Shown here one piece after another: positions 1-51,617 of a DNA stretch of 51,617 nucleotides. Both the position numbers and the translations under genes were made by a program. The notes beneath the pieces are model-generated. The model was not told where the DNA came from. It saw only the letters and a program-made list of their open reading frames with translations, and searched no databases. Positions within the stretch are counted from its first letter, which is position 1; every line of letters starts with the position of its first letter. This stretch comes from Methylocystis sp. (GTDB lineage Bacteria > Pseudomonadota > Alphaproteobacteria > Rhizobiales > Beijerinckiaceae), in contig JAMBEQ010000022.1 of NCBI GenBank assembly GCA_024506175.1, positions 1 through 51,617 of the forward strand, given 5' to 3'.

Positions 1-307
1 CGAGCACGACTCGCGGGCGCTGCGTCGCCTGAAGCGTTTGCGAGAGGATCACATAGTCGAAGCTGTCCTCGGGATAATCGGCGAGGTCCGTGTCGGCGTC
101 GCCCTGGATGACCGACAATCCCTTGGAGACGCATTCATTGACGCCGCGCTGGGAGAGCTCGACGCCGCGTCCGTCGACATTCTTGTTTTGCGAAAGAAGC
201 TGCAGAAGCGCGCCGTCGCCACAGCCCACGTCGAGCACGCGCGCGCCCGGGTCGACCATCTCGGCGATGAGCAGATGATCGAGGCGGGGACTCTGGACGA
301 GCGTCAT
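1..307 (-). CDS. metW: Methionine biosynthesis protein MetW (partial, 3' end off the left edge)
   Basis: This is the N-terminal ~102 residues of a class I SAM-dependent methyltransferase-fold protein. The glycine-rich SAM-binding motif (VLDVGCGDG) is near residues 24-32, followed by an acidic loop (GVELS) and YVILSQTLQ. That pattern is typical of MetW, which works with MetX in homoserine acylation for methionine synthesis. The ATG (305-307) overlaps the TGA of metX by four bases, so the two are translationally coupled, which is the usual metX-metW order in alphaproteobacteria. The C-terminal half lies outside the window. Identity rests on the motifs and the metX neighbour. Confidence 0.88.
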
Positions 308-1509
308 ACGCGCGCCCTCAGCCCGCGCGCGCTGGCGGCGGATTCTAAAAAGCCGCGCGTCGTCGCGATGAACATCGGCTCGTGCAACAGAAAGGCGTCG
401 TGGCCCTTGTCGGACTCGATCTCGACGAAGGAGACCGAGGCGCCGCCGGCGTTGAGCGCATGGACGATCGCGCGCGAGTCGGACGTCGGATACAGCCAGT
501 CGGAGGTGAAGGCGACGACGCAGAAGCGCGTTTTCGTGTCCTTGAAGGCCTGCGCGAGCGAGCCGCCGTAATCCGCCGCAAGGTCGAAATAGTCGCAGGC
601 GCGCGTCACGAAGAGATAGGAGTTGGCGTCGAAGCGTTCGACGAAAGTCACGCCCTGGTAACGCAGATAGCTCTCGACCTGGAAATCGGCGTCGAAGGAG
701 AAGGTCGGCGCCGAGCGGGCCTGCAGCTTGCGGCCGAATTTGCGCTGGAGCGCGGTCTCGGAGAGATAAGTGATATGCGCCGACATGCGCGCGACCGCCA
801 GTCCCTTTTCAGGACGCACGCCCTGTTCCAGATAGCGGCCGCCGCGCCAGTCGGGATCGGCCATCACGGCCTGCCGGCCCACTTCATTAAAGCCGATGTT
901 CTGCGCGGAGTGCTTGGCGGCCGTCGCGACCGGCATGGCGGAAAACACGCGCTCCGGATAGCTTGCCGCCCATTGCAGCACCTGCATGCCGCCCATCGAT
1001 CCGCCCGCGACGCAAAACAAAGTGTCGATCCCCAGATGATCGATGAGCATCGCCTGCGCGCGCACCATGTCGCGGATGGTTACGACGGGAAAATCGAGGC
1101 CGTAAGGCTTGCCCGTCGCGGGATTGATCGTGGACGGGCCCGTGGTGCCCATGCAGCCGCCGACAACATTGGAGCAGATGATGAAATAGCGCTCGGTGTC
1201 GAAGGGCTTGCCGGGGCCGACCATCGCGTCCCACCAGCCGGGCTTGCCGGTTACAGGATGAACGCCGGCCGCATACTGGTCGCCGGTGAGGGCGTGGCAA
1301 AGCAGGATGGCGTTGCTGTGGTCGGCGTTTAATTCGCCATAAGTCTCGTAGCCAATCGCCAGCGGCGCAATGCGGCCGCCGCCATCGGCGACAAGCGCTT
1401 TGTCGGCCGGAAAAACGACGCTTTTTCCGTGCGGCCTGCCATTTGCGCCGCCCGCCGCGTAAGGCGGCGCGCCGTCGTCGCGCCGCGCCTGCTCCAATTG
1501 GTTCAACAC
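304..1509 (-). CDS. metX: Homoserine O-acyltransferase MetX
   Basis: Alpha/beta-hydrolase-fold enzyme that transfers an acyl group from acyl-CoA to homoserine, the first committed step of methionine synthesis. Visible family marks are the substrate-loop region (CHALTGDQ), the nucleophile elbow GGSMGGMQ with its catalytic Ser, [10 protein letters not shown] with the catalytic Asp, and [12 protein letters not shown] with the catalytic His. The frame is open up to 1656, which would give 450 residues, longer than the usual ~380-400. I chose the GTG at 1509 (401 aa) because an AGGA stands just upstream; the ATG at 1551 lacks a clear ribosome site but is possible. The stop overlaps metW. Whether acetyl- or succinyl-CoA is used cannot be read from the sequence. 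Confidence 0.9.
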
Positions 1510-1709
1510 GATCCTCGCGTTCGATATGCCGAACGAATTGTTCGGGAACATCGAGGCGCGCGGCGGGACTGTCAAGGCCTGAAATGGCGGCTGGCCCTCG
1601 CTTACCGGCGAAACAGCCCGGGACTGCGCTGTTCGCCCAGAGCGTAGGCGTCGCAATTGCTGGCGGCTTTCTGACGAGGCCGGTCGCTAGCCCGAGACTT
1701 TATCCGGGA

Positions 1710-2540
1710 TCAGGAAAAAAGGTCCTTCTCGCCAGACGCCGGCGCGCTCATCAGCTCGACGACCGCGCCGAGCTGCGTAAGGTCCTGCGGCCGCGACAGA
1801 CGATGGTCGCCGTCGGCGACGAAGGTGAGCGTCACCGGGTCGGCCGAGAGGTGTTCGACAAGCTTCATTGCGTGACGCCAGGGCACGTCCGGGTCGGCCA
1901 TGCCCTGCAAAATATGAACGGGCGCGTGCGTGCGAATGAGCCCTCCGAACAAGAGGCGCTTGCGACCGTCTTCTATCAGGCGGCGCGTGATGGGCTTCGG
2001 GTCGGGCGCGTATTGGGAGGGACGACGCCATTCGCCCTTTTCCATGATCTCGCAGCGCGACGCTTCGTCGAGATTCTCCCACACGAGCTCCTCGGTGAAA
2101 TCGACGGCCGGCGCAATCAAGATCAGTCCCGCAAGCCGACGTTCTTCGCTTCTCTCGGCAAGACGGCGTGCGAGGAGCAACGCCAGCCAGCCGCCCATGG
2201 AGCTGCCGACAACGATTTGCGGCCCTTCCGTCGATTGAAGGAAGAGAGCTGAGGTCTGCTCCAGCCAATCGCCTATGCAGCCGTCCGCGAAGCGCCCGCT
2301 TGATTCTCCATGGCCAGAATAATCGAAGCGCAGAAAGGCCCGGCCTCTCTCGCGCGCCCATGCGTCGAGGTAGCTCGCCTTGGTGGAGAGCATGTCCGAA
2401 GCGAAACCGCCGAGCCAAACAATTCCCGGCGCCCTGGCCCCGGCGCTGGTCGCCTTGCGCAATCGCCTTGCGATCCGCCAAGGCGCGCCGCCGGCAGGAT
2501 TGGAGACGTCGATGAAGTCCAAAGCGATTTCGGGGGCCAT
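1710..2540 (-). CDS. Alpha/beta hydrolase, ABHD10-like
   Basis: A 276-residue alpha/beta hydrolase. It shows an oxyanion-loop region (WLGGFASDM), FDYSGHGESSG, a nucleophile elbow GSSMGGW with the catalytic Ser near residue 115, a later acidic residue in the GMADPDVPW stretch and a C-terminal GDHRLSRP that supplies the catalytic His. The pattern fits the ABHD10/serine-aminopeptidase-like group seen in many alphaproteobacteria. There is no signal peptide, so it should be cytoplasmic. It lies downstream of the divergent glycosyltransferase start and points toward metX. Substrate is unknown; thioesterase or carboxylesterase activity would be usual for the family. Confidence 0.85.
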   Translation of the reverse strand: MAPEIALDFIDVSNPAGGAPWRIARRLRKATSAGARAPGIVWLGGFASDMLSTKASYLDAWARERGRAFLRFDYSGHGESSGRFADGCIGDWLEQTSALFLQSTEGPQIVVGSSMGGWLALLLARRLAERSEERRLAGLILIAPAVDFTEELVWENLDEASRCEIMEKGEWRRPSQYAPDPKPITRRLIEDGRKRLLFGGLIRTHAPVHILQGMADPDVPWRHAMKLVEHLSADPVTLTFVADGDHRLSRPQDLTQLGAVVELMSAPASGEKDLFS

Positions 2541-2643
2541 AGCGCGATAACCTTGTTTTGCCGCCTTTCACTCACAGTTGGTAAATAATCTCGCCCGAGA
2601 ATGCGAGCGTTCCGCTTCGCAGACGGCCGCTCGCTAGCCCTCG

Positions 2644-3849
2644 ATGCCACAGACGCTTCTTTCTTCGGTAGCCGCCGCCGACCAGTCGCTGGTCGGGAGG
2701 ACCGTGCTGCAGATTGTGCCCGATCTCAGATCGGGCGGGGCGGAGCGCGCCACCATCGATATAGCCGAAGCGCTCTCCCAGGCGGGGGGGCGCAGTCTCG
2801 TCGTCTCGCGCGGCGGGCGCATGGTCAGCGAGCTGCAATCCAAGGGCGGCGTCTGGATTCCTTTTCCCGCGGCGACAAAGAACCCCATCGCCATGGCGCT
2901 CAATTCGGTGCAGCTTGCGCGCATCATGCGCGACGAGCGCGTCGACATCGTCCATGCGCGGTCTCGCGCGCCTGCATGGGTCGCCTATTACGCCACCCGC
3001 CAGGCCGGCGCGAAATTCGTCACGACCTATCACAGCGCCTACAACAGCGGCTCGCCTGTGAAGCTGCGCTACAACGCGATCATGGCGTCGGGCGACGCCG
3101 TCATCGCCATCTCGGAATTCGCAGCGCAACGCATCCGCGAGCTGCATCCGGAAGCGGCGGGACGCGTGGCGGTTATCCCTCGAGGCGTCGATCTGCGGGC
3201 CTTTTCGCCGGACGCCGTATCGCCGTCGCGGGTTCATAGGCTCCGCGCGCAATGGGGCGTCGCCGCGCACGAACGAATCGTGCTGCTGCCCGCGCGTCTC
3301 TCGGCGCGCAAGGGTCACGCGCTGATGATCGAGGCAGCTAAGCGCCTCGCGGCGGAAGGGATGGGCGATATTCGGATCGTGTTCGTCGGCGAACCCCACA
3401 GCGACAGTTTTCGACGAACAATCGAGACGCAGATCGTCCGCGCGGGCGTTTCGGATTTTATCCGCAGCGCCGGCCATTGTGACGACATGCCGGCCGCCTA
3501 TCTCGCCGCCGCCGCGATCGTCGCGCCCGCGACCGAGCCCGAGGCCTTCGGCCGCGTGGCGATCGAGGCTCAGGCGATGGGCGCGCCCGTCATCGTCTCG
3601 GACATCGGCGCCTCTACGGAAATCGTTCGCGCGCCCCCGCAGACGCCGCGCCATCAGGCGACAGGCTGGCGTGTGCCGCCGGGGGACCCGGTCGCTCTCG
3701 CGCGGGCGGTAAGCGAGGCCCTGGCGATAACGGCTTCGGCGCGCGACGAACTTGCATTGCGCGCCCGAGCCAATGCGCAGTCGCGCTTTTCCGTCGAGCA
3801 GATGCAGCGCGGGACGCTTGAAGTCTACAAGCGCCTGCTCGGGCGGTAG
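2644..3849 (+). CDS. Glycosyltransferase family 4 (GT-B fold)
   Basis: A 401-residue retaining glycosyltransferase. The N-terminal domain carries the acceptor-side glycine loop (LRSGGAERATIDIA, about residues 28-41). The linker IPRGVDLRAFSP (about 178-189) and the donor-side VLLPARLSARKGH follow, and the E-x7-E motif EPEAFGRVAIEAQ (about 298-310) contacts the nucleotide sugar. No membrane segment is apparent. It is divergent from the hydrolase, with about 100 bases between the starts, and has no polysaccharide operon next to it. Such isolated GT4 enzymes often act in lipopolysaccharide or capsule synthesis, but substrate cannot be inferred here. Confidence 0.9.
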   Translation: MPQTLLSSVAAADQSLVGRTVLQIVPDLRSGGAERATIDIAEALSQAGGRSLVVSRGGRMVSELQSKGGVWIPFPAATKNPIAMALNSVQLARIMRDERVDIVHARSRAPAWVAYYATRQAGAKFVTTYHSAYNSGSPVKLRYNAIMASGDAVIAISEFAAQRIRELHPEAAGRVAVIPRGVDLRAFSPDAVSPSRVHRLRAQWGVAAHERIVLLPARLSARKGHALMIEAAKRLAAEGMGDIRIVFVGEPHSDSFRRTIETQIVRAGVSDFIRSAGHCDDMPAAYLAAAAIVAPATEPEAFGRVAIEAQAMGAPVIVSDIGASTEIVRAPPQTPRHQATGWRVPPGDPVALARAVSEALAITASARDELALRARANAQSRFSVEQMQRGTLEVYKRLLGR

Positions 3850-3939
3850 GAAGGCCTGCGGCGCCTCATTGAGGTCGAACATTCGCCCATTTGAAGCGCG
3901 ACGCTTCATGATCGCCACCACGAGTAAGGAGCGATCGTT

Positions 3940-4422
3940 ATGAAGCGTATCAGTGTTCTCGATCTCTTCGCGCGTTCTTGCATCATCTGCGCAAGCCTAA
4001 GTTTTCTGGCCGCGCCGGCGCAAGCAGCCGCTTCCAGCGACCCTTATGATCCACATGGGATCTGGCTCCGCCCCGAGGGCGGCGAGCAGTTCAGCTTCTA
4101 TGATTGCGGCGCGCAGCTCTGCGCCAAGCTTGTCGCCGTGACGAAGCCGGAGGATCAAAAATCAGTCGGGACGGTGATCTTGCGCGGCGCGTCCAAGAGC
4201 GGCCCCAACGAGTGGAAGGGCAAGCTCTACAATGCGGCGGACGGCAAAACCTACGACGGCTCTATCACGGTCAAATCCGCGAGCGAGCTCCGGCTGAAGG
4301 GCTGCCTCTGGGGCATCCTTTGCAGCGGCGAGACCTGGACCCGAGTCAGCGCCGCGCCCGCTAAGCCCCAGGCTGCGCTGGAGCTGCGCGACAAAACAGC
4401 CAAGGCCGCGAACGCTGATTAG
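3940..4422 (+). CDS. Secreted DUF2147 family protein
   Basis: A 160-residue protein with a signal peptide (hydrophobic SCIICASLSFLAAPAQAAA, cleavage likely near residues 30-31). The mature part reads DPHGIWLRPEGGEQF ... YDCGAQLCAKLV ... YNAADGKTYDGSI ... LKGCLWGILCSGETWTRV. This is the DUF2147 layout: a small beta-barrel-like periplasmic domain of unknown function with conserved tryptophan, glycine and paired cysteines. It stands alone, followed by a dispersed repeat and a strong intrinsic terminator. GAGTAAGGAG upstream gives a good ribosome site for the ATG. Confidence 0.88.
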   Translation: MKRISVLDLFARSCIICASLSFLAAPAQAAASSDPYDPHGIWLRPEGGEQFSFYDCGAQLCAKLVAVTKPEDQKSVGTVILRGASKSGPNEWKGKLYNAADGKTYDGSITVKSASELRLKGCLWGILCSGETWTRVSAAPAKPQAALELRDKTAKAANAD

Positions 4423-4525
4423 AGCGCATTCCGCAAAAGTTGACAGACTTTTGCGGTAAGAATGCGCTCAGCGATTTGGTTTTGCTTGTCGCTTGTGTGA
4501 TTCCAGGCGAGCAGGAAAGCGCGCT
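4423..4525. repeat. Dispersed intergenic palindromic repeat, copy 1
   Basis: The element begins AGCGCATTCCGCAAAAGT. Its first part folds back on itself (AGCGCATTC...GAATGCGCT, with CAAAAGT/ACTTTTG inside), and it ends in GGAAAGCGCGCT. A related element lies at 19846-19943 and shares both ends (GAGCGCATTCC and GGAAAGCGCGCT) plus the internal order GAATGCGC, TGTCGCT, TGATTCCA, GCGAGC. No coding capacity is evident. It starts at the stop of the DUF2147 gene and precedes a separate terminator. Confidence 0.75.
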
Positions 4526-4554
4526 AAGTCCCGAAATTACTTGCCAGCAACCGG

Positions 4555-4582
4555 GCGCCGCCTTTTCAGGCGGCGCTTTTTT
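4555..4582 (+). terminator. Intrinsic terminator after the DUF2147 gene
   Basis: A perfect 8-bp GC stem (GCGCCGCC / GGCGGCGC) with a six-base loop TTTTCA is followed directly by six T. It should end transcription from the DUF2147 gene. Its position also argues against antiporter starts upstream of it. Confidence 0.9.
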
Positions 4583-4681
4583 GTGCGGCTTACCTGCGAC
4601 GTTTCGGCTAGATCCGGCTCGCCAAACCCCTCTGCGCCGTTACATTCGCTTCATCGAATCATCGGGGGGCTGCGAGGCTTC

Positions 4682-6544
4682 GTGGGCGAAAATCCTTTAC
4701 ACCTCGAATCTTACCGAGAAGCGCTCGTCTTTCTCGCAACGGCGGGCGTTGTCGTGCCCTTGTTCCATCGGCTGCGTATCAGCCCGGTGCTGGGCTTTCT
4801 TCTGGCAGGCGCTGCGCTCGGGCCGCATGGGCTCGGCCGCCTGGCTGAAGATCACGACTGGCTGCGCTCTTTCACCATCGCGGATGTGCAAGGGGTCTCG
4901 CAGCTTGCTGAATTCGGGCTTGTTTTCCTGCTCTTTATGATCGGTCTGGAGCTGTCTTGGGAGCGCCTGTCGCGTCTGAGGCGGCTCGTTTTCGGCCTCG
5001 GACTCGCGCAGGTGGCCGCCTGCACGACCGTGCTCGCCCTCGTTGGTCGCTATTGGTTCGGCGTCGAAGCGGCGCCCTCGATTCTCATGGGCGCGGCGCT
5101 CGCCATGTCCTCGACGGCGGTGGTCTTGCCGGTGCTCTCGGAGGGCCGGCGCATCAATAAATCGCCGGGGCGAGTCGCCTTCTCGGTCCTGCTGCTGCAA
5201 GATCTCATGGTGGCGCCGGCGCTGTTCTTCGTCTCGGCGCTCGCCCAGGCCCAGAACGGGTTCAACGCCCTCCAGGCCGTTTCCGCCTTTCTGCCCGGCT
5301 TCGCCGCGCTCGCGGGGTTGATCGTCGTTGGACGCTTGCTCTTGCGCCCGCTGTTTCGGCTCGTCGCCTCGGCGCAGCTGACCGAGCTTTTCGTCGCCGC
5401 GTGCCTGCTTGTTGTCGTGGGTGAAGCGCTGGTGACGGCGGCGGCTGGGCTCTCCATGGGCCTTGGCGCCTTTATCGCCGGGCTGCTGCTGGCGGAGACG
5501 GAGTTCCGGCGCGAAATCGAGGTGACGATCGAGCCGTTCAAGGGCTTGTTGCTTGGCCTTTTCTTCGTCTCCGTGGGCGCGGGGCTGGACGTCGGCGCGG
5601 TGGTCGCCGACCCTGCGCCGACATTCATCCATGCGCTAGGCTATATCGCCGTAAAGGCGGCGATCATCTTCGCGCTCGCGCTTTTGTTTCGCCTTGATTG
5701 GCGAACCTCGGCGGAGGCTGCGCTGCTGCTCGCGCCGGGCGGCGAGTTCGCTTTCGCGCTCCTCACCTCCGCGATGCTCGCGGGCGTTCTGCCGGGTCAC
5801 TTCGGCGATGACGCCATGGTGGTTGTGACGTTGAGCATTTTCTTCATCCCGGCGCTGGGGAGGCTGGGCGCGCGGCTCTCGCAGCGCGCTGAACGCGCCT
5901 ACGATGAAGCGCAATACACCCATCTCAAGCCGGAGAGCGCTGTCGCAGAAGGCCGCGTCATGATTGTCGGCTATGGGCGGATCGGCAGCCTCGTCGGCGA
6001 CATGCTTTCGCGGCACGATGTGCCTTTCGTGGCGGTCGAGAGCCTGGTCTCGATTGTGACGGAGGAGCGAGCGAAGGGAGTGGAGATCTATTGGGGCAAC
6101 GCCACGCGGCGGGAGTTTCTCCTTCGCTGCGGCCTGGAGCACGCGCGGGCGCTGGTTGTGACCATCGAGAACGCCCCGGCGGCGGAAGAGATCGTGCGTC
6201 TCGCTCATGAAATACGCGGCGATCTGGTGATCGTCGCCCGCGCCCGCGACGCGCGCCATGCGACCGCGCTTTATTCGCTGGGCGCGAGCGACGCCATTCC
6301 CGAGACGATCGAGGCGAGCCTGCAGCTCGCTGAAACCGTGCTCGTCGATGTCGGCGTGCCCATGGGCTACGTCATCGCCTCCATCCACGAGAAGCGCGAC
6401 GAGTTCCGCAAGATCCTCCAGCCCACCGGCCAAGAGGCGCGCGCCCGCTACATCGAGCGACGCAAGGAGTTCAAGCGCGAGCAGGCGCGCCGCCGCATCG
6501 CGGGACGGCCTGGGAAGGAGGCCGGTGAGGAGGCAAAGAGCTAA
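4682..6544 (+). CDS. KefB/KefC-type monovalent cation:proton antiporter (CPA2) with RCK/TrkA-N domain
   Basis: An inner-membrane transporter of the CPA2 family. The first ~390 residues hold about a dozen hydrophobic segments of the Na+/H+ exchanger fold (ALVFLATAGVVVPLFHRL, PVLGFLLAGAALGPHG, FGLVFLLFMIGLELS). The region from about residue 420 is a cytoplasmic TrkA-N/RCK nucleotide-binding domain (RVMIVGYGRIGSLVGDML), and the tail is a basic helix. In KefB/KefC the RCK domain gates potassium efflux; that role is likely but not proven here. The frame is open from 4493, but the stretch before 4682 crosses a terminator and is not family-like. I therefore chose the GTG at 4682, which has AGG just upstream (620 aa). 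Confidence 0.88.
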   Translation: MGENPLHLESYREALVFLATAGVVVPLFHRLRISPVLGFLLAGAALGPHGLGRLAEDHDWLRSFTIADVQGVSQLAEFGLVFLLFMIGLELSWERLSRLRRLVFGLGLAQVAACTTVLALVGRYWFGVEAAPSILMGAALAMSSTAVVLPVLSEGRRINKSPGRVAFSVLLLQDLMVAPALFFVSALAQAQNGFNALQAVSAFLPGFAALAGLIVVGRLLLRPLFRLVASAQLTELFVAACLLVVVGEALVTAAAGLSMGLGAFIAGLLLAETEFRREIEVTIEPFKGLLLGLFFVSVGAGLDVGAVVADPAPTFIHALGYIAVKAAIIFALALLFRLDWRTSAEAALLLAPGGEFAFALLTSAMLAGVLPGHFGDDAMVVVTLSIFFIPALGRLGARLSQRAERAYDEAQYTHLKPESAVAEGRVMIVGYGRIGSLVGDMLSRHDVPFVAVESLVSIVTEERAKGVEIYWGNATRREFLLRCGLEHARALVVTIENAPAAEEIVRLAHEIRGDLVIVARARDARHATALYSLGASDAIPETIEASLQLAETVLVDVGVPMGYVIASIHEKRDEFRKILQPTGQEARARYIERRKEFKREQARRRIAGRPGKEAGEEAKS

Positions 6545-6606
6545 AGCCGCTCTGGTGTCCAATTTTTCGCGCTTCCTTGCGCCGAACCGGCGCCCACGGA
6601 TGCGCT

Positions 6607-7110
6607 TTAATCCTCGCTCCAGAAATAGTGCCAAACGCCGTCCGAGGCGATGCCGATCCGCATCGGACGCGGCTTGCCTTCAGCGTTAGAACGCGCAAGA
6701 TCGGCAAAGCGCACGCAGGACCAGCGCGCGCGGGCGTCATCCTCATCGGCGGGCGTCGACGGACGACTGGCGAAGGCCGGCCATTCGTAAAGCGTTGTCG
6801 GCCCGCGTGTGATCTTGACATAGGGCTGCGCGAAAACCGCGCGCGCGATGACGATCGTCTCGCGTCCTTTCCTGTCAAAGGAAAGAGTCTTCAAGATCTC
6901 GATCGGGTCCGTCCCTGCCTTGAAGGTTCCGCTCTTGGCGAAGAGCGGGCGAACCTCATTCCAGTCGATGGGTATTCGCAGCGCCTCCACGTCGTTCTTA
7001 TCGAGAGCCGCGATGATCTTGTCGCGCATCATCATCACCAGCGGCGGCAATGCTGCGAGGTCGCTCGTGGGGAGCGAGACGGCGTCCAACGTTTCTTTTT
7101 TTCTGGTCAT
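6607..7110 (-). CDS. Conserved hypothetical protein, 167 aa
   Basis: A soluble protein beginning MTRKKETLDAVSLP, with no signal peptide or membrane segment. It has a helical start (LVMMMRDKIIAALDKNDVEA), a middle rich in basic and aromatic residues (RAVFAQPYVKITRGPTTLYE) and an end typical of small beta domains (IGIASDGVWHYFWSED). I do not recognise the family. It is convergent with the antiporter gene (62 bases apart) and divergent from the DUF4175 gene. Coding is supported by a full frame on the minus strand with sensible amino-acid composition and by the gap it fills. Confidence 0.7.
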   Translation of the reverse strand: MTRKKETLDAVSLPTSDLAALPPLVMMMRDKIIAALDKNDVEALRIPIDWNEVRPLFAKSGTFKAGTDPIEILKTLSFDRKGRETIVIARAVFAQPYVKITRGPTTLYEWPAFASRPSTPADEDDARARWSCVRFADLARSNAEGKPRPMRIGIASDGVWHYFWSED

Positions 7111-7236
7111 GGCGCATGTTACGCGGGCCGCCCCGCAAAAGGCCAATTCTTGCTCTTCTGCTTCGCCTTCGGGGCGCAGGGATTATATACTCGGGCTGCA
7201 ACCGCCATCTCTGCCGAGATGCTCGCCGGAGCGCGA

Positions 7237-9696
7237 ATGGACGTTTCCTCAAAGAATGAAAACAACGCGTCCAAAGGCTTGGACGTGCTGGAACAGGCGT
7301 TGCGCCGCTCGGCGCTCGCGATCCTCTCCGAGCGTCTGCTGAGGCTCGGCGCGGCGCTTGTCACGCTGGCGCTGTTTTTCGTCGCGCTGTCCTGGCTCGG
7401 GCTGTGGCGGGCTATTCCGGTCGAAGCGCGCATGGCGGGCGTCGCGCTCTTCGGCTTTCTCGCGCTTTACCTGATCGCGCGCGAGATCGCGCGCGGTCTG
7501 CCCCGACGCAAGGCCGCCGCCGCCCGCCTGGACGCCGCCGCCGATGGCCCGATGAAGCCCGCCGCCTCGCTCGACGACACGCTCGCGCGGCAAGGCGCCG
7601 ATCCCGCCACCGCCGCCCTCTGGGCCTTGCACCGCAAACGGCTCGAAGCCGCGCTGGCCGCCACGCCCGTCACACGGCCGCGTCCGCGCCTGCCGGAGCG
7701 CGACCCCTATGCCTTGCGCGCCCTGGCGCTCGTCGCCGCCATCGCCGCCGGCTTCGTCGCGGGCGACGAGAAGGGCGCCCGGCTCGCCGCCGCCTTCGAT
7801 TGGCGGGCTGTCCATTTCCTTGGCCCTGCGCAGCGCATCGACGCCTGGTTCGATCCGCCGGCCTATACAGGGCGTCCGCCGATCGTCCTGGCGCAAGAGA
7901 GCGGCGCGGTCGAAGCGCCGGTGCATTCGACGCTGCGGCTGCGGCCGGCAGAGGCCAATGTTTCCGTCGATGGCGGGCTTGCGCCGATCCAGACGCCAGA
8001 CAAGAAGGAACGCGAATTCACGCTCGCCGGACCCGCGCAGCTCTATCTGCCGGACGGCCGCACTTTCCAGGTCGCCGCAGTTCCGGACCGCCCGCCGGCG
8101 ATCGCGCTCACGGGCAAGCCGCGCAACAATGCGCGGGGCAGCATGACGCTCTCCTATCGCGCCGAGGACGACTATGGGGTCGTCAGCGCCGAGGCCGTGT
8201 TCACCAAGCCAGGGGGCGGCCGCGCGCTTTACGAGCCGCCACGCCTGCCGCTCGCTCTGCCGGCGGGGGCCGGCGGCCTTGGCGCGGGCCAGGCGACTCT
8301 CGATCTCGCCGACAGCCCCTACGCGGGCGCCAAAGCGACCATGCGGCTCGAGGCGAAAGACGCCGCCGGCAACGAAGGGGCCTCCGACGCAATCGAGGCA
8401 ATCCTCCCGCAGCGCCGGTTTACAAAGCCGCTCGCAAGGGCCCTTGTCGAGCAGCGGCGCATTCTCGCGCTCGATCCCGAGCAACGCGCCAATGTGCGCG
8501 CGGCGCTCGAGGCGCTGTCGATCGCGCCCGAGGTTTTCGAAACGCCGTCTTCGATCTACCTCGGCTTGCGCGCCGCGCGCCGAAGCCTCGAAGGCGGACG
8601 CACCGACGATGAATTGCGGGGCGTCGCCGATATGCTCTGGGCGATGGCGCTTTCCCTCGAAGACGGCGACACGTCGCAGGCCGAACGCGATCTGCGCGCC
8701 GCCGAACAGGCGCTGCGCGAGGCCATGGCGCGCGGCGTGAGCGAGGAGGAAATCGCCAAGCGCTCGCAGGAGCTGCGCGCCGCGCTCGACAAATTCCTCG
8801 AACAGCTCGGCGCGCGCGCGCATGCGCCCGGCGAGCCCCGCGAAAGCGCTGGAAACCCCGACAGCCTTACGGCCGACGATCTGCAATCCATGCTCGACGA
8901 CATCGAAAAGGCGATGAGATCCGGCGACATGGCGGAAGCGCAACGACTCCTCGACGAATTGCAGGACGTTATGGAAAACGCCCAGACCGCCGAGGAAGGC
9001 GGGCCGCAGAACGCCGCCCGCCAGAAGCGCCAGCGCGAGATGCAGCGGGCGCTGGGCGAACTCGACCAGCTTGCCCGCGAAGAGCAGCGTCTGCGCGACG
9101 ACACTTTCCAGGGAATGAAGAACCCGTCCGACGACGACGCGGGCAAGCCGCAGCAGCGCGGCGGCAAGAAGGGTCAACCGCAGGCCGCTGACGATGCGAG
9201 CCAGGAACGCCAGCGCCAGCAGGCCTTGCGCGACAAGCTGGAACGCCAGCAAGACGCGCTCAAGGGCGATGCGGGCGAGGCCGGCCAAGAGCTCGACGAC
9301 GCCCGCAAGGCGATGAAGGAAGCGGAGGAGGCCCTTAAGTCCGGCGGAGAAGGCCGCGGCAAGGCCGTGGACGCGCAGGGCCGCGCGGTCGAAGCGCTGC
9401 GCAAGGGCGCCGACAAGCTCGCCGAGCAGATGCGCGGCGAGGGACAGGAAGGCGAAGAGGGGCAGGAGGGTCAGGGCAAGGGCCACGGCCGGGCGCGCGG
9501 GCGTTACGGGCAGGGGCGCGATCCGCTCGGACGTTCCTCCGGCGGCCAACGCGCTTCCCGCGAGAAATATGATCCGCTCGGCCTTCCGCCGGCGCAGCGC
9601 GCGCATCGCGTGCAGGAAGAGCTGCGCCGCCGCCTCGGCCAGCCCGAGCGCCCCGCGGAGGAGCTCGATTATCTACAGAGGTTGCTGCAACGGTGA
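7237..9696 (+). CDS. DUF4175 / TIGR02302 family membrane protein
   Basis: An 819-residue protein. Two N-terminal membrane segments (GAALVTLALFFVALSWLGLW and VALFGFLALYLIAR) are followed by a third short hydrophobic stretch near residue 170. A large domain comes next, with the hallmark stretch FLGPAQRIDAWFDPPAYTGR and beta-rich repeats (SYRAEDDYGV). The C-terminal ~350 residues are very charged, Gln/Glu/Arg-rich and probably coiled coil, ending in low-complexity GEGQEGEEGQEGQGKGHG and a basic tail. This matches alphaproteobacterial TIGR02302 proteins, whose function is unknown. The ATG at 7237 has GGAG upstream; the ATG at 7219 is an alternative. Confidence 0.85.
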   Translation: MDVSSKNENNASKGLDVLEQALRRSALAILSERLLRLGAALVTLALFFVALSWLGLWRAIPVEARMAGVALFGFLALYLIAREIARGLPRRKAAAARLDAAADGPMKPAASLDDTLARQGADPATAALWALHRKRLEAALAATPVTRPRPRLPERDPYALRALALVAAIAAGFVAGDEKGARLAAAFDWRAVHFLGPAQRIDAWFDPPAYTGRPPIVLAQESGAVEAPVHSTLRLRPAEANVSVDGGLAPIQTPDKKEREFTLAGPAQLYLPDGRTFQVAAVPDRPPAIALTGKPRNNARGSMTLSYRAEDDYGVVSAEAVFTKPGGGRALYEPPRLPLALPAGAGGLGAGQATLDLADSPYAGAKATMRLEAKDAAGNEGASDAIEAILPQRRFTKPLARALVEQRRILALDPEQRANVRAALEALSIAPEVFETPSSIYLGLRAARRSLEGGRTDDELRGVADMLWAMALSLEDGDTSQAERDLRAAEQALREAMARGVSEEEIAKRSQELRAALDKFLEQLGARAHAPGEPRESAGNPDSLTADDLQSMLDDIEKAMRSGDMAEAQRLLDELQDVMENAQTAEEGGPQNAARQKRQREMQRALGELDQLAREEQRLRDDTFQGMKNPSDDDAGKPQQRGGKKGQPQAADDASQERQRQQALRDKLERQQDALKGDAGEAGQELDDARKAMKEAEEALKSGGEGRGKAVDAQGRAVEALRKGADKLAEQMRGEGQEGEEGQEGQGKGHGRARGRYGQGRDPLGRSSGGQRASREKYDPLGLPPAQRAHRVQEELRRRLGQPERPAEELDYLQRLLQR

Positions 9697-9725
9697 AAAC
9701 GAGGCGGAGGCTGATCGTGAGCAAT

Positions 9726-9852
9726 CCCTCCCCTTTACGGGGAGGGTGGCGCAGCGAAGCTGCGTCGGGTGGGGTCCAATCCGCATCACTATCTTTGGCG
9801 CGAGAACCCCACCCGGCTGCCTATGGCCGCCGACCTCCCCGTAAAGGGGAGG
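9726..9852. repeat. Palindromic intergenic element (REP/BIME-like)
   Basis: Both ends are hairpins of the same sequence: CCTCCCC TTTAC GGGGAGG at 9727-9745 and CCTCCCC GTAAA GGGGAGG at 9834-9852. Between them are a small hairpin (GCAGC GAA GCTGC, 9751-9763) and an inner inverted pair (GGGTGGGGT / ACCCCACCC). The whole can fold as one long imperfect inverted repeat. Such CTCCCC-TTTAC elements are common between alphaproteobacterial genes. No open frame of note lies in 9697-9971 apart from this. Confidence 0.8.
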
Positions 9853-9971
9853 TATTTGTGGCCGTCCGCGCCAGATTGATCTTCGCCCGATCATCCTTGC
9901 TCTACGCGCCTTGCCCTTTCGCAGGCGTTTCTCTACTTCCACACGCTTAACTTGCCGGGGAGTTGATCGCC

Positions 9972-10160
9972 TTGTCGAATATTCTGGTCCTCGTCGCCGC
10001 GGTGGCGGTTTTTCTCGTGCTCATCGCGGGCTTCATCAATATGTTTCGCGGCGGCGCCGGGGCCATGCAGCGCTCACAGACCCTGATGCGCTGGCGCGTC
10101 GGGCTGCAGTTCCTCGCGCTCATCATCGCGCTCGCCGCACTCTACTTCAAGGGGCGCTGA
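9972..10160 (+). CDS. HIG1-domain-like twin transmembrane protein
   Basis: A 62-residue protein with two hydrophobic helices: SNILVLVAAVAVFLVLIAGF, then a short loop with MFRGGAGAMQRSQTLMRWRV, then GLQFLALIIALAALYF and a KGR tail. The loop with RSQxLMRWRVxxQ is typical of the HIG1 (hypoxia-induced) family, whose members associate with respiratory complexes. A TTG at 9972 with GGGGAG nine bases upstream is the best start; the frame also contains a TTG at 9963. It sits five bases before the cobalamin adenosyltransferase, probably in one transcript. Confidence 0.8.
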   Translation: MSNILVLVAAVAVFLVLIAGFINMFRGGAGAMQRSQTLMRWRVGLQFLALIIALAALYFKGR

Positions 10161-10165
10161 CCAAC

Positions 10166-10750
10166 ATGGTCAAGCTGGACCGGATTTACACCCGAGGCGG
10201 CGACAAGGGCGCGACCTCGCTCGCCACCGGCGCGCGCCGCCGCAAGGACGATATTCGCGTCGAGGCCTACGGCGCCGTCGACGAGACCAACGCCGCGATC
10301 GGCGTGGCGCGGCTCGCTATCGAAGCGCGCGACGCTACGCTCGACGCCATGCTGGCGCGCATTCAGAACGATCTCTTCGATCTCGGCGCCGAGCTTGCGA
10401 CGCCGCACGATCCGGCGAAACCCATCGACCCGGCGATGCGGCTGGTGATCCTTCCCTCGCAGGTGGAGCGGCTTGAAAAGGAGATCGACGAACTCAACGC
10501 CGATCTCGCGCCCTTGCGCTCCTTCGTGCTGCCGGGCGGCGCGCCGGCGGCCGCGCATCTGCACATGGCCCGAACGATCTGCCGCCGCGCCGAGCGCGTG
10601 ATGGTGACGCTCATGGAGACTCAAGGCGAGGAGCTGTCGCCCACGGCGCTCGCTTATGTGAATCGCCTCTCCGACTTCCTCTTCGTCGCGTCGCGCTTCG
10701 TGAACCGCGAGAGGGGCGACGTGTTGTGGAAGCCGGGCGCGACACGGTAG
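10166..10750 (+). CDS. Cob(I)alamin adenosyltransferase, PduO type
   Basis: A 194-residue ATP:cob(I)alamin adenosyltransferase that makes adenosylcobalamin. The N-terminal ATP-binding motif is TRGGDKGATSLATG (about residues 9-22), followed by EAYGAVDETNAAIGVA. The C-terminal active-site helix contains ARTICRRAERVMVTL. The length matches the PduO/MMAB family. The gene lies immediately after the HIG1-like gene and six bases before mutL, so the three are probably co-transcribed. No B12 riboswitch was seen in front of the group. Confidence 0.92.
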   Translation: MVKLDRIYTRGGDKGATSLATGARRRKDDIRVEAYGAVDETNAAIGVARLAIEARDATLDAMLARIQNDLFDLGAELATPHDPAKPIDPAMRLVILPSQVERLEKEIDELNADLAPLRSFVLPGGAPAAAHLHMARTICRRAERVMVTLMETQGEELSPTALAYVNRLSDFLFVASRFVNRERGDVLWKPGATR

Positions 10751-10756
10751 GCGCCT

Positions 10757-12544
10757 ATGCCCGTCCGCCGCCTCGACCCCATTCTCGTCGATCGCATCGC
10801 CGCCGGCGAAGTCGTCGAGCGGCCGGCCTCGGCCGTAAAGGAATTGGTCGAGAACGCGCTCGACGCCGGTGCGAGCCGCATCGACGTCGCCATAGAAGAA
10901 GGCGGCCGCAAGCTCATCCGCGTCATCGACGATGGCTGCGGCATGGACGAACACGATCTCGCGCTTGCGGTCGAACGTCACGCGACCTCGAAAATTCCGG
11001 ATGGCGATCTCACCCATATCGCGACGCTCGGCTTTCGCGGAGAGGCGCTTCCTTCCATCGCCGCCGTCGCGGATCTCACCATCGATACGCGCGCGAAAAA
11101 CGCGCCGCATGGTTTTTCCATTCGCGTGGAAGCGGGCGAAAAGCGGGGGCTTGTAGCGTCGAGCTGGCCGCGCGGCACGCGCATCGAAGCCCGTGCGCTG
11201 TTCGCCGCAACGCCGGCGCGGCTGAAATTTTTAAAAGCCGAGCGCACAGAGACGGCGGCCGTCGTCGATGTGGTCAAGCGCCTCGCCATGGCGCATCCCA
11301 CCGTGCGCTTCGCACTCTCCACGGACGGCGGCGCGCTTTTCGACTATCCCGCCTGCGGCGAGGACAACGCAAGGCGCATCGCGCAGGTTTTGGGCGAGGA
11401 ATTTCGCGCCAATGCTTTTGCGCTTCAAGCCGAGCGCGAAGGCGTGCGGCTCACGGGGCTCGCGAGCTTACCCACTTACAATCGCGGCAATGCGCAGGCG
11501 CAATATGTCTATATCAATGGGCGGCCGGTGCGGGACAAGCTCTTTGCCGGCGCCATTCGCGCTGCTTACCTTGATTTTCTCGCGCATGATCGCCACCCGG
11601 TCGTGGCGCTTTTTATCGACTGCAATCCCCGCATCGTCGATGTGAACGTCCATCCCGCGAAGGCGGAAGTGCGCTTCGCCGATCCCGGCCTTGTGCGCGG
11701 CCTCGTTGTCGGCGCCTTGAAGCAGGCGCTCGTGGAAAAGAGCCACCGCAGCGCCAATACGAACGCGCGCGCTGCGATCGACATGCTCGCGCGCTACAGC
11801 GGTCCGCACGACGTCTCGCCGCGCCACGCGCCGCCGCCCGCCAACTGGAGCGTTGCGCAATCTCCTTATGCGCCAAGCAATTTCACGGAGGCGCCGCAAT
11901 CGGCCTTCCACACCGGCGCGCCCATGGCCCGCCCGCATGAGGCGTCGACAGAAGTGTTGGACAACGCCCCGCTCGGAGCCGCGTGCGCGCAGCTGCATGA
12001 GACCTATATCATCGCGCAGACGCATGACGGCCTCGTCATCGTCGACCAGCACGCCGCGCACGAACGGCTCGTCTATGAGAAGCTCAAGAAGCAGCGGGAA
12101 GAAACGGGCGTCGCGCGGCAGATGCTGCTTATCCCCGTCGTGGTGGATCTCGACGAAACGCGGATGAATGCGCTTTCGAGCGCCTTCGAGGAGCTCGCCG
12201 CGCTTGGCCTCGTGGTCGAACCCTTTGGCCCAGGCGCGTTGCTGGTGCGCGAGGCGCCGGCGATTCTCGGCGAGGTGAATCACAAGCGTCTCGTCGAGGA
12301 CATTGCCGATCTCCTGGCAGAAGAAGGAGACTCTAGGGGCCTCTCGCGACGCCTCGACCATGTGCTCGCGACCTGCGCCTGCCACCATTCCGTGCGCGCG
12401 GGCCGGCGGTTGAGTCCCGCCGAAATGAATGCGTTGCTGCGCGAGATGGAGACCACGCCCGGCGCGGCGCAGTGCAATCATGGACGGCCGACCTATGTGG
12501 AGCTGAAGCTCGCGGACATTGAGAAGCTTTTCGGGAGGAAGTGA
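10757..12544 (+). CDS. mutL: DNA mismatch repair protein MutL
   Basis: A 595-residue MutL. The N-terminal GHKL ATPase has RIAAGEVVERPASAVKELVE, the Asn-containing ENALDAGA, DDGCGMD and GFRGEALPSIAAV, followed by the transducer domain. A variable linker covers about residues 330-400. The C-terminal dimerisation domain carries the metal-binding endonuclease motif DQHAAHERLVYE plus CACHHSVRAG and QCNHGRP. MutL here should therefore nick DNA, as in organisms without MutH. It is the last gene of the plus-strand run with the cobalamin adenosyltransferase. Confidence 0.96.
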   Translation: MPVRRLDPILVDRIAAGEVVERPASAVKELVENALDAGASRIDVAIEEGGRKLIRVIDDGCGMDEHDLALAVERHATSKIPDGDLTHIATLGFRGEALPSIAAVADLTIDTRAKNAPHGFSIRVEAGEKRGLVASSWPRGTRIEARALFAATPARLKFLKAERTETAAVVDVVKRLAMAHPTVRFALSTDGGALFDYPACGEDNARRIAQVLGEEFRANAFALQAEREGVRLTGLASLPTYNRGNAQAQYVYINGRPVRDKLFAGAIRAAYLDFLAHDRHPVVALFIDCNPRIVDVNVHPAKAEVRFADPGLVRGLVVGALKQALVEKSHRSANTNARAAIDMLARYSGPHDVSPRHAPPPANWSVAQSPYAPSNFTEAPQSAFHTGAPMARPHEASTEVLDNAPLGAACAQLHETYIIAQTHDGLVIVDQHAAHERLVYEKLKKQREETGVARQMLLIPVVVDLDETRMNALSSAFEELAALGLVVEPFGPGALLVREAPAILGEVNHKRLVEDIADLLAEEGDSRGLSRRLDHVLATCACHHSVRAGRRLSPAEMNALLREMETTPGAAQCNHGRPTYVELKLADIEKLFGRK

Positions 12545-12600
12545 GCCTACCGCCATCGAGAGTTCTCGGCCCCAAGATTGTTTGTGTGTAAGAGCCACGC

Positions 12601-12654
12601 CACGACCAGCTTGCTTGTTAGGCTGGCGGGCCCACATTCGCCTGGGCGGTCGTG
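12601..12654 (+). other. Possible three-way-junction RNA structure upstream of cytochrome c gene
   Basis: An outer 7-bp stem (CACGACC 12601-12607 with GGTCGTG 12648-12654) encloses a short AGC/GCT hairpin (12608-12624) and a 5-bp GCCCA/TGGGC hairpin (12630-12647). It lies in the 150-base gap after mutL, about 40 bases before the cytochrome gene. It matches no riboswitch I know and may be chance pairing in GC-rich DNA. Confidence 0.3.
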
Positions 12655-12694
12655 CCGGTAGATAACGGCGGGCGGGGCGCTATTTGAGGCCGCG

Positions 12695-13297
12695 ATGCGG
12701 GCCAGCATCGACTATCGAGCACGGAGCGTTAGCCAGATCGTGAAATTTCTTGCCGGCTTTATTGCAGCGTTCGTGGTCGTCGCGCTCGCCGCAACCGTGG
12801 TGATCTTGAGCGGCGTTTACGACGTCGCAGCGACCGTGCCGCATACGGCGCTGGAGGAGCTGATCCTGAGCTCGACGATGCGCTATTCGGTCGAAGCCCA
12901 CGCTGGCAACGAGTCCCGCGAGACCTGGAGCGAGGAGCAGGTGAGAGAGGGTTTCAAGCAGTACGATGAGATGTGCATCATCTGCCACGCGGCTCCGGGG
13001 AAGGAGCGGACCGATATCAGCAAGGGCCTGCGGCCGAACCCACCCAAGCTGGCGGAGTGGGCGAAACGGTGGAACAACGCCGAGCTGTTCTGGATCATCA
13101 AGAACGGCGTCAAAATGACCGGCATGCCCGCGTTCGGGCCCACGCACCGGGATGAGCTGATCTGGGACGTCGTGGGATTCGTTCGGCGTTTGCCGAACCT
13201 GTCGGCCGAAGAATTCGCGACAATGGAAAAGCAATTCGGCAAATCGGCTGGGCTTGAGCAGGGTCAGCATCAGGAACAAGGTCACCATCACGAATGA
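12695..13297 (+). CDS. Membrane-anchored monohaem cytochrome c
   Basis: A 200-residue c-type cytochrome. A hydrophobic anchor (FLAGFIAAFVVVALAATVVI, about residues 18-37) holds it in the inner membrane with the haem domain outside. The haem motif CIICH is at residues 94-98 and the probable axial Met lies in KMTGMPAFGP near residues 140-147. The tail is rich in His and Gln (HQEQGHHHE) and might bind metal. GAGG five bases before the ATG supports this start; a GTG at 12740 is an alternative. It is convergent with the thiamine-diphosphate enzyme gene. An electron-transfer role is clear; the partner is unknown. Confidence 0.88.
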   Translation: MRASIDYRARSVSQIVKFLAGFIAAFVVVALAATVVILSGVYDVAATVPHTALEELILSSTMRYSVEAHAGNESRETWSEEQVREGFKQYDEMCIICHAAPGKERTDISKGLRPNPPKLAEWAKRWNNAELFWIIKNGVKMTGMPAFGPTHRDELIWDVVGFVRRLPNLSAEEFATMEKQFGKSAGLEQGQHQEQGHHHE

Positions 13298-13396
13298 GAG
13301 GCGCCCGCGAGCTGCCAAGCGGGGAACCGCGGGCGGACCAGATCATCCACCCGCTTCGGCAGATCGGCGGCGTCCATGAGGTCGCCGCCCGTTGCT

Positions 13397-15196
13397 CTAC
13401 CCCGGCAGCACCTCGGCCGCGAAGGCCTTCAGCGATTTCGAAACGAGGCTGATCTCGTCCGGGTCGCCCTTGATCAAGGTGGTCGCAAAGTTCTTCGCCT
13501 GCTCGAAGCTGATGTGAGGCGGCAGGGGCGGGATGTTGGGATCGGTGATCGCCTCCAGGACGACCGGTTTGTCGCACTTTAGCGCTTCGTCCCAGGCGTT
13601 CGCGAGTTGATCGGGATGATCGACGAAGATTCCCTCGAGCCCGATGAGCTTCGCATACTCGGAATAGCGAACATCCGGAACCTCCTGCGAAGCCTCGAAT
13701 CTGGGATTGCCAGACATGACGCGCATCTCCCAGGTCACCTGGTTGAGATCGCGATTGTTCAGCACGAGCACGATCAATCGCGGATCCGACCATTGCCGCC
13801 AATATTTGCCGATCGTGATCAGACCGTTCATTCCGTTCATCTGCATCGCGCCGTCTCCGACAAGCGCGATAACCGGGCGGTGGGGATGAGCGAACTTCGC
13901 CGCGATGGCGTAAGGAACCCCCGGGCCCATCGTCGCGAGGCCGCCCGACAGCGAAGCGCTCATTCCACGACGAAGCTTCAAGTCTCTCGCGAACCAATTG
14001 GTGGCCGATCCGGAGTCGCCCGTCAGGATGCACTCATCGGGCAATTTCGGCGACAATTCCCAGAACACGCGCTGCGGGTTTATCGGATTTCCCGATTGCA
14101 TGGCTTGTCGCTCGAGCACCTCCCACCATCTGGCGACGCTATCCTCTATCTGTTGACGCCAGGACTGATCCGTCTTTTGCTCGAGGAGAGGCAATAGGGC
14201 GCGCAGCGTTTCGGCGCTGTCGCCGACGAGGCTCACCTCCATCGGATAACGGATGTTGATCATCTTCGGGTCGATGTCGATCTGCACGCCTCTGGCTTGT
14301 CCCTCTTCCGGCAGCCACTCGGAATAAGGGAAGGCGGAGCCGACCATCAAAAGTGTGTCGCAGCCCGCCATGAGCTCATAGCTGGGTCGGGTTCCGAGCA
14401 GGCCGATCGCCCCCGTGACGTAAGGGAGCGTATCCGGAATAGCGGCGCGGCCGAGCAACGCCTTGGCGACGCCCGCGCCGAGGCGTTCGGCTGTCTCGAT
14501 CACCTCGTCGATGGCGTTCAAAGCGCCGGCTCCGATGAGCATGGCCACCTTCTCGCCTGCGTTGAGCGCGTCCGCGGCCCTTTGCAAATCCTTCTGCGAA
14601 GGACGGATGATCGGCGCGCTGAAGCCCGCGCCGGAATGCACCGTTCCATGCTTACGCGGCGGCGGGTCGACGGCGTCGGCGTCCTGAACGTCTTTCGGCA
14701 TGATGATGCAGGTTACGGTTCGCTCCGCCTTTGCGATGCGCACGGCTCGATCGATCAGATGCCGGACCTGTGCGGGAACCGTCGCCATGTGGACGAAATC
14801 GCCCGCGACATCCTTGAACAGCGAGATCAGGTCGACTTCCTGCTGGTAGTGCCCGCCAAGGGCCGTGCGCGCCTGCTGGCCGACGATCGCGACAACCGGC
14901 TGGTGATCGAGACGCGCGTCATACAATCCGTTGAGGAGATGGATAGCGCCTGGCCCGGAGGTGGCGAGGCAAACGCCGACTTCGCCTGTGAATTTTGCAT
15001 GCGCGCAGGCCATGAAGGCGGAGAGCTCTTCGTGCCTTGTCTGTATGAACTCGAACCTGTCTCCGGCCCGATCGAGCGCGCCGAGGAGCCCATTGATGCC
15101 GTCGCCAGGATAGCCATAGATCCGGCGTATGCCCCATTCGGACATGCGACTCCAGAAGAAATCCGCCACGGTCTGGGCCATCTCGAAACTCCGCAT
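13397..15196 (-). CDS. Thiamine-diphosphate-dependent enzyme (pyruvate oxidase/acetolactate synthase-like)
   Basis: A 599-residue three-domain ThDP enzyme. The N-terminal pyrimidine-binding domain has GYPGDGINGLLGAL and the catalytic Glu in TRHEELSAFMA. The middle domain has GAGALNA and VDIDPKMI-like FAD/nucleotide-fold sequence (QIDIDPKMINIRYP). The C-terminal PP-binding domain has the GDG...NN motif (GDGAMQMNGMNGL ... VLNNRDL). It belongs to the group usually labelled thiamine pyrophosphate-requiring protein, close to PoxB. The substrate (pyruvate, oxalyl-CoA or other) cannot be decided. ATG at 15196 and another Met at residue 6 (15181) are both possible starts. It is monocistronic and convergent with the cytochrome gene. 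Confidence 0.88.
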   Translation of the reverse strand: MRSFEMAQTVADFFWSRMSEWGIRRIYGYPGDGINGLLGALDRAGDRFEFIQTRHEELSAFMACAHAKFTGEVGVCLATSGPGAIHLLNGLYDARLDHQPVVAIVGQQARTALGGHYQQEVDLISLFKDVAGDFVHMATVPAQVRHLIDRAVRIAKAERTVTCIIMPKDVQDADAVDPPPRKHGTVHSGAGFSAPIIRPSQKDLQRAADALNAGEKVAMLIGAGALNAIDEVIETAERLGAGVAKALLGRAAIPDTLPYVTGAIGLLGTRPSYELMAGCDTLLMVGSAFPYSEWLPEEGQARGVQIDIDPKMINIRYPMEVSLVGDSAETLRALLPLLEQKTDQSWRQQIEDSVARWWEVLERQAMQSGNPINPQRVFWELSPKLPDECILTGDSGSATNWFARDLKLRRGMSASLSGGLATMGPGVPYAIAAKFAHPHRPVIALVGDGAMQMNGMNGLITIGKYWRQWSDPRLIVLVLNNRDLNQVTWEMRVMSGNPRFEASQEVPDVRYSEYAKLIGLEGIFVDHPDQLANAWDEALKCDKPVVLEAITDPNIPPLPPHISFEQAKNFATTLIKGDPDEISLVSKSLKAFAAEVLPG

Positions 15197-15363
15197 CGGT
15201 CGCGCCGCGCGCGGCGAGATCCACGCCCCCGACCATGAAACGGCACAACCATCTCATCGTTCCGGCGCAAGTGTGCGTGCCGGCGCAACAACCGGCCGTC
15301 GAGAAGCGCCTGACGCACGCTTGGCGATGTGTGAGCAAAGCAGCCGGCGCGCCGCCGATTGCG

Positions 15364-16260
15364 TTATCGGTATTCCCGCGTCTGCAGCAGGCGGTTGACG
15401 CAGCTATCCAAAGATTGGCGCCACGGAGGGAGAGTGACCCCATAGCGCGCTGTCAGCTTCTTGTTATCCAGGCGAGAATTGGCGGGCCGGCGCGCCGGGG
15501 TGGGATAATCGGCCGTCGTGATGCGCGTCACGCGAACAGGCTTGTAGCCGGACGCTAAGCTCGTCTCAAAGGCCGCCTCAGCGACATCGGCCCAACTTGC
15601 ATCGCCGCAGCCGGTCAGATGAAACACCCCGCGGAGCGAAGGAGAAGCATCCGAGACGAGACGCCGCGCGATGAGGAGAAGCGCGTCGGCGATGTCTATG
15701 GCGCTGGTCGGATTGCCGATCTGATCCGCAACGACGCGGACTTCGTCCCGCGTTTCGCCGAGCCTCAACATGGTTTTGACGAAATTGCTTCCAAATGGGC
15801 TGTAGACCCAAGCGGTCCGTAAAATGGCGTGGTTGCCATGAGTCGCAGCGATCTTTTCTTCGCCTGCAAGCTTGGAGCGCCCATAGGCTCCAGCGGGCCC
15901 CGTCGGATCGTCTTCACGATAGGGACGATCGAGAAGGCCATCGAACACATAATCTGTCGAAAGATGCAGCAGGGGCGCGCCGAGCTCGGCAGCCGCCTCG
16001 GCCACGTGACCCGCGCCCTCGCCATTGATGCGCATGGCGACGTCGGGCTCGCTCTCCGCCTTATCGACAGCCGTATAGGCGGCCGCGTTGATAATCGCGT
16101 CGCAGCGCGCGTGACGAAGGCCCGCGAGCACGGCTCCGCGCAATTCGAGATCCAGCTGGGGGCGGCCGAGCGCAATGACTTCTACGTCCTTTGGGGACCG
16201 CTCGATCAAAGCGCTGACAACCTGGCCTTTGAGGCCCGTCACGGCAAGACGAAGCGTCAC
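15364..16260 (-). CDS. rfbD: dTDP-4-dehydrorhamnose reductase
   Basis: A 298-residue short-chain-dehydrogenase-like reductase that makes dTDP-L-rhamnose. It shows the nucleotide-binding loop VTGLKGQV at the N terminus, INAAAYTAVDKAE, STDYVFDG and the catalytic Y-x3-K (AYGRSKLAGE), in the RfbD/RmlD order. The GTG at 16260 is preceded by GGGGAGGAG seven bases upstream, which decides the start over a longer open frame to 16311. The other rml genes are not adjacent. It is the last non-flagellar housekeeping gene before the motility region. Confidence 0.88.
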   Translation of the reverse strand: MTLRLAVTGLKGQVVSALIERSPKDVEVIALGRPQLDLELRGAVLAGLRHARCDAIINAAAYTAVDKAESEPDVAMRINGEGAGHVAEAAAELGAPLLHLSTDYVFDGLLDRPYREDDPTGPAGAYGRSKLAGEEKIAATHGNHAILRTAWVYSPFGSNFVKTMLRLGETRDEVRVVADQIGNPTSAIDIADALLLIARRLVSDASPSLRGVFHLTGCGDASWADVAEAAFETSLASGYKPVRVTRITTADYPTPARRPANSRLDNKKLTARYGVTLPPWRQSLDSCVNRLLQTREYR

Positions 16261-16516
16261 GATCGCTCCTCCCCTAAAATTTTCTCTGCTCGAGCGGCAA
16301 GCGGCGCTCATCCTAGCGCTGCGCGGCGGCGCGCGGCAAGAAGGCGGGCTGCCGCGCTAGCTATTTGATCGCGCGTGGATTTTTATGCGCGCCCAGGGCC
16401 AAGAAGTCAGGGACGCAGGCTTGGTGCTCTCTTTTGAGAGCGTCCGAATCGAAAGCTCCACGCAAGTTTGGTTAATTAATGGTTAACGCGCTGGGACATC
16501 GAGAAGGAAGACTGAG

Positions 16517-16711
16517 ATGAAAAGCACAAGAAAGACCCAGGCGCTCCGCGCGGCTCGGAATGGGAGCGATGTGATTCGATCCAGCGCGCCGCTGGATCGA
16601 AAGCAAGCGGCTATCCTCGTTCTTTTTGAGGCGGTGGATCTGATCGATGACCCTGCAGCGTCGGAGCTGGTTCGTTTCGCCTTGGCCAGGCTTGCTCGCG
16701 ACAGCGAATAG
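16517..16711 (+). CDS. Small hypothetical protein, 64 aa
   Basis: A short basic-then-acidic protein beginning MKSTRKTQALRAARNG and containing a predicted helix (KQAAILVLFEAVDLID). It has no cysteine or signal peptide. A purine-rich GAAGGAAGA stretch lies upstream of the ATG, and an AT-rich segment (TTAATTAATGGTTAA) about 30 bases before that could hold a promoter. I do not recognise a family. Coding is moderately supported by the ribosome site and composition; it may be a small adaptor or nothing. Confidence 0.5.
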   Translation: MKSTRKTQALRAARNGSDVIRSSAPLDRKQAAILVLFEAVDLIDDPAASELVRFALARLARDSE

Positions 16712-16717
16712 CTTTGT

Positions 16718-17119
16718 TCACGCGCCTCGATGCGGGCCCAGACTTCTCGCGATCTGATCCGCGATAAGGTGCGCGCTCAAGCGATCGGGAACGAGCAACG
16801 CCGTAGCTTGCGCCATTTGCCGCAAGCCTGCCGCGGCTTCCGGCAAGCGGGCGCGAAGGGCGGACATATTGATCCTGCAAAGGGTCCGGAAATCCCGACG
16901 GGCTCTTGCCTGCGCTTCATTTTGCGGTTCCCCGAAGCCAGTTGCGATTTTGCCGAGCGCGCGCACCCACTGAACCTGCTCGAATCTTCCCGACGGCGCG
17001 CGAGTTTCAAAGATTTCCAGACTGGCGTTCCAGCGCTCGGCGAAATAACCCGCGCGCTCGCGGTTCTCGGCCGCGCGCTGCCTTTCGACATTTTGCCGGA
17101 TCTGGCCAAAAGACGGCAT
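16718..17119 (-). CDS. Hypothetical helical protein, 133 aa
   Basis: A protein beginning MPSFGQIRQNVERQRAAENR, charged and probably all alpha-helical, with no signal or membrane segment. The ATG at 17119 has GAGGGG about seven bases upstream, which favours it over the overlapping plus-strand frame of similar length. It is convergent with the 64-aa gene (six bases between stops) and divergent from the 80-aa gene at 17251. The family is unknown to me; closeness to chemotaxis and flagellar genes is suggestive only. Confidence 0.6.
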   Translation of the reverse strand: MPSFGQIRQNVERQRAAENRERAGYFAERWNASLEIFETRAPSGRFEQVQWVRALGKIATGFGEPQNEAQARARRDFRTLCRINMSALRARLPEAAAGLRQMAQATALLVPDRLSAHLIADQIARSLGPHRGA

Positions 17120-17250
17120 GCCTTTACCCCTCAACTCGCGGCTGGAAACTAACCCCTGAAAATCTATGGGGGGTTAAAGCGCATAAGGAGTCAGCTTCGC
17201 GCGAGGACGCGCCGGTATCTTGCGGCTGAAATTCCAAGAGGGATCTTCAG

Positions 17251-17493
17251 ATGAATACGATCTCCCAGTTGAAGCAGATGCGGCAAGAGATGTACGAAGA
17301 GCTCAGCAAGCTGCCTGAGTACCGCGCCGCGCAGGCGATGAAAAAATTCATCGACGAGATGAACGAGATTTACGGTCGAAGCGGCGACAGCGGCGCGCTG
17401 GAGCATGCGGCGTCAAGGACAATCGAAAAACGCATTGCCGAAGGCCCGGTCACTGACGGGGTGTCGCAACGCATTCGCGCCTATTCCCCTTAA
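17251..17493 (+). CDS. Small unknown protein, paralogue of the 41502-41771 product
   Basis: An 80-residue soluble, helical protein. It begins MNTISQLKQMRQEM, has LPEYRAAQAMKKFIDEMNEI near residues 20-39, and ends with IEKR and SQRIRAYSP. The protein at 41502-41771, inside the flagellar locus, shares the N-terminal TI-QLK-M pattern, the central LP-YRA-A-FI-EMN-IY block and the C-terminal IE-R-A...SQ-R-Y-P block, so they are clear paralogues. The spacing between the two blocks differs. Function is unknown. The second copy's position beside flgB suggests a motility-related role. Confidence 0.8.
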   Translation: MNTISQLKQMRQEMYEELSKLPEYRAAQAMKKFIDEMNEIYGRSGDSGALEHAASRTIEKRIAEGPVTDGVSQRIRAYSP

Positions 17494-17712
17494 CCGGATC
17501 AGCTGCCAGACGCCCTCGAACGCTCCTTACCCAATAGGAGGAGAGATCGGAGTGGGCGCGACAGGAAGCGCGTTGCAGGACGCATTTGAACCCCGACGAT
17601 CGCGGCGATGAAGATCGCGCGCAACGCGCGCGCGAGAAGCGCCCGGCTGCGTCCGTTTCAGATATAGCCGGCGCCTTCGTCTCTGGAGACCTCCCAAAGA
17701 GGAATAGCCCCG

Positions 17713-19668
17713 ATGGCCTCAACGCTTCGCGATTGGTTCGCCGGAAACCTTTCCCGAGCCGCTATCTCGCTTTTCGTCACCCTGGCGCTGATCGACCTTT
17801 CGTTTTCGGCATACGCGCTTCTGGCGGTCCGCCAGGAGGCCGAGGCGTCAGCCGCCCAGGAGCAAAAATCGACAAAGGCGGACCGCTTTTTTTCGCAGCT
17901 CGTGGAGATGCGGCAAGCGGCAAGATACGACATCGCGCAGGCTCGACTATCGCTGTTCGATTTCCTGGCGTCTCACGACCAGCAAGGGCTGGAAAACGCC
18001 TTCCACGATTTTGGGTGGCATTCCAAGAATTTCTCTCTTCATCTGAAAGCGGCGCTAGAAGCGGCGAAGGCCCTCGAGAGCCCGGATCTTGTCCGCTCGC
18101 TGACCCAGGCCGAAAAAAGCATTGTCGCTCTTGCTGCTAAAGCGGTGGAAAGCGCCAAAACAAGCAATGCCGGCGGTCCCGCCGATGGAAAGCTCAAATT
18201 CGATCAGCTCGCGCTCTCCGCCCAGACGGCGCTCGACAATACGAAGGCTGAGGTCGACGCGCTTCGCAAGCGGATCGAAAGCAGCAAGGCGGCGGCGGCG
18301 CTGACGCTCGATGGCCTGCGCTCGCGTGCGCAACTTGCCGCGCTCCTGGCGGTGGCGATCGTCGCAGCGACCATTGGATTTGCCTACTGGCTGACGAGGC
18401 GCTGGGTCGCGCAGCCTTTGGATTGGATCACATTCACCTTTTCGCGCCTCGTAGAGGGAGACCTGAACTACGATGTATACGAGGCGGGGCGAACCGATGA
18501 ACTCGGCCGCCTAGGAGTGACCTACCGGAAGTTCCGCCTGATCGCGAAAGAAAGGCAGCAAGCGCAGAGCAAGGCCGCCGAGCAGCAGGCGTTTATCGAA
18601 GCGGAACGCATGCGCAGCGACTCCGAACGAGCGGCGGTCGCGGCAGAGCAAGAGTCTTTCATCGAGGCGCTGGGGGCTGGACTTGCGCGGATCGCCGACT
18701 GCGATCTCTCGTTCCGGTTGACCCAAGGCGTTCCCGCCGCCTATCGGCGTTTGCAAGACGATTTCAACGCCGCCCTCGAAAAGCTGGAAGCAGCGCTGAC
18801 GAAGGTGCGGGACGGCGCGGGCCTTATCTCTTCGTCGAGCGCGGAAATCGCTTCGGCGGCAGACGATCTGTCGCGACGCACGGAGCAGCAGGCGGCGAGC
18901 CTCGAGCAAGCCGCAGCCGCCTTGCAAGAGATTATGACGGCCGTCAACAGAAACGCCGACTCCGCCAAACGCGCGCAGGGCATGGTCGAGATAACAAGGT
19001 CGGAGGCGCAAAGCAGCGGCGCGATCGTCCAGAGAGCGACCGGGGCAATGGCGCGCATCGAGAAGTCCTCGAACGACATTGCGAGCATCATCGGTCTCAT
19101 CGACGAGATCTCCTTCCAGACGAATCTATTGGCGCTCAATGCTGGCGTCGAGGCGGCGCGCGCAGGAGAGGCCGGCAGAGGATTCGCCGTCGTCGCCTCC
19201 GAGGTGCGCGCGCTCGCGCAGCGATCGGCGGAAGCCGCAAAGGAAATCAAGACTCTGATCTGGTCCTCGAAAGTCGAGGTCGCCGACGGCGTGAAACTGG
19301 TGAATTCAACCGGCGAAGCGCTGGAGCGAATCGCTTCCGAGGTCATGTCGATCAGCTCGATGGTCTCCGAAATCGCCGCGAGCGCCGGCGAAGAAGCCGC
19401 CGCCATCAGACAGATCAATATTGCTGTCGGGCAGATGGACCAGGATACGCAAAAGAACGCCGCCATGGTCGAGGAAACGACGGCTGCAAGCCATAGCCTT
19501 CGTCAGGAAGCCAAGGAGCTTGCGCGCTCTGTTGGAAGTTTCAATCTTCGCAAGCAAGAGGGCGCAGTTGTCATCCGGGATAAGTTTCGGCGTGAATACG
19601 TCGCCGGCGCCGCTGCGCCGAAGCTCGACGTTCAGGAGGCCGAAGAGTTCGACTGGGAAGAGTTTTGA
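17713..19668 (+). CDS. Transmembrane methyl-accepting chemotaxis protein
   Basis: A 651-residue chemoreceptor. TM1 covers about residues 15-37 (FVTLALIDLSFSAYALLAV) and a helical periplasmic ligand domain follows to about 200. TM2 is near 208-228 (LAALLAVAIVAATIGFAYWL), followed by HAMP (RLVEGDLNYDVYEAGRTDELG). The cytoplasmic signalling domain has the conserved hairpin tip ([20 protein letters not shown]) that contacts CheA/CheW. The C terminus FDWEEF fits the W-x-x-F tether known for CheR/CheB binding. It has AGAGGA before the ATG and is convergent with the protoglobin receptor. The ligand is unknown. Confidence 0.93.
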   Translation: MASTLRDWFAGNLSRAAISLFVTLALIDLSFSAYALLAVRQEAEASAAQEQKSTKADRFFSQLVEMRQAARYDIAQARLSLFDFLASHDQQGLENAFHDFGWHSKNFSLHLKAALEAAKALESPDLVRSLTQAEKSIVALAAKAVESAKTSNAGGPADGKLKFDQLALSAQTALDNTKAEVDALRKRIESSKAAAALTLDGLRSRAQLAALLAVAIVAATIGFAYWLTRRWVAQPLDWITFTFSRLVEGDLNYDVYEAGRTDELGRLGVTYRKFRLIAKERQQAQSKAAEQQAFIEAERMRSDSERAAVAAEQESFIEALGAGLARIADCDLSFRLTQGVPAAYRRLQDDFNAALEKLEAALTKVRDGAGLISSSSAEIASAADDLSRRTEQQAASLEQAAAALQEIMTAVNRNADSAKRAQGMVEITRSEAQSSGAIVQRATGAMARIEKSSNDIASIIGLIDEISFQTNLLALNAGVEAARAGEAGRGFAVVASEVRALAQRSAEAAKEIKTLIWSSKVEVADGVKLVNSTGEALERIASEVMSISSMVSEIAASAGEEAAAIRQINIAVGQMDQDTQKNAAMVEETTAASHSLRQEAKELARSVGSFNLRKQEGAVVIRDKFRREYVAGAAAPKLDVQEAEEFDWEEF

Positions 19669-19672
19669 GATT

Positions 19673-19697
19673 TCCGCTTTGAGCGGAGCTTTGTTTT
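19673..19697 (+). terminator. Probable intrinsic terminator after the chemoreceptor gene
   Basis: TCCGCT TTG AGCGGA makes a 6-bp stem just after the stop codon and is followed by GCTTTGTTTT. The stem is short and the T-run is interrupted, so termination is likely but may be incomplete. Confidence 0.55.
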
Positions 19698-19845
19698 GCA
19701 AGCGATGTCGAAACCCGTTTGAACAACGCGCAAACATCAACCGGCTATCGTCATAGGGAAGGCAGGCAAGCAACGGCGCACCGAAGTTGGCGCGCCGATG
19801 TTGGACTGGCTCCTAAATCGTTCTGGCATAGCTTTCCGTCGATTT

Positions 19846-19943
19846 GAGCGCATTCCACAGAAAAAGATAAGAATGCGCGCAGACTTTTGAGCTTGCGCGG
19901 CTTCCTGTCGCTCGCATGATTCCATGCGAGCGGAAAGCGCGCT
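19846..19943. repeat. Dispersed intergenic palindromic repeat, copy 2
   Basis: This is related to 4423-4525. It starts GAGCGCATTCC and ends GGAAAGCGCGCT, with GAATGCGC and the inverted pair GCTCGCATG / CATGCGAGC inside (around 19910-19930). The middle differs from copy 1. It fills the gap between two convergent chemoreceptor genes and runs two bases into the stop codon of the second. Confidence 0.75.
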
Positions 19944-21564
19944 AGAACTGTTCCCAGCCATCATCTTCGAGCTTGACATCCCGTGCGGGAAGCGCCGAGC
20001 CGCGGGTCTTGAGAGCGGGCGCCGAAGGCCGGCGCGTCGGCTGGGGCCGGGCGGCGGCGGCGCGCGCCGCCGGCGGCTGCCCGATATCGAATCGTCTGAC
20101 GGCGCTAGCCAGCCGTTCGGTTTCCTGACTCATGTTTTTTGTCGCGGCAGTCGTTTCCTCGACCATCGCGGCGTTATGCTGCGTCATTTGATCCATCTGA
20201 TTGATGGCCTCGGTCACCTGGCTCAGGGCCAAGGCCTGCTCTTTGGTGCCTTCAGCGATGCTTGCAACCACTGTCGCGACTTCGGCCACATGGGAAACGA
20301 TCGCTTTGAGCGATTGGCCGGTCTCGCTGACGAGGCTCGCGCCCTGCGCGACCGCCGAATTGGATGCGGAGATCAGGCCCTTGATCTCCTTGGCTGCGTC
20401 GGCGGAGCGCTGGGCGAGCGCGCGGACTTCGGAAGCGACCACGGCGAAGCCTCTGCCAGCCTCGCCCGCGCGCGCCGCTTCGACGCCAGCGTTGAGCGCG
20501 AGGAGATTCGTTTGGAATGCAATTTCGTCGATCACGCCGATAATCTGGGCGATGTCTTTGGACGCCTTCTCGATCTGCGCCATCGCCTCGATCGCGGCGA
20601 CAATGACTTCCCCGCCCTTTTCCGCATCCGCCTTCGTGGCCGACACGATTTCATTGGCGTTTTGAGTGCTCGCCGCCGTCGCTTTGATCGTGGTGGTCAC
20701 TTCGGCGAGGGCGGCTGAAGATTCTTCCAGACCTGCCGCTTGCGACTCCGTGCGACGGGAAAGGTCGTCGGCCGCGGTCCCGATCTCGTTCGTTGCGGTT
20801 TCGATGACCGAAACGGACGCTGAAACCACGCTGAAAGCCTCGCGCAACTTCTCAACAGTGTCGTTGAACTCGGACTTCAGCTTCTCGAATTCGCTCGAAA
20901 GCTCTGTCTCGATTCTAATTCCTAGATTTCCGTCTGCGAGCTCATCGAGCGCGCGACTCATCGCGGCAAGAGCCTCGGCCCGGTGCTTTTCCTCCGCGGC
21001 GCGAAGCTCTTCTTCCTGCCGGCGCTTGGCTTCGAGCTCCTCAAGATAGACAGAAATCGAGAGGTCCATGTCGAGGAGGGTCGCTTTCACGAGGATCGAT
21101 AGCGCGTTTGCCAATTCGTCGGCTTGATTTTGGCCGCGATAGACGAACCGCGGCCAGCGCTCCTTTACGACTGCATGAATCAGGCGCTCCAGGATGAGAG
21201 CGTAGCCGCCGATGTACCACCGCGGCTCGAGACCCAGCCGGGCATGCGCCTTGCCGATCGCGTGAACGGCCTGTCCATAAGACTCGCTGAATTGCGCATC
21301 GGCGATCAGGCTCCAATGCTGCTGCTGCCGGCCTTTTGCAGCGGACATGTGTTGGTTGTCCCTGAAAAACGGCCTTGTCTCGGGCGTTGCCCGAACCTTC
21401 TCGTAAAAGGCGGTCAGAGCCGGGTCGAGCGCGACGTCCAAGATAGGCTTCAGCTCCCGCAATCGCGCCTTCGAACGCTCGTCGACGCCAATGAAAGCCA
21501 AGCGTTCGTCCATCGCGAACGCAAATGACGCGCCGGTCGTATTTTGTGCAGGAGACTGGGCCAT
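19942..21564 (-). CDS. Protoglobin-domain (HemAT-like) soluble methyl-accepting chemotaxis protein
   Basis: A 540-residue cytoplasmic chemoreceptor with no membrane segments. Residues ~20-175 form a globin-coupled sensor domain; the motif [19 protein letters not shown] contains the probable proximal haem His at residue 107. A linker helix and a HAMP-like stretch ([15 protein letters not shown]) lead into the signalling domain with its conserved tip ([20 protein letters not shown]). The last residues GWEQF fit the W-x-x-F CheR/CheB tether. By family it should sense oxygen or another gas for aerotaxis. It overlaps the dispersed repeat at its stop and is convergent with the other receptor. Confidence 0.92.
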
Positions 21565-21650
21565 GAACCGCCTCGTGTGAGTTGAAGGACCGATTGCAAC
21601 CAGATTTGCAACCGGGGCCGATCACATTCGGCGCGGGAGACAGGCGTGAT

Positions 21651-21662
21651 GCCTAATTAGGC
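21651..21662. promoter_or_regulatory. Perfect 12-bp palindrome upstream of the protoglobin receptor gene
   Basis: GCCTAATTAGGC is a perfect palindrome about 87 bases before the receptor start. CAATTAGG recurs about 25 bases further on. The surrounding 21640-21720 is AT-rich for this genome. It could be an operator; no known regulator motif is matched. Confidence 0.35.
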
Positions 21663-21828
21663 AGTGAAAACATCCATTTGGTATCAATTAGGTAAACATG
21701 TCAGAAAATTGTCAAGCTTGTAGAAGCGACAGGCTGGCGCCCATAAAGGCAGCTGTAACTTAACTGTTTGAAAGGCCCGGAGCTTAGCTATTCTTGCCTA
21801 TTTTGTCGCAGGGCTCGCGAGCCTGCGT

Positions 21829-22377
21829 TCAATTTTCCCTGGGGGCTTCCAGAAGCCGACCGTGCGGCGTGATGACCGCCCAGCGGTCGCCCTCTCTACG
21901 AATGTCCTCGATCCTGCCGAGGCCCGTCACCAACTGTCCTTTCGTGACGCGCGTCTGCCACCCCCGAGTATCTTTTATGAGCGCCCAGCCCTGATCCGCC
22001 TCGATGACCGTGTAATCGAGCAAGTCCTTCCGCGCGGGCGCGGCTTGCCTGTTCCCGAGGCCGCCGACGGGGTTGTAGTCGATGCCATTCTTGTTTGCGG
22101 CGACCAACGCGGGATTATCCGGGTTGCGGCGCGCGGCGATGAGCGTAGCCGGCCGGGCGAATATCATCAGGTGTTCCGAACCGGCGAAGGTGGGGACGCG
22201 ATTCGAATCGCTGATCATTTGCGCAGCGAAAGCGGTTGCCCCGACGGCGAGTCCTATTGTCGCGACATGCAAGGCCCGCTCTGCGACGGGCGTCTGCCGT
22301 TCGCCGCCTGTCGTCGAGGAAGCGATTCCCTTATTGGAAACAGTCGGGGTCTTGTCGGAAGGCGCGGGCTTTCGCAT
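21829..22377 (-). CDS. Unknown single-pass membrane-anchored protein
   Basis: A 182-residue protein. A short polar N terminus is followed by one hydrophobic segment (LHVATIGLAVGATAFAAQM, about residues 36-54), so most of the chain should be periplasmic. The mature part has a Pro/Asn-rich stretch (NPDNPALVAANKNGIDYNPV) and a beta-rich C-terminal domain (VIEADQGWALIKDTRG ... DRWAVITPHGRLLEAP). I do not recognise the family. The ATG at 22377 has GAGAG upstream; ATG 22428 with AGGA is an alternative that would add 17 residues. It is divergent from flgK across a ~400-base gap. Confidence 0.65.
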   Translation of the reverse strand: MRKPAPSDKTPTVSNKGIASSTTGGERQTPVAERALHVATIGLAVGATAFAAQMISDSNRVPTFAGSEHLMIFARPATLIAARRNPDNPALVAANKNGIDYNPVGGLGNRQAAPARKDLLDYTVIEADQGWALIKDTRGWQTRVTKGQLVTGLGRIEDIRREGDRWAVITPHGRLLEAPREN

Positions 22378-22784
22378 GGCGGCTCTCACGGTCTTGGGTT
22401 CAAGACAGAGAATCAGATTGCCGTTCATTCCTATCGCACTGGCGGCGCATATTGAACGCGTCTGAGCGCCTCGTGGCAAGGCGCCGTAAGCTTCGGGAAA
22501 GCCGGGCGAAAAACAGCAATCTCATTCCATGTTAAACAGACTGTTAAGAGGTCGCGGCCTAGATAGGCGAGCGGAGATCGAGACCAAGTAAGCAGTCCCT
22601 TCGGTCCTGATCCGGGCGGCCGCCATGAAGGCGGCGTTCGTCGCGTTTCCAGCACGGGTGGCCTCGGCTGGCGCCGACGAAGATAACGCGCCGCAATTCT
22701 CTCCCCAGTCGAATCACTTCTTGCGCCTCACTCGGCTCAGGAGCCTTCGAGCCTCGCTCCGCTGTTCAAGCGAATGGGAACGCC
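22378..22784. other. Non-coding gap between the membrane-protein gene and flgK
   Basis: About 400 bases without a convincing gene; short frames here lack ribosome sites. A GTTAA repeat pair (TGTTAAACAGACTGTTAAG near 22531-22549) is the only AT-rich block and could be part of a promoter. The flgK ribosome site is probably GGGAACGCC just before its ATG. Confidence 0.5.
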
Positions 22785-24269
22785 ATGACTCTTTCGATCG
22801 CGGGAATGATAGCGAATACCTCGCTTGGAACGATCTCTAAAGAGATCGGCATCCTCTCGCGTAACGTCTCGAACGCCAACACGCCCGGCTATTCTGCGCG
22901 CATCGCGCAGACGAGCACGGGCTCCGTCGGCTCCGCTGAAGTGGACAGCGTCACGCGCGCAACGAACCCGGCGCTTTTCAGGAGCCAGCTCGAGGCGACC
23001 TCCGGCGGAGCGCAGTCGTCCGTTGTCAACGACGGCCTCGCCCGCATTGCCCAACTGCTGAATACAGACGGCAATGGCGCCGGCTCGTCGCCATCTTCTT
23101 TTATAGGCAAGCTCTCGTCCGCCCTGCAGCTTTATGATGCTTCGCCGGCAGATACGACGACCGCGACCGGCGTCGTTACCGCAGCCAAGGACCTGGCCAA
23201 CTCGCTGAACAGCGCCACAACTCTGGTGCAAGGGGTGCGCCAGGATGCAGATCAAAAGATTGCGGGCTCGGTTGCAAATATAAATTCGATTCTCAGCAAG
23301 TTCGAGGACGTTAACAATCAGATCGTTTCGGGCACTGGTCAGAAAGCGGATGTTACCGATTTGCTCGATCAGAGAGACACGCTTCTGACTCAGCTCTCTT
23401 CCGAGATCGGGATCAGGACTGTCGTCCGCCCCAATAACGATATGATGATCTATACCGACAGCGGCGTGACGCTTTTCGAAACCACGCCGCGCTCGGTGAC
23501 CTTCCAGGCTAACCCTGCTCTTTCGGCCGGCGCCGCCGGAAACGCCGTCTATGTCGACGGCGTGCAAGTCACCGGCAAGAGCGATTTCGCGACCAGCATA
23601 CATTCCGGAAACCTCGCGGGGCTGACCCAGTTGAGGGACAATATTGCCCCGGCCTATCAAAGCCAGCTGGACGAGATCGCGCGGGGCCTCGTCTCGGCGT
23701 TTTCGGAGAGCGATCAGACCGGCGCCGGCGCGCCGCCTCTTCCGGGGCTATTCACATATCCAGGCGCCACGGGCGTGCCTGGCGCTACCGTTATCCCTGG
23801 CCTGGCTGGGCAGATCCAGGTGAACGCCAATGTGGATCCCAGCCAGGGCGGCGATCCGACGCGCATACGCGATGGCGGAATCTCGAATCCGGGAAATCCC
23901 GCCTATAATTACAACAGCTCGGGCGGGACGCTCTTTACGGGGCGCATCCAGCAGTTGATCGCGTCTCTCTCAACCGCGCAATCTTTCGATCCGAACGCGG
24001 GCCTGAGCGCAAATGCGTCGTTAACCGATTTTGCGACCCTGTCGGATGGTTGGCTAGCCGCGCAAAAACAACAGGCGAACAGCGCCAACACTTATCAGCA
24101 GGCGATGCTCAGCCAGAGCACGGAGGCGTTGTCCAACGCGGTTGGCGTGAACCTCGACAGCCAAATGGCGAAAATGCTGGATCTGGAAAACTCATATCAG
24201 GCGACGGCCAAACTGCTGGCGACGATAAATTCGCTCTACACGTCCCTATTCAGCGCCATCAGACCATGA
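22785..24269 (+). CDS. flgK: Flagellar hook-associated protein 1 FlgK
   Basis: A 494-residue HAP1 that joins hook and filament. The N terminus has the rod/hook-family motif (NVSNANTPGYSARIAQ, about residues 29-44), and the C terminus has the matching helix (MLDLENSYQATAKLLATINS). The middle is Gly/Ser/Ala-rich, as in exported axial proteins. It lacks a signal peptide because it leaves through the flagellar export system. flgL follows after ten bases, so the two are co-transcribed. Confidence 0.94.
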   Translation: MTLSIAGMIANTSLGTISKEIGILSRNVSNANTPGYSARIAQTSTGSVGSAEVDSVTRATNPALFRSQLEATSGGAQSSVVNDGLARIAQLLNTDGNGAGSSPSSFIGKLSSALQLYDASPADTTTATGVVTAAKDLANSLNSATTLVQGVRQDADQKIAGSVANINSILSKFEDVNNQIVSGTGQKADVTDLLDQRDTLLTQLSSEIGIRTVVRPNNDMMIYTDSGVTLFETTPRSVTFQANPALSAGAAGNAVYVDGVQVTGKSDFATSIHSGNLAGLTQLRDNIAPAYQSQLDEIARGLVSAFSESDQTGAGAPPLPGLFTYPGATGVPGATVIPGLAGQIQVNANVDPSQGGDPTRIRDGGISNPGNPAYNYNSSGGTLFTGRIQQLIASLSTAQSFDPNAGLSANASLTDFATLSDGWLAAQKQQANSANTYQQAMLSQSTEALSNAVGVNLDSQMAKMLDLENSYQATAKLLATINSLYTSLFSAIRP

Positions 24270-24279
24270 GGAATGATCG

Positions 24280-25326
24280 ATGATCTCAGGAGTTTCCACG
24301 GCGTCAATGTCGAATGCCCTAACGAGCTCGATCGTCGGTTTGCAGAAGCGCCTCTCGGTCGCTCAAAAGGAGGTGACGACGGGCCAGCATGCCGATCTGG
24401 TTGGGGACCTCGGCTCCCAATTCACCAGAGACTCGTCCATGCATCTGAGCATGTCCGACATAGACGCCGTCACCACGAGCAACAACGTCGTTTCGTCGCG
24501 CCTCGCGGTCACGCAAACCTCTCTGCAGAAGCTTTCAACCGACGCACAGGACATGCTGAAGGCGCTGGTCCCGGCCCAAGGCGGGATCGTGGACGCCGCA
24601 GGATTTACCCAGCAGGCGAAAAGCTCGCTAGGGGATATGATATCAACGTTGAATGTCTCGGACGGCGGCGTTCCGGTATTCGGCGGCGTTAATGGCGACA
24701 AGCCGCCGATCGCCGATTATTTCGGGAACCCGACGAGCGCTGCAAAATCTGCGCTTGAAGGGGCTTTTACCAGCGCCTTCGGTTTTCCTCCCTCGGACCC
24801 CCGCGTCTCCACGATAACAGGGGCGCAAATGAGCGCCTTTCTGTCCGGACCGATGGCAAATTTGTTCTCGGCGGCGAACTGGACGGCCAATTGGTCATCC
24901 GCCTCGGACCAGCCGCTTCAAAACCGCATTTCGCTCACCCGGACGAGCGACACGTCTGTGACGGCCAACGAGTCGGCGATGCAGAAGCTCGCGGCGGGCT
25001 ATTCCATGCTGTCCGACCTCAATCTGCAGAATCTGAGCACAGACGCGCTCCAGGCCGTCGTTTCCACCGCGACGAACTATTTTAGTCAGGGCGCTTCAGG
25101 TCTTACGAATTTGCAGCAGAGAGTCGGCGTCATGCAAAGCGACGTGCATGGCGCCCAGGACAATTTGGCCACAACGAAGGATCTGTTGAGCACGCAGATC
25201 GGAACGCTGGAGAACGTCGATCCGACCCAGGCCAGCGTCACCGTCAATAATCTGATGACGCAAATCGAAACGTCCTACGCGTTGACCGCGCGGATTCAGC
25301 AGCTGAGCCTTGCAAAGTATTTGTGA
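24280..25326 (+). CDS. flgL: Flagellar hook-filament junction protein FlgL
   Basis: A 348-residue flagellin-like protein (HAP3). The N-terminal helix has LQKRLSVAQKEVTTGQHADL and the C-terminal helix LMTQIETSYALTARIQQLSLAKYL; these are D0/D1 coiled-coil regions of the flagellin/FlgL family. Its place directly after flgK supports FlgL rather than flagellin. AGGAATG precedes the ATG. Confidence 0.9.
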   Translation: MISGVSTASMSNALTSSIVGLQKRLSVAQKEVTTGQHADLVGDLGSQFTRDSSMHLSMSDIDAVTTSNNVVSSRLAVTQTSLQKLSTDAQDMLKALVPAQGGIVDAAGFTQQAKSSLGDMISTLNVSDGGVPVFGGVNGDKPPIADYFGNPTSAAKSALEGAFTSAFGFPPSDPRVSTITGAQMSAFLSGPMANLFSAANWTANWSSASDQPLQNRISLTRTSDTSVTANESAMQKLAAGYSMLSDLNLQNLSTDALQAVVSTATNYFSQGASGLTNLQQRVGVMQSDVHGAQDNLATTKDLLSTQIGTLENVDPTQASVTVNNLMTQIETSYALTARIQQLSLAKYL

Positions 25327-25450
25327 GGCGGTCGACCATCGGGCCGTTAGGCGCGCGAGGGCAAATGGCGCTCCGCGCTCGCCTCTCCTCGTCGACGTCG
25401 CCAGCCAGGAGGACGCGAAACCCGCGCCTTCCTGCTGGGGTTAGAGACGC

Positions 25451-26140
25451 TTATCTTTCGGCGGTTCCGGCCTGCGAGATCAGGAGATATCCAAGGAACC
25501 GCTGGGAATCGATCGGATCGTACCCCAGCTTCTTGCGCAGCTTCTTACGCAGCTTGCTGATGTGGCTTTCGATCACCGTCTCTTCGACTTCTTCATCGAA
25601 CAGCCCATAGACTGCGTTGAAAACCTGCGTCTTCGTCAGGCGGCGGCGCTTGTTCAGGACAAGGAGTTCGAGGACGCGCCTCTCACGGCGGGGCAGGGGA
25701 AAGGGCTCGCCGTCGATCACGGGGTCGCGGCCATCGAAAAAGACCTGGATGCGGTCGAAGGTGGCGTAATCTTGCCGGGCGTCGGCGCGCCGACGGATCG
25801 CATGAACGCGCGCAAGTATTTCCCGCACATGAATCGGCTTGCGCACGACATCGTCCACGCCGGCGCTGAACAGGCCGAGCGTTTGCTCCAGCGACAGCGC
25901 ATCATTCATCGCGATAACAGGCGCCTGCGAGTGCCGGCGGATGAGCCGCGGGAGTTCTTCCCTGTCGGGACAGTCGCCGATCAAAAACGCTTCGATTGCC
26001 TGCAAGTCTTTTTCGCGGGCCGAGTCGACCCAGTCCACGAACTGCTCAAAACCAAAACCCGTCGAGTACACGCCCTCTTGACTAAACCGACTTGTATACG
26101 CGCTCGTCACTGTTTCCCTTTCATCGACGATAATTAACAT
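25451..26140 (-). CDS. ftcR: Flagellar transcriptional regulator FtcR/Rem (OmpR-type)
   Basis: A 229-residue response-regulator-like activator. The receiver domain (about residues 1-115) begins [20 protein letters not shown] and ends [18 protein letters not shown]. The winged-helix DNA-binding domain (about 130-222) has [19 protein letters not shown] and [18 protein letters not shown]. It closely resembles Brucella FtcR and Sinorhizobium Rem, orphan class II activators of flagellar genes. The usual phospho-acceptor strand (DLVLLD) is replaced by [12 protein letters not shown], so phosphorylation control is doubtful. It is divergent from flgF. Confidence 0.88.
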
Positions 26141-26210
26141 TCGGCGTCTCCCGGCGGATGGACCTGCATGTGCGCGTCGCGCGAATCAGCTCCTATACTG
26201 GGTTTAGTCG

Positions 26211-26256
26211 TAATCCCGCGGGCCCGCAACGTAACCTTAAGTAAGCGCGGGGATTA
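26211..26256. promoter_or_regulatory. Inverted repeat between ftcR and flgF
   Basis: TAATCCCGCG (26211-26220) and CGCGGGGATTA (26246-26256) are inverted copies with one extra base, separated by 25 bases. They lie in the divergent intergenic region about 70 bases before ftcR and 100 before flgF. This could be a regulator site for either gene; no proof. Confidence 0.35.
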
Positions 26257-26356
26257 AACGGCGGTCCCGGGACGCTATATGCAACGCAGTTTCGCGCAAG
26301 GCCGGCCTCTTACCATGAGGTCGTCAATCTGCTCGAAACCAGGACAAGAATCGCGA

Positions 26357-27079
26357 ATGCTGTCGTCGTACTATGTGTCCTTGTCGTCTCAGCTCGCTCT
26401 CGACAAGCGCATGTCCACGATCGCGACGAACGTCGCGAATTCGAGCACGATCGGTTTTCGCGCGAGTGGCGTTTCTTTCGAAACCACGCTGTCGAAGGTC
26501 GGTCCAACGCCCACCGCCTATGCTTCGGCCGGCAAGGATTTTATCTCCACGGCGCAAGGCCCGTTGACAAAGACCGATAACCCTTTCGATGTGGCGGTGC
26601 AGGGCGATGGCTGGCTTGCGATACGGACGCCCGGCGGGGTCGCCTACACACGCGATGGCCGCCTCAAGATGCTCGAGACCGGCGAAATCCAGACCATAGA
26701 AGGCTATCCCGTCCTGGACGCCGGCAATTCGCCGATCACCCTGGACCCGACGGCGGGCCCGCCCTCGATTTTCCGCGATGGTATGATCAACCAACGCGAT
26801 GCTCAGGTTGGGGCTCTCGGCCTATTCTCGATAGACCCCGGAGCCGCCTTGACCAGAGGGCCGAACTCCAGCGTCATTCCCTCGACTCCCGCAACGCCCA
26901 TCCTCGATTTCTCGGTCAATGGGCTGGCGCAAGGATTCATCGAGGGCGCCAATATCAATCCGGTGACGGAACTGACGAAGCTTATCGCAGCCTCGCGTTC
27001 TTTCGAAAGCGTGAGTTCGATGAACGAAACGCTCGACTCCGCCCAGAAGGACGCCATCAGAACGCTCGGCGGGGCTTGA
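26357..27079 (+). CDS. flgF: Flagellar proximal rod protein FlgF
   Basis: A 240-residue rod protein of the FlgE/F/G family. It has the N-terminal TIATNVANSSTIGFRASG, the internal GDGWLAIRTPGGVAYTRDG and the C-terminal INPVTELTKLIAASRSFES. It is shorter than FlgG, in keeping with FlgF. The ATG at 26357 begins the conserved sequence MLSSYYVSLSSQ; the longer upstream frame is not family-like. It is followed by fliI after 32 bases. Confidence 0.92.
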   Translation: MLSSYYVSLSSQLALDKRMSTIATNVANSSTIGFRASGVSFETTLSKVGPTPTAYASAGKDFISTAQGPLTKTDNPFDVAVQGDGWLAIRTPGGVAYTRDGRLKMLETGEIQTIEGYPVLDAGNSPITLDPTAGPPSIFRDGMINQRDAQVGALGLFSIDPGAALTRGPNSSVIPSTPATPILDFSVNGLAQGFIEGANINPVTELTKLIAASRSFESVSSMNETLDSAQKDAIRTLGGA

Positions 27080-27111
27080 AGACGGCTCGCCCTGGCGCCA
27101 GGTGAACGAGG

Positions 27112-28431
27112 ATGCCTGAGTTCGAACAGCTACTGAGTTCGGCTGAAATGTTCGGCCGCAGCGAACGCCATGTGACAATTTCCGGGGAAGTCGTGGAGGT
27201 GACGCCAACCTTCCTCAGGACTGCCGGGCTTTCGAAGTTCGTCAAGCTCGGAGATTGCGTCGCGACCGAGACCATGCGTGGCGAGATGCTGGCTCAGGTC
27301 GTGCGAATTGACCAGCATGGCGTCATCATCAAAGCGTTCGAGAACAACTGCGCTGCCGGCCTCGGTTCGAAGGTGCGTCTCGTCGGCGCGATCGAACTGT
27401 CGCCGCATGACTCCTGGCGGGGAAGGGTGCTCGACGCATTTGGCCGACCGGTCGATGGAAGAGGGCCGGTCAGAGGCGGCGAAAAACGGTATTTCCTCGA
27501 CTCACCCCCGCCCTCGGCGATGCGAAGAACGCCGATTTCCAAACCTTTGCGCACCGGCGTGCGCGTGATCGACGCATTCACGCCGCTCTGCGAGGGCCAG
27601 CGAGTCGGGGTTTTCGCGGGTTCTGGCGTCGGCAAATCGACCTTGCTCGAAATGCTGTCGCGATCGGGAGGTTTTTCCGTCGCGGTGATTTGTCTCGTCG
27701 GCGAACGAGGCCGCGAGGTGCGCGATTTCGTGGAAGCGGTGGCCTCTTTCAACCCGGGCGGCGCCGTCACCGTCGTGGCAACGGCTGACGAAAGCCCAAT
27801 GATGCGACGCATGGCGCCCCTGACGGCCACTGCGATAGCCGAGTTTTTCCGCGACGCCGGCGCGTCTGTCATCCTGATCGTCGACTCCGTGACCCGCTAT
27901 GCGCATGCGGTGCGTGAAGTGGCCTTGGCGTCAGGCGAGCCGCCGGTCGCCAATGGCTATACGCCGAGCGTCTTCGCCGATTTGCCGCGTCTTCTCGAGC
28001 GCGCAGGACCCGGCGAGGAGGGCGCGGGCGCGGTCACGGGCATCTATTCGGTTCTCGTCGACGGAGACAACCACAACGACCCGATCGCGGACTGCATTCG
28101 CGGCACGCTGGATGGGCATATCGTGCTAGAGAGAGAGATTGCCGAACAGGGACGATATCCGGCGATCAACCTGCTCAAGTCAATTTCCCGGCTAGCGGAT
28201 CGGGTGTGGTCGCCCGACGAGCGGCAGATGGTCATGGGTCTGCGCTCCATGCTATCGAAATTTGAAGAAACCCGGGATCTGCGCATGCTCGGCGGATACA
28301 ACGCGGGGTCAGACCCCGAGCTTGATCGCGCCGTCGCCGTCACGCCGCTCATCTACAACGCCTTGCGCCAAACCCCGCAGGACCCGCCGAGCGTCGCCGC
28401 GCTCGAGGAGTTGGCGCAGCGCCTAAGATAG
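27112..28431 (+). CDS. fliI: Flagellum-specific ATPase FliI
   Basis: A 439-residue F1-beta-like ATPase that powers and orders flagellar type III export. The Walker A motif is GSGVGKSTL (about residues 174-182), with LVGERGREVRDFVE after it and a Walker B strand VILIVDSVTRYAHA (about 255-268). The C-terminal Y-N-A-G-S-D region is present. The predicted regulator FliH is encoded at 33051. No FliJ gene follows directly; a FliJ-like frame lies at 43315. Confidence 0.95.
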   Translation: MPEFEQLLSSAEMFGRSERHVTISGEVVEVTPTFLRTAGLSKFVKLGDCVATETMRGEMLAQVVRIDQHGVIIKAFENNCAAGLGSKVRLVGAIELSPHDSWRGRVLDAFGRPVDGRGPVRGGEKRYFLDSPPPSAMRRTPISKPLRTGVRVIDAFTPLCEGQRVGVFAGSGVGKSTLLEMLSRSGGFSVAVICLVGERGREVRDFVEAVASFNPGGAVTVVATADESPMMRRMAPLTATAIAEFFRDAGASVILIVDSVTRYAHAVREVALASGEPPVANGYTPSVFADLPRLLERAGPGEEGAGAVTGIYSVLVDGDNHNDPIADCIRGTLDGHIVLEREIAEQGRYPAINLLKSISRLADRVWSPDERQMVMGLRSMLSKFEETRDLRMLGGYNAGSDPELDRAVAVTPLIYNALRQTPQDPPSVAALEELAQRLR

Positions 28432-28620
28432 CCGGGCGTAGGTCGCTTTCCATTTCACGCAGCGCATCAAGCGCGCGTCCGCGTTCGAGCTCCTCGGCGC
28501 CGGCTTGCGATTCCAGGCGATTTGAAACGAATGACACACACGCCGTAAACGCGCCGTTATCCAAAGGAAAAGCTGATGATTGCGGTGTCGAGCAGGTGCG
28601 CGTACAACCTCAACATCCGC

Positions 28621-28762
28621 TGCGGACGGGAACTTAATCCCGCGGCATGACGCTGTTTCCGTTGGCCCGGTGCAACGCCGGGATGTCTCGAATGCGCAAC
28701 CGGTTTCGCCATTGTCGCGAGGCCCGCGCGTCACAGACGACAACAGTGAAAGGCGTAAGATC
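28621..28762 (+). promoter_or_regulatory. Structured 5' leader of flagellin gene 1
   Basis: This region is nearly the same as 29892-30033 before flagellin 2. It has two hairpins: CGGGA/TCCCG (28627-28642) and CCCGG/CCGGG (28666-28682). A conserved stretch, GGATGTCTCGAATGCGCAAC, follows, and then CAACAGTGAAAG before the ATG. Being long, conserved and paired, it is a candidate for FlbT-type control of flagellin mRNA. The rest of the gap, 28432-28620, holds no convincing gene. Confidence 0.65.
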
Positions 28763-29650
28763 ATGTCGAGCATCAACACAAACCTTGCCTCGCTGACCGC
28801 TCTCCAGGCTCTCCGCAACACGCAGGCGAACCTGTCCACCGCACAGAGCCAAGTCGCCACCGGCCTCAAGGTCGGCAGCGCCCAGGACAACGCGTCGACG
28901 TGGTCGATCGCCGAGACGATGAAGTCCGACAACGCGGTTCTGACGACCGTCAGCGACTCGTTGAATGTCGGCAACCAGGCGCTCTCGGTGGCCTCGTCCG
29001 CGGTCAATCAGGCGATCACCGTGATGAACTCCATCAAGCAGGCGGTCTCGCAAGCCACCGATCCGAACGCCGACCAAACCAAGATTCTGACGAGCCTGCA
29101 GGCGCTCGGCGGGCAGCTGAAGAACATCGTCACCTCGGCGAATATGAACGGCGTCAATCTGACCGACGGTTCGCAGACGACCTTCAACCTGATCGCCTCC
29201 TACACGGACGGCAAGGGCGCGGCGGCCTCCTCGATCGGAACGATCAACCTCGGCCTGCAGACCCTCTATAAGACTGGCAGCACCACGTCGATCCTCCAGG
29301 GCGCCAAGGCCACGGGCTCCGCCTCCGCGACCGACTTCACCGCCCTCGCGGCCGGCGATCTCGCCGCCGCGACGATCGGCGTCACTTTGTCGAACGCGGA
29401 CAAGGCGATCGCCGATCTCACGACCTATGCGTCGAACATCGGCGCGACGCAGTCGACCGTTACGGGGCAGACCACCTTCCTGAAGTCGCTGCAGTCCTCG
29501 CTCACCGCCGGCGTCAGCGCCCTCGTGGACGCGGACATGAACGAGGTGTCGACCCGCCTGCAGGCTCTGCAGACGCAGCAGCAGCTCGCCGTCCAGTCGC
29601 TGTCGATCGCCAACCAGAACAGCCAGATGATCCTGAAGTTGTTCCAGTAA
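28763..29650 (+). CDS. Flagellin (copy 1)
   Basis: A 295-residue flagellin, the filament subunit. The N-terminal D0/D1 region has MSSINTNLASLTALQALRNT and the C-terminal D1/D0 region has LQALQTQQQLAVQSLSIANQ and ends ILKLFQ. The short central domain is rich in Thr, Ser, Ala and Gly. It differs from copy 2 at about 17 residues by eye, so the pair is about 94% identical. GTGAAAGG precedes the ATG. A terminator-like hairpin follows the stop, so it is probably its own transcript. Confidence 0.95.
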   Translation: MSSINTNLASLTALQALRNTQANLSTAQSQVATGLKVGSAQDNASTWSIAETMKSDNAVLTTVSDSLNVGNQALSVASSAVNQAITVMNSIKQAVSQATDPNADQTKILTSLQALGGQLKNIVTSANMNGVNLTDGSQTTFNLIASYTDGKGAAASSIGTINLGLQTLYKTGSTTSILQGAKATGSASATDFTALAAGDLAAATIGVTLSNADKAIADLTTYASNIGATQSTVTGQTTFLKSLQSSLTAGVSALVDADMNEVSTRLQALQTQQQLAVQSLSIANQNSQMILKLFQ

Positions 29651-29695
29651 GACCGGAATACAGGCGACGCCCCGCGCGATCGCCAACTGTTTCGA

Positions 29696-29725
29696 AAGGG
29701 TCGCGCCTTCCCGGGCGCGGCCCTT
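29696..29725 (+). terminator. Intrinsic terminator after flagellin 1
   Basis: AAGGGTCGCGCC and GGCGCGGCCCTT form a 12-bp stem with one G-T pair and a six-base loop, followed by CTGGTTTT. It separates the two flagellin genes. Confidence 0.8.
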
Positions 29726-29891
29726 CTGGTTTTGGAGAGGCAGCCTCGGTCGCATATGCCGAGCCGTAAAAATGCGAAGCGATATGCATCCTAATCGAAT
29801 TGGGTTCAGGTGGGTGCGTCCCGTAAACCCCCTGTTAATACAAACACGGTTAATTACGAAACAGTCGGCTTAACGATAAAGCTCGATTTCG

Positions 29892-30033
29892 CTTCGGACG
29901 GGATTTCAGACCCGCGGCATGAAGCCGTTTCCGTTGGCCCGGTCAACGCCGGGATGTCTCGAATGCGCAACCGGTTTCGCCGTCGTCACGAGACCTGCGC
30001 GTCACAGACAACAACAGTGAAAGACTTAAAATC
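29892..30033 (+). promoter_or_regulatory. Structured 5' leader of flagellin gene 2
   Basis: This is the counterpart of 28621-28762. The first hairpin is kept with changed loop bases (CGGG/CCCG, 29899-29914) and the second with one base fewer in its loop (CCCGG/CCGGG, 29938-29953). Conservation outside the coding region suggests function or recent duplication. Upstream, 29840-29880 is AT-rich with AACGATAA, a partial match to a sigma-28-type -10; this is weak evidence. Confidence 0.65.
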
Positions 30034-30921
30034 ATGTCGAGCATCAACACAAACCTTGCCTCGCTGACCGCTCTCCAGGCTCTCCGCAACACGCAGGCGA
30101 ACCTGTCCACTGCGCAGAGCCAAGTCGCCACCGGCCTCAAGGTCGGCGCCGCACAGGACAATCCGTCGACGTGGTCGATTGCCGAGACGATGAAGTCCGA
30201 CAACTCGGTCCTGACGACCATCAGCGACTCTTTGAACGTCGGCAACCAGGTGCTCTCGGTGACCTCGAACGCGGTCAATCAGGCAATCACCGTGATGAAC
30301 GCCATCAAGCAGGCGGTCTCGCAAGCCACCGATCCGAACGCCGACCAAGCCAAGGTCCTGACGAGCCTGCAGGCGCTCGGCGGGCAGCTGAAGAACATTG
30401 TCACGTCGGCAAACATGAACGGCGTCAACCTGACCGACGGTTCGCAGGCATCCTTCAACCTGATCGCCTCCTACACGGACGGCAAGGGCGCGGCGGCCTC
30501 TTCGATCGGAACGATCAACCTCAGCCTGCAGACTCTCTATAAGACTGGCAGCACCACATCGATTCTCCAGGGCGCCAAGGCCACGGGCTCAGCCTCCGCG
30601 ACCGACTTCACCAACCTCGCGGCCGGCGATCTCGCCGCCGCGACGATCGGCGTCACTTTGTCGAACGCGGACAAGGCCATCGCGGATCTCACGACCTATG
30701 CGTCGAACATCGGCGCGATGCAGTCGACCGTGACGGGGCAGACCGCCTTTTTGAAGTCGCTGCAGTCCTCGCTCACCGCCGGCGTCAGCGCCCTCGTGGA
30801 CGCGGACATGAACGAGGTCTCGACTCGCCTGCAGGCTCTGCAGACGCAACAGCAGCTCGGCGTCCAGTCGCTGTCGATCGCCAACCAGAACAGCCAGATG
30901 ATCCTGAAGCTGTTCCAGTAA
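30034..30921 (+). CDS. Flagellin (copy 2)
   Basis: A 295-residue flagellin almost the same as copy 1. Substitutions are scattered and mild (for example GSAQDNAS to GAAQDNPS near residue 40, and QQQLAV to QQQLGV near the end). Both terminal polymerisation regions are intact. It has its own leader and a strong terminator. The pair arose by tandem duplication that took in the leader. FlbT and FlaF, which control flagellin synthesis, are encoded at 47282-48041. Confidence 0.95.
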   Translation: MSSINTNLASLTALQALRNTQANLSTAQSQVATGLKVGAAQDNPSTWSIAETMKSDNSVLTTISDSLNVGNQVLSVTSNAVNQAITVMNAIKQAVSQATDPNADQAKVLTSLQALGGQLKNIVTSANMNGVNLTDGSQASFNLIASYTDGKGAAASSIGTINLSLQTLYKTGSTTSILQGAKATGSASATDFTNLAAGDLAAATIGVTLSNADKAIADLTTYASNIGAMQSTVTGQTAFLKSLQSSLTAGVSALVDADMNEVSTRLQALQTQQQLGVQSLSIANQNSQMILKLFQ

Positions 30922-30945
30922 CACTCGGCATGTAAGGAACAAAGG

Positions 30946-30975
30946 CGGCCGCACGATTTTTTGTGCGGCCGTTTT
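30946..30975 (+). terminator. Strong intrinsic terminator after flagellin 2
   Basis: A perfect 9-bp stem, CGGCCGCAC / GTGCGGCCG, has an eight-base loop and is followed by TTTT. An AT-rich stretch (30972-31030) follows it. Confidence 0.9.
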
Positions 30976-31123
30976 ACTTTGTGAATTACTAAATTATTAA
31001 TTGCAAATTAACTATTACTTTCAACTGGGCAGGTTCGCGCAAGCATAGACATGAATGATCCGGCTACTGGGCCGGGGAAGCATCTGCGTCGCTCGAGCCC
31101 CGAGAGAGACTCAGAAAGCAGTC

Positions 31124-31356
31124 ATGTTGAGCATCCTGACCAATGCGTCGTTGACGGCGCCGAAAGCGCTGCGCGCGAACCGGCTATCCCTGACCGATGC
31201 GCAGCGCGAGGCCTGCACGGGAATGAAGATTTCGGACCCCTCGGATGATTCCTGCTCGACTGGCTCCAGGCGCTTCAAACGCGCCAGCGGCGCGGCGTTC
31301 GAGCGATCTGGATCGCCAATCAAAACAGCCAACCGATCATGAAGCGCTTCCAGTAA
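31124..31356 (+). pseudogene. Decayed flagellin remnant (internal deletion and frameshift)
   Basis: The start reads MLSILTNASLTAPKALRANR and then LTDAQREACTGMKISDPSDD. This lines up with the flagellin N terminus (SI-TN-SLTA-ALR-L-AQ-TG-K) with one gap. The end, in another frame, reads LQALQTRQRRG, then IANQNSQPIMKRFQ and a TAA, matching the flagellin C terminus LQALQTQQQ ... IANQNSQMILKLFQ. The central ~220 codons are missing. The 233-base span is not a multiple of three, so the halves are out of frame. The N-terminal frame alone encodes 72 residues (stop at 31342). It is far more diverged than flagellins 1 and 2 are from each other. Confidence 0.85.
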
Positions 31357-31401
31357 TTGAATCGAAGGCAATCCGCGGCGGGAAAATAGAAGATCGTTTC
31401 A

Positions 31402-33054
31402 ATGGACCACGTTACGCTCGTCTTGGACAATCTGAAGGGCCTGGGAAGCAAGAAGCTTACGGCTCTCGCTCTGGTGTTCGGGCTGATCGTAACCGTCGTT
31501 CTGGCAGGGACCTATTATCTGTCTCGCCCGAACGAGGAGACGCTTTATGCGGGTCTCGAGCGAGACGACCTGACGCGAATTGGTTCAGTCCTGAAAGAGT
31601 CGGGCATCGCCTTCGACGTCAACCCCGAAGGCAATGCGATTCTGGTCCCTTATGGGCAGACGGCGCGGGCCCGGATGCTTTTGGCGGAACGTGGCCTGCC
31701 TCAGAGCGCCAACACCGGCTACGAGCTCTTTGATAAGGTCGGCGCCCTTGGTTTGACCTCCTTCATGCAGGAGGTCACTCGCGTCCGGGCGATCGAAGGC
31801 GAACTTGCGCGCACCATTCAGTTGATGCGCGGCGTCAAAGCCGCCCGCGTCCATATCGTCATGCCCGACGAAGGTTCGTTCCGTCGTCCAAAACAACCAT
31901 CCTCCGCGTCGGTGGTTATTCGCACTGAGGGGCCGGACGATTCGAGCGCCGCGCAAGCTATCCGGCATCTCGTCGCCTCGGCGATGCCGGGGATGACCAT
32001 CGATCAGGTCACCGTGCTCAACACCGACGGCATGATCCTCTCGGCAACCGACGGCGATCCTTCCGAAGCCGTCCCCGGCAAGACGCTGGCGCTCGAGAAG
32101 AGCGTCGCAAAGGACATACAGGACAATATTCGGCGAACCCTCACGCCATATCTGCGTCTTCCAAATTTTCAGGTGAGCGTGCGCGCCCGGGTGAATACCG
32201 ATAGAAGGCAAATCAACGAGACGATCTACGATCCTGAGTCGAAAGTAGAACGTTCCACGCGCACGGTTAAGGAAACGGCTCAGTCGCAGAACGCGAGCAA
32301 CTCCTCGCCAACGACGGTCCAGACCAACGTCCCTCAGCAAAATCCGCAAAGCAGCGATGGAAAGCAATCCAACGACGAAAGCAGGAAAAGCGAGGAGCTG
32401 ACGAACTTCGAGGTCTCGACGAAGACAGTCACGACGGTCAGCGGCGGTTACACGATCGAGAATATCGCGATCGCGGTCTTGATCAATCGCGCAGCCCTCG
32501 CCGAGGCAGGCCGGCCGGCCCCGAGTTCGGAGATCGTCGAGCGCCAGGTGAAGGAAATCGAGCAGATCGTCGCATCGGCGGCTGGAATCAAGAGAGACCG
32601 GGGGGACGTCCTGAAGGTTTCCGCCGTCGATTTCAGCTTCAACGAACACGAGATGAGCCCGGTTGAATCACCCGGATTCCTTGAGACGTTGAGCCATTAC
32701 TTGGGCACAGTGATCAATGCGGCGACGGTGCTCGTTATCACTGCGCTTCTCGTCTTCTTCGGGCTTATGCCGGCGACTCGCGCTCTGCTTGTCGAAGCTC
32801 CTCAAGCGACCGTTGGCGTAGAAGCCCCGCCGTTATTGGGAATCGACAGCGAGCCCTCGTCAGACGGGGAAGGCTTCATACCTCAAATGAACGCGCCAAC
32901 GCTGGCGTTGAACTCGGACCTCGACGCCTTCCCGGGGATGATGGGCCTCGGGCGTGTGTCAGCGCGCCAGAAACTGGAGCAGTTGATAGAAGTAGATGAA
33001 ATGCAGGCGGCCTCCGTGCTCAAGCGGTGGATGCGATCGGATGAAGCGCAATGA
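31402..33054 (+). CDS. fliF: Flagellar MS-ring protein FliF
   Basis: A 550-residue MS-ring protein. TM1 is near residues 20-40 (LALVFGLIVTVVLAGTYYL). The YscJ/FliF periplasmic domain follows, with YAGLERDDLTRIGSVLKESG and ELARTIQLMRGVKAARVHIV. A Gln/Ser/Asn-rich linker lies near 290-330. TM2 is near 440-460 (NAATVLVITALLVFFGLM), and a cytoplasmic tail (KLEQLIEVDEMQAASVLKRW) binds FliG. It overlaps the fliH-like gene by four bases (ATGA), so the operon fliF-fliH-motB-motC-fliK starts here. Confidence 0.95.
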   Translation: MDHVTLVLDNLKGLGSKKLTALALVFGLIVTVVLAGTYYLSRPNEETLYAGLERDDLTRIGSVLKESGIAFDVNPEGNAILVPYGQTARARMLLAERGLPQSANTGYELFDKVGALGLTSFMQEVTRVRAIEGELARTIQLMRGVKAARVHIVMPDEGSFRRPKQPSSASVVIRTEGPDDSSAAQAIRHLVASAMPGMTIDQVTVLNTDGMILSATDGDPSEAVPGKTLALEKSVAKDIQDNIRRTLTPYLRLPNFQVSVRARVNTDRRQINETIYDPESKVERSTRTVKETAQSQNASNSSPTTVQTNVPQQNPQSSDGKQSNDESRKSEELTNFEVSTKTVTTVSGGYTIENIAIAVLINRAALAEAGRPAPSSEIVERQVKEIEQIVASAAGIKRDRGDVLKVSAVDFSFNEHEMSPVESPGFLETLSHYLGTVINAATVLVITALLVFFGLMPATRALLVEAPQATVGVEAPPLLGIDSEPSSDGEGFIPQMNAPTLALNSDLDAFPGMMGLGRVSARQKLEQLIEVDEMQAASVLKRWMRSDEAQ

Positions 33055-33707
33055 AGCAGCTTCGCCCGATTACGTCCTATCTCATGAAATTCGACGAAGA
33101 GCCGCGCGTGATGGAGGAGAGTCTCTCTCCGCCGGCGTTTGAGCTTTCCCCTCTGACACCCGAGATCGTCGACGTAATGCCCGATACGGACTTCCTCGTT
33201 GAAGAGCGCGAGAGGGTAAGGGAGGAAATCAGGGGTGAGCTCGAACTCGAATGGGAGGCGAAGCTCGAGGACGAAAGAGAAGCGTTCCAGAAAGAGCGTG
33301 AAGCCTTTGACCAGAAGCTCGAGGCGGCGCGCGCCGCGTGGCTCGAGCAGCAGGGCGCCCAAGTCGCGGATGCCATCCATCGGGACATTCAGGCAGGCGT
33401 CGGAAATCTGCGAGACGCGCTTTCCCGCTTGCTGAAGCCATTCGTCACCCATCGCGTCTTGAAGCAGTCACTCGACGACTTCGTGGAGACCGTAGGTTCT
33501 GCTGTCGCTGATAAGGCGAATCCCCTAGTGGAGCTGCAGGGTCCGTCCGATTTGCTCGAAGTGGTCAGTGAAAGGCTGTTCCACGACGGCGTCGCGATTC
33601 GCGCGACGGAGAACGGCGGCGGTGATCTTGTCGCAAGAATAAACAGCACCCGGATCGAAACACGCATGGACGAATGGGTTCGGCGTCTGCGCGACGGAGC
33701 ACAATGA
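33051..33707 (+). CDS. fliH: FliH-like flagellar export protein
   Basis: A 218-residue protein with a long acidic/basic coiled coil at about residues 48-110 (EERERVREEIRGELELEWEA and more). The C-terminal domain (VNPLVELQGPSDLLEVV-like, ending RIETRMDEWVRRLRDG) follows the FliH/V-ATPase-E pattern. FliH binds FliI and regulates its ATPase. It is translationally coupled to fliF and three bases before motB. Identification rests on architecture and position rather than strong motifs, as FliH proteins diverge quickly. Confidence 0.7.
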   Translation: MKQLRPITSYLMKFDEEPRVMEESLSPPAFELSPLTPEIVDVMPDTDFLVEERERVREEIRGELELEWEAKLEDEREAFQKEREAFDQKLEAARAAWLEQQGAQVADAIHRDIQAGVGNLRDALSRLLKPFVTHRVLKQSLDDFVETVGSAVADKANPLVELQGPSDLLEVVSERLFHDGVAIRATENGGGDLVARINSTRIETRMDEWVRRLRDGAQ

Positions 33708-33710
33708 GTC

Positions 33711-34769
33711 ATGAGCAGGAACGACGCCAACGAAATCATCATCGTCAAGAGGCGGAGCAGCGAGGGCGACGAAGACCATCACGGCGGCGTGTGGAAGCTC
33801 GCGTTCGCCGATTTCATGACGGCGATGATGGCGTTTTTCCTCGTCATGTGGCTGATCAATTCGACGTCAAAGGAGACCAAGGCGGCCATCGTTCAGTATT
33901 TCAATCCAGTCCAGCTCGTCGACGCGAATGTGGCCAAGAAGGGTTTGCGTGATCCCAAAGATAGTGGTCAGGGCACAAACGTGCATCAAACACCCGAGAA
34001 AAAAGATGGGCGTTCTGGTCTGCCAAGCCCTGACGTGGCGGAGGCCGAAGCCGCCGCTCTTCACAAGGATCCGGTAAAAGCCCTGGATGCGATTGCGAAG
34101 CTCGACGTCCCACCCGCAGTAGCGCCTGGGTCTTCGAGCGATAGCCTCGCCGATCCATTCGAGCGGATTGAGCGACGCGCGGCGCCGGAGGACGAAGAAG
34201 AAGCCAAACCTTCAAAGACCGCGGTTCAAAGGAAGAGCGAGCCGTCGCCGCCCCGTCAGGCGCAACCCCCTCAGCCGTCGCAGGGCGGTTCGTCCAAGAC
34301 CGAGCCAAACTCGACAATCAAAAACGCCCTCGAAGTAGCGGTCCGAGCGGAAAGCCAGGGGGCTCGCGGCGCGCCTGAATTCGATGTCAAACGCGTGGAT
34401 GAAGGCGTGCTCATCAGCTTGACCGACGACGCCAACTTCTCGATGTTCGACGTCGGCTCGATACGCCCTAAGCCACAACTCGTTCGAATTCTGCAGAAGA
34501 TCGGCGGCGTCCTGGCGAAGCTCCCTGGAAATGTGGAGATCGCCGGGCACACCGATGCGCGCGCTTACAAGTCGGGCTCTTACGATAACTGGCGCCTCTC
34601 ATCAGACCGCGCGAACATGGTCCTTTATATGCTGGGGCGCGGGGGCTTGCCTGCGGCGCGGGTGACCCGAATCTCTGGCCATGCGGATCGACGCCTGAAA
34701 ATGCCGGAGGCGCCGCTTTCGCCCGTCAACCGCCGCATTGAAATCCTTGTCCGAGGAGACCGCGGTTGA
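33711..34769 (+). CDS. motB: Flagellar motor stator protein MotB
   Basis: A 352-residue stator subunit. A short cytoplasmic N terminus precedes the single TM segment (ADFMTAMMAFFLVMWLI, about residues 32-48), whose start carries the conserved proton-binding Asp. A Pro/Ser/Glu-rich linker covers about 90-200. The C-terminal OmpA-like peptidoglycan-binding domain has IAGHTDARAY, NWRLSSDRANMVLYML and NRRIEILV. MotA is not in the window. It overlaps the TTG start of motC by four bases. Confidence 0.94.
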   Translation: MSRNDANEIIIVKRRSSEGDEDHHGGVWKLAFADFMTAMMAFFLVMWLINSTSKETKAAIVQYFNPVQLVDANVAKKGLRDPKDSGQGTNVHQTPEKKDGRSGLPSPDVAEAEAAALHKDPVKALDAIAKLDVPPAVAPGSSSDSLADPFERIERRAAPEDEEEAKPSKTAVQRKSEPSPPRQAQPPQPSQGGSSKTEPNSTIKNALEVAVRAESQGARGAPEFDVKRVDEGVLISLTDDANFSMFDVGSIRPKPQLVRILQKIGGVLAKLPGNVEIAGHTDARAYKSGSYDNWRLSSDRANMVLYMLGRGGLPAARVTRISGHADRRLKMPEAPLSPVNRRIEILVRGDRG

Positions 34770-35911
34770 CCCATCGCGCGCTTCTCTGTTTTTCCCTCGC
34801 GATCGCGATCGCGCTCTGCCTTTCGGCGGAGGCCAGCACCCTGGCTGATGACGTGCGGGAAATGATCGAAGCGCAAGACCGCGCTGTGGACGGGGGGGAT
34901 CCCCAGCAGCAAAAAAAGCTTTTCGCCCGGGTCGAAGAATCGATTTCATCTCTGCCCGCCGCGGATTGGAAAAATCCGAGGTATTATCGGTCGGCCGTCA
35001 TCTACGTGTTGGCGGGGGGATCGCCGGCGCGGCTGCGCCGCCTGTTGAAAGAACATGTAATCGAAGAATCGACCTCGCCATTGCTTACAGCGAGCCTTGC
35101 CTTTGCGGATGGCGACCAGGAGACGGCGACGAAGCTGTTTTCTCCAATCGATGCAAAAACGTTTCCGCCAATGTTGGCGGGGCATGTGGCCCTGATTCGG
35201 GGAAGCCTTTTGGTCGGCGTCGACAACAAGGAAGCTGACAAGTCGCTTTCCTTCGCGCGGCTTATCATGCCAGGGTCGCAGATCGAAGAAGCCGCGTTGC
35301 GCCGTGAGTTGGCGATCGTTGATCCCAAGACCGAGTTTGATCGCTATATTGTGCTCGCAAGACGTTATCAGTCTCGATATCCTCGATCGCCTTTTGCGGA
35401 AAAATACTGGCAAAATCTAACTGTCACGGCCTCTAAGATAGGCTTGGCCTTTGGGCCGGACGCTCTTGCTTCACTAGAAGAATTATTCAAGGCGGCGCCC
35501 GCCAAATTCGGTTTCGAGTTCCATGCGGCGCTTGCGCGCGCCAGCATTTTACTGTCTCGCTCGGATGTCTTGAAGTCGCAAACCCAGGCGGCGGCCGCCC
35601 TTGCGGATCAGGCGCAGGCAAAGGAACGCCTCGAGCTTTACAAGGCGGCGGCCGCCGCCATGGATGGCGATTTCGCGTCGAGCGACTCTGCGGTCAAAAA
35701 CATCGACGCCTCGAAGCTGAACAAAGAAGAAAGCAGGATTCTGAGAGCGATTAGAGGCGTTGGCGTAAGGCTCGGCGACGCGGGCGAACAACAAACCTTG
35801 CCCGCATCGGACGCTCCGGCGGCTGATACGCCACTCGTGCAAAGCTTGCAGCAGACGCTCGTAGATTCCGAAAAGCTCTTACACAGGGCCGGCGGCCATG
35901 ACTCCAACTAA
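34766..35911 (+). CDS. motC: Chemotaxis/motility protein MotC
   Basis: A 381-residue periplasmic protein with a signal peptide (FSLAIAIALCLSAEAS, cleavage near residue 24). It then has helical repeats (SLPAADWKNPRYYRSAVIYV, LARRYQSRYPRSPFAEKYWQ) and a helical C terminus. It matches rhizobial MotC, which associates with MotB and is needed for motor rotation. It starts with TTG inside the motB stop (GAGGAG upstream) and overlaps fliK by 14 bases, keeping the rhizobial order motB-motC-fliK. Confidence 0.88.
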   Translation: MTHRALLCFSLAIAIALCLSAEASTLADDVREMIEAQDRAVDGGDPQQQKKLFARVEESISSLPAADWKNPRYYRSAVIYVLAGGSPARLRRLLKEHVIEESTSPLLTASLAFADGDQETATKLFSPIDAKTFPPMLAGHVALIRGSLLVGVDNKEADKSLSFARLIMPGSQIEEAALRRELAIVDPKTEFDRYIVLARRYQSRYPRSPFAEKYWQNLTVTASKIGLAFGPDALASLEELFKAAPAKFGFEFHAALARASILLSRSDVLKSQTQAAAALADQAQAKERLELYKAAAAAMDGDFASSDSAVKNIDASKLNKEESRILRAIRGVGVRLGDAGEQQTLPASDAPAADTPLVQSLQQTLVDSEKLLHRAGGHDSN

Positions 35912-37205
35912 CGCGCAAGGCGCTTCCCCATTCGAAATCGGCGTCCTCACAACAACGAGCCGTCAGGAACGCTCCGACCTGAGCGCAGTGGAGACGGCGG
36001 TTGCTGGCGCCCAGTTCTCAGCAATTTTTGACCAAGCAACCGCGAGCAAGCCGCAAACGCCAGGGCATGATGAAGCGCCCGACGACAAGACGGCCGAGAC
36101 ACAAAGCTCCAGCCTGGTAGGGCCCGGCCTCGTGCTGGGAGGTCTGGTTTTGTTGCATCTGGCCGGTACGCAAGGGGCAAGTTCGAACGGCCAGCCGGCT
36201 CCAACCGAGCAGCCGGAGGCGCCTCAGACGAGATCTCTCGGCGCCGCAGCATCCCCTCAGATCGAGGCGGCGAACGCCTCCGCCATTGCGACGCCCAATA
36301 ACGCCGATGCCCCAAAACGCATGACCCTGGATGCGCTTGGCACAGATTTTCCCGCCGCTCTCGCACAAGCCGTCTCCGACAACATAAGCGTCTCAAAAGA
36401 ACCGGACGTCGAGGCGGCAACGACGAGTGATGCGCCAAAGCGTGTAATGGTTTCGTCTTCTTTGACCACTCATCTTCCGCCTGTGCAGGCCCCCGTCTTA
36501 CCGGCGCAGGGAGCCGCGTCAGGAGACGCGGGCTCGAACAACGAGTCTGGCGGCTCCCTCCCGGCGCAGGCAACGGAAGATCCGAAAGAAAAGGGGGCGG
36601 CCGAAGAGACTTCTTCGCGTCAGTTTGTCGCTGCGGTGGATTTGTCAAACCCCTCGATTGGTGCCTCACCGAGCGCATCGAGCGTCGCGGATAGTTTCTC
36701 TCCCGAGAGCGTCAGAACGGCTGCCTCTTCCGCGCCGCGTGCTCTCACGATCGATCATCCGAAGGATAGTCCGTCCAAAGTGCTGACAATCCAACTAGAG
36801 CCTGAAAGCCTGGGGGCCGTTATCGTCAGAATGCAGCTCTCCAAAACGCGCGTCTCTTTGAAAATGGAAGTCGACTCTCCAACTGTGCAGACGATGCTGT
36901 CGCAGTCGCGCGACCAACTGGCTGAGGCTTTGAGCAGAGCCGGACATTCTGTCGAGGAAATCGCCATCACGGTCAGCCCGACGCCCGCTCCATCGACTAG
37001 TTTCGGCGATACGCGCCAGAATGACTCTCAGGCGCAATACGATCCGAGTCGTGAGGGAGGAGCGCTTAACGGGAATGGCGACACAGGAAGAAATCGAGAG
37101 GATAGATCCTTCTCACAGCCGTCGAAAAAGGGGGAGCGTCCAGGGGATGAACATGTCCCGCTCGGCCGCGCTCGTTCTGCTGGCGCTCCTGGGCTCTATC
37201 TCTAA
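35898..37205 (+). CDS. fliK: Flagellar hook-length control protein FliK
   Basis: A 435-residue, Ala/Ser/Pro-rich, low-complexity protein, as expected for the molecular ruler. The C-terminal Flg_hook domain (about residues 290-360) has LTIQLEPESLGAVIVRMQLS and AEALSRAGHSVEEIAITV, which trigger the export-specificity switch. In rhizobia this position has been called motD. The ATG overlaps motC. The 3' 59 bases also encode the signal peptide of the next gene in another frame. Confidence 0.88.
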   Translation: MTPTNAQGASPFEIGVLTTTSRQERSDLSAVETAVAGAQFSAIFDQATASKPQTPGHDEAPDDKTAETQSSSLVGPGLVLGGLVLLHLAGTQGASSNGQPAPTEQPEAPQTRSLGAAASPQIEAANASAIATPNNADAPKRMTLDALGTDFPAALAQAVSDNISVSKEPDVEAATTSDAPKRVMVSSSLTTHLPPVQAPVLPAQGAASGDAGSNNESGGSLPAQATEDPKEKGAAEETSSRQFVAAVDLSNPSIGASPSASSVADSFSPESVRTAASSAPRALTIDHPKDSPSKVLTIQLEPESLGAVIVRMQLSKTRVSLKMEVDSPTVQTMLSQSRDQLAEALSRAGHSVEEIAITVSPTPAPSTSFGDTRQNDSQAQYDPSREGGALNGNGDTGRNREDRSFSQPSKKGERPGDEHVPLGRARSAGAPGLYL

Positions 37206-37758
37206 CGCTCGGTCAGACGTTCGGACCGGCGTGCCCAGCAATGTGTGTGAGCGGGAAATGCTACGCGCCGCGCGCGAGCATAATATCCCGGTCGCGGTCC
37301 TCTACGCGGTCGCATTGACAGAGACAGGTCAAAGAGGCGATCTGCACGAATACGCCATGAACGTCGCGGGACGCTCTGTTTTCAACGCATCGCTTTCTGA
37401 CGCTTTAACAGTGTTCCAAACAGCGCGCGCGCGCGGCGTCAAACTGATCGATATCGGCTGCATGCAAGTCAATCATCATTATCACGGCCGCATGTTCCCC
37501 TCGATCGAGGCCATGTTCGACCCGCGGCAGAACGTCGACTACGCAGCCAAGTTCTTGCAAGATTTATATCGCTCGGAAAAGACTTGGACAAACGCTGTGG
37601 CGCGCTACCATGCGGGCCCAGGGAACCCACCAGCTCAAAAGAGCTATGTTTGCGCGGTGATCGGAAACATGATCGCGAGCGGCTTCGGCTCCTGGACAGA
37701 ACAATCGAAAGCCTTTTGCGCGATGGTTCGCAGAGAAATCGCCTCACGACGTCCGTGA
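37147..37758 (+). CDS. Lytic transglycosylase (SLT domain), flagellum-linked
   Basis: A 203-residue secreted muramidase-like enzyme. The signal peptide (SRSAALVLLALLGSISNARS) is followed by the SLT fold with the catalytic Glu in VALTETGQRG, then GCMQVNHHYHG and AVARYHAGPGN. It probably opens peptidoglycan for the rod, as SltF does in Rhodobacter. The FlgJ at 42769 has no enzymatic domain, which fits a separate lysin. GGGGGAG lies upstream of ATG 37147; ATG 37153 is also possible. It overlaps fliK by 59 bases and is convergent with flgI. Confidence 0.88.
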   Translation: MNMSRSAALVLLALLGSISNARSDVRTGVPSNVCEREMLRAAREHNIPVAVLYAVALTETGQRGDLHEYAMNVAGRSVFNASLSDALTVFQTARARGVKLIDIGCMQVNHHYHGRMFPSIEAMFDPRQNVDYAAKFLQDLYRSEKTWTNAVARYHAGPGNPPAQKSYVCAVIGNMIASGFGSWTEQSKAFCAMVRREIASRRP

Positions 37759-37778
37759 CGTCGTGAGAATCGGGCGAG

Positions 37779-38918
37779 CTACTGAATCTCCAGATCGGCC
37801 TGCATCGCGCCCGCGTTTTTGATTGCCTGCAAGATAGAGATAATCCCGGTCGGCTTCAGGCCAATCTGATTGAGGCCCTTCACGAGCGTCTTCAGATCGG
37901 GGCCGGCTAATGTCGCCACCTGGCCTGCTGGCTCGGATGCGGTCACCGCTGTTTGCGAGGTTACGACCGTTTGCCCGTTGGAGAAAGGCGCAGGCTGGGA
38001 CACCTGGGGAGCTTCAGTAACACGGAGCGTGAGACTTCCGTGCGTAACCGCCACGGGCGAGATTTGAACGTCAGCGCCAATCACGACAGTCCCTGTGCGT
38101 TCGTCGATGATAACTTTCGCCGGCGTGCTCGGAGAAACGTGGAGATCCCCGATCTCAGCAAGGAAGCGCGTAGCGTGGACGCCTGGTGGAAGCCGCAGCG
38201 AGACGGTGCGACTGTCACGTTCTACAGCCGAAGTGATGTGGTATCGCTTTCGAGCGTAGCCATTGATAGCGTCGGCGATACGGACGCTGGTGACGAAGTC
38301 GGGGTTTCGTAGCTCGAGGGCGAGAGCGCCGTCATTCGATTTGGGTCTTGGCGGCTCCTTTTCCAATGTTGCGCCGTTCGGGATTCGCCCAACCGTGGCG
38401 ACGCCATGCGTCAGAGTTTCACTTTGCCCGGAAGCAGAGAAACCTGACACCGCGATGGGACCCTGCGCGATCGCATAAACGTCTCCATCAACCCCAGTCA
38501 GCGACGTGAGGATCAACGTGCCGCCCATGAGCGAGGTGGCGTCGCCCATCGATGAAACAGTGACGTCCAGGGTCGTTCCCCAGGCGGCGAAGGGCGGCAT
38601 GGAGGCCGTCACCATGACTGCCGCAAGATTTCTGGTGCGCATGGGACTGTTCTGGGGTCCAGGAGCGCCGCCTGGCCCAGGGCCGTTCACAGGAAGATTG
38701 ACGCCCATGCGGCTCAGCATCGATTGGAGGGACTGCTCGGTGAAGGGCGCGTTTCGAAGCGTGTCGCCCGTCCCTTGCAGCCCGACGACAAGCCCGTAAC
38801 CAACCAGCGGATAGTCGCGGACGCCATAGGTCGAGGTGATGTCCTTTATTCTCACCCCGGCGAAGGCCGTCTCGGCGGTGAGGATGAACGCCGTCAGGGC
38901 GATCCAATGCCGCATCAT
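37779..38918 (-). CDS. flgI: Flagellar P-ring protein FlgI
   Basis: A 379-residue periplasmic P-ring protein. The signal peptide (WIALTAFILTAETAFAGV) is followed by the characteristic RIKDITSTYGVRDYPLVGYG and LQGTGDTLRNAPFTEQSLQS. Further blocks are DVTVSSMGDATSLMGGTLIL and the C-terminal LVKGLNQIGLKPTGIISILQ. It overlaps flgA by four bases and ends the operon flgB-flgC-fliE-flgG-flgA-flgI. The L-ring gene flgH is not next to it but lies at the right edge of the window. Confidence 0.95.
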   Translation of the reverse strand: MMRHWIALTAFILTAETAFAGVRIKDITSTYGVRDYPLVGYGLVVGLQGTGDTLRNAPFTEQSLQSMLSRMGVNLPVNGPGPGGAPGPQNSPMRTRNLAAVMVTASMPPFAAWGTTLDVTVSSMGDATSLMGGTLILTSLTGVDGDVYAIAQGPIAVSGFSASGQSETLTHGVATVGRIPNGATLEKEPPRPKSNDGALALELRNPDFVTSVRIADAINGYARKRYHITSAVERDSRTVSLRLPPGVHATRFLAEIGDLHVSPSTPAKVIIDERTGTVVIGADVQISPVAVTHGSLTLRVTEAPQVSQPAPFSNGQTVVTSQTAVTASEPAGQVATLAGPDLKTLVKGLNQIGLKPTGIISILQAIKNAGAMQADLEIQ

Positions 38919-39394
38919 CCCTCGCTGACTCTTATGGTCCCGTCTGGTTGCACGACGCCGATGACCATCAAGCCGCTATCCTGATTACGGACGCGAATGA
39001 GGTCGCCGACGCTTCCGGCCTGCAACGCCATGCCCAGCGCCGTGATAACCAGGCCGTCCTCGGAAAACACGATCTTGACCTGAGCCCCGATTTTGACGAG
39101 CTGTGGATTTTGCACAGCGATCGTCGGAATGGCTTGCCCGGGCAACAAGGTGCGGCGCGCCACTTTTCCAACGATCTCGTTTCTCGATTGCGTCACGCCC
39201 TTTTGCGGCGCTGCGTCAAGCGAAACCTCCACATCCTCGAGCATGCTCTCTTCGATTTTGTCGCCTGGATAAATCGTGACGCGCGCGGTTGGAAGTACTC
39301 GGCTGTCGGCTAAAGACATGCCGGAGAAGAGTGAGGACAAAAAGGAAGCGATTATCGTCGCCGCAAAGCTGCTTCGTCTGTGCGGGGACCGCAT
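38915..39394 (-). CDS. flgA: Flagellar P-ring assembly chaperone FlgA
   Basis: A 159-residue periplasmic chaperone for FlgI. After an N-terminal signal region (FAATIIASFLSSLFSGMSLA), the SAF/FlgA domain has ARVTIYPGDKIEESMLEDVE and VARRTLLPGQAIPTIAVQNP, and the tail LGMALQAGSVGDLIRVRNQD is typical. Its ATG shares one base with the flgG stop and its stop overlaps flgI. Confidence 0.92.
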   Translation of the reverse strand: MRSPHRRSSFAATIIASFLSSLFSGMSLADSRVLPTARVTIYPGDKIEESMLEDVEVSLDAAPQKGVTQSRNEIVGKVARRTLLPGQAIPTIAVQNPQLVKIGAQVKIVFSEDGLVITALGMALQAGSVGDLIRVRNQDSGLMVIGVVQPDGTIRVSEG

Positions 39395-40182
39395 CAGCGA
39401 ATTCCCTTTGTGATGGTGCCTGCCATGTCGTCCACTGTCTGGATGACCTTCGAATTGAGCTCGAAAGCTCGCTGCGCGGAGATCATGCTGACCAGTTCTT
39501 TTACTGGATCGACGTTCGAGCTTTCGAGGTAACCTTGGGCGATCACGCCGTAGCCGGGGTCGCCAGGAACGCCAGAGTTCGGGGTGCCAGATGCGGCCGT
39601 TTGGCGGAAGAGATTGCCGCTCAGGGCCTCCAGGCCGGCGTCATTGGGGAACGTGGTCAATGTAAGCTGCCCCAATTGCTGAGGGGTAGCTTGGCCGGCG
39701 ATAATGGCGGAGACCACGCCCGACTGCGAAACTGAAACGCTGACCGCGTTGTTGGGGATGGTGATCGTCGGATTGAGCAAATAGCCGTCGACGGTGACAA
39801 GCTGCCCGCTGGCGTTGGGGCTGAACGAGCCCGAACGCGTGTAGAGAACCGAATTGTCGGGGCCGGTGATCTCGAACCACCCTTGGCCGTTGATGCCAAG
39901 ATCGAAGCTATTGCCTGTTTGCGCGAGCGAGCCCTGTATTTCCAAAGGGCGTATCGCGGCCAGCCGCACGCCGAGGCCGATCTGTGAGCCTTGCGGCACG
40001 ATCGCATCGCGTCCGCGGTTTGAAACGCCTTGCAACCTTTCTGTTTGATACAGCAGGTCGGTGAATTCAGCGCGCGATCTCTTGAACGCGGTCGTATTGA
40101 TGTTTGCGATATTGTTCGAAATCACCTCTATGTTTTGTTGCTGCGCGCTCATTCCGGTCGCCGCGATAGCAAGGGCTCGCAT
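39394..40182 (-). CDS. flgG: Flagellar distal rod protein FlgG
   Basis: A 262-residue distal rod protein. It begins MRALAIAATGMSAQQQNIEV and contains NIANINTTAFKRSRAEFTDL near residues 27-46. The hook/rod core INGQGWFEITGPDNSVLYTR and the C-terminal SSNVDPVKELVSMISAQRAF are present. This is the full FlgG length and pattern. It is co-transcribed with fliE (ten bases upstream) and flgA. Confidence 0.95.
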   Translation of the reverse strand: MRALAIAATGMSAQQQNIEVISNNIANINTTAFKRSRAEFTDLLYQTERLQGVSNRGRDAIVPQGSQIGLGVRLAAIRPLEIQGSLAQTGNSFDLGINGQGWFEITGPDNSVLYTRSGSFSPNASGQLVTVDGYLLNPTITIPNNAVSVSVSQSGVVSAIIAGQATPQQLGQLTLTTFPNDAGLEALSGNLFRQTAASGTPNSGVPGDPGYGVIAQGYLESSNVDPVKELVSMISAQRAFELNSKVIQTVDDMAGTITKGIR

Positions 40183-40192
40183 TCAAAACTCC

Positions 40193-40507
40193 TTAGATCG
40201 CCATTTTACTGATTTCCTGGTAGGCGCCCACAAACTTGTCCCGAACGGCGATCATTGTCTGGAGCGAACGCTCGGCAGCCATGACCGCATCAACCACCTG
40301 CACCGTCGAAGCCTTGCCGTGAACGCCGGCGATCGCTGCTGATTCGCCGTCTTTGATTGTAGCTACCGTTTCGTTAGCCAATTGTTGCAGCACGTCCCCA
40401 AAAGACGCCTGTGAGGGCGTGACGCGCGCTTGTTGTTGCGCAAAAGGGGCCGCGCGTTCTACCGGGGTGGTCGCGAAGGACAGGGCGAGGGCTGAAATTT
40501 CGCTCAT
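40193..40507 (-). CDS. fliE: Flagellar hook-basal body protein FliE
   Basis: A 104-residue adapter between the MS ring and the rod. The C-terminal part ([20 protein letters not shown] and [14 protein letters not shown]) is the conserved FliE signature, after a polar N terminus. It overlaps flgC by four bases. Confidence 0.92.
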
Positions 40508-40923
40508 GGGGCGCCTTTCAAGAGGTCGATGGTCATGGAGAGAAGATCGCGTGTCTGCTTCATTGTCTGCAGATCGGCCTCATAGGCGCGGTTTGCTTCG
40601 CGCATATCCGCCAGTTCGACGATCGTATTGACGTTCGGCAGCAGAACATTGCCGTTCGCGTCCGCGGCTGGATTTCCTGGATCATGCTCGACGTTGAACG
40701 GCGAAAGATCCGTGCCCACGGGACCAGCGTGGACCAGCGCTGCGCCAGACACACGGTCGAGTTCGCTCGCAAAGGAGATGGTTTTGCGACGGTAAGGGTC
40801 TGCCCCGGCGGTCTTGCCGGTGGACATGGCGTTCGCCAGATTTTCAGAGACGACGCGCAGCCTCGCGGATTGAGCCGCGAGGCCTGAGCCGGCGATTTTC
40901 AGAGATGCGACTAGCGGGTCCAT
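40504..40923 (-). CDS. flgC: Flagellar proximal rod protein FlgC
   Basis: A 139-residue rod protein. The N terminus has [20 protein letters not shown], with NLANAMST instead of the common NLANANTT. Then comes [15 protein letters not shown], and the C-terminal [20 protein letters not shown] and [17 protein letters not shown]. The ATG at 40923 begins the conserved part; it stands five bases after the flgB stop. Confidence 0.93.
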
Positions 40924-40928
40924 TGCCT

Positions 40929-41312
40929 TTATCCTTTGAGACCCGAGAGCCACATGCCGTGGAAGGTCTTGAGAATATTCGTGTCCATCGAGAAGTTGTT
41001 GCGGATGTCTCCAGCCTTGATCATTTCGGCCTCCAGAGAGACGCTGTTGCCCGAGTGCGTCACCTCCCAGGCGTCTCCGTCTTTCGCGGACACGACTTCG
41101 CCAGTTCTCGGGGTTGACGTCTGATGAGAGGGGCTCGTCGTCTCCATCTGAAGACTCGCGCTTCTATCGAGGACTTTGGCGAAATCAGAGATCTCTTGTG
41201 TCTTGTAGCCGGGCGTGTTCGCGTGGGCGACATTTTGCGAAACGACTGACTGGCGCGCGGAGAGCCACCCTCTTTGGAGGCTCAAAAGATTGAAAAGATG
41301 GACAGGCTCCAT
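40929..41312 (-). CDS. flgB: Flagellar proximal rod protein FlgB
   Basis: A 127-residue rod protein with [20 protein letters not shown] in its N-terminal part and [20 protein letters not shown] near the C terminus. It is the first gene of the rod operon running to flgI. The ~190-base gap upstream (41313-41501) contains the terminator of the preceding small gene and presumably the promoter. Confidence 0.93.
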
Positions 41313-41439
41313 TCGGCTCTCTCCTTTCCTAAGGGAAAGTTATCGATTCTCGCTTGCCTCGGACTGGCAGTTGTTTGGAGAGCGTCGGCTAGCAGGTTTC
41401 CGCTCGAGCAAGTTCCAGCGACAATAAATGCGCTCTAAA

Positions 41440-41475
41440 CACAAACGCCCGCCAATCGGTTTCGATCGGCGGGCG
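41440..41475 (-). terminator. Intrinsic terminator after the small paralogue gene
   Basis: Read on the minus strand, a 13-bp stem with one mismatch (CGCCCGCC arms, loop of four) is followed by TTTGTGTTT. It isolates the rod operon from the gene at 41502-41771. Confidence 0.85.
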
Positions 41476-41501
41476 TCGAGCGGCTGTGGACTGTCGGGCG
41501 A

Positions 41502-41771
41502 TCAAGCGACCCGGTTGCCGGGGATATATGGCGTAACGCGCATCTGTGAATTCGAACCCAGCTCATTCGCCACGCGGTTCTCGATAACGTTGTTTAGCCT
41601 CTGCTGGAGCGTATCGGGCGCCTTCTCGGGACGCGCCGGCTCGTCGCTGTAGATCTGATTCATTTCCGTGATGAAGCGTTCGGTCGCCTTCAGCGCGCGA
41701 TACTGGGGGAGATTGGCCAAATCGCTCATCATCTGGTCATGCATCGCCTTCAATTGCGCTATCGTCTGCAT
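41502..41771 (-). CDS. Small unknown protein, paralogue of the 17251-17493 product
   Basis: An 89-residue helical soluble protein beginning MQTIAQLKAMHDQMMSDLAN. The core LPQYRALKATERFITEMNQI and the end block (IENRVANELGSNSQMRVTPY) match the protein at 17251. GAGGGAG eight bases upstream supports the ATG at 41771, not the longer open frame. It has its own terminator and sits between the fliR-to-membrane-protein operon and the flgB operon. I know no named function. The setting suggests a chaperone or regulator in flagellar assembly, which is inference. Confidence 0.85.
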   Translation of the reverse strand: MQTIAQLKAMHDQMMSDLANLPQYRALKATERFITEMNQIYSDEPARPEKAPDTLQQRLNNVIENRVANELGSNSQMRVTPYIPGNRVA

Positions 41772-41860
41772 CGGGTCGCTCCCTCGGTCGGTAATCGAAT
41801 TATTAATCGACGAAGCTAGCCCCAAGCTGGCTCTACCGTTTTGCTGGCGGTGGCGTCGAG

Positions 41861-42316
41861 TCAGTGCGGAATGTCTTCCTTGGGAACAAAAGTGAGGCTC
41901 TTTACCAAGGTTTCCTTGATCCGTGGAGCGCCCAGGCGCGCATTCACATTCGCGGTGATCTGCTTCGTCAGCGCGTCGATATCCACTTTCTCGAGCTTCG
42001 CAAAATCCACCTTGGTGTCGGAGTAGATAAGTCTAAACGCCTCGTCGATGAGGAACCCCTCGGGGTCGACGCCGTCGCCGCCATGACCCTCGCCAGCCTC
42101 CATGACGAACATGAATTCAACCGAAACATATCCCTTGAGCAAGCCGCCAGAGATGACGGGGACCGAAATGGGTTTAACCTTTTTCACCTCAGCCTTAATA
42201 GGCCGGTCCTCGGTCGTCAGCGCGTTCGCGCGATGCTCTTGCCAGTAAGCGCCGCCATAGGTCGACAAGAGGGCGACGAGGCCGCACCATAGACCGATTA
42301 GCAGAGTTCGAATCAT
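41861..42316 (-). CDS. Unknown membrane-anchored protein in the flagellar operon (possibly FliL-like)
   Basis: A 151-residue protein with one N-terminal hydrophobic segment (TLLIGLWCGLVALLSTYGGA, about residues 4-23); the rest is probably periplasmic. The C-terminal half (YVSVEFMFVMEAGEGHG, TKQITANVNARLGAPRIKET) has alternating strand and helix and loosely recalls FliL. The true fliL is at 50688, so this is at most a distant relative. It overlaps the FlgN-like gene by four bases and ends the flgE-side operon. Similar unnamed genes occur in rhizobial flagellar clusters. Confidence 0.65.
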   Translation of the reverse strand: MIRTLLIGLWCGLVALLSTYGGAYWQEHRANALTTEDRPIKAEVKKVKPISVPVISGGLLKGYVSVEFMFVMEAGEGHGGDGVDPEGFLIDEAFRLIYSDTKVDFAKLEKVDIDALTKQITANVNARLGAPRIKETLVKSLTFVPKEDIPH

Positions 42317-42738
42317 CCGAGCCTCTCATTGGCCCGTAGGGAGGTTCGCCGTGAATAGGTCCCATCTGATTCCTCTTCGCGAATGGCGCTGATGATCAGC
42401 TTGGAAATCTCTGAGGCGGCCTGCAAATTCCGCTTCAGCACTTCGCCGTTATTCGTCAATCGCTCGTTCAGGCGCCGCAGCGCTTCGAGCAAAACGGGCG
42501 ACGCCTCGGCAACGCCTCTCGATAGAATCATGAATTCCAGAAGCGCGTGGTTTTTTTTCGCATTGAAGGCGTCGAAGGCGATTTTTTCCCCGGCCAACAA
42601 TGCTTTTGTTTCCGAATCGACAAGAGCGTCCATCCGGTCGATCCAGCGCATCAAGGCTGCCTCGGCTTCGGAGTTCGGGGAACTTGGGTCCGGCGACTGG
42701 CCATGCCGGGGAGCCGGTTGATTGAGAGGGTCGATCAA
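42313..42738 (-). CDS. FlgN-like export chaperone
   Basis: A 141-residue helical protein with no signal peptide. It has two long amphipathic helices (LMRWIDRMDALVDSETKALL and AKKNHALLEFMILSRGVAEA), a third near residues 85-115 and a basic tail. The layout resembles FlgN, the chaperone for FlgK and FlgL, and the NHALLEF segment recalls that family. Short spacing and overlap with neighbours show operon membership. FlgN is plausible, not certain. Confidence 0.6.
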   Translation of the reverse strand: MIDPLNQPAPRHGQSPDPSSPNSEAEAALMRWIDRMDALVDSETKALLAGEKIAFDAFNAKKNHALLEFMILSRGVAEASPVLLEALRRLNERLTNNGEVLKRNLQAASEISKLIISAIREEESDGTYSRRTSLRANERLG

Positions 42739-42768
42739 TGGTGGCGCTCTACTTGCTGTGAAAAGGCG

Positions 42769-43269
42769 CTAGGATGTCTTGGTTGGCACCACCGACGCAT
42801 GGGTGGCAGGTGGCGCGATCTTGGGCTCGAGCATTTTTTTCAAACCGATGACCCCGGAGGCGGCGAGCTTATCCGAAAGCTGTTCCGCCATCATTGAGCG
42901 CCACACGTTTCCAGAAGCGCCTGAGCCGAAAGTTTCGGCGTCTTTCGGAAGAAGCGCCTCGAAGAATGTTTGCAAGACCAGCGCTTCGAATTTTTTTGCA
43001 GCCTCGGCGGCGGGATTGGAAGGGGTCGACGCAAAGGTTGTCGCGCTTGATGGAGGCGGATAAGCGGCGCGAAGCCCGACGCCAGCGGCTCGCCAAGTAG
43101 ACGAACTCGGCGCCTGCGCTTTAAGGCCGCTTTCTTGTGTGAGTGACGCGAAACTGACCTCCGGCGCGCTCGCGGCCGCCTCAAGACGACGGAGCGCTAC
43201 CTGTTGGCGCTTGGGATCGGCTGCTTTTGCGACGTCGGCGATAAGATCCGTCGCTGGAAAGATGGACAT
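42769..43269 (-). CDS. flgJ: FlgJ-type rod-binding protein (no peptidoglycan hydrolase domain)
   Basis: A 166-residue protein. The first ~85 residues are low-complexity. The rod-binding (Rod_bind) domain spans about residues 88-150: AAKKFEALVLQTFFEALLPK, then NVWRSMMAEQLSDKLAASGV. It corresponds to the N-terminal half of enterobacterial FlgJ, which caps the growing rod. The muramidase half is absent, as usual in alphaproteobacteria, and a separate lytic transglycosylase is at 37147. Confidence 0.82.
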   Translation of the reverse strand: MSIFPATDLIADVAKAADPKRQQVALRRLEAAASAPEVSFASLTQESGLKAQAPSSSTWRAAGVGLRAAYPPPSSATTFASTPSNPAAEAAKKFEALVLQTFFEALLPKDAETFGSGASGNVWRSMMAEQLSDKLAASGVIGLKKMLEPKIAPPATHASVVPTKTS

Positions 43270-43314
43270 GCCGTTTCTCCGGAGGTTCCGGCGTAGAAAA
43301 GTAATTCGTGGAAC

Positions 43315-43713
43315 TTACTCGGCGCTGACGCTTCGTGGCGCGGAAAAACGTTCGAGGATCGACGCTTTTTCCTTCTCGGCGGCCTGATCTCCTATCTTGG
43401 CGTCAATTCGCTCGGCTGCTCGGTCAATGCGCTTGATCTGCCGCTTCAAAACCAGCGTCGCTTCGAGCTGTCGGGAGAGTTCCAACTCGAGCTCGTGCCG
43501 GCGCAGTGAGGCCAGATGAAGCCGGTCCAAAACAAGCGTCGAAAACGACATAGCCGTTAGGTCGTCGCGATTCAGATACCGCTGGAGATCCTGTATCTGG
43601 GTCGCCACGTCGTCCAGACGCTTCTCGATATTTACGCGCTTAACCGTCTCGGCCAGAAGGCGGCGCTCCTGCATCGATAGCAATTTCGAAATCCGGCGCT
43701 GTTTGTCCCGCAA
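43315..43713 (-). CDS. FliJ-like coiled-coil protein of the flagellar operon
   Basis: A ~132-residue, highly charged, almost wholly helical protein (KQRRISKLLSMQERRLLAET, ELELELSRQLEATLVLKRQI). A long antiparallel coiled coil of this size fits FliJ, which activates FliI and escorts substrates to FlhA, but sequence motifs are weak. TTG at 43713 with AAAGGA upstream, just after the fliR stop, is my start; an upstream TTG at 43737 would overlap fliR. It sits between fliR and flgJ in the minus-strand operon. Confidence 0.6.
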   Translation of the reverse strand: MRDKQRRISKLLSMQERRLLAETVKRVNIEKRLDDVATQIQDLQRYLNRDDLTAMSFSTLVLDRLHLASLRRHELELELSRQLEATLVLKRQIKRIDRAAERIDAKIGDQAAEKEKASILERFSAPRSVSAE

Positions 43714-43718
43714 GCTCT

Positions 43719-44474
43719 TTATCCTTTCGCCAGCCAAGCAGCATATTCCATGATGAGCTCTCCGAGCGTCTCAGAGCTCAACGAGTATAGGAACGCGAGG
43801 CCCCCAAAAATCAACGCGGGCGTTACCGCGAAATAGACAGGCACTTGCGGAGTGAGCTTGTTGAGGAAGGCCACTGCGACGTTGCTGATAAGGCCAAAGA
43901 TAAGGAAAGGGCTGGCGATGCGCAGGACGACGGCATAGGCGTCGCCCATCGACTTCAGCAGCTCCCGCAACATCGCCTCCGACGATTGGGCGCCGAAGGG
44001 CACAATGTGCTCATAAGACGTTGCGATGCCCCGGATCAGCTCCAGATGCAGGTCAAGGGCGAAAATGAGGGCCATGATCCCGACCGTTACAAGAGAGGTG
44101 AGAGCAGGCGTTGGCTCGGATTCATTGATAGGCGCCCCGAGCGAGTTCCCCAGCCCGATAGAAAGCGTAACCGCCGTGAACATGGTTTCAGCGGCGAACA
44201 GAAACATCCTGCATGTCGAGCCGATCAATACGCCGATGATTGTTTCGGAAACAATCGCCGTGACCGCCGCGAGCAGGGGCGCTGAGGAAACCGTTTGGAA
44301 CAGCTTAGGCCAAAGATTCATCGCGACCGGTGCCGATACGGCGACCGCAATATAGAGCCGGACGCGCATGGGCACACGATCGCCGCCCACTCCCGGGAGC
44401 ATCATGATGCACCCCGCGACTCGGCAGAAGACGACGAACCATGCTTCGAGAAGCTGGTCCAGCGGCGCGCTCAC
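43719..44474 (-). CDS. fliR: Flagellar export protein FliR
   Basis: A 251-residue integral membrane export-gate subunit with about six hydrophobic segments ([91 protein letters not shown]). The [20 protein letters not shown] loop and [14 protein letters not shown] are family signatures. Its GTG start overlaps the flhA stop by four bases. Confidence 0.94.
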
Positions 44475-46552
44475 GAGATTGTTCCAAGAGAGCGCAGATG
44501 AACGCCGCAGGCGATTTCCAGATGCGATAGCACCGGCTGGGCAGGATAGAGACGGCCGACAATAAGCCGCACGAACGGTCGCGCGTCTGGGGTCGTGACG
44601 ATCGCAAAAATTTCTCCCTGGTCGGAGAATTTCTGAATTGCGGCGACGGTATCCTGACTGAAGCGCTCTATCTGCGCGGGATCCGCGTCGAGCCCGACGA
44701 TCTCGCCCTTTGCGTCGCGCTTGAGGTGCTCATGGAAGAACAGGTCCCAGCGGCTGCCAAGGCGAAGGACGCTCAAAACGCCGTCGACGGCGAGCTCGCC
44801 GCAGATTTGGGGAGCGATCCGAACGCGAACATGCTCAACGATGGCTTCTGGTCGACGGGCAAAGGGCGCGACTTCCGCGATCGCCTCGAGAATCATCTCG
44901 AGATTGCGAATCGATACTCGCTCGGCGAGTAGAAGTTTGAGCACGCTTTGAAGCGACGAGTTCGATACGAAGTTCGGGACGATTTCATCCAGAAGCTTGC
45001 GATACTCGGGGTCGAGCTTTTCGAGGAGCTGCCGCACGTCCTTGTAGGAAAGGAGTTGCGATAGGTTGTTTCGCAGCACTTCGCCCAGATGCGTCAAGAG
45101 CACGGACATTGGATCAATGGGATTGAAGCGCTGCCTGCGCGCTTCCTCGACAAGCGCATCGGCCACCCACAGCGCTTTGATCCCGAACGCAGGATCTCTC
45201 GCCTCCTCGCCCGGGAGATCGGGCATGCGCCCGTTTCCAACGACGACCATGTGCTGACCGAGGCGGAGCTCGTCTGATACGACCGTGGTGCCGTGAATGC
45301 GGATCTGATACCCTTTGGGCTTCACTTGCAGATCATCGGCCAATCTTATCTCAGGGACAATGAAGCCATAGAGCTTCGCGAAATTCCGGCGCATCTTGCC
45401 GACGCGATTGGTAAGCTCCTCCTGGGAGACCAGAAAACGCGTCCAAAGTTGCTTGCCAAGCAGCAACTCGACATCCGCGGGTCGCAGCGCCTCCTTGAAA
45501 GACGTTTTGTTGTCTTGAAGCGCGCGCTTCTCCTCTTCCGCGTGACGCAGCTGCTTTTCTGCTTCCTTCTTCTTCGTTTCGCCCCTTACTTTTTGCGCAA
45601 CGAAGGCCATTGTTAATCCGAGGACGCCGAATGGCGCCATCGGCAAACCCGGCATCGCGGCGAGCACAAACATAAGGACCGAGGCGACAAGAATCGCATT
45701 GGGATAACCGCCAAGCTGGCGAACGATATTCTGCTCCGCCGAGCCGCGCGTGCCGCCTTTCGAGACCAGAAGGCCGGCGGCCAGCGAGACGATCAACGCC
45801 GGGATCTGAGAGACGAGGCCGTCGCCGACAGAAAGTTTGGTGTAAACATCAGCCGCGTTCGCGAGCGTCATTCCATGCCGCGTGACGCCGATGACAATTC
45901 CACCAAAGATATTCACTGTGAGAATGATCAGGCCTGCAATGGCGTCGCCGCGGACAAATTTGGACGCGCCGTCCATCGAGCCAAAGAATGCACTTTCTTC
46001 CTCGAGCTCCCTGCGACGATCTTGCGCCTGGCGGTCATCGATAAGTCCCGCAGAGAGATCTGCGTCGATCGCCATTTGTTTTCCGGGGATCGCATCCAGC
46101 GTGAATCGCGCGCCGACTTCGGCGATACGGGTTGCGCCTTTGGTGATAACCAAAAAATTTACGATGACGATGATGGCGAAGACGGTTAGACCGATGACAA
46201 AATCGCCGCTCATGACGAGACGTGAAAAGCCACCGATAATATAGCCTGCCGCGCTTGTCCCTTCAGCGCCGTGAGAAAGAATTAGCCGGGTTGTAGCAAT
46301 GTTCAAGGCCAAGCGTAGGATGGTCGCGACCAGCAGAATGGTTGGAAACGAGGAAAACTCCAGCGGCTTTTGAATCCATAGGCTGACCATCAGGATCAAG
46401 ACAGAGAGGCCGATGGAGAACGCCAGGCCGAGATCGATTGCGACCGGCGGCATCGGCAGGAAAAAGACGCACAGGATGAAAATGATCGATATTGCGAAGC
46501 CGACGTCGGTCGGCCGTCGTGACGGCGCGATTGCTTCCGCCATTTTCGTCAT
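44471..46552 (-). CDS. flhA: Flagellar export protein FlhA
   Basis: A 693-residue main export-gate protein. The N-terminal half has about eight TM segments. The conserved FHIPEP-region equivalent reads [20 protein letters not shown] (about residues 142-161), followed by [20 protein letters not shown]. The C-terminal cytoplasmic domain (about 350-693) docks chaperones and ends in the common tail LRSLGTIS. It lies between fliQ and fliR. Confidence 0.96.
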
Positions 46553-46601
46553 GGCCCCTTATCCTGTCTCGTCATGAGCGGATCTACAAAGGCTATTGCG
46601 T

Positions 46602-46868
46602 TCAATAGCCCGTTTCTATGCGCGCGTACAAGGTTTCAGTGAAGGACTTGATTTTTCCGCCGATAAACGGAGAAGCGAGACTAAGGACCGCCAACATCGC
46701 CAGAATTTTTGGCACGAACGTCAGGGTCATTTCCTGAACTTGTGTGAGCGCCTGAATCAAGGAGGCGACGACGCCGACGAGAAGCGCCGCGCCGACCAGA
46801 GGGCCCGTGACGATGAGTACGGTGATGATCGACCGTTGGAGCAGTTCGAGGGCGTCGGCTTCGTTCAT
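46602..46868 (-). CDS. fliQ: Flagellar export protein FliQ
   Basis: An 88-residue two-helix membrane protein of the export gate: SIITVLIVTGPLVGAALLVG and LTFVPKILAMLAVLSLASPF, joined by the family motif SLIQALTQVQEMTLTFVPK. It sits directly after flgD and before flhA. Confidence 0.94.
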   Translation of the reverse strand: MNEADALELLQRSIITVLIVTGPLVGAALLVGVVASLIQALTQVQEMTLTFVPKILAMLAVLSLASPFIGGKIKSFTETLYARIETGY

Positions 46869-46870
46869 GG

Positions 46871-47263
46871 TCAGCTGATGGTTACGCCAGGGGCGATCGT
46901 AACTTGATTGCCAGTGTCCAGCGTCGCGACGAGGCCGGAGCTTGTGAGGGAAACGGATTTAACGACTCCTGTCACAGTCCCGTCTGAGCTCGTCAGGCTT
47001 TTTCCGATTGCGTTCGTGGCCTGATCGAGGCGCGATGTATCAAGTAATGAGCTCAGAAGCTTGTTGGCTTGGACAGATTGTTCGACGGAGGAAAAAGTCG
47101 CCAGCTGGGTCACGGTTTGGGTCGGATCCATCGGCTTGGTTGGATCCTGATTTTTTAGCTCGGTGACGAGGAGCTGAAGAAATGTGTTGTAATCACCGAC
47201 GCTGCTCTGGGGCTGCTGCACGTTTGTTTGGCTCTGGGACGAGCCCACGGGATTCACTTGCAT
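46871..47263 (-). CDS. flgD: Flagellar hook assembly protein FlgD (short form)
   Basis: A 130-residue hook-cap protein. The conserved N-terminal part has YNTFLQLLVTELKNQDPTKP and DPTQTVTQLATFSSVEQSVQ. The C terminus is a short beta segment (GVVKSVSLTSSGLVATLDTG), so the long Ig/tudor region of enterobacterial FlgD is mostly missing, as often seen in rhizobia. It lies between flbT and fliQ. Confidence 0.93.
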   Translation of the reverse strand: MQVNPVGSSQSQTNVQQPQSSVGDYNTFLQLLVTELKNQDPTKPMDPTQTVTQLATFSSVEQSVQANKLLSSLLDTSRLDQATNAIGKSLTSSDGTVTGVVKSVSLTSSGLVATLDTGNQVTIAPGVTIS

Positions 47264-47281
47264 TCTTTCACTTCCTTCGTG

Positions 47282-47686
47282 CTAGGCGGCGCAGCTCGCC
47301 TCCGGTACCGGCGTGGCTTCGGCCTCAAGAGGAAAGAGGCCGCGCAGAATTTTCAGAGCGTCGAAGTAACGCTTGCTGTCGATAAGCCTTGCGACCAAAG
47401 ATAATCCCTCAACGACACGCGAGTCGCTTTTCAAGCCTATTGCGCAAGTCGACATCAGGTCTCGTGCAAGATACAGCGCGGCATCCGTGTCGTTCGGGGA
47501 AATGAGCATCAATTGCACGGCGAAATAAAGCTGCTTGAGTGGCGTTGTCGCGTCGGCGGCCTGCATGACGTGGTTTTCGAGTAGAAAGGTCACGTCGTTG
47601 AGCAGCTCTATGCAGACCTTTCGATCCACCCGCAGCACCGCGCCATTTATGTAGATTCTTTCGCCACGCTTGAGAGAGATGTTCAT
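47282..47686 (-). CDS. flbT: Flagellin biosynthesis regulator FlbT
   Basis: A 134-residue post-transcriptional regulator. It begins ISLKRGERIYINGAVLRVDR and contains ENHVMQAADATTPLKQLYFA and LMLISPNDTDAALYLARDLM, all FlbT signatures. In Caulobacter FlbT acts at the 5' untranslated region of flagellin mRNA. Here the two flagellin genes have nearly identical structured leaders at 28621 and 29892, which are natural candidate targets. Confidence 0.94.
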   Translation of the reverse strand: MNISLKRGERIYINGAVLRVDRKVCIELLNDVTFLLENHVMQAADATTPLKQLYFAVQLMLISPNDTDAALYLARDLMSTCAIGLKSDSRVVEGLSLVARLIDSKRYFDALKILRGLFPLEAEATPVPEASCAA

Positions 47687-47693
47687 GCGACCC

Positions 47694-48041
47694 TCATTTC
47701 AGCCCGTCGGCAATCATGCGGTTGATTTCGATCAAGCCATCGAAGTTCGCCGAGTCGCCCGAGTCAATTTTGTCGAGTTCCCGCAACACCCATATGCCGA
47801 TCGATATCAACGAGGCGCGAAGCTCGACCGGAAGGCAGTTCTCGTCATTCCCGAGATCCGATACGAAAACCGCCCAGAGCGAGCGCACAAAGTGAGTCGC
47901 CTCGAAGGACTCCATGGATTTTGCGCCCCGCACGCGGGCCATCGACAGAAGTTTGACGCCCTTTTCGAGCAGATCTTTTTCCCTCTGTCGTGCGACGGAA
48001 TAAGAGTCATTGACGACCTCGTCATAGAGTCTTTGATACAT
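47694..48041 (-). CDS. flaF: Flagellin biosynthesis regulator FlaF
   Basis: A 115-residue helical protein with ARQREKDLLEKGVKLLSMAR, THFVRSLWAVFVSDLGNDEN and GLIEINRMIADGLK, the FlaF pattern. FlaF works with FlbT to balance flagellin production and secretion. It precedes flbT by seven bases. Confidence 0.92.
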   Translation of the reverse strand: MYQRLYDEVVNDSYSVARQREKDLLEKGVKLLSMARVRGAKSMESFEATHFVRSLWAVFVSDLGNDENCLPVELRASLISIGIWVLRELDKIDSGDSANFDGLIEINRMIADGLK

Positions 48042-48094
48042 TCAGCTTCACCGAGGTTTTGCTGGATTTACGTTCGTATTTGAAGAGAGCCGCG

Positions 48095-49333
48095 CTATTT
48101 CAGGTTGTTGAGAACCTGCATGATATCCGACGCTACCTGGAAGACCTGGCTGTTCGCGGTGTAAGAGCGTTGTGCGATGATCATGGATGAAAGCTCCGAG
48201 GCCAGATCGACAGTCGAGCTTTCCAGTGTCTTGCTTTGGATCGTTCCGAAGCCGCCGCCGCCGGGAGCGCCGATGTAAATCTGACCGGAGTCAGCGCTCG
48301 CCGAATAAACATTGCCACTTCCGGCCAACAGATTGTTCGGGCTTGAGACTTTCCCTAATGGGATCATGTAAGCAGCGACGAACTGCCCATTTTTGAGCTG
48401 ATAGTTCAGCGTGCCGTCATTGCCGATGCTTATGCCGTCAACCGTTGAGGCTTCATAGCCGTTGACCACGCTATCGGTGACAGTGTAGCCGGCGCCGAGC
48501 TGCGTCATTTTTGACAGATCAAGAGACATCGATCGGCCGTTAGGCACGGTGAGCGTGACGCTGCTGGGACTCGATATTGTGCCGTCGGCCGCATTGAAGT
48601 TGAGCGTTTGTGTGGTCACAGCGCCCGATGCGTAAGGAAATCCGCCGGTTGAGCTCGCATCAGCGTGGTTATAGGCGGTCATCTCCCAGGTGTTTGCGCC
48701 CGTTTTTGCGAAATAGAGGTCGAGGACGGTCGCATTTCCGAGGTTATCATAAACCGTCAGGGATGATTTTCCGGCAAACTGCGCGCTGGCTGAATTCGTG
48801 GAAGGAAGGTTGGCTGCGGCGACCACGCCGGAGCTAGCTGGTAAATTCGCGGCAAACGAACCGGAGGTCGTAGGCGCCGAGAACATGGCGTTCTTTTTGA
48901 TGGTCAAAACAGATAAATTCCCCGCCAGGCCCGCGTTCGCGTCGTAGCCCATCAGATAATATCCGGCGGAATTGACCAATCGACCTTGGGCGTCCTGGAC
49001 GAAACCGCCGGCTCTGGTAAGGAATGTCCGGCCGTTGCTGTCGGAAACCAGAAAAAAGCCATCTCCATCGATTGCCAGATCGGTGCCGACCCCCGTGGTC
49101 TGCAAAGCCCCTTGCAAAGTGACTTCATCGCGGGTGACCGTGGAGACGCCGCCACCCGGGATATCGCCGCCTTGTTGTTGGTAGCCGCTGAGCACGGTCA
49201 GAAAATCGGTCCGCTCATTCTTGTATCCCGTGGTGTTGGTATTGGAAATATTGCGGGAAATTGCCGCGAGCCAATCGGACTGCGCCGCCATTCCCATGAC
49301 TGCCGTGTTGAAAATATTGAAGTTCGTGCTCAT
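48095..49333 (-). CDS. flgE: Flagellar hook protein FlgE
   Basis: A 412-residue hook subunit. It begins MSTNFNIFNTAVMGMAAQSD and has ISRNISNTNTTGYKNERTDF near residues 24-43. The core LAIDGDGFFLVSDSNGRTFL and the C-terminal SSTVDLASELSSMIIAQRSY are present. The ATG at 49333 starts the conserved part. It opens the operon flgE-flaF-flbT-flgD-fliQ-flhA-fliR and onward. Confidence 0.94.
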   Translation of the reverse strand: MSTNFNIFNTAVMGMAAQSDWLAAISRNISNTNTTGYKNERTDFLTVLSGYQQQGGDIPGGGVSTVTRDEVTLQGALQTTGVGTDLAIDGDGFFLVSDSNGRTFLTRAGGFVQDAQGRLVNSAGYYLMGYDANAGLAGNLSVLTIKKNAMFSAPTTSGSFAANLPASSGVVAAANLPSTNSASAQFAGKSSLTVYDNLGNATVLDLYFAKTGANTWEMTAYNHADASSTGGFPYASGAVTTQTLNFNAADGTISSPSSVTLTVPNGRSMSLDLSKMTQLGAGYTVTDSVVNGYEASTVDGISIGNDGTLNYQLKNGQFVAAYMIPLGKVSSPNNLLAGSGNVYSASADSGQIYIGAPGGGGFGTIQSKTLESSTVDLASELSSMIIAQRSYTANSQVFQVASDIMQVLNNLK

Positions 49334-49459
49334 AGCGCGTGCTCCGGCGAGGCGCATTGAAGTGTTTCTCCAACATCTTTAGGGCGCGTAGCTTACCCGA
49401 GCCTGCGAGCGCGCCGCGAGTTCGTAGGGCTAGCGAGCAAACTCAATTGATGGCAAATT

Positions 49460-49484
49460 GACCCGGCTCGGCGTCGGCCGGGTC
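49460..49484 (+). other. Hairpin in the flgE / PilZ-gene divergent region
   Basis: GACCCGGC and GCCGGGTC form a perfect 8-bp stem with a nine-base loop. It ends 16 bases before the start of the PilZ-like gene, so it would sit in that gene's leader, and it also lies upstream of flgE on the other strand. It could affect translation or mark a regulator site; no T-run follows. Confidence 0.45.
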
Positions 49485-49500
49485 TTGAAAGTCGGAAGTC

Positions 49501-49935
49501 ATGACGAAAAACGCGGATAATTCAATTCTCGAGGGTCTGAAGCTCGAAAAGAGGCGAGCGGGTCTCAGCGGATTTATGGCATGGCGGAAGGGATTCGCGA
49601 CTTATACGGTGAGGACGCTGCCATCAGACCGCCGAGTCGAAAAGAGGATTGCCGTTCGTTTGCAATCCGGCAAGGTCCTGGACCTCGATGGCCGCTTCCT
49701 TTGTGATTTTCTATTCGTCAATCGTGGAGCCGGCGGCGTCAGAATATCGCTTGGCAAGCGCATGGCGTTGCCCAGGAAAGTCTGGCTGTACGAAGACCTC
49801 ACCCAAACATGCCGAGGGGGCGACGTCATTTGGCAAAACAATAATATTGCAGGCTGTCGCTTTAGAACGCGTGAAGTTGCAATCGATGAACGCTTGCTGA
49901 GGCGTTTCCGAACCAAATACTATGCATTATGGTGA
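49501..49935 (+). CDS. PilZ-like domain protein
   Basis: A 144-residue soluble protein. After a basic N terminus (LKLEKRRAGLSGFMAWRKGF), the stretch from about residue 40 resembles a PilZ domain: RRVEKRIAVRLQSGKVLDLD, then NRGAGGVRISLGKRMALPRK and CRGGDVIWQNNNIAGCRFRT. The arginine box and the following N-x-G-x-x-G-like turn are near the c-di-GMP-binding consensus but not exact. It is encoded against the flagellar operons, between fliP and flgE. PilZ proteins such as YcgR brake motors, so a motility role is reasonable inference. GTCGGAAG precedes the ATG. Confidence 0.7.
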   Translation: MTKNADNSILEGLKLEKRRAGLSGFMAWRKGFATYTVRTLPSDRRVEKRIAVRLQSGKVLDLDGRFLCDFLFVNRGAGGVRISLGKRMALPRKVWLYEDLTQTCRGGDVIWQNNNIAGCRFRTREVAIDERLLRRFRTKYYALW

Positions 49936-49947
49936 GGTGCCTCAATC

Positions 49948-50691
49948 CTAGCCGGGATATGAGCGCACGAGGCTGCCGACGAGCAGATGCCAGCCGTCCA
50001 TGAGGACGAAAAACAATACTTTCAACGGCAGTGAAATCGTCGTCGGCGGCAACATCATCATGCCCATCGACATCGTCACAATCGAAATGATGAGATCGAT
50101 GACCAGAAAAGGCAGCACGATAAGGAAGCCGATCTCGAACCCTCTCCTGAGCTCGGAAATCATAAAGGCGGGGATCAGCACGTGGAGTTCTGGCTCGGCG
50201 GGCGCGGCGCTGGCGGCCGCTTTGCCCGTCGTCAAATCTTCAAACAAGCGGATGTCTTTGTCCCGAACATTCGCCACCATGAAGGATCGAAACGGCTTGA
50301 TCATATGATCCATCGCCTCTTGCTCGGAAATCTTGTTCTCCAGCAGAGGCTTCAGACCCGCATTCCAGGACTCTTCGAAAGTAGGATGCATGACGTAGAA
50401 GGTCATGAAGAGTGCGAGGCTGATCATGACGAGGTTCGCTGGCGTGCTTTGGAGGCCCAATCCAGAACGCAGAAATGAGAGAGCGATGGAGAAGCGTGTG
50501 AAGCTCGTCACGGTGACGAGCAGGCCCGGCGCCACCGACAGGACAGTCAAGGCAGCAATCAACTGAATGATCCGCCCGGAGGCAGAGGCGCTTCCCGCCG
50601 GGATAAGCGTGTTTAGGTCGAAAGTCTGATTGGCTGCCCAGACGGTGGTCGGGATGAGCGCCAGGAAGACTGCGATCGACGCGCGCTTCAT
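49948..50691 (-). CDS. fliP: Flagellar export protein FliP
   Basis: A 247-residue export-gate protein with a cleavable signal peptide (IAVFLALIPTTVWAANQ). Four TM segments follow, including the motif TRFSIALSFLRSGLGLQSTP. The C-terminal region has FEIGFLIVLPFLVIDLIISI and MGMMMLPPTTISLPLKVLFF. It overlaps the fliL stop by four bases and converges with the PilZ-like gene. Confidence 0.95.
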   Translation of the reverse strand: MKRASIAVFLALIPTTVWAANQTFDLNTLIPAGSASASGRIIQLIAALTVLSVAPGLLVTVTSFTRFSIALSFLRSGLGLQSTPANLVMISLALFMTFYVMHPTFEESWNAGLKPLLENKISEQEAMDHMIKPFRSFMVANVRDKDIRLFEDLTTGKAAASAAPAEPELHVLIPAFMISELRRGFEIGFLIVLPFLVIDLIISIVTMSMGMMMLPPTTISLPLKVLFFVLMDGWHLLVGSLVRSYPG

Positions 50692-51212
50692 TGCACCACC
50701 AAAGATTGTATGATGAGCTCTTGCACGGCTCCCTCCGATCGCACAGAAGCGCGCTCGGAGAGTTCCTCCTTGAGACGACGCAATCCGGCGCTCCCTTCGA
50801 TCGAACGAAGCGATGTGTCGCGGAGATACGCCACGATATCTGCTGTCAGCTCGCTGAGCAGGATGTCAGGGTGCGGGATCGATTCGGGGTCGAAAATGAT
50901 CGCGACTTGCAGTCGGATCCAGCTCGAATTGCTATCTGCGAGGTTCGTCACGATGGGAGAAAGCGCTCTCAGGACAGCCTTTTCCGACTTGTGTGGGATT
51001 TGGTTCGGGGGCGCCTCTGCGCTGTGAGCCGGGACGGAGCCATGGCCTGCATCGGCTTTTGCGGCGGCTGGCGGCGGCTCGTTACTTTTGCTGGGCTCGG
51101 GGGGCCGCGCGAGTTTCATCCCGAGAAAAAAGCCTGCGACAGCGAGCCCCGCCGTCGCCGCGAGGGTGACGGCGACCGTTGGGGCGCCTTTTTTCTCCTC
51201 AAGCTTGCTCAT
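50688..51212 (-). CDS. fliL: Flagellar basal body-associated protein FliL
   Basis: A 174-residue stator-associated protein. One TM segment (VTLAATAGLAVAGFFLGMKL) is followed by a Pro/Ala/Lys-rich linker and a periplasmic stomatin-like domain (LADSNSSWIRLQVAIIFDPE, ELTADIVAYLRDTSLRSIEG) ending VQELIIQSLVVQ. It is co-transcribed with fliP and lies 24 bases after flgH. Confidence 0.92.
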   Translation of the reverse strand: MSKLEEKKGAPTVAVTLAATAGLAVAGFFLGMKLARPPEPSKSNEPPPAAAKADAGHGSVPAHSAEAPPNQIPHKSEKAVLRALSPIVTNLADSNSSWIRLQVAIIFDPESIPHPDILLSELTADIVAYLRDTSLRSIEGSAGLRRLKEELSERASVRSEGAVQELIIQSLVVQ

Positions 51213-51236
51213 GGATGTTGGATCCCCGCGCCCTCG

Positions 51237-51617
51237 CTAGAAAGGCCAAGCTAGGTCGTAGATCTGCTGACCAAGCGCGGGTTGTTGAACTTCCATCAAG
51301 CGTCCGCGACCGCCGTAAGAGATGCGCGCCTCGGCGATCTTGTCATAGGAAACCGTATTTTCACGGGAGACATCGCGTGGCCGAACGATGCCCCCGATCG
51401 TGAGCACGCGCATTTCGTAATTCACGCGAAACTCTTGCGAGCCTTGCACAACAAGATTGCCGTTGGGCAGCACCGCGGTTACCACGGCGGCGACGGATAG
51501 CCTTATCTGCTCACGTCTGTTGATCGAGCCCTGCCCCTGCGTCGATGTGCTCGAGTCGATTTCGTTTGAAAAGGTGCCTGAGCCGTTCACGGGGGAGGGG
51601 TTGAACAAACCGGGGAC
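51237..51617 (-). CDS. flgH: Flagellar L-ring protein FlgH (partial, 5' end off the right edge)
   Basis: The C-terminal ~126 residues of FlgH. It includes INRREQIRLSVAAVVTAVLP, NLVVQGSQEFRVNYEMRVLT, GIVRPRDVSRENTVSYDKIA and ARISYGGRGRL, all typical of the L-ring lipoprotein. The lipobox and start are outside the window. It heads flgH-fliL-fliP within the sequence seen. Confidence 0.93.
   Translation of the reverse strand, partial: VPGLFNPSPVNGSGTFSNEIDSSTSTQGQGSINRREQIRLSVAAVVTAVLPNGNLVVQGSQEFRVNYEMRVLTIGGIVRPRDVSRENTVSYDKIAEARISYGGRGRLMEVQQPALGQQIYDLAWPF

Follow-up and report, generated by a model that had tools for sequence, protein, structure and literature searches.

Two flagellin genes lie close together in the window (the whole 51,617-nucleotide stretch analyzed here, contig JAMBEQ010000022.1 of the Methylocystis sp. 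assembly GCA_024506175.1), and the leaders in front of them are nearly identical. The locus thus raises the question of whether this likeness marks a recent duplication or a regulatory RNA and, if the latter, to what such an RNA might respond. Both genes and both leaders were found where a preliminary description of the sequence had placed them. The scores below come from two covariance models, R1, which was built on ten sequences, and a second model, R2; the motif that they describe was first drawn from flagellin leaders of Methylocystis, Methylosinus, and Microvirga.

28763-29650, forward strand: flagellin gene 1 (295 aa; Pfam PF00669/PF00700)
30034-30921, forward strand: flagellin gene 2 (295 aa)
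28620-28687, forward strand: RNA motif copy 1, P1-P4 plus AUGUC (R1 77.2 bits, R2 61.8 bits, E = 6.6e-13 in its own genome)
29892-29958, forward strand: RNA motif copy 2, P1-P4 plus AUGUC (R1 77.3 bits, R2 61.9 bits, E = 6.3e-13)

The near-identity of the leaders sets in abruptly at about 28616/29890, with unrelated DNA upstream, and extends into the genes, which differ at 50 of 888 bases (94% identical) and at 17 of 164 fourfold sites. Between the two copies of the 68-base motif there are nine differences, mostly in loops; the paired columns hold two of the nine (probability of so few = 0.07), and in copy 2 one base pair is broken relative to the motif structure. The folding energies of the single leaders barely beat those of shuffled sequences (z = -1.7 and -1.5). 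A recent duplication would be enough to account for how similar the two leaders are, and because leader divergence resembles that of neutral sites, comparison of the two copies alone cannot show selection on structure. From the two paralogues alone, it would be plausible that the flagellin genes were recently duplicated or converted and that the likeness of their leaders is a by-product without function, the leaders being no less diverged than synonymous sites. The cross-species data refute this, with covarying structure in more than 100 genomes and before unrelated genes, and we regard such an origin as extremely improbable. A third flagellin remnant (31124-31356), in which N- and C-terminal pieces are fused and the middle is gone, lies directly before fliF; no copy of the RNA motif was found upstream of this remnant. 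An OmpR-type response regulator gene (25451-26140, reverse strand) stands between flgL-like and flgF genes on the opposite strand, a position that we take to be reminiscent of the Brucella flagellar regulator FtcR.

In the computed fold, P1 (up to 7 bp) surrounds P2, which is of variable length, and P3; P4 and then AUGUC follow. The flagellin leaders of the three genera share, in order, CUUCGGA, a variable hairpin, (A)GGCAUGANGCC, UUCCGUCGA, CCGGUGNAANNCCGG, and (K)AUGUC. The elements in the two leaders of the window are as follows.

28623-28626, forward strand: P1 5' strand of copy 1 (CGGA), pairing with 28658-28661 in a covarying helix
28658-28661, forward strand: P1 3' strand of copy 1 (UCCG)
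28627-28642, forward strand: P2 hairpin of copy 1 (CGGGA...UCCCG)
28644-28654, forward strand: P3 hairpin of copy 1 (GGC-AUGAC-GCU)
28666-28682, forward strand: P4 hairpin of copy 1 (CCCGG-UGCAACG-CCGGG), with a T-loop-like loop
29895-29933, forward strand: P1/P2/P3 three-way junction of copy 2 (P1, 29895-29898 with 29930-29933; P2, 29899-29914; P3, 29916-29926)
29938-29953, forward strand: P4 hairpin of copy 2, with a loop one base shorter

The most conserved element is P3, a GGC stem with the loop AUGAN and GCC, while P4 has the form CCGG...CCGG with a mostly seven-base loop of consensus YGNRANY; 109 of 135 seven-base P4 loops fit YNNRANN, and judged by its bases the loop resembles a T-loop. 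Conservation is also high at the unpaired positions of P3 and P4, which look like a binding site. The preliminary description had recognized two stems in these leaders, the first of which is P2 and the second P4, and had overlooked P1, P3 (GGCAUGANGCC), and any connection with the region of the start codon. The 20-base block that it had noted after the second stem opens with AUGUC, whose pairing partner in most relatives is the Shine-Dalgarno sequence. In three loci (L096, L111, and L121), P3 carries the variant GACAUGANGUC, a compensated pair change, and the stretch from motif to flagellin start is much longer (107-128 nt), which suggests a different output part.

The signal beyond chance is a cross-species one, with model matches reaching E values of about 1e-16 and covariation above that of every shuffle. 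Covariation was assessed on 110 distinct sequences outside the model-building set, with shuffled and slid-partner controls. The paired state held in 92.8% of cells, 18 of 19 pairs showed double changes, and double-change cells numbered 331 as compared to 78 in shuffles; the alignment was fitted to the model, which favors structure, but the effect size is still far beyond the controls. No shuffle matched the observed values, and sliding the partners destroyed the signal, leaving far lower values. The sequences of the training set covary as well. Covariance analysis of flagellin leaders across related genomes had been proposed with the preliminary description, and the pairing indeed covaries across species. 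There is strong support for reading the leaders as conserved regulatory structures; a conserved, covarying domain in 5' leaders, as is asked of a riboswitch receptor, is what was found.

Directly after P4, AUGUCCC is complementary to the Shine-Dalgarno sequence GGGACAU before the start codon in most flagellin leaders, a pairing that we call P5. Among 173 distinct leaders, the longest P5 stem averaged 6.7 bp, as compared to 4.75 bp after shuffling, and was at least 6 bp in 138. The two strands vary in coordination (UGUUCCU/AGGAACA, UGUCUUUC/GAAAGACG, and UUUCCU/AGGAAA), and in the minimum-energy folds of two leaders (L139 and L153) P1, P4, and P5 coexist. In Microvirga P5 is weak (4 bp). An expression platform coupled to translation is thus present in most leaders by way of P5/Shine-Dalgarno pairing, and in the window's species it is remodeled:

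28683-28738, forward strand: remodeled P5 region of copy 1, AUGUCU...AGAC in a long imperfect hairpin (predicted fold)
29954-30033, forward strand: remodeled 3' part of copy 2, a UGUCU...AGACA hairpin and then GUGAAAGA up to the start codon
28748-28753, forward strand: probable Shine-Dalgarno sequence GAAAGG of flagellin 1, outside P5 (from sequence)

This rebuilt tail, in which UGUCU with AGAC(A) closes the base of a longer hairpin, is common to the window's species and a genome of the same genus (G906; loci L265 and L269). In both, the motif ends 75 bases before the start codon, as compared to the usual 26-45, and with the probable Shine-Dalgarno sequence outside the longer hairpin, the output step may differ there. 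A predicted alternative pairing of the Shine-Dalgarno region with the 3' side of P3 (ACGCUGUUUC/GAAAGGCGU in the first flagellin leader, AAGCCGUUUC/GAAAGACUU in the second) had seemed compensatory from one copy to the other and was rejected, being lost in L265 and L269. The sequence also permits an anti-P5 switch, GGCAU of P3 with AUGUC, for which no covariation of its own was seen.

Covariance models were needed to follow the motif across genomes because a BLAST search of the family with the leader as query recovered no more than scattered pieces. R1 gave exactly two matches in the window's own genome and located the motif in 75 of 199 family genomes; at the level of the order, R2 matched 103 of 328 genomes, which represent 44 of 123 genera. 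A scan of the class (387 genomes) gave strong, convincing matches only inside the order, and viral contigs and phage records gave no motif match. Weak matches that lay outside the order or scored less than about 34 bits (L124, L125, L127, L130, L203, L205, L214, L230, and L231) were rejected as false, with no motility gene downstream.

Flagellin is directly downstream in 193 of 243 matches, and several of the others are flagellins cut off by contig ends. Credible non-flagellin targets number about 31, of which about 25 are MCPs, CheA-like proteins, or GGDEF/EAL proteins, a count made on a non-random sample with matches partly fetched by multi-hit genome. They comprise chemoreceptors (some protoglobin-coupled) and CheA-like, GGDEF, EAL, GGDEF-EAL, and CHASE4-GGDEF proteins, and further targets are two ABC exporter operons, two TackOD1 proteins, and one Tad-type gene. 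Among closer relatives of the window the motif precedes more flagellins, plus CheW-like, CheA-like, and MCP-like genes, as assigned by sequence only. Querying annotated records with the flagellin leader led to Microvirga plasmids on which the motif precedes an operon of EAL and GGDEF genes: both follow it directly on the Microvirga sp. VF16 plasmid, and by Pfam the same arrangement stands behind it in Microvirga lotononidis. A consensus query led to Phyllobacterium, with the motif before annotated flagellins, and to Sinorhizobium meliloti, where it leads a che operon (globin-coupled sensor, STAS, response regulator, cheA, cheW, cheR, cheB, response regulator, cheD):

Near 8001-8042 of locus L261 (CP090106.1, 687506-703547): S. 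meliloti motif, leader of the whole che operon

In Microvirga-type genomes there are tandem motif copies before flagellin and before GAF-PAS-GGDEF-EAL genes (L025, L045, L047, L049, L051, and L080; L073, L092, L094, and L120), some of the upstream copies being weak. Two further settings were observed. The first, in four loci (L087, L088, L238, and L239), is upstream of an operon that encodes two ABC exporters and, by a weak Pfam hit, perhaps an HlyD-like protein, and that may serve type I secretion of a surface protein. In a Methylosinus-type genome (L085, 601-667; L241) the motif stands before a broken Tad-like start, about 900 nt upstream of a cluster of response regulator, CheA, and MCP-like genes, a context that is likely a rearrangement. 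The targets are thus those of c-di-GMP turnover, motility, and surface structures, and a late-flagellar regulon would look similar.

Taken together, the findings suggest that the motif is a riboswitch-type control of swimming not described before, and not the mark of a recent duplication. Our best explanation, held with about even confidence, is a translational, riboswitch-like leader acting in cis, with c-di-GMP as its most likely signal. The P1/P2/P3 three-way junction and the T-loop-like P4 would form the receptor domain; AUGUC(CC) after P4 is the first strand of P5, which in most members hides the Shine-Dalgarno sequence and would block translation; and binding of the signal would tip the RNA between two states, the folded receptor with P5 and a form in which the ribosome-binding site is open. 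High cyclic di-GMP would probably lower flagellin synthesis on such a scheme. No alternative structure joining the receptor and P5 was demonstrated. We prefer c-di-GMP as the ligand because GGDEF/EAL and motility genes recur as targets, and our confidence stays at about even because the late-flagellar gene set could also be served by a checkpoint protein: flagellin, chemoreceptors, and an EAL enzyme are a typical late-flagellar set, which does not single out c-di-GMP over such a protein. The more specific proposal of a third natural c-di-GMP riboswitch class, particular to Hyphomicrobiales and hiding the Shine-Dalgarno sequences of flagellin genes, che operons (that of S. meliloti among them), and chemoreceptor and c-di-GMP-enzyme genes, is one that we put forward tentatively, as possible and somewhat short of probable.

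One candidate for such a checkpoint protein is FlbT, and the preliminary description had suggested these leaders as FlbT targets. FlbT and FlaF are, as it had said, encoded in the window:

47282-47686, reverse strand: flbT, candidate trans-acting factor (PF07378, 123.3 bits)
47694-48041, reverse strand: flaF (PF07309, 97.8 bits)

FlbT acts on flagellin 5' UTRs, by binding in Caulobacter and, as has been proposed, in Brucella (PMC3930126, PMC4347634). FlbT (with FlaF) or another flagellar checkpoint protein could thus bind P1-P4 as its recognition site, with late flagellar and chemotaxis mRNAs repressed or destabilized until the hook is finished; flagellin is the main target by far, and in many bacteria chemoreceptors and che genes belong to the late flagellar class. 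FlbT is encoded in all 76 genomes that match strongly (E≤1e-7) and in 89 of 90 at E≤1e-5, but FlbT, present in 249 of 328 genomes of the order, simply tracks having flagella, so that co-occurrence cannot separate dependence on FlbT from possession of flagella. Against this explanation, 173 FlbT genomes of the order have no strong motif match, the scan of the class turned up no convincing match in its other orders, so that the motif does not look like an FlbT target shared by the whole class, and the targets include GGDEF-EAL, CHASE4-GGDEF, ABC exporter, and Tad-type genes. Among 40 FlbT-less genomes searched with permissive filters there was one good match, of 38.9 bits and upstream of a PAS-GGDEF-EAL gene, in a genome that lacks flagellin as well as FlbT and is also the exception at E≤1e-5 (G803); as a motif independent of FlbT it is suggestive only, being a single, weaker case in which P4 departs from consensus. 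The earlier suggestion is thus partly supported: the regulatory structure is borne out by covariation, and FlbT is a candidate factor for it. FlbT is a live rival, yet neither the variety of targets nor the confinement of the motif to a single order favors it, and we consider a protein-bound leader unlikely, though the strongest of the alternatives.

The same structural and genomic evidence would fit a riboswitch of the same architecture for another small signal, be it another cyclic dinucleotide, ppGpp, or a metabolite, since the ligand is not fixed by sequence; aptamers for many ligands contain three-way junctions and T-loops. The recurring GGDEF/EAL enzymes, some of them in two-gene operons, point more to c-di-GMP feedback, however, and we think a different ligand improbable. 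Flagellin mRNA is very abundant, and a constitutive leader that, with no ligand, stabilizes abundant mRNAs or sets a translation rate or temperature response would suit such a message, as P5 alone could be a thermosensor or set the initiation rate. Such a leader would leave unexplained the highly conserved, binding-site-like unpaired bases of P3 and P4, and tandem copies and low-abundance targets (GGDEF-EAL) are hard to explain by stabilization; it is a very unlikely account of the motif.

About a third of the genomes sampled in this order, to which the main nitrogen-fixing symbionts and many methanotrophs belong, carry the motif before flagellin or chemotaxis genes. If the riboswitch-like explanation is true, motility in these bacteria would be under direct RNA control, and the timing of flagellin translation in alphaproteobacteria would become testable in S. 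meliloti, a model symbiont in which the presence of the motif on the che operon makes it easy to test genetically. If the ligand is c-di-GMP, the chief lifestyle signal of bacteria would gain a new natural receptor in this motif.

In the literature covered, Rfam 15 and open-access papers, no description of the motif was found. No Rfam 15 family matched any leader tested, from the window or its relatives, at the gathering score, and the c-di-GMP-I and c-di-GMP-II models gave no match to the window leaders even at E values up to 10. The main text of a 2024 survey of 50 genomes has no flagellin-associated motif (PMC11109978). The ykoW motif of that survey, as far as its description there goes, is likewise a three-stem junction near the Shine-Dalgarno sequence upstream of an EAL-domain gene and differs in having 11 representatives, in Thioalkalivibrio only, a distinction drawn from the description alone. 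The FlbT-regulated flagellin 5' UTRs of Caulobacter and Brucella are similar in that the leader is thought to control translation or stability, whereas the RNA of the window is restricted to one order in the 387-genome model scan and also stands before non-flagellin genes. The flg-Rhizobiales RNA (RF01736) likewise forms structured leaders of flagellar genes in this order, but it precedes an flgF-type rod-protein gene, has CUUGGGAGAG hairpins and no GGCAUGANGCC, lies at other places in the same genome, and gives no convincing R2 match; identity with it was thus ruled out. There is a functional likeness to the c-di-GMP riboswitches (c-di-GMP-I/GEMM, RF01051; c-di-GMP-II, RF01786), which are structured leaders, sometimes in tandem, placed before flagellar, chemotaxis, pilus, and GGDEF/EAL genes. 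Their conserved sequence and helix arrangement presumably differ from those of the flagellin-leader motif, and the mix of genes that they govern is similar.
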